A DNA stretch of 47,056 bases. Origin: Acidobacteriaceae bacterium. Lineage in GTDB: Bacteria > Acidobacteriota > Terriglobia > Terriglobales > Acidobacteriaceae. This document shows positions 1 through 47,056 of this stretch, one piece after another. The stretch spans positions 98,810 through 145,865 of the forward strand of contig PKUV01000165.1 in the NCBI GenBank assembly GCA_003131315.1. The letters run 5' to 3'. The position numbers were made by a program, and so were the translations under genes. Under the pieces are notes generated by a model that was not told the DNA's origin, ran no database searches, and saw only the letters and a program-made list of their open reading frames with translations. Within the stretch, counting starts at the first letter, position 1, and every line of letters starts with the position of its first letter.

Positions 1-30
1 TCCACCGTATGACTCATCACGCTGTCACGG
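1..30 (+). repeat. Contig-end repeat, copy 1
   Basis: The first bases contain CCACCGTATGACTCATCACG followed by C(T/G)GTCACGG. The same word recurs at 41917-41946 on the plus strand and at 47032-47056 on the minus strand, the very end of the window. A repeat at both ends and once inside suggests the contig stopped at an unresolved dispersed repeat. Confidence 0.85.
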
Positions 31-521
31 TACTCGATGCGACTTTCATATCTATCTCCCCCCCCCCAAAAAACAGAAAGAAGGCAAGACAGTATTTGTA
101 GGAGACATAATAAAAGAGCCAGTGAGCCCCAAGCCAACCCGATGACGGCAAGCGGTGGCTCATCGCAAAATTCGAAAGGAGATTCACGACCACAAAGGGT
201 ACAAGGTTCAAGCAGTAGCTCGCTACCTGCGCCGCGGGCAGGTATGCGTAGTGCCCTTCATGAAACGGCCCAAGGTGTGATTTGCGAAATGCCTCGTATT
301 CCCGCAACAAGCGAGAACGACATCATCGCCCACTCCGGGTTGTGGGAAAGCGCACTATGCTTCCGGATTTCTTGGTTATAGACAAATTCCATCCGCGCCT
401 ATCAGCCCGTGGTGAAACTTGAATTCCGAGATCCAGCGACTGAAGGCGGATTCACTGTAAAGCCTTTTCGGCACGCCTGAAGGCGATGCCCTGATACGAA
501 TCGCACTTGCACCACGGGCTG
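31..521. other. Gene-poor left end
   Basis: No gene with recognisable homology was found. The stretch has a C10A6 homopolymer tract at 58-73 and a small basic open frame at 155-280 (listed separately). Just before the cytochrome stop there is a motif around 465-505 (CACGCCTGAAGGCG followed by CCTGATACGAAT) that resembles dispersed extragenic repeats. I see no promoter or terminator I would defend. Confidence 0.5.
155..280 (+). CDS. Possible small basic protein or coding remnant
   Basis: A GTG-initiated frame of 41 codons encodes a very basic peptide containing RKIRKEIHDHKGYKVQAVAR and ending in MKRPKV. The composition looks protein-like (amphipathic, Lys/Arg rich), but no family was recognised, the Shine-Dalgarno is weak, and the position near a contig end means it could be the tail of a decayed gene. 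It is listed only because neither neighbour nor repeat explains it. Confidence 0.2.
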   Translation: MAHRKIRKEIHDHKGYKVQAVARYLRRGQVCVVPFMKRPKV

Positions 522-1544
522 CTATGGCCGATGAGAATATGCGACAAGGTATAGGGCCGCGATTTCTTCCTCTGTGAAGTACGGGTAGGCGGGCATCACG
601 TCTCCACCGGTCATTTTCATCGTGCTGGAGGAGCCGTATTGCACCTGGTGAACAATGCCGCTGAGAGAGTGATCTCTGGGGATGCTGGCCAGCGACGGGA
701 TGGTCCCTTGCGTCATGGCCGTGTGCCCGCTTCCAGGACCGGTCGCGTCGTGACAGACATGGCAGGTCCCCCTCACGATGTGCTCGCCGACGCGGGCCGC
801 AGATTCGGGGACCAGAAGACCATCGCGCTTTGTGGGTGGGACCGATGCCAGCTTCTCCAGATAGCCGAACAAAGCTTCCACCTCATCGGCGCGCAGGTAC
901 TCGAACGACGGCATGTTCTTTCCACCATGTTGAAAGCGGTCTCGCAGGGAGGCTTCCGCCAGTTCCGTCACCTGTTGGATCATGTCATCATCCACGTCGA
1001 GTCCTCTCGCCTCCAGGCGCTTTCGCGTCATTACCGGGGAAGTTCCTTGCACCGGGCCGAGCACCGAGTTGATTTCTGGCGTTGCCCCTTGCCCATCGGG
1101 CCCATGACACGCCTGGCAATTCCAGCGGTAAAGATCGGCTCCCGATACTGCGAATTTTTCATTCAAGATTGCCGCAGCCTGTTCCGGGTTGGAGCGGAAC
1201 GTTGACAGGAAGCGTGGAATGACCGAGTTCAAGTTGGCTGCCCTCCCCGTATCTCCGCTGGACGGTTGCGGGTTCCCGTGCGTGCTGGCGGGAAGGGCGC
1301 CGGTTCCTCCCATCTGTCCCATGCGAGTTTGTGAGACCGTGAGCCCGAGATGTTTCAGACAGCTCGGTCCCTGGCCGGAGGGAATGGGATACTCACGGAC
1401 TGTCGCTGCCGCGACGGGTGTAGCCGCGGTCGGCGCACCGCCGTTTTCCTTGTTGGCGGGTGCGTTTTGAGCCGAAGCCGAAACCAGTAGGCCAGCCGCG
1501 GCCAGGGTTGCCGCAAGTGCGAAAGCAGCAGATATCCGTTTCAT
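522..1544 (-). CDS. Diheme c-type cytochrome, secreted
   Basis: A 340-residue periplasmic cytochrome c. A Sec signal peptide (MKRISAAFALAATLAAAGLL, cleavage after ASAQ) is followed by a low-complexity linker and two heme-binding motifs, CQACH at about residue 145 and CHVCH at about 262, each in a cytochrome c class I-like setting. The ATG at 1544 was preferred to one 33 nt upstream because it directly begins the signal peptide and has GAGGGGC at good spacing. It is the last gene of the redox locus and probably passes electrons between the NrfD/FeS module and a soluble or terminal acceptor (inference). A 255-bp gap holding dispersed repeats separates it from the NrfD gene, so it may have its own promoter. 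Confidence 0.85.
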   Translation of the reverse strand: MKRISAAFALAATLAAAGLLVSASAQNAPANKENGGAPTAATPVAAATVREYPIPSGQGPSCLKHLGLTVSQTRMGQMGGTGALPASTHGNPQPSSGDTGRAANLNSVIPRFLSTFRSNPEQAAAILNEKFAVSGADLYRWNCQACHGPDGQGATPEINSVLGPVQGTSPVMTRKRLEARGLDVDDDMIQQVTELAEASLRDRFQHGGKNMPSFEYLRADEVEALFGYLEKLASVPPTKRDGLLVPESAARVGEHIVRGTCHVCHDATGPGSGHTAMTQGTIPSLASIPRDHSLSGIVHQVQYGSSSTMKMTGGDVMPAYPYFTEEEIAALYLVAYSHRP

Positions 1545-1649
1545 GACGTGCCCCTCGTTGGAATTAACAAATTGCATCCGAAAATTGGACTGCGAGCTTT
1601 GATGAACATTGGAGCGGGTTCTCGTGATCGTGTAGAGTACGCGCCCTCA

Positions 1650-1759
1650 GCGGCTAAAGCCGCATTCAAAACAATCCAGTTATCGCAGCGCTGAAGCGCT
1701 GCGCCACCCAAAATCAAGTGCACGATCGACTTTTCCGCAGCCTGTGAAGCCGTGCCCTT
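1650..1759. repeat. Dispersed palindromic extragenic repeats
   Basis: The gap between the NrfD and diheme cytochrome genes holds a chain of short palindromes: GCGGCTAAAGCCGC, CGCAGCGCTGAAGCGCTGCG, then TTTTCCGCAGCCTGTGAAGC with flanking CGTGCCCTT. The last 29-nt word recurs exactly at 9715-9743. They are non-coding and probably repetitive elements; a role in transcript ends is possible. Confidence 0.7.
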
Positions 1760-1799
1760 CGCGTTCCTGCCTTCCCTATACGGTAAATCGAGAACTGCT

Positions 1800-3878
1800 C
1801 TAAGCGCCCGGCGCTGTCCTGACCTGAGCCACGACCACTGCCTGGGAGAATTTGCGCATTTTCCACAAGATGAGATATCCAAAAGCATAGATAAACGCCA
1901 CCCACATCGCGCCGTAAAACAACAGGAACGGAACAGCAATGTACGGAGTGGCGTAGGGCGTGATCAAGACGCCGACCCTGGGCAGCGAGGGCGCCGGCCG
2001 GGCGCCGAAATCGACGGCGACATCGAAGGTTGCAGGAGCATACTCCTCGTCGCCGCGGAAGACGACCTGTACGGGATAGGTGCCGTAGCGCCGGTCCTTG
2101 ATGACCAGTTGCGCTTTGCCATCCGCCAGGGTGGGACGGCTGCCGAAGGCCAGAGTGCCGAGTCCGGTCTTGGCCGAGAACTCTACCGGCTTGAAGCTGA
2201 TGGGCGCGCCGCTGGAATCGCGCAAGGTGGCAGTGACGGCAACCGGCGACGACGGTTTCAAGTCGCCTTCAGCGGAGTGGTCAGGGGACGTTTCCAGAGT
2301 GAAGAGCCGGCCGGTGTACATGAAGACGCGCGCGCGCGGGAGAAGAGGATTACTGTCGTCGTCGGCAGACTTGCGGCTTGCTTGCGCCGCCGGGACGGTC
2401 TTCCATTCCACGGTAATCGCGGTTGGCTTCGGTAGTTTGGGCTTGGCTGAGCCGGCGGCGTTCGCGGGTTTGCCATACAGCAACAGCGCCGCCACGGCCA
2501 GGATTGGAACCACGGTCCCTGGCCTCCACCAGCCCGAAGGCACAGACTCGGGTAGTTCGGGCACTGCAACCTTCTCTCTCTGCTCGCGCGTCTCCCAGAT
2601 CGAGACGATGGGGAACAGCTTGACCATCAAGGTGTAAATCAGGGCAAAGCCTGCGACCGCAGCCGCGGTGATGGACCACTCCACCCATGTGGGATGGTAA
2701 TGAGTCCACTCCCAGGGCAACCTCTGTCCCGAGGGCAGATAGGGGCTGCGGAGGGTGGGAACAACGATGATGTAGCGCTTGACCCATGCGCCCACAATCA
2801 CCAATGCCGAAGAGAACACCACGCCGGGGATGGTATAGCGGTGATAGCGCTTGAGGCCGAGCACGGCGATCATGAGCGCGGCCGGAATGAACACGCACAG
2901 GCTCTGCGCGACCCAGAACAACATGGCATAGTCACCGACGAAGAGCCGTTGCATCAGCATGCGCTCGCTTCCCTCCAGCTTGTAGCCCGCCGTGAAGTAT
3001 TCATTGATGTTGAAGTACAGGTACATGAGCGAGAAGGCCAGCAGGAGTAGGCCAAGTTTGTGGAAGTGCAACTCTTCGACATAGTCCTGCAGGTGGAAGA
3101 CGCGCCGCAGCACGTACATAGAGAAGATCACGCCGGCGGTTCCGGAGTAGATGGCGCCGATCACAAAATAGGGACCAAAGATGCTGCTGTTCCATCCCGG
3201 GCGGAGGGTCATGGCGAAGATCCACGAGACCACGGTGTGCACGGAGACCGCCAGCGGGATGATGAAGATGGCCATGAAAGAAATGGCTTTCTCCAGCAAT
3301 GCCTTCTGCTGCGGGGTTCCGGTCCAGCCGATGGCCAGCGTACTGTAGAGGCGGCGGCGCCAGGAAGCGAGCCGGGGTTGCACGGCCAGGAACGCCAGAT
3401 CCGGGATCATGGGGATATAGAAATACAGGATGCAGCCGGTCAGGTAGGTGCTCACGCCCAGCACATCCCAAATGATGGGCGACTGGATACGGCCGTAGCG
3501 GAACAGGTTCAGCATGCGGTCGGGCCGTCCCATGTCAATCATGACCATGGGGCCGCCGATGCAGAGGGCAAAAACGGTGATAGCCTCGGCCATGCGCGTG
3601 ATCGGCGTGCGCCATTCGGTATCGGTGACGCGCAGGATGGCCGAGATCAGAGTGCCGGCGTGGCTGATGCCGATGAAGAAAACGAAATTGGTAATGTACA
3701 GTCCCCAGGAGATCTGGTCGCGCATGCCGGTGACGATGAGCCCGTTCCGCAGTTGCTGGATGTAGGCGTAGAGTCCCCAAAGGAGTACGACGATCAGGAA
3801 TCCCACCCAGACATAGAACCGCCAGGTGTTTTCCAGCACAGAACGCAAAAGGTTCTGCTCACGAGCTTCCATGCTCAC
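1800..3878 (-). CDS. NrfD/PsrC-type quinone-interacting membrane subunit with C-terminal beta-sandwich
   Basis: A 692-residue integral membrane protein. Residues about 1-430 form an NrfD/HybB/PsrC-like bundle with many hydrophobic helices and the family-typical segments ISWGLYITNFVFFIGISHAG and WRTPITRMAEA. This fold oxidises or reduces quinol and exchanges electrons with a periplasmic FeS partner, which is the gene 8 bp upstream. After a further helix (about 455-475) comes a roughly 170-residue extracytoplasmic region resembling an Ig-like/carboxypeptidase-regulatory beta-sandwich (PVAVTATLRDSSGAPISFKP and following), then a final helix (about 640-670). Family members usually stop at about 400 residues, so this tail is unusual. 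The ATG at 3878 gives the natural N-terminus. It is co-transcribed with the FeS gene. The substrate side of the complex is unknown because no catalytic subunit is encoded nearby. Confidence 0.88.
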   Translation of the reverse strand: MSMEAREQNLLRSVLENTWRFYVWVGFLIVVLLWGLYAYIQQLRNGLIVTGMRDQISWGLYITNFVFFIGISHAGTLISAILRVTDTEWRTPITRMAEAITVFALCIGGPMVMIDMGRPDRMLNLFRYGRIQSPIIWDVLGVSTYLTGCILYFYIPMIPDLAFLAVQPRLASWRRRLYSTLAIGWTGTPQQKALLEKAISFMAIFIIPLAVSVHTVVSWIFAMTLRPGWNSSIFGPYFVIGAIYSGTAGVIFSMYVLRRVFHLQDYVEELHFHKLGLLLLAFSLMYLYFNINEYFTAGYKLEGSERMLMQRLFVGDYAMLFWVAQSLCVFIPAALMIAVLGLKRYHRYTIPGVVFSSALVIVGAWVKRYIIVVPTLRSPYLPSGQRLPWEWTHYHPTWVEWSITAAAVAGFALIYTLMVKLFPIVSIWETREQREKVAVPELPESVPSGWWRPGTVVPILAVAALLLYGKPANAAGSAKPKLPKPTAITVEWKTVPAAQASRKSADDDSNPLLPRARVFMYTGRLFTLETSPDHSAEGDLKPSSPVAVTATLRDSSGAPISFKPVEFSAKTGLGTLAFGSRPTLADGKAQLVIKDRRYGTYPVQVVFRGDEEYAPATFDVAVDFGARPAPSLPRVGVLITPYATPYIAVPFLLFYGAMWVAFIYAFGYLILWKMRKFSQAVVVAQVRTAPGA

Positions 3879-3886
3879 CTCTCAAT

Positions 3887-4729
3887 TCAATGCGCCATTC
3901 CCGGCATTTCGGTTTGGGCGGTTTCGGTTTTCGCCTTCTCGTCCGGAGCCGGGTACTTGCGGCTGGCGGGAGGCAGATAGTAAACGCTTGGTTCCGTTCC
4001 CAGTTCTTCCATCAGCCGAAAACTGGCTCCGCGCTTGGCGATCTTGGTGAACTGGATAGTCTCGCCTTTGCCGTTGGTCACCGCATCTTCCAATCGGTCT
4101 CCGAAATAGATCGCACCCATCTTGCAGGTCGCGGCACAGGCAGGAAGCTTGCCCGCCCGGAGGTGCTCGGGGCAGAAGATGCACTTTTCCACTGTGCCTT
4201 TGCGGTGCGGGTAGTTGTATTCCACGTTGTACGGGCGAGCGAGTTCCTGGGACGTATGGGGTGGTTCTCCCCAGTTGAAGGAGCGCGCGGAATAAGGGCA
4301 TTGGGCGATGCAGTTGCGGCAGCCGATGCAGCGATCGTCATCCTGGATGACAATGCCGTCGGTGCGTTTGTAGGTGGCGCCCACGGGGCAGCCGCGCACG
4401 CACGGCGGGTTGTCGCACTGCATGCAGGGACGAGGCAGAAAGTAAGGTCCCGCCGCCTCGTTATCGGTGATTTCAAAAACCTTGATCCACTCCTGCATGG
4501 GTGGGACGAAGTGCATCGCGGTGCAGGCTTTGGTGCAGTCCCGGCAGCCGTCGCACTTGGCCAGGTCAATGACCATGACCCATTTCTGGTTGCCGGGAGC
4601 AAGCGACCGGGAAGGAAGCACCTCGTGGAACACCTTCGAGACGCTCGCCTTCCAGGCCACTCCCACTGCCACGGCGGCCCCTGTCCCCCGCGCCAAGAAC
4701 TGCACGAAACCACGCCGCGTTACTGCCAT
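3887..4729 (-). CDS. Tat-exported 4x[4Fe-4S] ferredoxin-like electron-transfer subunit
   Basis: A 280-residue NrfC/DmsB/HybA-type iron-sulfur protein. The N-terminus has a twin-arginine signal (TRRGFVQFL followed by a hydrophobic Ala/Val stretch), so it is folded in the cytoplasm and exported. Four cysteine groups are visible: CDGCRDCTKAC, CMQCDNPPCVRGC, CIGCRNCIAQC and CIFC with PACAATC, the usual set for four [4Fe-4S] clusters. It would wire the membrane NrfD protein (start 8 bp after this stop) to periplasmic cytochromes. In classical complexes it also feeds a molybdopterin subunit; none is present here. The upstream CuA gene ends 28 bp before this start, so CuA-FeS-NrfD are probably one mRNA. 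Confidence 0.92.
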   Translation of the reverse strand: MAVTRRGFVQFLARGTGAAVAVGVAWKASVSKVFHEVLPSRSLAPGNQKWVMVIDLAKCDGCRDCTKACTAMHFVPPMQEWIKVFEITDNEAAGPYFLPRPCMQCDNPPCVRGCPVGATYKRTDGIVIQDDDRCIGCRNCIAQCPYSARSFNWGEPPHTSQELARPYNVEYNYPHRKGTVEKCIFCPEHLRAGKLPACAATCKMGAIYFGDRLEDAVTNGKGETIQFTKIAKRGASFRLMEELGTEPSVYYLPPASRKYPAPDEKAKTETAQTEMPGMAH

Positions 4730-4757
4730 GACTCACTCCACGAAATTTCGCGTTTGC

Positions 4758-5171
4758 TCACGGTATGACGACCAGCCTCATCTTCATGTCGTCGTGGCCT
4801 TGGCCGCATTTGACCGTGCACTCCACCACGTAACTGCCCGGCTCCGCGGGCGCCACCAAGGTGAAGTCCTGCGTGCCTTCCTTGAGGCGCAGGTCCCAGC
4901 CCTGGTCCTTGAGCGCATTGATGGTGAAGGTATGGATGGTGCCATCTTTGTCCCACTCGGTGCTTTTGTTGGCGGTGATCCGCAGGTGCACCACCTCATT
5001 GGCTTTCAAAGTGATCACCGGGAGCTTCTGGCCCGGGATTTTGTACCGGTTGTCCTTGTCGGCGATCACTGTGATCAGCCGGGGTGGGCCACCCGCGATG
5101 GCGAGCGGGGACAAGATGCCCAGCACGAACGCAAACAGGACTGCCAGCAGAATTCGATTTGTTTTTAACAA
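4758..5171 (-). CDS. Secreted CuA-type cupredoxin (CoxII/NosZ-like copper domain)
   Basis: A 137-residue periplasmic copper protein. From the TTG at 5171 it begins with a compact signal peptide (LKTNRILLAVLFAFVLGIL, then SPLAIAGG). The mature part is a cupredoxin domain with an upstream IHTF histidine and the C-terminal site CTVKCGQGHDDM. This matches the CuA spacing C-x3-C-x3-H-x2-M, but Val replaces the usual Glu between the cysteines. TTG was chosen because GAGAGG lies 6 nt upstream, the signal peptide then has normal length, and a sigma-54 element at 5211-5225 would start RNA near 5199, downstream of the competing ATG at 5231. It probably shuttles electrons between the cytochromes and the FeS/NrfD pair. 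Use of the TTG start is an inference; the domain call is firm. Confidence 0.82.
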   Translation of the reverse strand: MLKTNRILLAVLFAFVLGILSPLAIAGGPPRLITVIADKDNRYKIPGQKLPVITLKANEVVHLRITANKSTEWDKDGTIHTFTINALKDQGWDLRLKEGTQDFTLVAPAEPGSYVVECTVKCGQGHDDMKMRLVVIP

Positions 5172-5210
5172 GACCCACCTCTCTTTCCATTTCGATCCGC
5201 CTACCACAGT

Positions 5211-5225
5211 GCAATCTGGAATCCA
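5211..5225 (-). promoter_or_regulatory. Predicted sigma-54 (-24/-12) promoter for the CuA-FeS-NrfD genes
   Basis: Read on the minus strand the bases are TGGATTCCAGATTGC followed by A: TGG, then TTGCA, with exactly GG-N10-GC spacing. The transcript would start near 5199, 28 nt before the TTG start at 5171. It lies about 155-170 bp downstream of a palindrome identical in plan to the one before the tetraheme gene. The -24 half is only TGG, not TGGCAC, so this is a good but not perfect site. Confidence 0.55.
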
Positions 5226-5365
5226 GTCCAATGCCGGGAACGCCTACTTTGTCCCAACCGGCGCTAAATGCCTGCAAACTCAGACCGAGATGATGCCAGG
5301 AGGGCGGGTTTTGGGGCGAGCCGAAATGAGCTTGTACAAATTACCGCCACGCTGCGGCAGGAGCG

Positions 5366-5395
5366 ATCGGACAGTTTGTGTCCGATACTCGGACA
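5366..5395. promoter_or_regulatory. Predicted activator-binding palindromes (UAS) upstream of the CuA gene
   Basis: Three TCGGACA/TGTCCGA half-sites stand in a row: 5367-5373, 5379-5385 (inverted) and 5389-5395. The pair at 5379-5395 is TGTCCGATACTCGGACA, a perfect 7-bp inverted repeat with a 3-bp spacer. The only similar site I found in the window is at 6768-6784, ahead of the other redox transcription unit. Its position about 190 bp above the predicted start suits an NtrC-type enhancer-binding protein. Confidence 0.6.
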
Positions 5396-5397
5396 CT

Positions 5398-6630
5398 TCA
5401 GCGGTGTTCTTCCGGGGGCGAATTCAGGAAGGCAAGCAAATCGCCGACATCGCTTTCAACTAAGGTAGGCCAGCCAATGCCCACCGGGCGAGTTTGCGCA
5501 TACATCTGCTGGCCGTGGCGCCAGAGCGCAACTGCCAGACTGATGGAATTGTAATTACGTCCCCGGAGTGCGGGCGCGTGCGCGGTCCCTTCGGCGTTTT
5601 CACCATGACAGCGGCTGCAACCTCGCCACATGAACACGCTGGCTCCAACATGGGGCGAACCGGCGGGATCGACGTATCGCAGGCTGTAAAGGAACGCAAA
5701 AACATCGGTCATCTCCTGGGCTGACAGCTGCGGGCGCGCGATGCCTTGCCGCGCCATCGCCTGCTCCATTAGCGGGGAATGGCTGACCATGGCGCCGCCC
5801 AGTTCGGTAAAGGTCTCAGGCAAAGCACGCTCAGGCCCAAGGTTTGGTCCCTCCAACTGGTCGGCCGCGCGAATGGAGTGACATCCGGTGCAGGACTTCT
5901 GCTGAAACACCTGCCATCCGCGCGCGGGATCGCCATGCGGTACCGAACCGCGCGAGGCGTTTTGCCGCACGAACGCGTACAGGTCCCGCAGTTCATGACC
6001 CTGAAATTGCGGCCATGCAATGCCTTCCCGCTCCGCGGCCTGACGCATGCCCGAGGCGTGGTTCCAAAGGGCTTTGGTCCACTCCATGGGCCCGGTCAGA
6101 TCGCTTGCCGCCGCCAGGTCGGGCCCAATTCTCCCGCCCACCCCGTCCACGGCATGGCAACGTATGCAGCCTTTGCTGGTAAAGAGATCGTGTCCGCGGG
6201 CCGGATCACCGGGATCATCCACGTGGCGGGACATGTAAAGGTAGGCGAGCAACTGGGCGACGTCGTCGTAACTGAGAGTGGGGTAGGGAACACCGTCGGC
6301 GCGCATGCGTTCCCACATCTGGGGTGCGTGATTCCACATGGCCGTGACGAGCTGGGGCAGGCTCGATTGGGCGGGCTTTCTGTGGCCGAGGTCGGGCCCA
6401 ACTTTGCCGCCCTCGCCATTCACCGCGTGGCATCGAACGCAGCCTTTGTCGCGGAACACCACGCTGCCTTGTTGGGGGCTGCCCGCCAGAAAAACGGACC
6501 AGCGTTCGCGTGCCCGCCGGCCTTGGGTAACGAGGGCTCCGGTGAAGGCAAGGACAGCGACTGCAGCCAGAAGCGTCCAGACCATCAAGGGAAGTGGCAG
6601 GCGCCCATCGGAACCCTGGCTAGGTGACAC
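5398..6630 (-). CDS. Membrane-anchored tetraheme cytochrome c (four tandem domains)
   Basis: A 410-residue protein with one N-terminal helix (LPLPLMVWTLLAAVAVLAF) and four tandem cytochrome c domains of about 90 residues. The heme motifs are CVRCH, CIRCH, CTGCH and CSRCH. The domains share a pattern after the heme site, (W/S)H-x3-M-x8-GI-x-WP and a final DL-x-AFL helix, with the Met in the WNHAxxM-like segment a likely distal ligand. The GTG at 6630 was chosen over an ATG at 6705 because AGGAG sits 6 nt before it and a sigma-54 element starts RNA near 6643. It is the first gene of the redox locus and is predicted to carry electrons across the periplasm as a heme wire. Confidence 0.88.
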   Translation of the reverse strand: MSPSQGSDGRLPLPLMVWTLLAAVAVLAFTGALVTQGRRARERWSVFLAGSPQQGSVVFRDKGCVRCHAVNGEGGKVGPDLGHRKPAQSSLPQLVTAMWNHAPQMWERMRADGVPYPTLSYDDVAQLLAYLYMSRHVDDPGDPARGHDLFTSKGCIRCHAVDGVGGRIGPDLAAASDLTGPMEWTKALWNHASGMRQAAEREGIAWPQFQGHELRDLYAFVRQNASRGSVPHGDPARGWQVFQQKSCTGCHSIRAADQLEGPNLGPERALPETFTELGGAMVSHSPLMEQAMARQGIARPQLSAQEMTDVFAFLYSLRYVDPAGSPHVGASVFMWRGCSRCHGENAEGTAHAPALRGRNYNSISLAVALWRHGQQMYAQTRPVGIGWPTLVESDVGDLLAFLNSPPEEHR

Positions 6631-6654
6631 GTCGGTCTCCTGCTGGAAACTCCC

Positions 6655-6669
6655 GCAATCGCCTCGCCA
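6655..6669 (-). promoter_or_regulatory. Predicted sigma-54 (-24/-12) promoter for the tetraheme cytochrome gene
   Basis: On the minus strand the bases read TGGCGAGGCGATTGC. TGGC and TTGC match the -24 and -12 boxes with exact GG-N10-GC spacing. The predicted transcription start (about 6643) leaves a 13-nt leader holding the AGGAG at 6637-6641 and then the GTG start at 6630. The adjacent regulator gene has the GAFTGA loop needed to activate sigma-54. Confidence 0.65.
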
Positions 6670-6741
6670 CAGATGGCGGCCAACGTATTTGGAAACTCTG
6701 GTCATCGCAGCATTTACTGGTAGCGGTGGTGAAGAGCGGCT

Positions 6742-6793
6742 GGCCGGAACTGTCGTAAGCCTCGATGTGTCAGAAAATCGGACAGTTCCGGCC
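6742..6793. promoter_or_regulatory. Predicted activator sites: 13-bp inverted repeat and embedded 17-bp palindrome
   Basis: A perfect inverted repeat has arms GGCCGGAACTGTC (6742-6754) and GACAGTTCCGGCC (6781-6793) separated by 26 nt. Inside it lies TGTCAGAAAATCGGACA (6768-6784), which matches the palindrome at 5379-5395 in plan and in 13 of 17 bases. The centre is about 124 bp upstream of the predicted sigma-54 start, a normal distance for an NtrC-family enhancer. It also lies 4 bp past the regulator's stop codon, so a transcript hairpin/terminator role is an alternative. Confidence 0.6.
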
Positions 6794-6797
6794 CGCG

Positions 6798-8177
6798 CTA
6801 CGTCTCGGTACGATACTCCTTTAACTTCCGATAAAGCGTGTCGCGAGAGATGCCCAGCAGGGCCGCGGCCTTGCTCCGGTTCCCTTCAGCGAGCCGGAGT
6901 GCCCGCTCGATTGCCATCCGCTCCAGCGGTTCAATCGCCAAAGTCTGCTCGACACCCTTGGCGAGTGGCAGGTCTGCCAGCCCAGCCGGATCGAGCAGAG
7001 GCCGCAGATCTTTTTCCGTGATGGTCTGCGGATCGTCGCGCGACACTGCGGCCAGGCTTTCGAGCAGATTCTCCAGTTCGCGGACGTTGCCCGGGAACGA
7101 GTACTTCAACAGCAATTCCACGGCCCCACGATGGAGGGCGATCAACCGTTCGTAGCGTTGTTCGAGCTTCTGCAACGTGTGTTGAGTCAACACCAGAATG
7201 TCCTCGGGTCGCGTGCGCAAGGGAGGGATCTCGATGACGACAGTGGCGATTCGAAAATAGAAATCCTGGCGAAGCTGATCGCTGCGAAGCTCGGCGTTGG
7301 TGTGATTGGTAGCGGCGACGATGCGCACGTCCACGGGAATCGCCCGGGTGCCGCCCACCGGCCGCACCTCTTTATCTTGCAGCACGCGCAACAACTTCGC
7401 CTGAACTTCTTTCGGCATTTCGCCGACCTCGTCGAGGAACACCGTCCCGCGCGCCGCGGAAGCGAAGATGCCGACCCCGTCCGCGAATGCGCCGGTGAAA
7501 GCGCCGCGGCGATAGCCAAACAGTTCGCTCTCGACCAGCTCTCTGGGCAGTGCGGCGCAGTTCACCGGAACGAACTGGTTCGCCGCGCGGCCACTGGCGG
7601 CATGAATGGCTCGCGCCAGCAGTTCTTTCCCGGTGCCGGTTTCCCCCAACACGAGGACCGGCGCATCGGACTCCGCGGCGGCTCGCGCCTTCTCCACCAC
7701 CCGCTGCATCGACGGCGACACGTACACAAGGGAGTCGAAGGAGGGGCAGTAGCGATGCAGATTGCTCTCCAGCTGCGAGACGCGGCTTCGCAGCCGGAAT
7801 ACCTCCAGGATTCGTCCCACTTTCTTCTTCACCGCATCGGGCTCGAGCGGCTTGGTCAGATAGTCTTCGGCGCCGCGCTTGATTGCCTCGACCGCAGTTT
7901 CAATGGTGCCAAAGCCGGTCATGATCATCACCGGCAGATCGGGATTGTGGCGCTGCAACTGCTCCATCAGCGAAATTCCGTCCGTCGCGGGCATCATCAA
8001 ATCCAACAGTGCCAGACAGATGCCGGGGTTCCTCTGCTGGACAGCAAGGGCTTGTTCGCCATCATTGGCGGTTTCGACCTGGTATCCTTCTTCCTCCAGG
8101 AACTCCTTCAGGGTCCGGGTAAGGCTGGGATCGTCGTCCACCACCAGCACCGTGCACTTTGTGACCGCTCCGCTCAT
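6798..8177 (-). CDS. NtrC-family sigma-54-dependent response regulator
   Basis: A 459-residue regulator with the full bacterial enhancer-binding layout. Residues 8-120 are a receiver domain (acidic DDD at 14-16, phosphorylation site Asp59 in LLDLMMP, conserved Lys in LTKP). Next is an AAA+ domain with Walker A GETGTGKE, the sigma-54 contact loop GAFTGA and Walker B VFLDEVGE. The end is a Fis-type helix-turn-helix (EGNRSKAAALLGISRDTLYR). Its start overlaps the kinase stop by 4 bp, so the two are coupled. The downstream tetraheme and CuA genes have sigma-54 elements and matching upstream palindromes, so this is their probable activator. Confidence 0.95.
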   Translation of the reverse strand: MSGAVTKCTVLVVDDDPSLTRTLKEFLEEEGYQVETANDGEQALAVQQRNPGICLALLDLMMPATDGISLMEQLQRHNPDLPVMIMTGFGTIETAVEAIKRGAEDYLTKPLEPDAVKKKVGRILEVFRLRSRVSQLESNLHRYCPSFDSLVYVSPSMQRVVEKARAAAESDAPVLVLGETGTGKELLARAIHAASGRAANQFVPVNCAALPRELVESELFGYRRGAFTGAFADGVGIFASAARGTVFLDEVGEMPKEVQAKLLRVLQDKEVRPVGGTRAIPVDVRIVAATNHTNAELRSDQLRQDFYFRIATVVIEIPPLRTRPEDILVLTQHTLQKLEQRYERLIALHRGAVELLLKYSFPGNVRELENLLESLAAVSRDDPQTITEKDLRPLLDPAGLADLPLAKGVEQTLAIEPLERMAIERALRLAEGNRSKAAALLGISRDTLYRKLKEYRTET

Positions 8178-9490
8178 ACCAGGACCTTCTCCGGTGCCGC
8201 TGCTTGGGGCGAGAGCGGCAACTCGATTCGCACCGCCGTTCCCCGGTTCGGCGCGCTGTCAATACGCATGGAGCCTTCGTGTTCCTGCAGGATGGTTGCG
8301 GCAATCGACAACCCCAACCCGGTGCCTTTGCCCACTGGCTTGGTAGTGAAAAACGGCTCAAAAATGTGCGGCAAGTTTACCGGCTCAATGCCGCAGCCGT
8401 CGTCTTCAATGGAGACGTGAATGCGATCGTCTGCCGCGTGGCAGCGAACCGTAATATGTCCCTTGGGCTGGACGGCATCCAAGGCGTTCGTGATAAGGAT
8501 CAGGAACAAAGCCTCAATCTGGTTCCGGTCCGCCATGACCGCAGATCCGTCCGCCGCATCCATGTCGAGCGTCAGATGGATCTGCTTCGTAACCAGTTGC
8601 GGGCTTAAGAAACTTAAGACCGAATCAAGCGTGTCCTTGATCGCTTCCACACGCCGCGTAAGTTGTGGCCGGCGGCTGAAGTCCAACAACCGGCGAACAA
8701 ACTGCTGGCAGTAACGAATGTTGCCCTCCAGATCGCCAAGATCGACGTCCACGCTCGCGTTCTGGACGTGCTTGCGGGCGAGTTCGACGCGCAGCAGCAT
8801 GGAGGCCAGTGGCGTATTCAGGTGGTGCGCCGTACCTGCCGCCATCTGGCCCATGGTGGTCAGTTTCTCGACCTGCAGCAATGTTTGCCGCAGACGGATG
8901 CGTTCCCGAATATCAATGCTCACCTCCAGGAAGTAACGTCCGGGCTCTTCTTCGTGGTAGGGAAGCACGTTGGTTTGTACGTCAACGAGAGCGCCCTGCT
9001 TGGTGCAATGGCGGGTCTCGACATCCAGCACAGGCCTGCCTTGGGAGGCTTGCTTGAGAAACGCCTGCATTTCGCTTTGCTTTTCGGCGGGGATGGTGGG
9101 CAACTTGCTCCCCAGCACTTCAGCGCGAGTGTAACCGTACAGGTCCTCAGCGGCGGCATTCCACTCCGCGACAATGAGGTCGGAGTCGAAAAGTGCAATG
9201 GCCGCGGGAGAGCAATTGAGAATTCCGCGGTAGCGCGCCCGCGACCGCCGGAGCTGCCGCTCGCTGGCACGGCGCGCCCGCAACACGAACCAGGCGGCCC
9301 AGAAGGCCAGCAGTAACGAGGAGACCACACCCCGGCTAACGTACAGGTAGTGGAGAGTGAGGTAATCGACATCGCGGAAGAAATGGGATTCCAGCAATTC
9401 CCAGACGGCGAACACAAGCCCGATAATGCTGATGCTGGAAAGCGCCAGCGTGGCCCAGAACCACCGCCGCTCGGGAAAGTCGTCGCTCAT
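8174..9490 (-). CDS. PAS-domain membrane sensor histidine kinase
   Basis: A 438-residue sensor kinase. Two N-terminal helices (FWATLALSSISIIGLVFAVW and VVSSLLLAFWAAWFVL) enclose only a short extracytoplasmic loop. A PAS domain follows (ILNCSPAAIALFDSDLIVAE to IDIRERIRLR), then the HisKA domain with the phosphorylated His in GTAHHLNTPL and an ATPase domain with N box ITNALDAVQ, G1 DDGCGI, F box FEPFFTTK and G2 GKGTGLGLS. The small loop and PAS domain suggest it senses an internal or membrane signal such as redox state (inference). An in-frame ATG at 9580 is also possible; 9490 was preferred because it begins the natural MSDDFPERRWFW segment with GGTGG upstream. It is coupled to the regulator gene. 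Confidence 0.92.
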   Translation of the reverse strand: MSDDFPERRWFWATLALSSISIIGLVFAVWELLESHFFRDVDYLTLHYLYVSRGVVSSLLLAFWAAWFVLRARRASERQLRRSRARYRGILNCSPAAIALFDSDLIVAEWNAAAEDLYGYTRAEVLGSKLPTIPAEKQSEMQAFLKQASQGRPVLDVETRHCTKQGALVDVQTNVLPYHEEEPGRYFLEVSIDIRERIRLRQTLLQVEKLTTMGQMAAGTAHHLNTPLASMLLRVELARKHVQNASVDVDLGDLEGNIRYCQQFVRRLLDFSRRPQLTRRVEAIKDTLDSVLSFLSPQLVTKQIHLTLDMDAADGSAVMADRNQIEALFLILITNALDAVQPKGHITVRCHAADDRIHVSIEDDGCGIEPVNLPHIFEPFFTTKPVGKGTGLGLSIAATILQEHEGSMRIDSAPNRGTAVRIELPLSPQAAAPEKVLV

Positions 9491-9997
9491 GGATCCACCG
9501 CGTCGCGGCGGCCTCAGGTTCCCCATCAGATGGCTGGAATCGTATCCGGGACGAACACACTTCGCTGTGATCTCCGTCACATGGGGGCCGGTTATGTTGC
9601 GGACAGCGGATGTGTAAACGCCGGAGCAAAATAGACCGCATCACGCCGCGGAAGCGGGGTGATGCGGCGGAGGGTGTACGTCTTAACAGGCTGCGGAAAA
9701 GCGCGAGATCGAGTTTTTCCGCAGCCTGTGAAGCCGTGCCCTTTCAAAGAACCATTTATGAGACCGGTTCTAGTCTCGCGACCGCGGATCTTTTTCGCGG
9801 AACCTGCTGGCGGCGGAGTCGCGTTTGATGTGATTCCCCAGGGGGACGTAAAGTTTCGGCCTCACTTCGAAGGGGGTCGGCGCAGGCGAGAAAGTCCACC
9901 ACTTCTGTGCCATTTCACCCCGATTCTCCACAGCCTTCCACCGCGTTGCTACTTGCATTCCCGCACACAAGTTCCGGATAATCATTGACGAGAGTTC
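9491..9997. other. Intergenic region between divergent genes with two strong hairpins
   Basis: No gene is seen here. The region holds a hairpin at 9636-9667 (14-bp stem with one mismatch and a GGAA tetraloop) and a perfect 15-bp hairpin at 9686-9729, described separately. Promoters of the kinase (minus) and TPR gene (plus) must lie here but I cannot place them confidently. Confidence 0.6.
9686..9729. repeat. Perfect 15-bp inverted repeat, dispersed element
   Basis: ACAGGCTGCGGAAAA (9686-9700) and its exact complement (9715-9729) enclose 14 nt. The right arm and following bases form a 29-nt word (9715-9743) that recurs exactly at 1731-1759. A-rich and T-rich inner ends make a bidirectional terminator possible, but its recurrence marks it as a dispersed element. 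Confidence 0.7.
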
Positions 9998-10897
9998 TTG
10001 ACCGCCGTGTATCGCTACAGCCGCGCAGACCTGCTGCGCATTCTCCGGCTCGTTCCTCGCCAGCTTCAGACCTGGGAGAAGGCGGGACTGGTGACGGCGG
10101 GCGAAGATTATTCCTTTTTCGATCTCGTGCAAATAAAGAAAGTGCGCGACCTCTGCGCCCAGCGGGTTCGTCCGGCCGTCATCCGGCAATCGCTCGAAGC
10201 CATGCAGAAACAGGTTGCCGGCATGGAGAATCCACTGCTCGAGGCTGGGGCCTATCAGAGCGGACACCGCATCGCTTTCCGGCACCAGGGGCGGCTGCTT
10301 GAGCCCATCGCCGGACAGTTCATGTTCGATTTCTCGTCCGAAGAAAGAAGAGTCGTGACCAGCCCGCCGCGTAATGGACCGGAACTGGTGGTTACCGACG
10401 TTGTCGACTTGTTTGCGCGTGGAATCGTGCTGGAAGAAAACCCCTCGACGCAGAGCGAGGCGATCGCTGTCTATCTGAAGGTTCTCGAAATGGATCCCAT
10501 TCACGCCGCCGCGCACATCAATCTGGGTACGCTCTACTACAACCGCCAGGAATACGCGCTCGCCGAAAGCCACTACCGTTCGGCGATTCAGATCGATCCA
10601 CGCTACGCGCTCGCCTATTTCGACCTGGGCAATGTGCTCGACGAAACCGGACGCGTCGAGGAAGCCATCGACACTTATAAGTCCGCGATTCAACTCGCGC
10701 CCACCTACGCGGACGCGCACTACAACATCGCGTTGGCCTACGAGAAGATGCGCGAGCCGCGCAAGGCACTGCAACACTGGCGCGCCTACGTGAAGCTCGA
10801 CACCACCGGCCCCTGGACCGTCCACGCCAAACATCAAATCCAGCGCATCCTGCAGAGCGACGGCCTGAAGCTGGTGCACTCCCGCAAGGCGAACTAG
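9998..10897 (+). CDS. MerR-like helix-turn-helix protein with TPR repeats
   Basis: A 299-residue cytoplasmic protein. Residues 1-70 look like a MerR-type winged helix: YSRADLLRILRLVPRQLQTW, then KAGLV and FFDLVQIKKVRDL. After a linker, residues about 145-285 are three to four tetratricopeptide repeats (AAHINLGTLYYNRQEYALAE, ALAYFDLGNVLDETGRVEEA, ADAHYNIALAYEKMREPRKA). The start is TTG at 9998 or GTG at 10007; no ATG fits. A DNA-binding head joined to a protein-interaction tail suggests a regulator controlled by a partner protein, but its target is unknown. It is transcribed away from the kinase and toward the BON gene. Confidence 0.8.
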   Translation: MTAVYRYSRADLLRILRLVPRQLQTWEKAGLVTAGEDYSFFDLVQIKKVRDLCAQRVRPAVIRQSLEAMQKQVAGMENPLLEAGAYQSGHRIAFRHQGRLLEPIAGQFMFDFSSEERRVVTSPPRNGPELVVTDVVDLFARGIVLEENPSTQSEAIAVYLKVLEMDPIHAAAHINLGTLYYNRQEYALAESHYRSAIQIDPRYALAYFDLGNVLDETGRVEEAIDTYKSAIQLAPTYADAHYNIALAYEKMREPRKALQHWRAYVKLDTTGPWTVHAKHQIQRILQSDGLKLVHSRKAN

Positions 10898-10927
10898 ACG
10901 CCAAGTGGCGCCGCTGTGGCGACCACG

Positions 10928-10955
10928 AAAAAAGGGGCGGCTTGCGCCGCGCCCC
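10928..10955 (-). terminator. Rho-independent terminator of the BON gene
   Basis: On the minus strand GGGGCGCGGC, a short loop and GCCGCCCC are followed by six T residues. The hairpin begins 21 nt past the BON-domain stop, the expected place. On the plus strand the TPR gene ends 31 nt before, so it may serve both converging genes. Confidence 0.8.
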
Positions 10956-10975
10956 AGGAGAGAAAGCAACTCTGC

Positions 10976-11728
10976 TTAGTTCACCACCAGCTTGTTCTGG
11001 ACGCTGAACGCGCCCGGTACGGCACTCGCTCGCATTCCAGCAATGGTCTTGTCCATCGCGCTCTCGACGGTTCCATAGAGCGTCACGTGTCCGTTATCCA
11101 CCACAATGCGGATCGGGTCCACCGGGTCGGTCGCGTAGCGGCCGAGCACCGAGTCGTGATAGATCACGCGCGCCGTGCGAATCCGCAGCGAGTCGTCAAA
11201 CATCGAGACCGGCAGCACATTCACCTGGTTCACGACGTCCTTGACGCCGGGCGTACGCGCCACGATTGCGAGCGCTGAGTCCTTCGCTACATCGGTTACG
11301 GTATCGCCGTTGAGGGTGACGACGCCGTCTTTCACACCGAGCGCAAGATAGTTGAACGCGTTGTCGTAGTATCCGACGCGGTCATAGGCCAGCTTCTTAG
11401 CCAGTTTCTGCTGAAGCTGGCCATCGGGCACGGTTTCTCCCGCGACCGCGATGTCATTGCGAACACCGGTGACGTTTGCGAGCTTCTTAACTTTCTTCGC
11501 GGCGTCGATCTTGTCCTGATAAAGGCCGACCGTGCCGGTCAGGGTCACGATGCCATCTTCGACGCTCGACCTCACGCTCTGCAGTTGCTTCGCGTCATGA
11601 ATCTTCTGGCTGACCGTCTGCTGAATCTGCCGATCATACCGGCCGGTTGCGGCCATTGCAGTCATACTCAGCAGGACGAGCAACGCTAGAGTCACCGCAA
11701 ATGCTTGCTTTCTCATGGGCTTCTTCAT
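10976..11728 (-). CDS. Secreted protein with three BON domains (OsmY-like)
   Basis: A 250-residue periplasmic protein with a signal peptide (KQAFAVTLALLVLLSMTAMA) and three BON repeats, each with the typical VxDGxVTLxGxV core: EDGIVTLTGTV, KDGVVTLNGDT and DNGHVTLYGTV. BON proteins bind membranes or envelope components and are often stress induced. The ATG at 11728 is used because AAGG lies 9 nt upstream; the ATG at 11737 overlaps that site. It is divergent from a MarR regulator, with a TAACCGGTTA palindrome in the shared gap, so the regulator may control it. Confidence 0.88.
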   Translation of the reverse strand: MKKPMRKQAFAVTLALLVLLSMTAMAATGRYDRQIQQTVSQKIHDAKQLQSVRSSVEDGIVTLTGTVGLYQDKIDAAKKVKKLANVTGVRNDIAVAGETVPDGQLQQKLAKKLAYDRVGYYDNAFNYLALGVKDGVVTLNGDTVTDVAKDSALAIVARTPGVKDVVNQVNVLPVSMFDDSLRIRTARVIYHDSVLGRYATDPVDPIRIVVDNGHVTLYGTVESAMDKTIAGMRASAVPGAFSVQNKLVVN

Positions 11729-11767
11729 GGTTGCCATCCTTACTGGAATTCCGGTTTCCCACAGTAT

Positions 11768-11777
11768 TAACCGGTTA
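11768..11777. promoter_or_regulatory. Candidate MarR operator in the BON/marR gap
   Basis: TAACCGGTTA is a perfect 10-bp palindrome, inside TTAACCGGTTAG and followed by TTAAATA. It lies 40 bp upstream of the BON start and in the 170-bp gap it shares with the divergent MarR gene. MarR proteins bind such AT-flanked dyads, usually somewhat longer, so this is suggestive only. Confidence 0.35.
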
Positions 11778-11898
11778 GTTAAATAGATGCGCGGCGGGTC
11801 TGAGCGGATGTTCTCGCAGGGCGCTTTTACAAACTATTACAAGAAGGAAGTTGGAACGATGTTTGACAAATCCTTGTGATGACGACTAATCTCGGCCC

Positions 11899-12399
11899 AT
11901 GCCCCATGGCTTACAAGCGGAACTCAAGCAAAAAGTTCCATTCACCAGTCGAGAACAGGAAGCCTATCTCTCTTTACTGCGCACCGCCGACGCGCTCCGG
12001 GCGCAGGTCGAGGCCCGGCTCAAAGAGTTCGGACTCACGGGCACGCAGTACAACGCGCTGCGCATCTTGCGCGGCGCTGGACCGGAGGGCTTGCCGTGCC
12101 GCGAGATCGGCGACCGCATGATCACGCACGATCCCGACATTACGCGTCTGCTCAATCGCCTGGAAGATCGCGGCTTCGTCAAGCGCACGCGCGCCAGGCA
12201 CGATCGCCGCGTCATCTACGGAAAGATTACCGTGGCGGGGCTGAAGCTTCTGCGCGAAATGGATAATCCGATCGAAAAGCACGGCCGTGAAATGCTCCGC
12301 CACGTCGGACAAGAAAAATTGAAGCAGTTGATTGACTTGCTGGAGTTGGTGCGTGGCGGAAAATCTTTTCACCGCCGAGACGCCGAGAGCGCGGAGTAA
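11899..12399 (+). CDS. MarR-family transcriptional regulator
   Basis: A 166-residue winged-helix protein. Helices around residues 18-45 form the dimer part. The recognition region (GLPCREIGDRMITHDPDITRLLNRLEDRGFVKR) and wing (RARHDRRVIYGKITVAGLKLL) are typical of MarR. It probably represses itself and the divergent BON gene. The last about 12 codons (SFHRRDAESAE) come from a dispersed repeat CACCGCCGAGACGCCGAGAG whose relative lies at 34291-34316, so the C-terminus appears to have been extended by a repeat. The start at 11899 has only weak Shine-Dalgarno support. Confidence 0.88.
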   Translation: MPHGLQAELKQKVPFTSREQEAYLSLLRTADALRAQVEARLKEFGLTGTQYNALRILRGAGPEGLPCREIGDRMITHDPDITRLLNRLEDRGFVKRTRARHDRRVIYGKITVAGLKLLREMDNPIEKHGREMLRHVGQEKLKQLIDLLELVRGGKSFHRRDAESAE

Positions 12400-12411
12400 A
12401 AACTTTCAGCG

Positions 12412-13767
12412 CTATCTCTTCCGCTTGGCAACTTTCTTCTTCGACGATGCAGCATCTTTCTTAACTGCAACTTTGTTCGGAAATACCCGCGCAAAGATCT
12501 TGTCGATGTTCTCGAGCTGCCGTTTCAGGTCGAAGGCGCGCTCGATCTTCGCTCGCGGCACTCGTCCGCGAATCTCGGGATCGTTCAGGACCAGTTCGTG
12601 GAAGTCGAGATTCTCTTTCCACGCGCGCATGGCGTGACTCTGCACCAGGCGATATGCGTCCTCGCGGGAAACGCCGCTCTCAACCAGGTCGAGCAGCAAC
12701 TGTCCGCTGAAGACAAGGCCGCGCGTGCTCTCGAGGTTCGCCATCATGCGCTCGGGATAGACGAACATGGTCTCGATCAGGTTCGCCGTCTTGTTCAGCA
12801 GGTAGTCGGCGAGCGTGGTCGAGTCCGGAATGATAATGCGCTCGGCCGATGAGTGCGAAATATCGCGCTCGTGCCAGAGCGGGACGTTCTCGAATCCGGC
12901 CTGCGCGTTGGATCGCACCACGCGCGCCAATCCGCTGATCTGTTCGCAGGTAACAGGATTGCGCTTGTGCGGCATGGCCGACGAGCCTTTCTGCTTTTCG
13001 CTGAAATATTCCTCCGCCTCGCGGACTTCGGTGCGCTGCAGGTGGCGGATTTCGGTTGCGATTTTGTCGAGCGTGGACGCGATCGTGGCCAGCGTTGCCA
13101 GGTAGTGGGCATGGCGATCGCGCTGAATCACCTGCGACGACACCGCGGCAGCCTTCAATCCCAGGCGCGCGCACATTTTCTCTTCGAGTTCCGGCGTGAG
13201 GTGGGCAAACGTTCCTACCGCGCCCGAGAACTTGCCCACACGCAGATCTTCGGCGGCGGCCTTGAAGCGCGCGATGTTACGCAAAGTCTCCGAATACCAG
13301 TTGGCGATCTTGAATCCAAAGGTGATGGGTTCGGCGTGGATGCCGTGGGTTCGCCCGATCATCGGCGTGTCTTTGAACTCCCAGGCGCGGTCTTCGAGCA
13401 CGCCGGCGAGACGCTCCAGGTCGCCGGCGATCAGCGACGAGGCCTGCTGGATGAGCAACGCCTGCGCCGTATCGACCACATCGTTCGAAGTCAGGCCATA
13501 GTGGAACCAGCGGGCGTGCGGGCCAACGATCTCGGCCACGGCCGTCGTGAAGGCGATGACGTCGTGTTTGACCTCGGCTTCAATCTGGAAGATGCGGTCA
13601 ACGTTGAAGCCGGCGCGCGCGTGGATTGCCTTGGCGGCCTCTTTGGGCACGATGCCGGCGGCAGCCAGCGTTTCGGTCGCGGCGACTTCGACCGCCAGCC
13701 AGGTGCGGAAGCGGTTCTCGTCGCTCCAGATGCGAGCCATCTCGGGCCTGGTATAGCGTGGGATCAC
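12412..13767 (-). CDS. purB: Adenylosuccinate lyase
   Basis: A 451-residue enzyme of the fumarase/aspartase superfamily. It cleaves adenylosuccinate to AMP and SAICAR to AICAR in purine synthesis. The superfamily signature SSAMPHKRNP is present at about residue 264, as are the early TRPEMARIWS segment, the active-site GRTHGIHAEP region and the TSNDVVDTAQ region. Length is close to the normal 430 residues plus a lysine-rich tail of about 20 residues (KKKVAKRKR at the end). The start has GGAGAG upstream. It stands alone on the minus strand, convergent with the MarR gene. Confidence 0.96.
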   Translation of the reverse strand: MIPRYTRPEMARIWSDENRFRTWLAVEVAATETLAAAGIVPKEAAKAIHARAGFNVDRIFQIEAEVKHDVIAFTTAVAEIVGPHARWFHYGLTSNDVVDTAQALLIQQASSLIAGDLERLAGVLEDRAWEFKDTPMIGRTHGIHAEPITFGFKIANWYSETLRNIARFKAAAEDLRVGKFSGAVGTFAHLTPELEEKMCARLGLKAAAVSSQVIQRDRHAHYLATLATIASTLDKIATEIRHLQRTEVREAEEYFSEKQKGSSAMPHKRNPVTCEQISGLARVVRSNAQAGFENVPLWHERDISHSSAERIIIPDSTTLADYLLNKTANLIETMFVYPERMMANLESTRGLVFSGQLLLDLVESGVSREDAYRLVQSHAMRAWKENLDFHELVLNDPEIRGRVPRAKIERAFDLKRQLENIDKIFARVFPNKVAVKKDAASSKKKVAKRKR

Positions 13768-13895
13768 GGCGCTCTCTCCTGAAGGGGAACTGTGGATTGT
13801 AAATCAGGCGGGCGAGTGGCGTGTAGTGCAGGGCAAACGTGCGGTGCCAGCGGTGTGTCGCAAGCGCCGGCTTATGCGGCGGGCGAATCGTCCGC

Positions 13896-15095
13896 CTACT
13901 CCACCGTGTGCTTCGCCGTGTAGCCTTCTCGCGCGTAAACGATGCACTTCACGTCCTTGCCCTTCTGGTCGCGAATCTTCAGCGGACCACCGTCCGGCGC
14001 CTGGAGTTCGACTTTCAACTTGCGGTAGGTGCCGTCGAGCTTGGAGTTGGTGGGGTGGTAACTGATGTTGTACTGGTTGCGGATGTCGGCCGCGATGTCG
14101 TGAAAAAGCTCCGGTAGTTCGCCTTCGAAGCGCGGGAAGTACGCTCGTCCCCCGGTCAGGTGAGCGAAGGTGTTGAGCTGATTATCGGCCTGCAGCCAAT
14201 CGATGCTCTGAATTCCTCCCGCGTATCCGTGGGCCTCCATAGCTTCCCGCCACTGCCATCCGATGCTGATCGCATAGATGGTCACGTCTTTGGTGTTCTT
14301 GATCTTCTTCAGGATCTGATCCAGGTTCAGCTTGCTGAAGGTGTCGCGTCCCGAAGAAACCAGGATTACGTACTTCTTGCCCTCGATGCGATCGGTCCGG
14401 TCGAGCGTGTCGAAGAGCGCGTCGAAAAGGTTGCGCTCCGAAAATCCCGGAATGCGCAGCATATTCAGGGCACCCATGATGGCGCGCTTGTCCTGCGTGA
14501 AGTCCACGAGGATCTGCGGCTTCATGTCGTAGGAAACCACGGCCACCCAATCGTCCTTCTTTAACCCTTCGGCGAAGGTGTAGGAAGCATTCAGCGCGTC
14601 ATACATGTAGCGCATGTTGGTCGCGGCATACTCGACCAGCAGGACTGCCGTAATCGGAGCCTCGGTCTGATTGAAGGTCGAAATCTGCTGCGGCGCGCCA
14701 TCTTCCATGATCTTGAAATTCTCTTTCTTCAAGCCTGGGATGGTCTGGCCATCCTTGGTGGTCACCAGCACATCCAGGTTCACAAGTGGCACCTGTACGC
14801 TGATCGAGTAGTTGGGCATGTTCTCGATCTTCTTCGGTTTTTCGGGGGCCGGCGGCGGCTCTTCCTTCTTCTTGGGGACCACATACGGTCCGACGTCGTT
14901 TTGTGGCCCACCGGCTTCGGGCGGGGCCTCCTGCTTGTTCGGATTTGCCGGGGGTTGCTGCGACGTGTCTTGAGCCTGAGCCTGCGCCCAGAAAGTCGCG
15001 GCAAGCATCCAGAAAAGAACAAACGCCAGTAGGATCATACGCTTACGGGAAGCCGACGGCACCCGGTTTAGATCGCCAAATACGCCAGAAATCAT
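13896..15095 (-). CDS. Secreted VWFA-domain protein (acidobacterial type)
   Basis: A 399-residue exported protein: hydrophobic signal (MILLAFVLFWMLAATFWAQA), a Pro/Glu/Lys linker with KKKEEPPPAPEKPKK, then a von Willebrand A-like domain introduced by VPLVNLDVLVTTKDGQTIPG and the EDG motif, which resembles the acidobacterial VWFA-related family. The usual metal-binding DxSxS is replaced by VEYAATN, so metal-dependent adhesion is doubtful. The C-terminal part (YYHPTNSKLDGTYRKLKVEL-like, with Y first read as S) is the family's standard ending. The ATG at 15095 was chosen over 15191 because of a nearby GAGGA and the signal peptide. Its role is unknown; the family is often paired with proteases and tetratricopeptide proteins. 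Confidence 0.82.
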   Translation of the reverse strand: MISGVFGDLNRVPSASRKRMILLAFVLFWMLAATFWAQAQAQDTSQQPPANPNKQEAPPEAGGPQNDVGPYVVPKKKEEPPPAPEKPKKIENMPNYSISVQVPLVNLDVLVTTKDGQTIPGLKKENFKIMEDGAPQQISTFNQTEAPITAVLLVEYAATNMRYMYDALNASYTFAEGLKKDDWVAVVSYDMKPQILVDFTQDKRAIMGALNMLRIPGFSERNLFDALFDTLDRTDRIEGKKYVILVSSGRDTFSKLNLDQILKKIKNTKDVTIYAISIGWQWREAMEAHGYAGGIQSIDWLQADNQLNTFAHLTGGRAYFPRFEGELPELFHDIAADIRNQYNISYHPTNSKLDGTYRKLKVELQAPDGGPLKIRDQKGKDVKCIVYAREGYTAKHTVE

Positions 15096-15257
15096 GGAGA
15101 AGTCCTCGAAAACTCCTGTGCTAGTATAGATGCAAGTACTCTGCGGTTGGGATATTTTGCGGGCCTTAAAAAACGCCGCCTCTCCTGGCAAAACCTTCTG
15201 ATAGCGCGCGGAGTCTAAGCAAGTAGCAAGGTCATTTTGCGACCTCCGGGGCTACTC

Positions 15258-17096
15258 ATGAGAAAAGCCGCACGCTCACTCGCCGTCCTTTTGTGTTTTT
15301 CGTCCTCCATCTGGGTTAGTGCGCAAGACAGGCCCGCGCCTGCCGTCATTCCTCCTGCCATCATGCCGCTCGATCAGATCCACGAAGGCATGAAAGGCAC
15401 CGCGCTTACTGTGTTTCAGGGCGTGAAACCGGAATCCATGGACGTGGAAGTTCTGGGCGTGATGCGCAACGTGAACGGTCCCAAGGGTGACATTATTTTG
15501 GTCCGCTTGCACGGTACCAAGCCCGAATATACCGGAGTGGTTGCCGGTATGAGCGGAAGCCCGGTCTATTTCGACGGCAAGCTGGCGGGCGCGCTTGCCT
15601 TCCGGATCGGCGAGTTCTCGAAGGAACCGATCGCAGGTGTGACGCCGATCGAGGAGATGCTGGAGATCAATGCGCTGGATCGTCGTCCGGCGCCGGCGCC
15701 AATGCGGGCGAGTCTTCCGGACGCCAATCTTCCCAACGCCGGTCTTCCGAATCGGAGCGGAACCGCGCAAACCGCGAGCCCGGGCGAAAGCTCTGCGCTC
15801 CCGGCCCAGAACTACAGCAACTATTTGAAGCCGATCGAGACGCCTCTCGTGTTCAACGGTTTTTCTGACGAGACCTTGCAACGCTACGCATCGCAATTCG
15901 CCGCGGCGGGCATCGTTCCGGTGATGGGCATTGGCTCTCGGAGCGATCGCAAACAGCCGGAACCGATCGAAGCGGGATCGGCCATCAGCGCCGTGCTGGT
16001 TCGCGGCGATATGGATATTGCCGCCACCTGCACCGTGACCTATGTCGATCCGCAGCGCTTGCTTGCCTGCGGACATCCGCTTTTGCAGTTTGGTGAAGTG
16101 GACCTGCCGATGACGAAAGCTACCGTGCTGGCCACGCTGCCTTCGCCACTGAATGCGTTCAAGATCGTCAACACGACAGAGACGATTGGCGCGTTCGTGC
16201 AGGACCGCCAGAACGGCATTATGGGCGTGCCGGGGCGCGAGTCGAAGATGATTCCGGTGACCGTGGCCCTGCACAGTGGAGCGGCGACAAAAGAATTCCA
16301 TTACGAAGTTCTCAACAACGCGCGGCTCAGCCCGCTGGCCATGATGGCCACCGTCTTTAACGCGCTGCACGGCACCAACGAATACGGCGAAGACATTACT
16401 TACCGCATGAATGGCGTGCTCAGCGTGAAGGGGTATCCCGACGTCACGCTGCGGAACATGTTTGCCCCGCAAGACAACGGGCAGCCCGCGGCGGCTTTGG
16501 CCGCTGCCACCATCGGCGATCGCTTTGGACGCATCTATAGCAATCCCTTCGACGCTCCCGACGTTCAGGGCGTGAAGCTCGATTTCGATCTTGTCCGCGA
16601 GCGCCGCTCCGCTCGCCTGGAAGCTTCGCGCACGGACGTTACGGAAGCTCGCCCCGGCGACCAGATTATGGTTGAGACCGTGATTCGTCCGTATCGTGGC
16701 GAGCGGCTCGTGCGCCAGATTCCCATACGGATTCCAACCTCCACGTCGAAGGGAACGCTGCGCATCCTGGTCAGCGACGGAGACACGCTCGACCGCATGC
16801 ATCGCGGCACGCCGATGATGAACCGTGGTCTGGGTCTTGCGCCAACGATCGCATTGCTGAACAAAGAGCGCGCCAACGATCGCGTGTATGTTTCGCTTCT
16901 CGGGTCCGATCCCGAAGCGATGGTCGCCGACAAAGTGATGCCGACGCTGCCGCTTTCCGTCATGAACGTCATGGAGAACATGCGCGGCACACAGGACATG
17001 GTCGTGCTCGGGGAGTCGTCGGTCGGCGAAGCTTCCACCGATCCGCTCGACTATGTCGTCTCCGGCGCGCAGATGCTGACGATTAGCATTAAGTAG
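15258..17096 (+). CDS. Secreted SpoIVB-like S55-family serine peptidase
   Basis: A 612-residue protein with a signal peptide (RKAARSLAVLLCFSSSIWVS). The nucleophile motif AGMSGSPVYFDGKLAGAL is at about residue 95 and is followed by EPIAGVTPIEEML. A histidine motif, ACGHPLLQFGEVDLPM, comes much later, at about 280. In Bacillus SpoIVB the GHP segment precedes GMSGSP, so the order here is reversed. The C-terminal half is a beta-rich domain without a known name. The ATG at 15258 starts the signal peptide; an in-frame TTG at 15237 is less likely. No other sporulation genes are seen, so a role in envelope proteolysis is more likely than sporulation. It is divergent from the VWFA gene. Confidence 0.85.
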   Translation: MRKAARSLAVLLCFSSSIWVSAQDRPAPAVIPPAIMPLDQIHEGMKGTALTVFQGVKPESMDVEVLGVMRNVNGPKGDIILVRLHGTKPEYTGVVAGMSGSPVYFDGKLAGALAFRIGEFSKEPIAGVTPIEEMLEINALDRRPAPAPMRASLPDANLPNAGLPNRSGTAQTASPGESSALPAQNYSNYLKPIETPLVFNGFSDETLQRYASQFAAAGIVPVMGIGSRSDRKQPEPIEAGSAISAVLVRGDMDIAATCTVTYVDPQRLLACGHPLLQFGEVDLPMTKATVLATLPSPLNAFKIVNTTETIGAFVQDRQNGIMGVPGRESKMIPVTVALHSGAATKEFHYEVLNNARLSPLAMMATVFNALHGTNEYGEDITYRMNGVLSVKGYPDVTLRNMFAPQDNGQPAAALAAATIGDRFGRIYSNPFDAPDVQGVKLDFDLVRERRSARLEASRTDVTEARPGDQIMVETVIRPYRGERLVRQIPIRIPTSTSKGTLRILVSDGDTLDRMHRGTPMMNRGLGLAPTIALLNKERANDRVYVSLLGSDPEAMVADKVMPTLPLSVMNVMENMRGTQDMVVLGESSVGEASTDPLDYVVSGAQMLTISIK

Positions 17097-17138
17097 CTGG
17101 AGTTGGATCCGGCAAGTTGGTAGCACAAAATTCATGCT

Positions 17139-17220
17139 GTCATCCTGAGCGAAGCGAAGGACCTATGTATTTCGCCCGCGCCAGCAGAATGCATAGGTCC
17201 TTCGCTTCGCTCAGGATGAC
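17139..17220. repeat. GAGCGAAGCGAAGGACC hairpin repeat, copy 1
   Basis: GTCATCCTGAGCGAAGCGAA then GGACCTATG is inverted at the other end of an 82-nt element, giving a stem of about 28 bp. Related copies are at 36486-36563 and 37131-37205. All lie between genes and would form long RNA hairpins. Confidence 0.9.
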
Positions 17221-17263
17221 AACCCAAACCTATGTTGCGAACCCAAGTAACCTAAAATGGGGT

Positions 17264-19501
17264 ATGACTTTGGCACGTAAAACGCTCGCAATAGTATCAA
17301 CACTTATTCTTTCCACGTTCGCGCTTTCCGCGTTCGCCCTCGCCGAGGGCACCCGCACCTGGGAACAATCCAAGTTCGAAGAATTGACCAAAGGCACTGC
17401 CAAAGGCATCGCCCTGCGCAGTGAGGGCGGCCTCGAACTCGCTCCGGCCTTCAAGTCGCTAGCGACCACGCCTTCGACCTACATCTGGTCGATCGCATCC
17501 GATTCCGGGGGCAACATCTACGCCGCCGCCGGATCTCCGGCCCGCGTCTATCGCATCACGCCGGATGGCCAAAGCACGACCATCTTCGAGCCGCAGGAAT
17601 TGCAGGTGCAGGCTCTGGTCGTTGATAAGAATGACAAGAGCGGCATCGTTTACGCTGCCACCGGCCCCGACGGCAAGGTCTATCGCCTTGAACCCGCGAA
17701 AGGCGCCAAAGTCGACGCGAAAGCCTCATGGAGTTCGTCTACGTATTTCGATCCTGGTTCCAAGTACATCTGGGACATCGTTCTCGACAATGCCGGCGCC
17801 CTGTATGTCGCCACCGGCGATCATGGCGAAATCTACAAAGTCGGCGCCAACGGCCAGCACTCGCTCTTCTTCAAGAGCGATGAAGTCCACATTCGCGTTC
17901 TCGCCCTCGATCCCAAGGGAAACCTCATTGCCGGCTCCGATGGCAGCGGGCTTGTCTATCGCATCGCGCCGAATGGCGATGCGTTCGTTCTCTACAGTGC
18001 GCCTAAGAAAGAAATTACCGCGCTCGCCATCGACGGCGCCGGCAATATCTACGCCGCCGGTGCGGGAGAGAAGCGCCCCGGAGGCACTTTGCCGCAGATG
18101 GGCATCACTCTCGTAACTCCGGCGCAGAACCCGCCCGCACCCGGAGGCAATATCAACATCACCGCAGGTCCCGCCGCGCCCATGTCGCCCTTTCCCGCTC
18201 CTGGACTCGGCGCTACCGGCGGCTCCGAGATTTATCGCATCGCGCCCGATGGCGCACCGTCACGCTTGTGGAGTTCCCACGAAGATCTCGTCTATGCTCT
18301 CGGCTTCGATCGGCACGGACGCCTGCTCGCCGGCACCGGCAATCGCGGTCACATTTTTGCCATCAACGGCGTTGACGATTTCACCGACCTGATCAAAGCC
18401 AGCGCCACACAAATCACAGCGTTCGCCGCCGCGCCCGGCGGAGGACTCTACGCCTCCAGCAGCAACCTGGGAAAAATTTTCGTGCTCGGTCCTGGCCCCG
18501 AGTCGGAAGGCACGTATGAGAGCGATGTCTTCGACGCGCGCGTCTTTTCCCTGTGGGGACGCGCCAGCGTCCGCGGCGCCGGCAATTCCAATGTCGAGCT
18601 TTATGCGCGCAGCGGCAATGTCGACAATCCCGATCGCAACTGGAGTCGCTGGACGCGCGTCGATCTCGCGGCCGGCTCGGAACTCAAGGTCCCGCCAGCG
18701 CGCTTCGTGCAGTGGAAGTCCGTGCTCCGTGCCGGCAATCCCGCGCCTCGGGTTGACGACGTCTTGCTGAACTACTTGCCGAAGAATGTTGCCCCGGAAG
18801 TTGATGACATTACGGTGCAGCCCGGATATCGCTATCAGCCGATTCCCCATGTGACTGGCAGCGAGCCGCCCACTCCCGGGCAGCCACGCTTCGATCCTCC
18901 ACCGCCCGCCGTGCGCGACCGCGATTCGGTCGGCATCCGCTGGTCGGCGCATGACGACAACGACGATCAGCTTGTCTACAGCGTTTACTACCGCGGCGAC
19001 GGCGAATCGCGCTGGCTGCTGCTGAAGAACAACCTCGCCGACCGCTACTATTCTTTCGACGCCAGTCTTCTACCCGACGGCGGCTACACCGTGAAGGTCA
19101 TCGCCTCCGATGCGCCCTCGCATTCGCCAGGAGAAGCCCTCTTCGCCGAACGTGTCGGCAACCGCTTCGAGGTCGATACCACTTCTCCTGTCATCGACAA
19201 CCTGACTGCCGCTCTCGATGGGAAGCATATCCACGTCCGCTTCCGCGCCCGCGATTCGTTTTCGCCAATCAAGCGGGCGGAGTACTCGCTTGATGGCGGC
19301 GACTGGCAGTTCGTCGAGCCGGTCGGCCAGTTGTCGGATTCGAGAACGGAAGATTACGACTTTCGGGTGGCCGTGCCGCAACCTCAAGCGCCGCCGCCTC
19401 TGATGGCCGAGAACACTGGGAATGACCACGTCGTGGTGGTTCGCGCCTACGACCGTTTCGACAATCTCGCCACCGCAAAGGCCGTGATTCGCGGGAAGTA
19501 G
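17264..19501 (+). CDS. Secreted beta-propeller protein with C-terminal Fn3-like domain
   Basis: A 745-residue exported protein. The signal peptide is TLAIVSTLILSTFALSAFAL. Residues about 50-400 contain repeated blade motifs such as DSGGNIYAAAGSPARVYRIT, DNAGALYVATGDHGEIYKV and GAGNIYAAGAG, with PDG or PNG turns, so an NHL/SMP30-like propeller is likely. A proline-rich linker and a fibronectin/Ig-like part follow (QLVYSVYYRGDGESRW and LPDGGYTVKVIASDAPSHSP). The ATG at 17264 was chosen because earlier in-frame starts lie inside the 17139-17220 repeat. It follows the S55 protease gene by 167 bp and might be its envelope partner, but that is only proximity. The binding target is unknown. Confidence 0.8.
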   Translation: MTLARKTLAIVSTLILSTFALSAFALAEGTRTWEQSKFEELTKGTAKGIALRSEGGLELAPAFKSLATTPSTYIWSIASDSGGNIYAAAGSPARVYRITPDGQSTTIFEPQELQVQALVVDKNDKSGIVYAATGPDGKVYRLEPAKGAKVDAKASWSSSTYFDPGSKYIWDIVLDNAGALYVATGDHGEIYKVGANGQHSLFFKSDEVHIRVLALDPKGNLIAGSDGSGLVYRIAPNGDAFVLYSAPKKEITALAIDGAGNIYAAGAGEKRPGGTLPQMGITLVTPAQNPPAPGGNINITAGPAAPMSPFPAPGLGATGGSEIYRIAPDGAPSRLWSSHEDLVYALGFDRHGRLLAGTGNRGHIFAINGVDDFTDLIKASATQITAFAAAPGGGLYASSSNLGKIFVLGPGPESEGTYESDVFDARVFSLWGRASVRGAGNSNVELYARSGNVDNPDRNWSRWTRVDLAAGSELKVPPARFVQWKSVLRAGNPAPRVDDVLLNYLPKNVAPEVDDITVQPGYRYQPIPHVTGSEPPTPGQPRFDPPPPAVRDRDSVGIRWSAHDDNDDQLVYSVYYRGDGESRWLLLKNNLADRYYSFDASLLPDGGYTVKVIASDAPSHSPGEALFAERVGNRFEVDTTSPVIDNLTAALDGKHIHVRFRARDSFSPIKRAEYSLDGGDWQFVEPVGQLSDSRTEDYDFRVAVPQPQAPPPLMAENTGNDHVVVVRAYDRFDNLATAKAVIRGK

Positions 19502-19574
19502 CCCCCCTATTTTGTTAGATAATTGATTTTAAAGGAGTTAAATCAAATACCTCAAAACAAAGGAGTTAGCGGCG
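19502..19574 (+). repeat. AAAGGAGTTA element, copy 1
   Basis: A 73-nt unit starts CCCCCCTATTTTG, has two internal AAAGGAGTTA boxes about 29 nt apart, and ends GGCG. It aligns without gaps to 19642-19714 at roughly 80 % identity. A looser relative with AAAGGACTTA and AAGGACTTA boxes is at 25355-25436. Confidence 0.85.
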
Positions 19575-19641
19575 ATAGGTAACCCTCAACTCCTCATCCG
19601 TCGGTGGGAGCGGCTTGACCCGAGCGACTGGGGTACCCCCT

Positions 19642-19714
19642 CCCCCCTATTTTGCTAAAATCCTCATTTTGAAAGAGTTAAATCAAAATATTCATAACAA
19701 AGGACTTACCGGCG
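19642..19714 (+). repeat. AAAGGAGTTA element, copy 2
   Basis: Same 73-nt plan as copy 1: CCCCCCTATTTTGC, GAAAGAGTTAAATCAAA, then AAAGGACTTA and GGCG. It begins directly after GGGGTACCCCCTC. The copies are in the same orientation, 140 nt apart. Confidence 0.85.
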
Positions 19715-19945
19715 GCGTTTTGGGGCTTGGCCTTTGGAATCAAGGAGATGGACTTCCTTAGTCGCGCAAAATATAGATTTCAGAGAACTTACGTAAACTC
19801 GGCGCGGCCGCACTGGGCTGCTGCCAAAGCTTTATTATAAGATACTTTGTCAAGCAGGCTGAACTGCGCTCGGCTTGGACGGCCGGGGTCGGCCGTCCCT
19901 ACGCGACCCTTGCCGGGCGGGATGCCCGGCTCTCCATTCGAAGGT

Positions 19946-22093
19946 CTACTGCTGCGCGAAAATGACGGACGGATTCGTATTCGTGGTGTCTTCATCCACC
20001 GCCAGGAAGCTTTCTATCTCGCATGCAGGATTTGGGTTTTGGAGGGTACCAGTACAACCTAAGGTGCCAAGAGCGTAGATCACATACTTCTGGGCAGACG
20101 GAACAGTCAGCGGGATCGTACCCGTACCCAAGTTGGACAGCGTGTAAGTACCGGTCACCGTTTGGGGCCCTGGGTACTGCGTTCCGGAGACGTTGAAGAC
20201 CCCGCCTCCCGGGGATGTCAGGAGCAGGTTGGCCGCAATCGGGTGGACCCCGGAGCTACCGCTGGTGGTGGTCGCCGCGGCATACGTACCCGGCAACGCC
20301 GAACCAGGGAAACCAGAGCTCGCTTTCCCCTGCGGATTCATCGTTCCGGTCATCACGGACGGACTGGATTGATCGAGCAGGAATCCGCGATTCGCTCCAC
20401 TGGCATAAAGGACGAACGTAAGCGGCGACTGGACCGGGGTCGCACCCGGATTGCCCAGCATGTTGAAGGTATAGCGTCCATTAGTGCCGGTGGCTGCATA
20501 CGTGTAATTGTTGGTGCCTGTGGGGGGGAATTGGACGCTGGAGAGGATCGTACCGGCGTCATTCTGATCAAATTGACCCGAGAAGTTACCGTTGCCATCA
20601 GTCGTGCCCAGCGTCAGCGAGACATTGGCATTCGCCCCCGTCAGAGCAGAGACGGAAGTGCCTTTGAAGGCAGCGTTGTTGTAGGTCTGGGTCGAATCCT
20701 GGAGCACCATCGTTCCGGAAACTGCTGGGTGCGTCGCGTCAACGGGGTCGGTGGATATGGCATAGAAGGTCAGCGGATTCGCCTTACTGGCTGTTCCGGA
20801 AGAAATAAAGAAATCGAAATCAAGCGTCGTTGTGCCGGCGGTCAGCGTCGTATGCCACAGGCCGGGAATACTCGCGACAGCGGAGTACGGGCCCGCAATG
20901 CTGCATGGCGACCCACACACAGTGCTTGTGGCGCCGTTGTCGTTCACATCCATCTGCCCGCCGACTACCGCACTGCCGTTCATCGGCAGGAGTCCGACAT
21001 ACCCAACGCGGTTGCCATTCGAGTCCACACCGGTGAAGCCGAACGCGTAAGTCTGGTCGCCAGTGAAAAGGTTGGAGGAGGATGATTTCTGTGCGATGCC
21101 GGATCCGGTGCCATGGAGGTCGGATTCGATCATCTCGATGTCGCCCGCGCCGTCGAGAACGACCTGGAACTTGTCCGGAAAAGCTCCCGTCGTGAGCGTC
21201 AACGTGCCAGCATTGTTCGAGTTGTTCGGATCGGAAGAGGTGGGAGTATAGGAACCTCCGGTAATCGAGTGTTGCACCCAGCCGCTCGAAGTCAATTCGT
21301 CTGCCACGCCCGAGGTGATCGTTCCATTCGCCGACGCGGTGAATGTTCCAACCACGGCTGTGGCGTTGTTGCTGCTGTCATATCCGGAAAACCGGAATGC
21401 GTACGTGCCGCTTACGCGGGAGGTGACCAGCGAGGCTTTGGCGATTGTGCAGTACTTGGGGTTGGTCGAGCAGCCGGTCGGATCGAGTGGCGCAGCCGCC
21501 GATATCTGAACACAACTGCCGCTGCAGCTGTCCTGCGCTGTGTAGTAGGCCAAGCCGGACACATTCGGATCCTGAACAAAGTTCGCGCACGGCACTCCGC
21601 TCGCCGTGCAGGTCCACCTAAAGGTTTGGGGCGCATAATCAGGGACGGCTACGGCGGTAAATTGCTGGGTCAGACCCTTGCCCACGCTCAGCGTCGCTGG
21701 CGCTACGTCGGTGGTGATGTCAACCAGGGTCAACGTCAGCGGTCCCGTTACCGAGGAATCGGACACCAATGTCGCTGTGATCGTCGCCTGCGAACCTGCC
21801 GTTGCCGGGGCCACGTAGGTCGCGGTTGCCGGAGTCGTCGCCGGGGTGACTGGCGTGAGCGTCCCCGCGCCGCTCAGACTCCAGGTAACGGTCGTATTCG
21901 TCGAGTTCGCTACCTTGGCCTGAAGCGTCAGAGACTGGGTCGGGTAAATCGCGCCAGAGTTAACGTTGCTGGGCGACGTAATGGTAACGGTAATGCTTGG
22001 TGGAGGGGGACCCGTGCCATTGCCACCCTTCGCACAGCCGACACCCAGCGCCAGACTCAGTAAAGCCACCGCAAACAGACAATTTTTTATCAT
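19946..22093 (-). CDS. Large Ig-like surface lipoprotein
   Basis: A 715-residue predicted lipoprotein. The signal (MIKNCLFAVALLSLALGVGC) ends with a lipobox LGVGC, followed by KGGNGTGPPPP. The early part has bacterial Ig-like features (NSTNTTVTWSLSGAGTLTPV, TPATATYVAPA). The rest is Thr/Ser/Gly-rich beta-sheet sequence with repeated blocks such as GTYAFRFSGYDSSN, QTYAFGFTGVDSNGN and GRYTFNMLGNP. Proteins of this plan are abundant in Acidobacteriota and probably sit on the outer membrane; the ligand is unknown. The ATG at 22093 was chosen because it begins the lipoprotein signal. Confidence 0.78.
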   Translation of the reverse strand: MIKNCLFAVALLSLALGVGCAKGGNGTGPPPPSITVTITSPSNVNSGAIYPTQSLTLQAKVANSTNTTVTWSLSGAGTLTPVTPATTPATATYVAPATAGSQATITATLVSDSSVTGPLTLTLVDITTDVAPATLSVGKGLTQQFTAVAVPDYAPQTFRWTCTASGVPCANFVQDPNVSGLAYYTAQDSCSGSCVQISAAAPLDPTGCSTNPKYCTIAKASLVTSRVSGTYAFRFSGYDSSNNATAVVGTFTASANGTITSGVADELTSSGWVQHSITGGSYTPTSSDPNNSNNAGTLTLTTGAFPDKFQVVLDGAGDIEMIESDLHGTGSGIAQKSSSSNLFTGDQTYAFGFTGVDSNGNRVGYVGLLPMNGSAVVGGQMDVNDNGATSTVCGSPCSIAGPYSAVASIPGLWHTTLTAGTTTLDFDFFISSGTASKANPLTFYAISTDPVDATHPAVSGTMVLQDSTQTYNNAAFKGTSVSALTGANANVSLTLGTTDGNGNFSGQFDQNDAGTILSSVQFPPTGTNNYTYAATGTNGRYTFNMLGNPGATPVQSPLTFVLYASGANRGFLLDQSSPSVMTGTMNPQGKASSGFPGSALPGTYAAATTTSGSSGVHPIAANLLLTSPGGGVFNVSGTQYPGPQTVTGTYTLSNLGTGTIPLTVPSAQKYVIYALGTLGCTGTLQNPNPACEIESFLAVDEDTTNTNPSVIFAQQ

Positions 22094-22363
22094 AATCAGA
22101 TCTCTTTGAACCAAGTCTCTTTGAACCTACCCGCAGGGAATCCGTTGCCCGAAAGCATTGCCCGAACACACGGTTCCGATCTGGGACTTATCCCAATCTG
22201 CAGCAGTCATAAGGCCAATTTGTTATTCAAATCAGCAGGTTACAAATGTACCTGAATCCAAGGCACTTTGTCTGCGCGGGGAGAGGTTTCGAACGGCAGG
22301 CAGTAGAGCCACCTGCGCAAGGAATTGCAACTTTCGGGATGGGACTTCCACGGCGGGACCAGA
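22094..22363. other. Upstream region of the lipoprotein gene
   Basis: Together with the heptad array that follows, this makes about 350 bp without a gene. I see no recognisable regulatory motif, only moderately AT-rich bases around 22205-22250 that may include the minus-strand promoter. Confidence 0.4.
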
Positions 22364-22449
22364 AGTTCTCAGTTCCCGGTTCTCAGTTCTCAGTTAGAAC
22401 GAATCGGCTCTCCTCTGAGAACTGAGAACTGAGAACCGGGAACTGATTC
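22364..22449. repeat. Heptad repeat array with 27-bp inverted repeat
   Basis: Five phase-locked 7-mers (AGTTCTC, AGTTCCC, GGTTCTC, AGTTCTC, AGTTAGA) at 22364-22398 are mirrored by CTGAGAA x3, CCGGGAA, CTGATTC at 22415-22449. The arms 22369-22395 and 22420-22446 are perfectly complementary over 27 bp with a 24-nt loop. It ends 1 nt before the protease stop codon, so it could act as a transcript-end hairpin. Confidence 0.9.
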
Positions 22450-22450
22450 T

Positions 22451-23410
22451 TCACTGGACAACAGCGGCCGTCTCCAAAGCCGCGCGCTTGGCGGTTTCCA
22501 GCAGCGGACGCAACTCAGCGGCGGTGATCCCCAGCGTGCCCCCCGAGAAGCCGTCAATGTAGGCGGAATTGATGCCCACGACTTCACCGCGCAGGTTCAG
22601 CACCGGTCCGCCGCTGCCTCCGCGCGCCGTGGGCGCGTCATAGATCAGCTTGTCGCCGGTTACATCGCCGATGTGCCCGAACGTCGCCGAAGGCCGAATC
22701 AGCGATAGCGCCGCCAGCTCGCCCGCCGTGTCGGCATTATCCGGATGCGACGAAAGCCGCTCATACACTACCGCCGGCGACTTTGCCACCATGCCCGTCA
22801 CTCCCATCGGATAAGCCAGCACGCTCACCGACTCGCCCACATGCGGCAGCGTCTGCGACAGAGTCAACGGGCGCAGTTTCTTCGTGAAGGCGGTTGCTTC
22901 GAGGCGCAACACAGCCAGATCTCCATGCGTGGCCACGACCGCCGTCTCCAGGTTTACCGGAAGTGGCGAGCCTGGGAAATATGCCACCAGCTTTTCCAGC
23001 ACTGGCGTTCCGCCCTGCCGCATTGCCACTGCGACTTCGCGGTCGCCGTACCAGGGCTCGGCCACATGGCGATTGGTGGCCAGAAGGCCCGGCGCCACTA
23101 CAAACCCCGTCCCCGCAACGCGAGCGCGAAAACTTTGCCCACGGCCGGACACGTGATAAATCCCGTAGATGTAAGCCACCGACTCCCGCGCATCGTCCAC
23201 TGCCGCCGACGAAAACGATTGCTCGCGTTCGAGATTCGCCACCTGGCGCGAGAGTTGGTGCACCTGCTGCTCGAGCCCGGTAGTCTCCGGGGGAGCGTAG
23301 TAATGCGCCATCGTTCCGGCGCCCACCAGCACCAGCACGCCCAGCAACCCCTGCACAAACCGCTGCCAGGTTTCCACCACTTCGCTTTCCCCATTATCGG
23401 AATTGAACAT
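22451..23410 (-). CDS. Membrane-anchored trypsin-like serine protease (S1C/DegP-like, no PDZ)
   Basis: A 319-residue protein with one N-terminal helix (GLLGVLVLVGAGTMAHYY), a coiled-coil-like stretch (LEQQVHQLSRQVANLEREQS), and a chymotrypsin-fold domain. The triad is visible: His in TNRHVAEP, Asp in HGDLAVL, Ser in GGSGGPVLNLRGEVVGIN. HtrA-type proteins normally carry PDZ domains after this; here the chain ends about 35 residues later, so it is a short form. It would act in the periplasm on damaged or regulatory proteins (inference). Not linked to an obvious regulon. Confidence 0.88.
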   Translation of the reverse strand: MFNSDNGESEVVETWQRFVQGLLGVLVLVGAGTMAHYYAPPETTGLEQQVHQLSRQVANLEREQSFSSAAVDDARESVAYIYGIYHVSGRGQSFRARVAGTGFVVAPGLLATNRHVAEPWYGDREVAVAMRQGGTPVLEKLVAYFPGSPLPVNLETAVVATHGDLAVLRLEATAFTKKLRPLTLSQTLPHVGESVSVLAYPMGVTGMVAKSPAVVYERLSSHPDNADTAGELAALSLIRPSATFGHIGDVTGDKLIYDAPTARGGSGGPVLNLRGEVVGINSAYIDGFSGGTLGITAAELRPLLETAKRAALETAAVVQ

Positions 23411-23570
23411 GCGCCGTCAGGCCCGGCACGGAGGGAGATGTCCGGGCAGCCACTATCCTGACGCATTCGGGCGAGGGCGTGTAGGGTACAGAAGTCGGGT
23501 GGCAGAAGGCCGAAGGTAACTGAGAACGCTGCGCCGCTGCCCAGCCCCTCAAAGGGGGATTCTACCGTAG

Positions 23571-23618
23571 AGACGCGGCTTGCCGCGTCTCCGCAGACGG
23601 GGCAAGCCCCGTCTCTAC
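23571..23618. repeat. Dispersed GAGACG hairpin repeat
   Basis: GAGACGCGGCTTGCCGCGTC and then GACGGGGCAAGCCCCGTC lie between TAGAGAC and GTCTCTA. There are two small hairpins nested in a larger one, immediately downstream of the broken glutaredoxin gene. It is of the same kind as the GACGGGC modules elsewhere in the window. Confidence 0.75.
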
Positions 23619-23623
23619 ACGAA

Positions 23624-23878
23624 CTACCGCTCAACTCCCAGCCGCTTTGCCATCTCTTCGTAGAGGAATCCTTCGCCCGGACGGTAGGGCTGTACCCATT
23701 CGCCGTCAATCACAAACTGCGGGATGGCGCGCTTGCCGGTCCGCTTCACGACCTCGTCGGCAGCTCCCGGAGTGGTCTCGATGTTGACGTCGGTGTACGA
23801 AATCTGGTGCCGGTCGAGGAAGCGCTTGGCCTACCGGCAATCCGGACACCAAGGAGCGGAGTAGACCGTGATTTCCAT
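23624..23878 (-). pseudogene. Glutaredoxin-like gene interrupted by in-frame TAG
   Basis: Translation from the ATG at 23878 gives MEITVYSAPWCPDCR, a TAG at 23831-23833 (codon 16), then AKRFLDRHQISYTDVNIETT and GAADEVVKRTGKRAIPQFVI, a complete glutaredoxin ending EEMAKRLGVER. Length (84 codons) and motifs (CPDC active site, the TP segment, IPQFVIDG) are normal. Only one codon is wrong: CAG to TAG would explain it in a single transition. No start codon near the break would restore the active site. It is therefore a recent pseudogene, a sequencing error, or an unusual readthrough gene. Confidence 0.82.
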
Positions 23879-23978
23879 GAGGTCAGGTTCTTAGAGTTTC
23901 GATGTTTGAGAGTTTCGTGTCAAACCCGGTCGAGCTTGGGCTGACGGCTGAAAACCCTGCCGAGCTTCGCTCGGCTTG

Positions 23979-24004
23979 GACGGGTCAGAGACCCGTCCCC
24001 ACAA
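23979..24004. repeat. GACGGG-CCCGTC hairpin module
   Basis: GGACGGGTCAGAGACCCGTC followed by CCCACA, preceded by GAGCTTCGCTCGGCTT. The same arrangement recurs at 27669-27696, 27770-27797 and 38233-38264 and, inverted, inside lolE at 32305-32345. These modules commonly lie beside the heptad arrays and terminator hairpins. Confidence 0.8.
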
Positions 24005-24006
24005 AC

Positions 24007-24035
24007 AAAAAAGCCGCCAGCGAATGCTGACGGCT
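24007..24035 (-). terminator. Rho-independent terminator of the secreted-protein gene
   Basis: On the minus strand AGCCGTCAGC-ATTC-GCTGGCGGCT is followed by TTTTTT. The stem is 10 bp with one G-T pair. It lies 23 nt past the stop at 24059. The same hairpin recurs twice near 27711-27832. Confidence 0.8.
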
Positions 24036-24060
24036 GAATGCCGATAGCTGACGGCTCCCT
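24026..24060. repeat. Heptad repeat array
   Basis: Five phase-locked 7-mers: GCTGACG, GCTGAAT, GCCGATA, GCTGACG, GCTCCCT. It overlaps the right arm of the terminator and runs into the stop codon of the neighbouring gene. Confidence 0.75.
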
Positions 24061-25087
24061 AGAATCCCGCCACCCCAGCACTCGGGTGTCCACCGCGCAG
24101 CATGACCCGCACGCCGCGTTGGGTATTCACGCGAGTGGTTGTACTCCAGTCCACTTCATCCGTGCTGATCACGCCGTTCCCGCCACTGGCCAGTTCGTAG
24201 CTGATACGGCCGTCCTGATAGATGTAATTGCCCACCGCCAGAACCATACCCGTCTTCAGCACAAACACCGGCACTCCCGGCGCCGTCCCGGAGAAGCGCG
24301 CATCCGTCCCGCCACCGCGCACTGCCGCGTCCTTGGCAATGTAGCTGGCGTAGGTGACCTGCGGAATTTCCTCAGCCATCGGCTGTTCGCTAGCCGTGGG
24401 TGTGACCTGGCGCACCGCTAGCTGAGGAATGGCATTGTCCCCTGGAGTGTAGGCCGAACCGCGGTAATAGGACTCATCCTGCGGGCGCGGACCGCCAAAG
24501 AAATGCCAGTCCGGACCGTTGGTTGCCGAGACCTGCGGGATCTGCACATCATCCATCAGGCGCAGCGTTAGCATGCTCTCACCCTTGAGCGTGGGACGCG
24601 GACCGCGCGCGGGCAGCATGATCACCTTCCACGGCCACAGCGGCGGCAGCATCCATTCGACGATGTCGCGCTTGGCGTGCCCTTTGCCCCGGATGTCGCC
24701 ATCCTTATTGACCTTGTAGCCGCGCGTCGCGATCACCTTCGCATCCAAAGGCATATCGCCGTTGGGCAATCCGATGCGATCGAACCGCAGCTTCATGTTG
24801 CCCTTGCCCCAGAAATGTCCTGGGTCCTGAGCCGATTCCAGATGTCCCACGAGGTAGCTTCCGCGCGGAAACGCCTGCTGGCCGAATGACGTCACCGAGT
24901 GCAGATGACAGAGCACGGGATCTCCGACCGCGACGGTCGAAGAAGAAAAGTTCGGTTCATTCATGGTGCACTGCAGAAGGGTACCGGCAGGCAGGACCAT
25001 CTCCCGCGCACTGGCACTCAGAGTCAGACTTAGAATGGTTAAGGCTAGAAGGGACACTGCTAGGACTGCATACGAGCTGGACTTCAT
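24059..25087 (-). CDS. Secreted protein of unknown function
   Basis: A 342-residue exported protein with a clear signal peptide (YAVLAVSLLALTILSLTLSA). The mature start, LPAGTLLQCTMNEPNF with VGDPVLC and later FPRGSYLVGHL, resembles the beta-rich LPAGT...P-G-G pattern of TrbI/VirB10-like or envelope-stress proteins, but the resemblance is too short to name it. A PARGPRPTLKGESMLTLRLM segment and an Ala/Thr-rich second half complete it. No enzyme motif seen. It stands alone and has its own terminator. Confidence 0.7.
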   Translation of the reverse strand: MKSSSYAVLAVSLLALTILSLTLSASAREMVLPAGTLLQCTMNEPNFSSSTVAVGDPVLCHLHSVTSFGQQAFPRGSYLVGHLESAQDPGHFWGKGNMKLRFDRIGLPNGDMPLDAKVIATRGYKVNKDGDIRGKGHAKRDIVEWMLPPLWPWKVIMLPARGPRPTLKGESMLTLRLMDDVQIPQVSATNGPDWHFFGGPRPQDESYYRGSAYTPGDNAIPQLAVRQVTPTASEQPMAEEIPQVTYASYIAKDAAVRGGGTDARFSGTAPGVPVFVLKTGMVLAVGNYIYQDGRISYELASGGNGVISTDEVDWSTTTRVNTQRGVRVMLRGGHPSAGVAGF

Positions 25088-25593
25088 GACGTCACCTCGG
25101 TCTCACGCCCCTGGAATTATTGGTACGTATTCCCAAGCTACCGCGTTGAGCCAGCCCCGATTGAATGAAGTTAAACACAAGTCGATCTCTGCGGTCAATC
25201 GGCCGATTGGAATCAAAGTGTGGTTTTCTTGCAACTGACGGCTCGCCGTGTGCCAGAGTCACTCACTGCCGCGTCCAGCATCTTGCAGTATGTTTACTAT
25301 ATAGTTAATACGCGCTGGTGTTGAGAAAAAATATGTACCCGATCTTTTGGAATCATAGACTTAGACAAAAATTCCCGCAAAATCTTTGAGTTTAAAGGAC
25401 TTATATGCAAAATATTTCGGAATAAGGACTTAGCTTGTCAAAGAGCGCTGAAAATGGGTTTGGGGCAGCTTCGAGGGCCGTCTTGGGAGACGGTTGCACC
25501 TCGGCCCTGCCCCATCAGGGGATCATTGTCGCACCGGTGCGGGTTGGGAGTCTGTGATGACGGACACCGTCCGGTTGTGATGAAAAAAGTAGA
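25088..25593. other. AT-rich region upstream of the ATPase/PIN island
   Basis: No gene is recognised. The region around 25280-25440 is clearly more AT-rich than its surroundings and carries a diverged AAAGGACTTA element (25355-25436). This composition break marks the left edge of the accessory island. Confidence 0.65.
25355..25436 (+). repeat. AAAGGACTTA element, diverged copy
   Basis: Three roughly 28-33-nt units ending in ATAGACTTAG, AAAGGACTTA and AAGGACTTAG, separated by AAAATCTTTGAG- and AAAATATTTC-like A/T stretches. It shares its core with the two 73-nt repeats at 19502-19714. Confidence 0.6.
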
Positions 25594-25818
25594 GTGGCGC
25601 GGATACGACCTCATCAGCGAACGAATTGGCCGGCTCTCAACCTCGACCATTACGTTCCCAGCTTGCTTCGGCGCATCTATGGCACCAAAAGATGGATGGC
25701 GGAAATAGGGCGCAGCGGAGGCTCAGCGAAAAGCGTTGCCAAGGAGAGGGCGGCTCGGGTGAATGGATTGAAAGGCGGTCGGCCCAGGCGGAAAGAACTT
25801 GCAGAAGTGGGCGATTAA
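25594..25818 (+). CDS. Small basic protein ending in a GGRPR tail, possibly a remnant
   Basis: The frame gives 74 residues from a GTG, or 40 from the ATG at 25696 (MAEIGRSGGSAKSVAKERAA, then RVNGLKGGRPRRKELAEVGD). The Ala/Lys/Arg-rich helix ending in KGGRPRRKE is a pattern known from many tiny uncharacterised bacterial and phage DNA-binding-like proteins. The N-terminal part looks less natural, so the shorter form or a decayed gene is possible. It lies about 120 bp before the ATPase gene on the same strand and may be part of that unit. Confidence 0.4.
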   Translation: MARIRPHQRTNWPALNLDHYVPSLLRRIYGTKRWMAEIGRSGGSAKSVAKERAARVNGLKGGRPRRKELAEVGD

Positions 25819-25936
25819 CCGCATCACCACCAAAACAACGGCCTTCAATTGAATAAGCCCTCGCCGTCCAATAGAATCTGTTTGCGCATTGCCGCGCGGA
25901 ATCGTGAACGGCTAGCGAGAGGGTGTGGGGGTAGAC

Positions 25937-27199
25937 ATGGAAGTACATCTTGAAAACGTGCGCAGCTTTTGCGACGGGCATGATATCCCGTTGGAGCCCC
26001 TAACTCTTCTCGTGGGCGAGAACAGCACGGGTAAATCAACTTTTTTGGCGATGTTGTCTCATCTCTCGCGGCCTGAGTTTGATTCCCTGCGCCCGTCCTT
26101 CAATATTCCTCCGTTCGACCTTGGCACATACGATACCATTGCCACCTTTAAGGGAGGGCGCTACGGGCGTGCAGATTCTTTCTCGGTTGGTTTTACCGAG
26201 GATGTGAGAGGGGAGGATGGGCCAAGAAAGATGGTTGCCAAATACATCAACTACAAGGGGCAGCCCCAGCTTCAACAATATACCGCTTCGATGCCATCGG
26301 GGAGCATTTCTTTGGACATGAGGAGTGGGGCGACCGCCGCGCAAGGCATCATTCAGTTTGCCGGTTCCAAGCCCAGGGAATTTCCCTTGAATCCCAGGGC
26401 CGTGGAGGAGGGAGTGCCGGTCTCTTTCCTTCTGAGGCTCTCGCTTAGCGAAAGACCCGAGCTTGAGGCCCAGAAGATGTTCCAGCTTTTTCGGATACTC
26501 ACGCAGAGTGCCACTATCCCGGCGCTGGCGCTCGCACCCATACGGACCAAGCCCCGTCGAACTTACGATGAGTTTAGCGACGAGTTCAAGCCCGAGGGTG
26601 ATCACATTCCGGTGATGCTGGCACGGATATGGCAGGAAGAGAAAGAGCCACAGAAGGCGCGCTTATTCGAGGCCCTCAACGCATTCGGGAAGAGTTCGTC
26701 GCTCTTCAAGCACATTGGCGTGAGGCGCTTGGGGAAAAGCCCCACCGACCCTTTTCAGATACTTGTGACGACAGCCGGACCGCCCGCGAATCTACCCGAT
26801 GTCGGCTATGGCGTCAGCCAAGCGTTACCGCTTGTGGTCCAGAGCGTTATGGCGAGCGAACGAAGAAGATTGCTCATCCAACAACCGGAGGTACACCTTC
26901 ACCCTCGTGGTCAGGCCGAGCTGGGGTCGTTCTTCGCTCGACTCGTCGCCAGGGGACAAAAGGAATTTGTAATCGAGACTCACAGTGACTACCTTCTGGA
27001 TCGTATCCGTGTTGAGGTCGCACGAGGCACCGTTTCCGGAGCGGACGTGCTGATATTGTTCTTCGAAAAGGATGGGCTGGAGACATATATCCACAAAATC
27101 CGTCTTGACAGCGCTGGCAACGTATTGGGCGCGCCTAGCTCTTATCGTAGTTTTTTCCTTCAAGAAGAAGCGAGCCTCTTTAGCAGGGTTGGCGACTGA
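25937..27199 (+). CDS. OLD/AAA_15-21-type ATPase with DUF3696-like C-terminus
   Basis: A 420-residue ATPase of the SMC/OLD-like group. Walker A is GENSTGKST (residues 27-35) after MEVHLENVRSF. The signature-like segment DVGYGVSQALPLV and Walker B LLIQQPEVHLHPRGQAE are followed by the switch histidine in ETHSDYLLDRIR. The C-terminus (VLILFFEKDGLETYIHKIRL and DSAGNVLGAP) resembles DUF3696. No TOPRIM domain is fused. ATPases of this group act as sensors or motors in defence pairs such as Septu and PARIS. Its stop TGA overlaps the next gene's ATG (TGATG), so the two are translated together. The ATG at 25937 begins the conserved N-terminus; a GTG 12 nt earlier is less likely. Confidence 0.85.
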   Translation: MEVHLENVRSFCDGHDIPLEPLTLLVGENSTGKSTFLAMLSHLSRPEFDSLRPSFNIPPFDLGTYDTIATFKGGRYGRADSFSVGFTEDVRGEDGPRKMVAKYINYKGQPQLQQYTASMPSGSISLDMRSGATAAQGIIQFAGSKPREFPLNPRAVEEGVPVSFLLRLSLSERPELEAQKMFQLFRILTQSATIPALALAPIRTKPRRTYDEFSDEFKPEGDHIPVMLARIWQEEKEPQKARLFEALNAFGKSSSLFKHIGVRRLGKSPTDPFQILVTTAGPPANLPDVGYGVSQALPLVVQSVMASERRRLLIQQPEVHLHPRGQAELGSFFARLVARGQKEFVIETHSDYLLDRIRVEVARGTVSGADVLILFFEKDGLETYIHKIRLDSAGNVLGAPSSYRSFFLQEEASLFSRVGD

Positions 27200-27648
27200 T
27201 GTGCTTGATCATCGATGTAAACGTAGTCCATAAATTTTTCCCAGAGCCGTCGGAAGACTTTAAGCCAATCCACAAGGCGATTGACGAGGGACGCGCAAAG
27301 CTCGTGTACGGCGGCGAATTGACCCGCGAATATCGGAAAACAGCTGCCTTCCGTCGCTTTCTGTTCCGTCTAGATCAGCAGGGCAAAGCTAGACAGGTAG
27401 CCGACTCGAAGGTCGATGCTGAAACCAAGAGGCTATCTGAGGGTAGTTTCTGCGTCTCAGACGATCCGCACATCATAGCTCTTGCCCGCGTTGGAGCGGT
27501 ACGGTTGCTTTGCAGCGAAGATGAGGCTCTTGCCACCGACTTCACGAATCAGGCCCTGTTAGGCAAGCCCCGAGGAAGTGTTTATAAACGGGCTGAGCAC
27601 GCACACCTGCTTCACAAGCATTGCAGCAATCTAGCGGCAAGTCGGTAG
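27199..27648 (+). CDS. PIN-domain nuclease-like protein, partner of the ATPase
   Basis: A 149-residue protein with PIN-fold landmarks: an N-terminal CLIIDVNVV strand with the first acidic residue Asp6, a middle GELTREY acidic residue, and the pair SDDPHIIALARVGAVRLLCS with EDEALATDF, which matches the family's D-x2-I-x-A-A then (T/S)-x-D layout. PIN domains are usually RNases. It overlaps the ATPase by one base and nothing follows it in the same direction, so this is a two-gene unit with a nuclease effector. The usual VapB-type antitoxin is absent, so the ATPase may restrain or trigger it (inference). Confidence 0.78.
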   Translation: MCLIIDVNVVHKFFPEPSEDFKPIHKAIDEGRAKLVYGGELTREYRKTAAFRRFLFRLDQQGKARQVADSKVDAETKRLSEGSFCVSDDPHIIALARVGAVRLLCSEDEALATDFTNQALLGKPRGSVYKRAEHAHLLHKHCSNLAASR

Positions 27649-27668
27649 CGGCTGTCCCTACGCAGTCT

Positions 27669-27857
27669 TGGACGGGCGAGGGCGCCCGTCCCCACACAAG
27701 CACGAGCAAAAACAAAAGCCGCCAGCTTTCGCTGACGGCTGAAATCGCTGCCGAGCTTCGCTCGGCTTGGGCGGGCGAGGCGCCCGTCCCCACACAAGCA
27801 AAAACAAAAGCCGCCAGTTTTCACTGACGGCTGATGGCTGAATGCCGATGGCTGAGC
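27669..27857. repeat. Tandem composite repeat: GACGGGC hairpin, terminator-like stem and heptads
   Basis: Two copies of one composite unit stand in tandem: a GACGGGCGAG(GGC)GCCCGTC hairpin with CCCACACAAGC, A-rich AAAAACAAAA, and the AGCCGCCAG(C/T)-tttc-(G/A)CTGACGGCT stem (27717-27740 and 27809-27832). The second copy runs into heptads ACTGACG, GCTGATG, GCTGAAT, GCCGATG, GCTGAGC (27823-27857), ending beside the clpC stop. The same composite occurs at 23979-24060. Confidence 0.85.
27803..27832 (-). terminator. Probable clpC terminator
   Basis: On the minus strand AGCCGTCAGT-GAAA-ACTGGCGGCT is followed by TTTTGTTTTTG. It lies about 27 nt past the clpC stop. It is built from the composite repeat. 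Confidence 0.65.
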
Positions 27858-27858
27858 T

Positions 27859-30306
<2,448 letters not shown>

Positions 30307-30502
30307 ATACCAATTCCCCCCGACTTCCTGCGGAACGCCCCGCCCTCCGCCAAACCCCTGACCCTAACCCTTAATTATGCATTTATATCGCCTAATCTCC
30401 CAAGCGATATCGTCTCGTAGTAACCCGTACAGTCTTACCTTCGGGTACTCCGATTTTTCAACCTTAGTTCTTCAACCCTGGCTTTTGTGATCCTGCCCTT
30501 CC

Positions 30503-31207
30503 TCACGCCGGAAGCGACTCGGGCGCTACCTCTTCCATTTTGCCCCGATCCAACCGTAAAACGCGATGGCACCGACGTGCAAACGCCAAGTTGTGGGTGG
30601 CGATTACAGAGGTCAGCTGGTGCTCCCGGTGCAACCGCGCGACCAGTTCAAAAACCAATTCCCCGGTGCGCCCGTCGAGATCGCCGGTAGGCTCATCGGC
30701 CAGCAAGACTTGCGGCTGGGTGATGAGCGCCCGTGCCAGCGCCAGCCGTTGCTGCTCGCCGCCCGAAAGCTCGCCCGAACGATGATGCCCGCGCGACTCC
30801 AGTCCCACCTCGCGTAGCCACCGCGAAGCTTCCTGTTCTGCTGTAGATAGGGCTTGCCCGCGCGTCAGCAGGGGCATAGCGACATTCTCCAAAGCGGTGA
30901 ATTCCGGCAGCAGGTAATGGAACTGCCATACGTAGCCGATTTCGCGGTTACGAAACTCGGCGGCGGCGTCCTCGGAAAGCGCATTCACGTGGGAGTTCGC
31001 GCAGTATACGGCACCGGCGGAGGGACGATCAAGCGCCGCCAGGATGTGCAACAAGGTACTTTTCCCCGCACCCGATTGCCCTACGATGGCCAGCATCGTT
31101 CCCTTTGTGACCTGGAAAGACAGATTCTCAAAGAGCACAAGCTCGGCTTCGCCTGAGCGAAACACCTTACTTAAACCTTCGACCCTCAGCAGAGGATCTT
31201 CAGTCAT
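30503..31207 (-). CDS. lolD: Lipoprotein-releasing ABC transporter ATPase LolD
   Basis: A 234-residue ABC ATPase. Walker A GQSGAGKST, Q-loop region in IGYVWQFHYLLPEFTALENV, signature LSGGEQQRLALARAL, Walker B VLLADEPTGDLD and switch His in ATHNLAFA are all present. With the LolC/E-type permease encoded just upstream, it would drive release of lipoproteins from the inner membrane. The ATG at 31207 was chosen over one at 31237 because it starts the LolD-like MTEDPLLRVEGLSK. A 247-bp gap separates it from the permease gene, which is wide for one operon. Confidence 0.92.
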   Translation of the reverse strand: MTEDPLLRVEGLSKVFRSGEAELVLFENLSFQVTKGTMLAIVGQSGAGKSTLLHILAALDRPSAGAVYCANSHVNALSEDAAAEFRNREIGYVWQFHYLLPEFTALENVAMPLLTRGQALSTAEQEASRWLREVGLESRGHHRSGELSGGEQQRLALARALITQPQVLLADEPTGDLDGRTGELVFELVARLHREHQLTSVIATHNLAFARRCHRVLRLDRGKMEEVAPESLPA

Positions 31208-31454
31208 TGGATGCAAACTCCCCCTCCTAAGTACCAAGGTCGCCGGTCACCTCCCACTGCAACGCAGCGGAAACGGCCCCTAATCCATTAGACCACGAGG
31301 AGGAACACAACGTTCCCGCGATTCCGCTTGCGGGAACGAGGTATGCGAAAGACTGTATACCTCCGGAAAACAAATGCAATGTGACCGTAGTCACAGATGG
31401 GAGCACGGACCCTGCCGGCTTCGCTCCTCGGTAAAACCATTCATCAGCCGATCC

Positions 31455-32798
31455 CTACTCGTACCTCAACGCCTCCGCCGGCAAAATCCGCGCCGCTGAC
31501 CACGACGGATAAATCGTTGCCACAAACGAAATCCCGATGGAAACGAGCGTCACGATGACTCCATCCATCAGCCGCGGCGCGAACGGTACATAGTCAATCG
31601 AATAGACCTCGGGCGAGAGCGAAATAAAGTGGTAGTGTCCGCCCGCCCACGAGATCGCGTACCCGAGCACCAGCCCGATCGCCGTCCCAATCACGCCAAT
31701 CAGCACGCCCTGCGCGATGAACACGCGCCGGATCTGCGCCTTCTTCGTCCCCAGGGACATGAGCACCGCAATATCTTTCGTCTTCTCCATGACCATCATG
31801 ATCAGCGAGATCAAAATGTTCAGCGCCGCTACGAACACGATCAGCCCGATGGTGATGAAGGTCACCACGCGCTCCAGACGCAGGGCGCGGAACAGAGGCT
31901 TGTTCTGTTCCATCCAACTGGTGGCCATGAAGCCGTGTCCGGCGGCTTGTTCGAGCGCGCGCGCCACGTCGCCAGCCAGGTAGATATCGTCGAGCTTGAA
32001 TTGGATGACCGAGATCACGTCGCCCAACCCAAACAACTGCTGCGCGTCAGCCAGCCGGATGAACGCCCAGGAAGAGTCGTAGTCGAAAAAACCGGAGTTG
32101 AAGATTCCGGCGACGTGAAAGCGAATGTACTTCGGCACCATTCCGAACGGAGTCAGCTCGCCCTGCGGAGAAGTCACCAGCACCACCGACCCCACGGTCG
32201 CGCCAATCTCCTCCGCCAGGTCCTTGCCAAGAATAATCGGAGGCATCGCCGCGACGCGCTGCTGCACCCCAGCAAGGTCGTCGGGCGATTCTGCGTGTGG
32301 AGTGTTTGTGTGGGGACGGGTCTCTGACCCGTCCAAGCCGGGTCGAAGACCCGGCTTTACACCGGCATTGGTCTCCTCCAGCGCCGCCGCCGATCCCAGC
32401 GTCACCGTTTTCAGCAGATCGCTGACCTTCCGCTCATACTGCGGCAGCATCCCCTTCAGCACCGCGCCGCGCGCTCGCGGCCCGCGCGAAATCAGCACCT
32501 GCTCGTAAATCGCCGGAGCCGCCGCCGCCACGTGCGGCTGCTTCGACAACTTCTCGAGCAGCGGACGCCAATCGCGCATGCCGTCACTTTCCATCCGTAG
32601 CAGACTGATGTGCGCCGTCGAACCCAGCAGCCGCGCCTGCAAGTCCTGCCGAAATCCGTTATTGATGGCCAGAGCGACGATCAGCGAAGCCACTCCCGCC
32701 GCCACTCCCAAGATGGAGATACCCGTGATGACGCCGATGAACGCCTGGCGGCGTTTGGCGCGAAGATAGCGAGTTGCTACGAAGAGTTCAAAGCGCAT
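31455..32798 (-). CDS. lolE: Lipoprotein-releasing ABC transporter permease (LolC/LolE family)
   Basis: A 447-residue FtsX-type permease: N-terminal helix after FVATRYLRAKRRQAF, a large periplasmic MacB-like domain, and three C-terminal helices (VVTFITIGLIVFVAALNIL, VLIGVIGTAIGLVLGYAIS, DGVIVTLVSIGISFVATIYP). The ending PSWSAARILPAEALRYE is characteristic. About 25-30 residues in the periplasmic domain (VKPGLRPGLDGSETRPHTNT) are encoded by a dispersed GACGGG repeat that sits in frame and lengthens the protein beyond the usual 400-415. It forms a transporter with LolD. Confidence 0.92.
   Translation of the reverse strand: MRFELFVATRYLRAKRRQAFIGVITGISILGVAAGVASLIVALAINNGFRQDLQARLLGSTAHISLLRMESDGMRDWRPLLEKLSKQPHVAAAAPAIYEQVLISRGPRARGAVLKGMLPQYERKVSDLLKTVTLGSAAALEETNAGVKPGLRPGLDGSETRPHTNTPHAESPDDLAGVQQRVAAMPPIILGKDLAEEIGATVGSVVLVTSPQGELTPFGMVPKYIRFHVAGIFNSGFFDYDSSWAFIRLADAQQLFGLGDVISVIQFKLDDIYLAGDVARALEQAAGHGFMATSWMEQNKPLFRALRLERVVTFITIGLIVFVAALNILISLIMMVMEKTKDIAVLMSLGTKKAQIRRVFIAQGVLIGVIGTAIGLVLGYAISWAGGHYHFISLSPEVYSIDYVPFAPRLMDGVIVTLVSIGISFVATIYPSWSAARILPAEALRYE
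32305..32363. repeat. GACGGG repeat module lying inside lolE
   Basis: GGGGACGGGTCTCTGACCCG then TCCAAGCCGGGTCGAAGACC and CGGC match, inverted, the intergenic modules near 23979-24004 and 38233-38264. Here the module is within the lolE coding frame without a stop codon. Confidence 0.85.
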
Positions 32799-32808
32799 GG
32801 GAGCGGCT

Positions 32809-32829
32809 GTCAGCTATCAGCTTTCAGTT
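32809..32829. repeat. Short heptad array before lolE
   Basis: Three phase-locked 7-mers GTCAGCT, ATCAGCT, TTCAGTT lie in the 39-bp gap between the methyltransferase stop and the lolE start. Confidence 0.6.
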
Positions 32830-32837
32830 ACACCGGA

Positions 32838-33434
32838 TTATAGCTGGCGGCCTTCCCATACTCGCGGCAGAACCGGCGGCACGGATCTGCGATAGGCGCG
32901 GTACGAATCCCCAAACCTCTTCTCCAACTCCGCATCCTCCATCCGGATCATCACCGCTCCCGTGACCACGGCGAACGCCGTCAAGGCCCAGCACACCGCA
33001 AGGCTGGTCCCGGCGCTCCATGCCAGCATCTCGCACAGATGCGCCAGGTACACCGGATGCCGCACCCTTGCTCGGATTCCATCCGTCACCAGCCGTTGAT
33101 CGTGATTCCCGCCGTGAATTTCCGGCAGCCCGCCGAGTTGCTGCGCGCTGAAATTCTTCCCGGACCGCGAATAGACATACAGCCCGCAAATGAACAGCAG
33201 AGCCGCCGCTCCCCACGCCGAGTCTGCTCGATACAGCAGCATGTCTCGCCAAGGCCGAGTGGCCAGCGCGACCACAACCCACATCGCCACCCACACGGGC
33301 AACAGCACCATATAAGGCGAGCGATGCCGCGCGCGCCAGCGCTCGGCAAACGGATGAATCATCAGCCAGAAGGCGGGAATGGTCGAATACGGAACGCAAG
33401 CCAGCCACCCGATAAGTTGTAGCCAGTGCCGCAT
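32838..33434 (-). CDS. Isoprenylcysteine carboxyl methyltransferase-like membrane protein
   Basis: A 198-residue protein with four to five membrane helices and the ICMT/PEMT-like C-terminal signature: GIRARVRHPVYLAHLCEMLA then RMEDAELEKRFGDSYRAYRR and VPPVLPR. These enzymes use S-adenosylmethionine at the membrane; bacterial members have mostly unknown substrates such as lipids. The frame runs 39 bp ahead of lolE on the same strand, so it may share a transcript. The ATG at 33434 fits the first helix. Confidence 0.85.
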   Translation of the reverse strand: MRHWLQLIGWLACVPYSTIPAFWLMIHPFAERWRARHRSPYMVLLPVWVAMWVVVALATRPWRDMLLYRADSAWGAAALLFICGLYVYSRSGKNFSAQQLGGLPEIHGGNHDQRLVTDGIRARVRHPVYLAHLCEMLAWSAGTSLAVCWALTAFAVVTGAVMIRMEDAELEKRFGDSYRAYRRSVPPVLPRVWEGRQL

Positions 33435-33478
33435 GCGCGGATTCTAGCAGGCGAGGACCGAGGCGCTGGCTCAGTTCA

Positions 33479-33527
33479 CTGGCAACTGGGTACTGGGTAC
33501 TGACCACTGACCACTGCTTCCTGCTAT
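33479..33527. repeat. Heptad repeat array
   Basis: Seven phase-locked 7-mers: CTGGCAA, CTGGGTA twice, CTGACCA twice, CTGCTTC, CTGCTAT. They fill the space between the divergent methyltransferase and ZIP genes, ending 11 nt before the ZIP start. Confidence 0.9.
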
Positions 33528-33538
33528 TCTTCTTCCGC

Positions 33539-34270
33539 ATGTCCCCCATCCTGACCAGTGTGCTGCTGGGGCTGACCGCGGCGGGCGCGAACGTCTTCGG
33601 CGGCGCCATCATTGTCCAAAGGAATTGGGAGCGCTCCTACCTCCGCTACTTCGTCGCGCTCGGCGCAGGCTTCATGCTGGCGACGGCGCTGGTCGAGATG
33701 GTGCCCGCCAGCATTCAACTGCGTGGCGCGTATGCCGGATTTCTCATTCTGCTCGGATACCTGCTCGTCCATTTTTTTGAGCACACCGTCACCCCGCATT
33801 TCCACTTTGGAGAAGAAACCCACGCCGACCAGTTCGTGCATTCGCACAAGGGATACTCGGTTCTGATCGGGTTGCTGATTCACACATTTTTCGATGGGAT
33901 CGCGATCGCCTCGGGATTCCTCGTTTCCCCGGCGCTCGGCTGGATCATCTTCGTGGCGGTTTTTCTGCACAAGATTCCGGAAGGATTCACCGTCTCGTCG
34001 GTGATGCTGGCCAGTGGCCGAAGCCGCGCCTTCGCCTGGGGAGCGTCCGCGCAGTTGGGTCTGGCAACCGTGGCCGGAGTGATGACGATGGCAATCTTCC
34101 GCCACGAGGTAAGCTTCGGCCTGCCACTGTCGGCGGGCGTAACGATCTACGTAGCCGCGTCGGATCTGATCCCCGAAGTGAATCAAGAACCCGGCGTGAA
34201 GATGGCGCTACTGGTTTTTGTCGGAGCGGCTTGCATGTTTGTGCTGGACCACTTCTTCCACGTGCATTAA
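33539..34270 (+). CDS. ZIP-family metal transporter
   Basis: A 243-residue membrane protein with about eight helices and both ZIP metal-site motifs: HTFFDGIAIASGF in helix IV and HKIPEGFTVSSVM in helix V. A histidine-containing loop (HTVTPHFHFGEETHADQFVH) probably binds metal between helices III and IV. It imports zinc or another divalent cation into the cytoplasm. No metal regulator or Zur/Fur-type box was recognised upstream; the intergenic space is taken by heptads. Confidence 0.92.
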   Translation: MSPILTSVLLGLTAAGANVFGGAIIVQRNWERSYLRYFVALGAGFMLATALVEMVPASIQLRGAYAGFLILLGYLLVHFFEHTVTPHFHFGEETHADQFVHSHKGYSVLIGLLIHTFFDGIAIASGFLVSPALGWIIFVAVFLHKIPEGFTVSSVMLASGRSRAFAWGASAQLGLATVAGVMTMAIFRHEVSFGLPLSAGVTIYVAASDLIPEVNQEPGVKMALLVFVGAACMFVLDHFFHVH

Positions 34271-34272
34271 GA

Positions 34273-34362
34273 GTACCCAGTACCTAGTACTACCGCCGAG
34301 ACGCCGAGAGCGCCAAGGAAAGCGTTCTTGGTTTTCTCTGCGCCCTCTGCGTCTCGGCGGTA
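34273..34362. repeat. Heptads plus GCCGAGACGC hairpin
   Basis: Three heptads GTACCCA, GTACCTA, GTACTAC (34273-34293) adjoin a long hairpin whose ends are TACCGCCGAGACGC (34291-34304) and its exact complement (34349-34362). The left arm word also forms the last codons of the MarR gene near 12371-12397. It lies between converging ZIP and YchF genes, so it may act as a transcript end. Confidence 0.8.
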
Positions 34363-34377
34363 GAACCGAGAACTGTC

Positions 34378-35463
34378 CTACCCGCTGTGCCTAATATGCA
34401 TCACATCCCCATCCTGCACAATGTAGTCCTTGCCTTCGAGACGCAGCGTGCCTTTGGCTCGCGCGTTGGCTTCCGATCCCGCTTCTAACAACTGATCCCA
34501 GCGAATGGTCTCGGCCCGGATGAAGTGCTTTTCCAGATCGGAGTGAATAGCCCCGGCGCCGTTCTGCGCTCGCGTATTCAGCGGGATCGTCCAGGCGCGG
34601 CATTCATCTTCTCCGGCGGTGAAGAACGAAATTAGTCCCAGCAGGTGATAGCTCTTGCGGATCAGCCGCGAGAGCCCGCTGTCTGTCAGTCCATAGCTGC
34701 CAAGAAATTCCGCCGCGTCTTCGTCGCTCATCTCCGCCAGTTCGGCTTCGACTTTGCCGCAGATCGCGCTTGCTCCGGCATTCGGACGCGCGGAAACTTC
34801 GGTCAGTTTGTATTTCGCAACCGCCGCTTCGAGGTCCTTGCCCAGTTGCGTGCTCTCGCCGATATTGAGCACGTAGAGCATCGGCTTCTCGCTCAGAAAC
34901 ATGAAGCCCCGGATGCGTTTCTTGTCGTCGGGCGCCATTTCCATTTCGCGCAGCGGCTTTTCGGTTTCTAGAAAGGCTTTGGCTTTGATCAGAAGCTCGT
35001 TTTCTTTTTCGAGTTCCGGCGTCTTCATCTTCTTCAAGTCTTTTTCCAGCCGCTCCAGTCGCTTCTCGATCTGCCCAAGATCACTGACCATCAGGTCGAA
35101 TTCGACGTTCTTGATGTCGCGCAGGGGGTCGATCGCGCCGACGTGCGGAATCGCATCGTTTTCAAACGCCCGGAGAACGTGAATGAGCGCGTCCACCTGG
35201 CGCAGATGGCCGATGTAGGCGGTCTCTTTCAGCGCGTCCTGGCCGATGGCGCCGACGTCCACATACTCGACCGAGGCGTGCGTCAGTTTCTTCGGTTTGT
35301 AAAGCGCGGCCAACTTGTCGAGGCGCTCGTCGGGCACCTTGGCAACGCCGATGTGCGCCTCGCGCGGGTTCGAATACGCCTGCTCGGAAAGATTCAGCTT
35401 CGTCAGAATGCGAAACAGAGATGTCTTGCCGACCTGCGGCAGACCGATGATGCCAGTTTTCAT
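34378..35463 (-). CDS. ychF: YchF/OBG-family ATPase/GTPase
   Basis: A 361-residue P-loop protein. G1 is GLPQVGKTS (the usual form is GLPNVGKST), the switch region EYVDVGAIG lies downstream, and the specificity motif is NIGE, the NxxE that lets YchF prefer ATP. A coiled-coil segment (IEKRLERLEKDLKKMKTPEL) and a C-terminal TGS-like domain (FFTAGEDECRAWTIPLNTRA and VQDGDVMHIRHSG) complete the family plan. YchF associates with ribosomes and the oxidative stress response. The substitution in G1 is modest and may be a lineage feature. Confidence 0.92.
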   Translation of the reverse strand: MKTGIIGLPQVGKTSLFRILTKLNLSEQAYSNPREAHIGVAKVPDERLDKLAALYKPKKLTHASVEYVDVGAIGQDALKETAYIGHLRQVDALIHVLRAFENDAIPHVGAIDPLRDIKNVEFDLMVSDLGQIEKRLERLEKDLKKMKTPELEKENELLIKAKAFLETEKPLREMEMAPDDKKRIRGFMFLSEKPMLYVLNIGESTQLGKDLEAAVAKYKLTEVSARPNAGASAICGKVEAELAEMSDEDAAEFLGSYGLTDSGLSRLIRKSYHLLGLISFFTAGEDECRAWTIPLNTRAQNGAGAIHSDLEKHFIRAETIRWDQLLEAGSEANARAKGTLRLEGKDYIVQDGDVMHIRHSG

Positions 35464-35468
35464 TTTGA

Positions 35469-35510
35469 GGTCTCAGTTCTTAGGTCTCAGGTCTCAGTTG
35501 TCGGTTCAAC
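35469..35510. repeat. Heptad repeat array
   Basis: Six phase-locked 7-mers: GGTCTCA, GTTCTTA, GGTCTCA, GGTCTCA, GTTGTCG, GTTCAAC, immediately upstream of ychF and ahead of the divergent peptidase gene. Confidence 0.9.
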
Positions 35511-35576
35511 TAGAAGAATAAATCATCGCGCGGAACAGCGCCGGAAATTCGTTGCACCCGTGCTACTCTCGGCAGA

Positions 35577-36467
35577 ATGCGTTCCGACGGGACAACTGCC
35601 TGTGGTAAATTCCGGCGTCATCTCGCCGGGGCGCTGATCGCTTGCATCACTTGTGCCGTCTGCGCTTCGGCGCAGATTCACTTTCGCTTGCAGACGCGCG
35701 AAGCTGTCGAAGGCCATCTGAAGTCGTTTTCAACCAGGAACAGCGAACGCGAAGCGCTGATCCGGAGGTGGTTTGCCGAGTCCGGTTGCAAGGACGCGAA
35801 TCTCTCCGAGCAAGCGCTCGACCGCAAGCTTCCGCCGAACGTCATTTGCGTGTTGCCGGGCGAAACGCAGCAGGTCATCGTGGTCGGCGCTCATACCGAT
35901 CACGTCGACAGCTTTGGCGACGGCGTGGTCGATAACTGGACCGGAGCGGTGTTGTTGCCCAGCCTGCTGTACAGCCTGAGCGCGCAGCCGCGTCATCACA
36001 CGCTGATCTTCGTCGGATTTTCGGGCGAGGAAAAGGGGCTGGTCGGATCGCGGTATTACGTGGATCACCTCACCAACGAGCAGCGCGCGCACATCGAGGG
36101 CATGGTGAACTTCGACAGTTTAGGCCTCGGTCCGACCGAGGTCTGGGCTTCACACGCCGACAAAGTGCTGATTGACGCGCTGGCCTCTGTCGCGGCGGCC
36201 AGTAAACTTCCGGTGACCGCAATGAACGTGGACAACCTCGGCACCGCCGATTCCGAATCGTTCGCTCGCTACCAGATCCCGCGCATCACCCTGCACTCGG
36301 TGACACAAGAGACCTGGCCGATCCTGCATTCGCCGTTCGACAAGATGGCAGCCATCAAGATGAACGATTACTACGACAGCTATAAGCTGATCGCCGAGTA
36401 TCTGGCGTATCTCGATGATGTGCTGAAACCGCCGGCGGCTCCGAAGCCAAACAAGGCGGCGCAGTAG
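35577..36467 (+). CDS. Secreted M28-family zinc aminopeptidase
   Basis: A 296-residue exported peptidase with a signal peptide (LAGALIACITCAVCASAQ). The metal and catalytic residues of family M28 are all present: GAHTDHVD, DNWTGA, FSGEEKGL (catalytic Glu-Glu), NFDSLG and a final LHSV histidine. It should cut N-terminal amino acids from peptides in the periplasm, using two zinc ions. It stands alone and divergent from ychF. Confidence 0.92.
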   Translation: MRSDGTTACGKFRRHLAGALIACITCAVCASAQIHFRLQTREAVEGHLKSFSTRNSEREALIRRWFAESGCKDANLSEQALDRKLPPNVICVLPGETQQVIVVGAHTDHVDSFGDGVVDNWTGAVLLPSLLYSLSAQPRHHTLIFVGFSGEEKGLVGSRYYVDHLTNEQRAHIEGMVNFDSLGLGPTEVWASHADKVLIDALASVAAASKLPVTAMNVDNLGTADSESFARYQIPRITLHSVTQETWPILHSPFDKMAAIKMNDYYDSYKLIAEYLAYLDDVLKPPAAPKPNKAAQ

Positions 36468-36485
36468 AGACACCTTTCATAAATT

Positions 36486-36563
36486 GTCATCCTGAGCGAA
36501 GCGAAGGACCTGCTTTTCTTGTTGGCGCAGAGACAGCAGATCCTTCGCTTCGCTCAGGATGAC
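36486..36563. repeat. GAGCGAAGCGAAGGACC hairpin repeat, copy 2
   Basis: GTCATCCTGAGCGAAGCGAA then GGACC, inverted at the right end as GATCCTTCGCTTCGC and CTCAGGATGAC. It follows the M28 stop by 19 nt and precedes the convergent DUF4149 gene. Middle bases differ from copy 1, while the stems are conserved. Confidence 0.9.
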
Positions 36564-36630
36564 AAATCGTGAAACGAGTTGATAGCGCATGATCTCATTT
36601 TTCGGCGCGTGCTGCCAAATCATGGTCCGC

Positions 36631-37113
36631 TCAGCGGAGCGCTTGCGCGGTCGCGTACAACGCCACCAACCCCAGCAAAAGCACCGCCTCCTCGAACTTC
36701 TCCGACCACACATGCAGACGGTCGAACTCCCTGCGCAGGGGGTTGTCCAGAGGCACGTTATCGATCACGCCAACCTCAGCGCGAATGGCGTGCATCTTCG
36801 GGGAAATGGCGAACTGCGAGATCACGGTCAGCAGCAGCATCAGCACGATCAGAAGATGCCGCGCCGCCAGCGGTCGCGCATTTCCAGTGGCCATCCGGCT
36901 GTAGAGCATGGACGCGATCAGAAAAATAATTCCGGAAACGATGGCCATGTAGTGCAGTAAATCGAGCGATCGGCCTACGATCGATCCCGCCATGTGGCGG
37001 GTTGGGAGAAGACCGGGCGAAAAAGCAGTGGGTGCGAGTACGAATGCTAAGAAAATCAATCCGCCCAGCCAGACCACGAGCGACAGCAGCATGAGGAACC
37101 GGAGAAATGACAT
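36631..37113 (-). CDS. DUF4149-like four-helix membrane protein
   Basis: A 160-residue protein with four predicted helices (FLMLLSLVVWLGGLIFLAFV, SLDLLHYMAIVSGIIFLIAS, LLIVLMLLLTVISQFAI, EEAVLLLGLVALYATAQ). The layout and the first-helix WLGG...F motif resemble DUF4149. Function unknown. The ATG at 37113 was chosen because upstream in-frame sequence is the copy-3 hairpin repeat. It is divergent from the GAF gene. Confidence 0.75.
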   Translation of the reverse strand: MSFLRFLMLLSLVVWLGGLIFLAFVLAPTAFSPGLLPTRHMAGSIVGRSLDLLHYMAIVSGIIFLIASMLYSRMATGNARPLAARHLLIVLMLLLTVISQFAISPKMHAIRAEVGVIDNVPLDNPLRREFDRLHVWSEKFEEAVLLLGLVALYATAQALR

Positions 37114-37130
37114 GAGCGAAATTATAGAGT

Positions 37131-37205
37131 GTCGTCCTGAGCGAAGCGAAGGACCTATGCATGGCGGAATCCAATACACAGGTCCTTCGCTTCGCTCAGG
37201 ATGAC
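37131..37205. repeat. GAGCGAAGCGAAGGACC hairpin repeat, copy 3
   Basis: GTCGTCCTGAGCGAAGCGAA then GGACCTATGCA, with the inverted right arm ending CTCAGGATGAC. It sits between the divergent DUF4149 and GAF genes, only 18 bp ahead of the DUF4149 start. Confidence 0.9.
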
Positions 37206-37371
37206 AGTTGGGTATTCTTACCGCGAACTTGCAGGACACGACACCAGCGTCCGCGAAGCGTTTCGATGGGGCAGACCAGTTATCCACAGCCCGAACCAGC
37301 GCTGTCACTTACTCCTGTGCGCGCAACTGTTTACCCTCATCCTTCCTCATTGTCCGGAGGGAATCATCCAA

Positions 37372-38196
37372 ATGCAGAGTTCGCTGACGGCCACCGACGT
37401 GAATTTCGTTTCATTGCAGTCGGCAGTATTCTGCGTGCAGTGTGAATTGCTTAGCGAAAACAACACGCCGCGGTGTCTGGCCTGTGGCAGCGGCGCGGTG
37501 CTGAGTCTTTCGCGCGTGCTGGGCGGATCGCTTCGCGGGCAGCAGACCGCGCACCTCATCGCGGATGCGGAACTGGACCGTCTGGTGCGGTCGCTGCTCT
37601 ACACGGTTCCGCAGTCTCCAGCGGCCGACGAAGATCAGATCGAGTTTCCCGCGGCAGCGACTTTTTCCACTCGCCATCGCATGCGGCCTCGCCATCATGG
37701 ATCAGTCTCCGCGCCGCATGCGCTGATCAACGCTGGAGAGATTGATCTCGAGCCGGGCATCAGCATCATCGCGGAAAAAGCGCAAACATTAACCGGCGCC
37801 ACCGGGGCTGCCATCGCGCTGCGCCGGGGCAACGAGATTGTTTGCCGGGCGCGAACCGGCCGCACGGCTCCGGATATCGGGGTGCGCCTGCAAACCGACA
37901 GCGGACTCTCGGCCGAATGCGTGCGCACGGGTGAAGTGCTGCTTTGCCATGACGCCGAGTCGAACCCGCGAGTGGATTGGGCGACTTGCCGGCGCATGGG
38001 CGTGCGCTCCATCCTGGTCGCTCCGCTGCGCCACTTCCGGCGGACGCTGGGAGTTTTCGAGGTGCTGTCGTCGACGCCCCACGCGTTCGACAACAACGAT
38101 GTAGCCACCATGCAGTTTCTCTCCGGAATGATGGTGGCGACGATCTCGCGTCTTTCCATTTTGCAGCCGGCGTCGCCGGTGGCCTCGGGCGAGTAA
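37372..38196 (+). CDS. Zinc-ribbon and GAF-domain protein
   Basis: A 274-residue cytoplasmic protein. The N-terminus has paired cysteines CVQCEL and CLACGS, a likely zinc ribbon. After a variable linker, residues about 120-260 form a GAF domain (ISIIAEKAQTLTGATGAAIA, DSGLSAECVRTGEVLLCHDA, GVRSILVAPLRHFRRTLGVF). GAF domains bind small ligands, so this is a stand-alone sensor with no kinase or output domain. The start at 37372 follows GGAGG 12 nt upstream; alternatives upstream fall in repeat-derived sequence. Confidence 0.8.
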   Translation: MQSSLTATDVNFVSLQSAVFCVQCELLSENNTPRCLACGSGAVLSLSRVLGGSLRGQQTAHLIADAELDRLVRSLLYTVPQSPAADEDQIEFPAAATFSTRHRMRPRHHGSVSAPHALINAGEIDLEPGISIIAEKAQTLTGATGAAIALRRGNEIVCRARTGRTAPDIGVRLQTDSGLSAECVRTGEVLLCHDAESNPRVDWATCRRMGVRSILVAPLRHFRRTLGVFEVLSSTPHAFDNNDVATMQFLSGMMVATISRLSILQPASPVASGE

Positions 38197-38215
38197 ACGC
38201 GGCTGAACGAGGCGA

Positions 38216-38268
38216 GGCCGAGCTGCGCTCGGCTTGGACGGGCGAGGGCGCCCGTCCCCACACGAGCA
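38216..38268. repeat. GACGGGC hairpin module
   Basis: GAGCTGCGCTCGGCTTGGAC then GGGCGAGGGCGCCCGTCCCC and ACACGAGCACGAG, the same module as at 27669-27697. It lies between converging GAF and MoxR genes. Confidence 0.8.
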
Positions 38269-38273
38269 CGAGA

Positions 38274-39284
38274 CTACACCGGTACCGGCACGCTCTCCAC
38301 GATCTCGCGGAGGACTTGTTCGGCTTGCTCGGATTTTTTCAGCGTGGAGGTGTAGAGCGAACTCACTACTACTCGGTGGGCGAAGACGGAGACGGCTAGC
38401 GGCTTGAAATCTTCGGGAGTGCAGTAATCGCGGCCGTCGAGGAAGGCCATGGCTTGGGCGGCGCGGTAGAGCATCTGCGAGCCTCGGGGAGATACTCCGA
38501 GGGAGAGATACTCGGACTCGCGGGTTTTGACGACGATGTTCAGCATGTAAGTGATGAGTGATTCGTCCACGTGGACCTGGGCTACGGCTTGCTGGATTTC
38601 GACTACGTCGGCGGCGTTAAGCACGGGGCGCAGGTTTTCGAGTTGGGCGGCGCCGGCTTCGGCGCGCAAAATCTCGCGCTCGGCGTTGCCTTCGGGATAT
38701 CCCATGCGAACTCGCATCAGGAAACGATCGAGTTGCGACTCGGGCAAGGGATAGGTGCCGTGGTGCTCGATGGGATTCTGGGTGGCGATGACCAGGAACG
38801 GTTGCGGCAGCGGATAAGAATGCGCGTCGATGGTGACCTGGCCTTCGTTCATGGCCTCGAGCAGGGCGGACTGCGTCTTCGGGGTGGTGCGGTTGATTTC
38901 GTCGGCTAATAGAACGTTGGCGAAGACCGGTCCGCGCTTGAATTCGAATTTCTGCTCGATGGCGGAGTAGATCGAGATGCCCAGCACGTCGGAGGGCAAC
39001 ATGTCGCTCGTAAACTGGATGCGCTGAAAGGTGCAGTCGATGGCGCGGGCGAGGGCTTGGCCGAGCGTGGTCTTGCCGACTCCGGGGACGCCTTCGATCA
39101 GCAGGTGGCCTTTGGCAAAAATGGAAACCAGGGCGAGGCGAAGGACGTCGTCTTTGCCGCGGATGACTCGGCGCAGACTATTCTCGAGTGCCGCGGCCCG
39201 GCGGGAGGTTGCCACCAGAGTTTCAGGAGCCATTGTTGCCGATTCTACTATGCGGGCGGCGGGTCCGGGGGTTACGGCGGTCAT
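38274..39284 (-). CDS. moxR: MoxR-type AAA+ ATPase
   Basis: A 336-residue AAA+ ATPase of the MoxR branch. Walker A is EGVPGVGKTT, Walker B LLADEINRTTPKTQSALLEA, with sensor 1 in VIATQNPIEHHGTYPLPE and the C-terminal LPESQLDRFLMRVRMGYPE region. MoxR proteins act as chaperones in the assembly of other proteins, often with VWA-domain and DUF58 partners. Those partners are not adjacent here. Two starts are possible (39284 and 39233); neither has a strong ribosome site. Confidence 0.9.
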   Translation of the reverse strand: MTAVTPGPAARIVESATMAPETLVATSRRAAALENSLRRVIRGKDDVLRLALVSIFAKGHLLIEGVPGVGKTTLGQALARAIDCTFQRIQFTSDMLPSDVLGISIYSAIEQKFEFKRGPVFANVLLADEINRTTPKTQSALLEAMNEGQVTIDAHSYPLPQPFLVIATQNPIEHHGTYPLPESQLDRFLMRVRMGYPEGNAEREILRAEAGAAQLENLRPVLNAADVVEIQQAVAQVHVDESLITYMLNIVVKTRESEYLSLGVSPRGSQMLYRAAQAMAFLDGRDYCTPEDFKPLAVSVFAHRVVVSSLYTSTLKKSEQAEQVLREIVESVPVPV

Positions 39285-39289
39285 AGACC

Positions 39290-39409
39290 AGTTCTCAGTC
39301 GTCAGCTCTCAGTTCTCAGTTAAAGCGCGTCCTCGTACCTGGATGGAACGTTCCGCCCGGGCGGATTTACGCTGGAACTAAGAACTGAGAACCGGGAACT
39401 GAGAACTTA
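39290..39409. repeat. Paired heptad arrays between moxR and htpX
   Basis: AGTTCTC, AGTCGTC, AGCTCTC, AGTTCTC, AGTTAAA (39290-39324) and GAACTAA, GAACTGA, GAACCGG, GAACTGA, GAACTTA (39375-39409). The second array is partly the complement of the first, so they can pair. The last heptad overlaps the htpX stop codon. Confidence 0.9.
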
Positions 39410-40273
39410 CTGCATGAATTCCGCTGGCCTTCCGGTCAGGCGCTCGATTCGCTTTGCCGTTGGCGGGTGCGTCGAGAAGAAGTTGCCGAAGCTTGCTCCT
39501 CCGAGGAACGGCGCAATGATGAATAGATGCGCGGTGGATGGGGTCGCAACCAGCGGGCGCTGGCGGGAATAGGCGTCGATTTTGGCGAGAGCGCTGGCCA
39601 GGGCGTAGGGATTGCCGGTCCAGTGGGATCCGGTGTCGTCGGCGCCGTATTCGCGGGAGCGCGAGACGGCGAGCTGGATCAGCATGGCTGCGAATGGGGC
39701 GAGGAAGATCATGGCAATGGCTGCAATGCCGCCGCCTCCGTCGCGATCGTCGCGGCTGCCTCTCATGCCGCCAAAAATCATGCCCCAGCGGGCAATCGAG
39801 GCGAGGTAAGTGATGGCGCCAGCTAAAGTGGCGGCGATCGAACTGATGAGGATGTCGCGATTGCGCACGTGGCCGAGTTCATGGGCCAGCACGCCTTCCA
39901 GTTCGTCGTCGGTGAGTAGTCCCAGGATGCCCTGGGTTACGGCGACGGAGGCGTGGTTCGGATTGCGTCCGGTGGCGAAGGCGTTGGGCGAGTCGGACGG
40001 GATGAGGTAGACCTTGGGCATCGGCAGGCTGACTTTTTGCGCCAGGCGCTCGACGATGTTGTAGACGCGCGGCAGATCTTCGCGGCCGACGGGCTGGGCG
40101 CGGTAGGTGGCGAGCGCAATCTTGTCGGAGAAAAAATAGGAAACGAAATTCAGGACGGCGGCGAAGGCGAGCGCCATCAGCATTCCACGCTGGCCGCCGA
40201 AAGCCCGACCGGCCAACATGAGCAGCAGCGTCATGCCGGTGAGCAGGACCATGGTCTTGAATATGTTGCTCAT
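39407..40273 (-). CDS. htpX: Membrane zinc metalloprotease HtpX (M48)
   Basis: A 288-residue membrane protease. Two N-terminal helices, the zinc motif HELGH, a central pair of helices (LISSIAATLAGAITYLASIA and IAAIAMIFLAPFAAMLIQLA) and the third-ligand motif SREYGADD match HtpX. It removes misfolded membrane proteins with FtsH. Length is normal. It is on its own transcript as far as can be seen. Confidence 0.95.
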   Translation of the reverse strand: MSNIFKTMVLLTGMTLLLMLAGRAFGGQRGMLMALAFAAVLNFVSYFFSDKIALATYRAQPVGREDLPRVYNIVERLAQKVSLPMPKVYLIPSDSPNAFATGRNPNHASVAVTQGILGLLTDDELEGVLAHELGHVRNRDILISSIAATLAGAITYLASIARWGMIFGGMRGSRDDRDGGGGIAAIAMIFLAPFAAMLIQLAVSRSREYGADDTGSHWTGNPYALASALAKIDAYSRQRPLVATPSTAHLFIIAPFLGGASFGNFFSTHPPTAKRIERLTGRPAEFMQ

Positions 40274-40370
40274 GGTTGTTGCCTCAGTGTTCTTTGGCTC
40301 AATCGATTAGATGCCGGGCGCCGGGCTTTGGGCTCCGGGCGTGCGGCCCGCTCGGGTCTTGAGCTTACTT

Positions 40371-40431
40371 GTGTGGCGACGGAGCTTTGCCCCGTCCAAG
40401 CGGGGAGTAGCCCCGCTTCCACACGAAAGTC
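40371..40431. repeat. Dispersed GACGG-CCGTC hairpin module
   Basis: GTGTGGCGACGGAGCTTTGC, CCCGTCCAAGCGGGGAGTAG and CCCCGCTTCCACAC. This is a variant of the GACGGGC modules found elsewhere, upstream of htpX. Confidence 0.7.
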
Positions 40432-40491
40432 GAAGGAGGGTGTCCGGGCCTACGTGATCGCTGAAGAGGGTACAGCAATCGCGAATCTGGT

Positions 40492-41829
40492 CTAGCCCTG
40501 CCGCTTCAGTGCCCGGTCGAGTGTTTGGTCGAGGGCTGCTCTGGCTTTTTCGTAATCCGCAGGCGTGATCTTGCCTTGTTTTCGTTCCACCTCGAGTTGG
40601 AACATTTCTTCCTTCAGTGCTTCGAGCAGCATCGATGATCTTGCGACCGGAGTGCTGGTCGCGGGCGCTGCCGCGGTTGGATGGAGCGCCGCGCTGTAGT
40701 CGCTCGATGCAGCGCCAGGCTTCGCAGCGGATGTCGCGGCGACGGATGTTACGGGTTGCCGTTTCGTGACCACCCATCCGCCGATGGCGAGCAGCACGGC
40801 GAATCCTAAGAGGATGGGCCAGCGATATTTCTGTAGAGCATCGGGCGCATCGGTGGGGGGGCCGAGTCCGCCGCCGGGGCGATTGTCGCGTCCCTGCGGT
40901 TGTTGATCCTGCTGCTGGGCCGCGCCGGACGCGGTTTCTCCAGGCGACTCGGCGATGACTCCGTTGCCCTTCAGGGTGAAGCCTAGCGACTGGCCGGGCT
41001 TTGTCTGTTGCGCGACTTCTACGATACTGTCGCCCTGTCCGGGATTCTGAACGGTCTGGAAGCTGGACGGATTCGCGGCCTTGAACTGCATGGTCTTGGG
41101 CAGAACGACGACGAGGTGCTCGGAGGGATAGAGCGGCTTGGGATCGATCTTGATCTCGCCGGAGTAGGGCAGAGTGAACTCCAACTGGAACTGCGTTTCT
41201 CCGGGGCGGAGCGGGAAGGCGATGGCGTAGCGGTTCTTCTCGGCCTGAGGAACGGCTTCCGCGCTGATCGGCTGGCCGTTCGGGGCGCGGGCTTGCAGTT
41301 GTTCAACCTTTGCGCCGGGGGGCAGATAGAACTCGAAGTTGTGATCGTTCATCTGCGTCTTGGCGGGAGAAGAGGTGTTATTGACGACAAACAGGCGCAC
41401 GCCCTGCATCGTTCCTTTGTCGGCCTGGAAGCGAATGACGTCGGCAGTCACGCTGAGGTCGGTGACTTTTGTCGCGACGTCATAGACCTGGACTTCGACC
41501 GAGTTGGTGCCGGGAGGCGCCATTTGATGATAGGTAACTCCCTGATGGACGGCGCGGATGAGGTGTGGCCCGGCGCCGCCGGTGAGTTTGAAGCTGAATT
41601 TCCCGCTGCTGTCGACCTTGGTGTTGGCGGCTACCTCCATGCCGTTGCTGAGGTTGATGAGAATGACTGCATCGCCGACGGCGGGTTTGCCGTTGGTGCC
41701 GTTGGTGACGGTTCCGGACAAGCTCGATCCGGCCTCCTGCGCGGCAACCAGAGACGCCAGGCTTAGCAGCAGGATGGCAAGGGACGCTAAAGACTTTGCG
41801 GGTTTGTTCAAATCCACTCCTATTTTCAA
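40492..41829 (-). CDS. Secreted, membrane-tethered carboxypeptidase-regulatory-like protein
   Basis: A 445-residue exported protein. It has a signal peptide (LASLAILLLSLASLVAAQ), an N-terminal carboxypeptidase-regulatory-like beta-sandwich (SLSGTVTNGTNGKPAVGDAV), a second beta-rich domain, a Gln/Gly-rich linker, one helix (WPILLGFAVLLAIGGWVV), and a C-terminal helical tail (LKEEMFQLEVERKQGKITPA-DYEKAR) that resembles the short SHOCT/CcmI-like oligomerising tails. It presumably holds an extracytoplasmic domain with a cytoplasmic dimerising tail. The function is unknown; it precedes the ATP synthase genes in opposite direction. Confidence 0.75.
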   Translation of the reverse strand: MKIGVDLNKPAKSLASLAILLLSLASLVAAQEAGSSLSGTVTNGTNGKPAVGDAVILINLSNGMEVAANTKVDSSGKFSFKLTGGAGPHLIRAVHQGVTYHQMAPPGTNSVEVQVYDVATKVTDLSVTADVIRFQADKGTMQGVRLFVVNNTSSPAKTQMNDHNFEFYLPPGAKVEQLQARAPNGQPISAEAVPQAEKNRYAIAFPLRPGETQFQLEFTLPYSGEIKIDPKPLYPSEHLVVVLPKTMQFKAANPSSFQTVQNPGQGDSIVEVAQQTKPGQSLGFTLKGNGVIAESPGETASGAAQQQDQQPQGRDNRPGGGLGPPTDAPDALQKYRWPILLGFAVLLAIGGWVVTKRQPVTSVAATSAAKPGAASSDYSAALHPTAAAPATSTPVARSSMLLEALKEEMFQLEVERKQGKITPADYEKARAALDQTLDRALKRQG

Positions 41830-41849
41830 TCCAATCTTGCTGGTGGAGA

Positions 41850-41946
41850 GCCGGGCGTCCCCGCCCGGCTGGACCCTTCGACTGCGCTCAGGGCAGGCTC
41901 GCGAGACGCCCGTCCCTCCACCGTATGACTCATCACGCGGTCACGG
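41850..41946. repeat. GCCGGGCGTCC module and internal contig-end repeat (copy 2)
   Basis: GAGCCGGGCGTCCCCGCCCG then GCTGG and TTCGACTGCGCTCAGGGCAG run into CCACCGTATGACTCATCACG (41918-41937) and GGTCACGG. The same terminal word begins and ends the window. It sits between the divergent secreted-protein and atpZ genes. Confidence 0.85.
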
Positions 41947-41976
41947 TGCTAGCGGCTTGGTTTAGAATTCCTCCGA

Positions 41977-42231
41977 ATGCCCGAGAAGCCTAGCCTCGAG
42001 TCCGACACTTCTTCACGGAAGAAAGATCCTCTCGTCTCCCTTGCTCGCTATTCCGAGATGGGGTTTATTATTCCGGCGGCGATCCTGTTGGGCTTTTTTT
42101 TGGGCAAGCTGGCCGATTACTGGCTGCATACTAAGTGGCTCTATCTGGTTGGGCTGTTGTTTGGCGCCGTGGTTGGATTTTGGCAGATGATCCGCATGGC
42201 TGTAGGCGCTTTCAAAGATAAAGATGAATGA
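41977..42231 (+). CDS. atpZ: ATP synthase-associated AtpZ-like protein
   Basis: An 84-residue membrane protein with two helices (GFIIPAAILLGFFLGKLADY and LYLVGLLFGAVVGFWQMIRM), the AtpZ/AtpI-type hairpin found ahead of many F-type ATPase operons. It is thought to help assembly or magnesium/calcium uptake for the synthase. It overlaps the next gene by 8 bp. Confidence 0.85.
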   Translation: MPEKPSLESDTSSRKKDPLVSLARYSEMGFIIPAAILLGFFLGKLADYWLHTKWLYLVGLLFGAVVGFWQMIRMAVGAFKDKDE

Positions 42232-42712
42232 GCGCGAGCATCTCGACCGGCCCGCCAAAACTCTGCCGGCGGAGACTCTCGGTGATCGCACAACCCATGA
42301 GCGCACGATCGATGAGCTCTCAATCTATGACCGCATCATTCCTCGCGTGCTGCGCAACATGCTAGTGGCGAGCGTTCTGCTGCTCGGGCCGGCGTTCTGG
42401 TTTTATCGCTGGGCGGGATCGATTGGGTTTGCCTTCGGGGCCGCGGTTTCCTACGTTAATTTCCGCTCGTTGACGCGCGGCGTCGAAGGACTTGCCGATC
42501 GCATCGTCAACCGGAACAGCCGCGAGAAAGGCGGCTGGATCGTCCTGCGCTTCGTGGTGCGCTACGGGTTGGTGGGAGCCGCTGCCTATGCTATATTCAT
42601 GAGTTCTTCGTTGGCTTTTCGCGGCTTTCTGTGGGGCTTGTGTGTGCCGGTGGCGGCCCTGATGGCGGAGGCGGCATGGGAAGGGTACACGGCCTTCCGG
42701 CGGGCACCGTAA
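42224..42712 (+). CDS. atpI: ATP synthase subunit I-like protein
   Basis: A 162-residue membrane protein with about four helices. The central NMLVASVLLLGPAFWFYRW and GFAFGAAVSYVNFRSLTRGV, with the C-terminal GVEGL, resemble the ATP synthase I family. It probably helps assemble the c-ring. It overlaps atpZ and precedes atpB by 64 bp. Confidence 0.8.
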   Translation: MNEREHLDRPAKTLPAETLGDRTTHERTIDELSIYDRIIPRVLRNMLVASVLLLGPAFWFYRWAGSIGFAFGAAVSYVNFRSLTRGVEGLADRIVNRNSREKGGWIVLRFVVRYGLVGAAAYAIFMSSSLAFRGFLWGLCVPVAALMAEAAWEGYTAFRRAP

Positions 42713-42776
42713 GCCTTCACTCGGGATGACGAATCCTAAGTAAGCATCGAAGTCTGAAATTCGCAAAGTCTGAAAA

Positions 42777-43535
42777 ATGGAACAACTGGCTTTTACCGCA
42801 CTTCTGAATCGTCTGTTTGGCACGCCGGTGTTGGCGTTGCTGCTGAAGCTGCACATTCATCCGAAGTATCCGGCGACTCCGATCTCGAACAGCTTCGCGA
42901 TGGAACTGCTGGTGGTACTGCTGCTGACGATATTTTTTATTGCCGTGCGCACGCGGCTTTCGGTGGAGCGTCCGGGCGGATTGCAACACGCGATGGAGGG
43001 GATCCACGGATTTGTCGGCAACATGGCCGATGAGGTGATCGGGCATCATTCCCGGAAGTACGTACCCTACCTGGTCACGCTTGGCATGTTCATCCTGAGC
43101 TGCAATCTGATTGGACTGGTGCCGGGGCTGGAATCACCGACCACGGTGCCGATTGTGCCGCTCGGATGCGCGCTGCTGACTTGGTTCTACTATCACTTTC
43201 AAGGAGTGCGGACGAACGGACCCGTCGGCTATTTGAAACACTTCATCGGGCCGCAGGATAAGGAAATGCCTCTGGTCATGCGTTTGTTGTTGCCTTTCAT
43301 GCTGTTTCCAATTGAGGTGTTCAGCCACACCGCCCGGGTCATGTCACTGACCATCCGTCTTTATGCGAATATGTTTGCCGGGGAGATGGTCACGCTGGTG
43401 TTTTTTTCGCTGATACCGCTAGGCATTCCGATCGTGTTCGAGGGACTGCACATCGGCGTGTCGCTTATTCAGACTTATATTTTCGTGCTGCTGGCCTGCG
43501 TGTACTTGGGTGAGGCGACAGGGCAGGAACACTAG
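42777..43535 (+). CDS. atpB: F-type ATP synthase subunit a
   Basis: A 252-residue membrane protein of the F0 proton path. The essential Arg lies in SLTIRLYANMFAGEM, preceded by FPIEVFSHTARVM, both diagnostic of subunit a. Helices are consistent with the family's five to six. The C-terminus VYLGEATGQEH is normal. Its partner atpE follows after a 179-bp heptad-rich gap. Confidence 0.95.
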   Translation: MEQLAFTALLNRLFGTPVLALLLKLHIHPKYPATPISNSFAMELLVVLLLTIFFIAVRTRLSVERPGGLQHAMEGIHGFVGNMADEVIGHHSRKYVPYLVTLGMFILSCNLIGLVPGLESPTTVPIVPLGCALLTWFYYHFQGVRTNGPVGYLKHFIGPQDKEMPLVMRLLLPFMLFPIEVFSHTARVMSLTIRLYANMFAGEMVTLVFFSLIPLGIPIVFEGLHIGVSLIQTYIFVLLACVYLGEATGQEH

Positions 43536-43537
43536 AA

Positions 43538-43639
43538 CAGGTCTCAGGTCTTAGGTGTCAGGTCTCAGGAAATTCGACGGCAAGGGTTTCCTGAGACCTG
43601 AGACCTGGTGCCTGACACCTGCTGTCTGACACCTGCCTT
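43538..43639. repeat. Two heptad arrays between atpB and atpE
   Basis: CAGGTCT twice, TAGGTGT, CAGGTCT, CAGGAAA (43538-43572) and CTGAGAC twice, CTGGTGC, CTGACAC, CTGCTGT, CTGACAC, CTGCCTT (43591-43639). The arrays are complementary and could form a long hairpin in the atpB-atpE message. Confidence 0.9.
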
Positions 43640-43714
43640 CAGCGTGAGGGCGCCGGCTCCAAGAAGCGCGGCGTCAACCACCCACTGGTGGCAATTCATA
43701 TAAGGAGAAGCACA

Positions 43715-44026
43715 ATGCGGAAATTCGTGATGTTGATGTTTGTGATGATGATTGCGTCGGTGATGGCGGTGCCGGCGTTTGCGCAGGGCACGACTGGAGC
43801 GGTTGGGACCACGAACTGGGTGGCGCTGACTTCCGGTTTTGCGATTGCACTCGCGGCGGGGCTGGCGGCACTCGGACAGGCAAGAGTGGCGGGATCGGCC
43901 TGCGACTCGCTGGGACGCAATCCGGCGGCACGTCCTGGAATTATGGTCGCGCTGATTCTCGGCCTCGCTTTCATCGAGTCGCTGGTGCTGTTCACGCTGG
44001 TAATTATTTTCGTGAAGGTGGCGTAG
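43715..44026 (+). CDS. atpE: F-type ATP synthase subunit c with signal-like N-terminus
   Basis: A 103-residue proteolipid. The first 24 residues (MRKFVMLMFVMMIASVMAVP, then AFAQ) resemble a cleavable signal, then the two helices follow: LTSGFAIALAAGLAALGQAR and IMVALILGLAFIESLVLFTL, with the RNP turn in LGRNPAA. The ion-binding Glu is in FIES. A Gln in the first helix (ALGQ) and Ser after the Glu match part of the sodium-binding pattern, although the helix-1 Pro and helix-2 Tyr of that pattern are absent. AAGGAG lies 8 nt before the ATG at 43715. The F1 genes and atpF are not in this window. Confidence 0.93.
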   Translation: MRKFVMLMFVMMIASVMAVPAFAQGTTGAVGTTNWVALTSGFAIALAAGLAALGQARVAGSACDSLGRNPAARPGIMVALILGLAFIESLVLFTLVIIFVKVA

Positions 44027-44152
44027 GGCGCTCTAAAGTTGCCGGAACCCACTCATCGCCAAGTGCGCGATGAGTGGGGCACCCGCTCTGCCCCGTGCGC
44101 GTTCTTTATTCTTCCCTAAGAAATCATACTTCCCGAGACCTGAGAGCTTGCT

Positions 44153-46795
44153 CTAGACTTTTCGTTCGCCGTCCCAGTTGGCGGCGCGATTGTCAGGGAC
44201 TTTTTGCAGGGCCTCGACCAGGACGCGGCGGAGGCGGTAGCGGCTGTCGAGGTCCATGCTGACGAACTCGAAACCGATTTCATTGACGCGGGCGCGGCGG
44301 AGCAGAACCTCGCCGCGGATTTTTTTCACGCCGAGAGAGATTTCGACGTGGGCTTCGGAGCCGACGCGGAGATTGTCGCTGCGCGTGCCCATGCCGCCGC
44401 CGAGACTCATCTCACGCATGACGATGTTCGACTTTCCCCAGGAACTGGAGAGAGTGGCGGAGAGAGTGCGCGGCAAAATGATGCGTTCGTAGCGGCGCTG
44501 GCGGACCCAGGGACATCCGGGGCCGGAATCGAGCGGAGCGATGGCGAGTTCGCCGGCCTCGAGGCCGCTGTCGGCAAGAGCCTGGGTGCCGTAGCGGGGA
44601 TCAATCTTGGAGAGCGCCTGAATGGCGGCGATTCTCAATTCACGGTGCTGGCTGTAGCCAAAAAGTTTCTTGTCTTCGACGATGGTGCGCAGAACGGAGA
44701 CGGCCTCGATCTCGCGCAAACGGCCGAGTGACTCGATGGCTTTCAGTTGCACGAACGGGGGACGGTTCCGAGCTTCGCCGGCGGCGGCGAGCGCAATCAG
44801 GCTGGAACTGGCGCTGCGGTCCTGGCTCATGCCGATCTCGTCGATGGCCTCGGGCAAGATGAGGGAGTCGAGCAGTTCGAGCAGTTCGAGCAGGGTACGT
44901 CCGCGGTCGGGTGCGGCGCCGTAGGCGATTTGGCGAACGAGGACGTCCTGATAGAAACGGTTGAACTCGCCCATGCGGGAGGGCAGCAACTCGATCAGGG
45001 CGGTCACGGCGAGGCGGCTCAACAGGCCGACGGTGGAGGCAGCCTGGCGAGGCTGGCCGGTGCGCAGAATGTTGCGCAGATCGTCGATGCCGGGTTGTCC
45101 GAGTTCGCCGACGAGTTCGACAATGCGATCGCATTCGACGCGTTTCTGCGCGCGGAAGAAACGGTCGGCAAGGTGTTCGACGGAATTTCTGGGAAGCTGC
45201 TGCAGGACGTTGACTAGATCCTCGGGCACCTGATCGGCGTTGATGGCTTCTTCGATCATCTCGGGCAGGCGATTTTCGATGCCGACACGAGAGCGGAGAT
45301 CCTGCACCAGGGCAGGGCGTTGCTGGGCTACTCGTTCGAGCGAGTAGCAGAGTTCGGCGACGGCTTTGTACTTTTTGCGGCTGCAGGCCTCCTGCCCGAA
45401 GCGCGCGAAGGCGGCGCTCAGCAGGCTCTGGATCTCGATATCGCTTTCCTTACCCAGTTTCTCGCCGATCATGGCGAGGGTATTGGGCATGACTTCATCG
45501 GGCGCGGCGGCATAGAGGTCGGCGAGTTGAGCCAGGCCAGTAGCGGTCTTGCGGCGGGGCTCGGCATCTTTGGCGTCGAGGCCACTGCAGTAGTTGGAGA
45601 GAATTTTAGCGGCGATCTCATTGTCGTCGCGCTCAAAAAGAATTTCGACGAACTGGCGAATGTTGCGGGGCGGCACGCAGGCGGCTTCGCTGGAGAGCAG
45701 AACGCTTTTCTTGCCGGCTTCGGGAATCTCAGCCCAGAACATGCGGTCGAGAATGTCGGCGTGCGAATCGACGAGGATGCCGGCTTTGGATAATTTATCT
45801 TCCTGGACGCGCAGGATCTGGCGGAGCGTGTCCATCTGCCGGCTCATGTGCTCCATCATCTCGTGGACGGCGTTTACCTTGACTTCGCCGCGTTGATAGC
45901 GGTCGAGGGCGAATTTGATGGCCATGCTCTCGGCGGCCTTCATCAGAAGCGGGGTGTCATTGCTGTCGCTGCTGTTGTTCTGAGAAGCCTGCGCCGCCAG
46001 ACTTTCGAGCAACTGGGCGAGATTGACCTTGGCGCCTTCGGGCGCCTTGCCGAGTTCGACCTTGAGATTTTCCGGGGAAGCGTTGGGGTCCTGCATTGCC
46101 TGGCCAAAATGGGTGAGCAGGCGAATGGTCTGGATGACTTCCTCTTCCTGTAAGGGAACGACGCCGCCGGTCCATGGTCCGCCCGAGGGTCCGCCGGAGC
46201 TCGTGCCCGTGCCGCCGGGAATGGGGATGGTGGGGACGCTGCCGAGGGGCGCGCCGCCGGGCGTGCCGGAGCCGCCGTTGCTCGCTCCCTGGGCGGCGGC
46301 GATCAACTGCAGAAGTTTCTGAGGGTCATTGAGCCAATGCTTGAATTCGGGGCCGAGGGCCTGGGCGGCGAGTTGGGCGGCGATGGAATATTCGCCGGTC
46401 GCGGGATCGGCGACGACGAACTTGACTTCATTGATGCGGATGGAGGAATCCTTGTTATCGCCGAGGGTTTCCTTGAGCTGCCTGGCGAAGTCCTGCGCTT
46501 TGGAGCCGCCCATGGAAAAGGCGCGGACCAGGCGGGTAAAGTCGTCGAGCGTGACCTTGTTGGAAAATAGAATGCTCGAGAGTCCGGCGGCGGTCAGCAA
46601 CTGGGCGAAGCTGCGCTCGGCCTGTCCGGCTTCGAGCGGGATGCCATCGAGAAGAAGTTTGTTGTCGGAGACGCCGAGCAGAAAACCAGTGCCACCGCTT
46701 TTAGGCAGCGCCTGCTGCAGTTCGCTCCAGGCGGTCTGGAACTGACTCTCGGAGCGCTTATGGGTCACTCCATACAGCCGGGTGTACTTTATCAA
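44153..46795 (-). CDS. HEAT-repeat and PilZ-domain protein
   Basis: An 880-residue cytoplasmic protein. Residues about 400-750 are an alpha-helical array with HEAT-like units (VQLKAIESLGRLREIEAVSV, HRELRIAAIQALSKIDPRYG). The C-terminal about 110 residues are a PilZ domain (RRYERIILPRTLSATLSSSW, MREMSLGGGMGTRSDNLRVG, then NEIGFEFVSMD), which binds cyclic di-GMP; the RxxxR part is present as R-R-Y-E-R. A Gly/Pro-rich linker lies at about 165-205. It may turn a cyclic-di-GMP signal into a surface or motility response. The only conventional start is TTG at 46795, but protein-like sequence continues upstream past an AGGAGG, so the start is uncertain. Confidence 0.82.
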   Translation of the reverse strand: MIKYTRLYGVTHKRSESQFQTAWSELQQALPKSGGTGFLLGVSDNKLLLDGIPLEAGQAERSFAQLLTAAGLSSILFSNKVTLDDFTRLVRAFSMGGSKAQDFARQLKETLGDNKDSSIRINEVKFVVADPATGEYSIAAQLAAQALGPEFKHWLNDPQKLLQLIAAAQGASNGGSGTPGGAPLGSVPTIPIPGGTGTSSGGPSGGPWTGGVVPLQEEEVIQTIRLLTHFGQAMQDPNASPENLKVELGKAPEGAKVNLAQLLESLAAQASQNNSSDSNDTPLLMKAAESMAIKFALDRYQRGEVKVNAVHEMMEHMSRQMDTLRQILRVQEDKLSKAGILVDSHADILDRMFWAEIPEAGKKSVLLSSEAACVPPRNIRQFVEILFERDDNEIAAKILSNYCSGLDAKDAEPRRKTATGLAQLADLYAAAPDEVMPNTLAMIGEKLGKESDIEIQSLLSAAFARFGQEACSRKKYKAVAELCYSLERVAQQRPALVQDLRSRVGIENRLPEMIEEAINADQVPEDLVNVLQQLPRNSVEHLADRFFRAQKRVECDRIVELVGELGQPGIDDLRNILRTGQPRQAASTVGLLSRLAVTALIELLPSRMGEFNRFYQDVLVRQIAYGAAPDRGRTLLELLELLDSLILPEAIDEIGMSQDRSASSSLIALAAAGEARNRPPFVQLKAIESLGRLREIEAVSVLRTIVEDKKLFGYSQHRELRIAAIQALSKIDPRYGTQALADSGLEAGELAIAPLDSGPGCPWVRQRRYERIILPRTLSATLSSSWGKSNIVMREMSLGGGMGTRSDNLRVGSEAHVEISLGVKKIRGEVLLRRARVNEIGFEFVSMDLDSRYRLRRVLVEALQKVPDNRAANWDGERKV

Positions 46796-47056
46796 AATAT
46801 TGAGGCTGTGGAGGAAAGACCGAGCGGACGCGCTGCGGCTGGAATCGGTTTGAGCGGCGTTAACGATAACAGCCTCCTCTCGGTATATGGAGCGTTGGCA
46901 ATAAGACTAAGCGCGAAAGTGACCTAACGCACGATTACGGAGGTAATTTGGAGCGAACCGGAGGGGCAGGCGCGGACGATTACACGGAGGGACAGGTCCT
47001 TTGGGATGTGGGCGCGCTACACTGGTGGCGCGACCGCGTGATGAGTCATACGGTGG
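46796..47056. other. Right end of contig: leader of the PilZ gene and terminal repeat
   Basis: The first about 70 nt extend the HEAT/PilZ frame without a standard start codon; AGGAGG is at 46873-46878 on the minus strand. The remaining bases show nothing recognisable until the inverted contig-end repeat at 47032-47056. Confidence 0.6.
47032..47056 (-). repeat. Contig-end repeat, copy 3
   Basis: The complement of CCACCGTATGACTCATCACG with CGGTC ends the window exactly. It matches copy 2 at 41918-41942 base for base and copy 1 with one difference. Confidence 0.88.

Follow-up and report, generated by a model that had tools for sequence, protein, structure and literature searches.

The locus described here is very probably a sigma-54-dependent two-component regulon, in which a sensor kinase and an NtrC-type response regulator would switch on the adjoining electron-transfer genes through two operators and two promoters. 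It lies in a stretch of 47,056 nucleotides (the window; its locus is designated W) from Acidobacteriaceae bacterium GCA_003131315.1, contig PKUV01000165.1, whose genome (the home genome) comprises 6,004,649 bases. Seven genes follow one another on the minus strand in the order kinase, regulator, cyt4, cupredoxin, 4Fe-4S protein, NrfD and cytC2, interspersed with the predicted control sites:

8174-9580, minus strand: sensor histidine kinase, with N-terminal hydrophobic hairpin, PAS, HisKA and HATPase_c
6798-8177, minus strand: NtrC-type response regulator, with receiver, AAA+ with GAFTGA and Fis-type HTH
6768-6784, no strand assigned: operator palindrome 1, TGTCAGAAAATCGGACA, between regulator and cyt4; presumed upstream activating site
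6655-6669, minus strand: predicted sigma-54 promoter 1 (-24/-12), TGGCGAGGCGATTGC (6669-6655), exact GG-N10-GC
5398-6630, minus strand: cyt4, cytochrome with a membrane anchor and cytochrome-c domains that hold four CxxCH motifs, GTG start
5379-5395, no strand assigned: operator palindrome 2, TGTCCGATACTCGGACA, with perfect arms
5211-5225, minus strand: predicted sigma-54 promoter 2 (-24/-12), TGGATTCCAGATTGC (5225-5211), exact GG-N10-GC
4758-5171, minus strand: cupredoxin with CuA-type motif C-x3-C-x3-H-x2-M, probably exported, TTG start
3887-4729, minus strand: 4Fe-4S ferredoxin-type subunit, DsrO/NrfC-like (Pfam Fer4_11 3.4e-22)
1800-3878, minus strand: NrfD-type membrane subunit with C-terminal Ig-like extension (Pfam NrfD 1.5e-36; Big_1 below cut-off)
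522-1577, minus strand: cytC2, final gene of the group, a cytochrome c with two CxxCH motifs (Pfam Cytochrome_CBB3, two stretches)

We infer that the kinase would phosphorylate the regulator, which would bind TGTCCGA-N3-TCGGACA sites and oligomerise; such a dyad is often accompanied by another, weaker one or by a half-site. The regulator would then contact the sigma-54 polymerase at the GG-N10-GC promoters, with predicted starts about 130 and 190 bp downstream of the sites. Promoter 1 would drive the tetrahaem cytochrome cyt4, and promoter 2 the CuA, FeS and NrfD genes and probably also cytC2. The type of regulator, the predicted operator and promoters, their conservation and the local extent of the putative regulon are established by sequence and comparison.

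An NtrC-type regulator with GAFTGA had been placed immediately upstream of the promoters by an earlier, sequence-only reading, and this was confirmed. The protein has all the parts of a two-component activator of this type, namely a receiver, an AAA+ domain with GAFTGA (read in the translation) and a Fis-type HTH (Pfam Sigma54_activat 1.9e-63, Response_reg 3.9e-30, HTH_8 3.9e-16), and the start of its gene overlaps the end of the adjacent, preceding sensor kinase gene. None of the 25 NCBIfam families listed (of 115) reaches its cut-off, so we gave the regulator no named subfamily. The kinase matched HATPase_c (6.3e-27), HisKA (2e-9) and PAS folds in Pfam; its start is probably internal to the annotated frame, since most of the aligned relatives (15 orthologues) begin near the ATG of MSDDFPERRW. 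The home genome carries one rpoN gene (one Sigma54_DBD match, 8e-60).

Orthologues of the regulator form a sharply bounded group, sharing at least 62% identity, compared with at most 45% for paralogues in the home genome. Within the order (298 genomes), matches to the regulator at E 1e-150 or better were found at 16 places in 11 genomes, all with at least 63% identity, and 8 of 396 genomes of the phylum matched at 1e-140, including G302, G387 and G503 of other families. The 23 regulator loci range from 62% to 100% identity (tblastn). The HTH motif LGISRDTL(Y/H)RK is present in 16/16 aligned orthologues; its recognition helix is not distinctive, as a home-genome paralogue carries GISRATLYRKL. 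The membrane hairpin of the kinase, made of two helices, is better conserved than its PAS domain (0.77-0.86 vs 0.55-0.72 per 20 residues), suggesting that sensing takes place in or at the membrane, with the redox state of the quinone pool perhaps serving as the signal. The signal itself and the direction of electron flow, and with them the ‘signal-to-respiration’ part of the earlier reading, we only infer. Two regulator copies were found in each of G012, G022, G042, G228 and G276; as far as the contigs reach, one copy adjoins an NrfD-type module and the other a bc-type one. The operators of the two copies differ at their ends in G012, G022 and G276 (TGTACGAG.. vs CGTCCGAT..), providing a natural test of operator divergence.

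Both promoter boxes, for which exact GG-N10-GC spacing had been claimed, were recovered on the minus strand. With the start placed 12 nt beyond the -12 C, simple arithmetic predicts a start for promoter 1 at about 6643, leaving a leader of about 13 nt to GTG 6630, and for promoter 2 at about 5199, leaving about 28 nt to TTG 5171. The sequence-only reading took the boxes to settle these two unclear start codons, and both codons are supported by the boxes directly upstream, the short predicted leaders and their retention in relatives. The GTG start of cyt4 is conserved in 5/5 loci and the TTG start of the cupredoxin in 4/4 aligned loci, each with a purine-rich, Shine-Dalgarno-like stretch in front.

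The two 17-bp palindromes were also present as described. Palindrome 1 differs from TGTCCGANNNTCGGACA by one mismatch, and palindrome 2 is followed on the minus strand by the spacer CAAAC and then by another half-site, TGTCCGA, an arrangement kept in W, L048, L049 and L102. By arithmetic, the palindrome centres lie 121 and 176 bp from the -12 C and about 133 and 188 bp from the predicted starts, close to the distances of about 124 and 190 bp first proposed. At up to three mismatches the window holds 2 palindromes against a shuffle mean of 2.49; as this loose count does not exceed the shuffles, the strength of the palindromes lies in the quality of the match. Across the 6,004,649 bases of the home genome, TGTCCGA-N3-TCGGACA at up to two mismatches occurs at 20 places, compared to 13 for the backwards control, and only the two window palindromes, 1.4 kb apart, have 0 or 1 mismatch. 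This result fits the earlier description of the circuit as ‘self-contained’. A wider regulon in the home genome was not adopted, and none of the 18 further two-mismatch sites is claimed as a target; 7 of the 13 inspected have YGG-N9-TGC within 220 bp, on either side and at inconsistent distance. A perfect 13-bp inverted repeat, GGCCGGAACTGTC / GACAGTTCCGGCC at 6742-6754 / 6781-6793, surrounds operator 1 and takes in one of its half-sites; the repeat is nearly kept in L049 and not kept in L048.

The gene order of W recurs in L048 and L049 (cytochrome 90% identical) and in L102 (77%). Conservation of the palindromes and -24/-12 boxes had been suggested as a check on the proposal, and both pairs are kept in these three loci. 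The interval from the palindrome end to the -24 box is 98, 89, 99 and 99 bp at the cytochrome and 153, 153, 152 and 144 bp at the cupredoxin (W, L048, L049 and L102, respectively), and promoter 2 of L102 is changed in its interior with GG and TGC retained. Palindrome 1 is conserved in L048, L049, L102, L050 and L051, the last two of which (about 60%) have GG-N10-GC at the aligned place. Absence of the palindromes beside orthologous loci was to have counted against the proposal; palindromes and boxes alike recur beside regulator orthologues down to ~62% identity, so that this check came out for it.

A role at the RNA level, with the palindromes folding into short hairpins after the regulator and cytochrome genes for termination or processing, we consider very improbable. 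The 7-bp arms, the 3-nt loop, the location close behind stop codons in the window and the 13-bp inverted repeat around site 1 would suit such a role. However, no T-run stands behind the window sites (by eye), the arms are often imperfect, the palindromes of L105 and L110 lie about 800 bp behind cyt4, before the next operon, and some palindromes are upstream of the kinase.

Support for the palindromes as operators of the regulon came from more distant loci. A weight matrix (PWM) was built from the eight sites found in W, L048, L049 and L102 and applied at a score of at least 13.5; L101 was left out of the counts because it repeats L049, and L051 out of the PWM test because its regulator DNA is 99.6% identical to that of L050. 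The 18 other regulator-orthologue loci yielded 23 matches in 251,919 bases, with 15/18 loci matching. In 38 selected cytochrome loci lacking a regulator orthologue there were 6 matches in 580,861 bases (5/38 loci), and in all 57 loci without a complete regulator orthologue, 13 matches in 738,176 bases (11/57). The 38 were a selection of these 57 cytochrome loci, and the 19 omitted include L054, L058, L109, L122 and L123. Among the 11 matching control loci, L109, L122 and L123 are contigs of genomes that bear the regulator elsewhere, and L054 and L058 have sites with promoter-like boxes behind them. Exact IUPAC-form matches occurred at 8 places, 7 of them in regulator loci of the 14 genomes with the regulator; the single match in 22 genomes without it (G067) has no promoter-like box within 250 bp. 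Allowing up to one mismatch, the 36 genomes showed no enrichment (47 vs 48 in the backwards control).

Individual loci varied in strength. The best site beat all 60 shuffles in L050, L103, L111, L116 and L153 and was weaker in L104-L108, L110, L112, L113, L056 and L156 (p 0.03-0.15 against 60 shuffles); L120, L154 and L155 had no PWM match (3/18), L120 and L155 being short contigs. The single counted match in L056 is inside the regulator gene, and a plausible pair behind that gene falls below the threshold. Dyad pairs 17-19 bp apart, the second mostly weaker, were found in L056, L102, L104, L105, L110, L112, L113, L116 and L153; paired sites are expected of enhancers for oligomeric activators. 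The top-ranked site is upstream of the kinase in L107 and L112, and further mostly weak sites occur there in L106, L107, L108, L112, L156 and L153, where they may serve autoregulation. In L153, a weak palindrome-like site at 4735-4751 (score 12.3, p 0.28) stands between the kinase and a divergently oriented gene at 3251-4603; this gene, for a protein with 13 CxxCH motifs, could be a further regulator target.

These counts bear on a rival reading, in which a different transcription factor, for instance a redox-responsive one, uses the palindromes as its operators and co-regulates the cluster, and the NtrC-type regulator has its binding sites elsewhere. Many factors recognise palindromic sites, and weak sites elsewhere in the home genome and those in the 11/57 loci without a complete regulator agree with such a factor. 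We nevertheless regard it as unlikely, as the sites follow regulator orthologues more closely than they follow the cytochrome (9.1 per 100 kb at the regulator loci, compared to 1.0 in the 38 loci or 1.8 in all 57), lie upstream of sigma-54-type boxes at an enhancer-like distance and are often paired.

YGG-N9-TGC, equivalent to GG-N10-GC, was present in 23/24 operator-to-gene regions, compared to 3.31 expected from mononucleotide shuffles, and 20,000 simulated draws never gave more than 11; the pattern was fixed after inspecting some of the regions, the loci are related, and several start codons bounding the regions were estimated, two being off by a few bases. The reverse strand gave 4/24 and other spacings 1-9 of 24, and these controls are unaffected by the choice of regions, being drawn from identical ones. 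When each cluster of related loci was represented by a single region, 9/10 had the pattern, compared to 1/10 reversed. The one miss, L153, has GG-N10-GC without the T. No conserved IHF-like site was found between operator and promoter, the best candidate having 2-3 mismatches in each of 8 regions.

We did not accept the box alone as evidence, since in the window neither TGG-N8-TTGC (10 vs 7.85 expected) nor the loose consensus (62 vs 82.5) exceeds shuffles; the pattern is without significance by itself, and the window boxes owe theirs to conservation in relatives. The same counts are what would be seen if the boxes were chance occurrences in a GC-rich genome and the operon were read from an ordinary sigma-70-type promoter. 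We regard that explanation as very improbable in view of the position, spacing and strand specificity over the 24 regions and of the retention of GG and TGC where W differs from L102 or L050 in the interior of the box.

The products of the window genes probably make up a membrane system that exchanges electrons between quinone and periplasmic cytochromes, that is, a quinone/cytochrome oxidoreductase. Cyt4 matched Cytochrom_C (three stretches) and Cytochrome_CBB3 in Pfam. The cupredoxin matched no Pfam family at E 0.001 or better; its match to NCBIfam CoxB (9.3e-6) is below the family cut-off and that to CyoA is weak (E 0.038), and the motif C-x3-C-x3-H-x2-M is present in the cupredoxins of W, L048, L102 and L050. 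The 4Fe-4S subunit is closest to PsrB/DsrO-type proteins (NCBIfam DsrO 2.1e-54, below cut-off; solved chain 2vpw_B 1.5e-30), and the solved chains nearest to the NrfD subunit are of the ActC type of alternative complex III (6lod_C 2.6e-61, 6btm_C 1.6e-56). Co-transcription of cytC2 is not certain, given a 222-bp gap upstream without a palindrome; the gene has the same place in the gene order in L048, L049 and L102. An identical intergenic stretch, TTTTCCGCAGCCTGTGAAGCCGTGCCCTT, stands at either end of the cluster (about 1731-1759 and 9715-9743) and appeared by eye to be a dispersed repeat.

The module resembles alternative complex III, Qrc and DsrMKJOP in its ActC-like NrfD, DsrO/NrfC-like FeS protein and c-type cytochromes, and differs from them in having no molybdoprotein-like or pentahaem subunit and in possessing a putative CuA-type cupredoxin. 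Alternative complex III contains ActB (molybdoprotein-like plus FeS), the pentahaem ActA and a second NrfD subunit, ActF. We rejected this assignment, as the seven genes of the window locus encode one NrfD subunit, a separate short FeS protein and no pentahaem cytochrome; only the ActC-like subunit matches.

Three types of module stand behind the kinase, regulator and cytochrome. Type C, that of the window, consists of CuA, FeS, NrfD and cytC2. Between cytochrome and cupredoxin, L050 additionally has genes for a decahaem MtrA/DmsE-type cytochrome and an MtrB/PioB porin, and these come with their own palindromes and a GG-N10-GC box. Type A (L103, L106, L107, L111, L112, L056, L153) is Qrc-like, with further cytochromes, a molybdoprotein, FeS and NrfD; the QrcB-like molybdoprotein was identified by family searches in L106, which also has a decahaem cytochrome and MtrB, and by gene size and order in the others. 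In type B (L104, L105, L110, L113, L116), the cytochrome gene overlaps the regulator stop codon and is followed by the operators and promoter, then by genes for a small cytochrome or membrane protein, a Rieske protein, cytochrome b and a nine-haem cytochrome; the protein families were checked for L104 and L116. In the regulator tree, type C forms one clade (support 0.72) and type B one clade (0.997), nested among type A with modest support (0.85). The operator thus appears to have persisted through replacement of one membrane complex by another, and the regulator seems to retain its DNA site while the complex under its putative control is replaced.

The components beside the regulator in L050 and L106 are those of MtrA/MtrB porin-cytochrome conduits. 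The home genome yielded no MtrB/PioB match, so an MtrAB system or extracellular route is not claimed for it. MtrB was found in 5/11 regulator genomes, compared to 18/298 genomes of the same draw. We dropped this association as proof, as 4/5 of the genomes belong to one genus and the MtrB match of G012 and G142 is on another contig.

Comparable arrangements are known from other bacteria. BccR of Geobacter sulfurreducens, reportedly described by Joshi et al. in 2021, is said to be a sigma-54-dependent response regulator adjoining the inner-membrane bc-type quinol oxidase CbcBA, which reportedly serves extracellular electron transfer in that organism. This reported arrangement resembles the type B loci, the likeness being one of arrangement alone. 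CbcBA is mentioned in excerpts of PMC12307469. In Desulfovibrio vulgaris, DVU3142 regulates the Ohc electron-transport complex according to excerpts of PMC4641369. As in W, an enhancer-binding protein gene lies beside genes for a cytochrome-c/FeS/membrane complex, and predicted sigma-54 promoters and binding sites are conserved across genomes; unlike in W, the genes are divergently transcribed, the complex comprises octahaem c, FeS and haem b, and the phylum is different (PMC4641369). We likened DVU3142 to the window regulator by gene arrangement alone.

Among the titles and opening lines of abstracts in the openly licensed literature, we found no description of such a sigma-54 electron-transfer regulator in Acidobacteriota. 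PMC12316311 has 0 occurrences of ‘Acidobacteri’, and the main text of the NrfD review PMC8076601 has 0 of ‘cupredoxin’ and ‘copper’. Judged by these sources, sigma-54 activators that serve membrane cytochrome complexes are of a known kind (DVU3142/Ohc, PMC4641369), and their occurrence in Acidobacteriota would be new. The example adds an unusually clear operator together with module exchange.

Acidobacteriota are numerous in soil, and their choice of respiratory chains is little understood. We suggest, tentatively, an ancestral acidobacterial redox switch, in which one kinase/regulator pair with a stable operator would have remained with interchangeable modules for quinone and cytochrome, or been re-connected to them (NrfD/molybdoprotein, NrfD/CuA, Rieske/cytochrome b), several of these modules leading to an outer-membrane MtrAB conduit. 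Such a switch might sense the potential of the quinone pool or of the acceptor through the conserved membrane hairpin and could govern, as a master switch, extracellular or low-potential respiration of the soil Acidobacteriota. The conserved operator and the bounded regulator group provide a handle, in that the sites predict which cytochrome operons share one regulon. Through the sites, start codons also gain support, and an orphan CuA/NrfD cluster is linked to clusters of relatives that have a putative role in extracellular electron transfer. That an operator is kept while the membrane complex is swapped is a directly testable idea.
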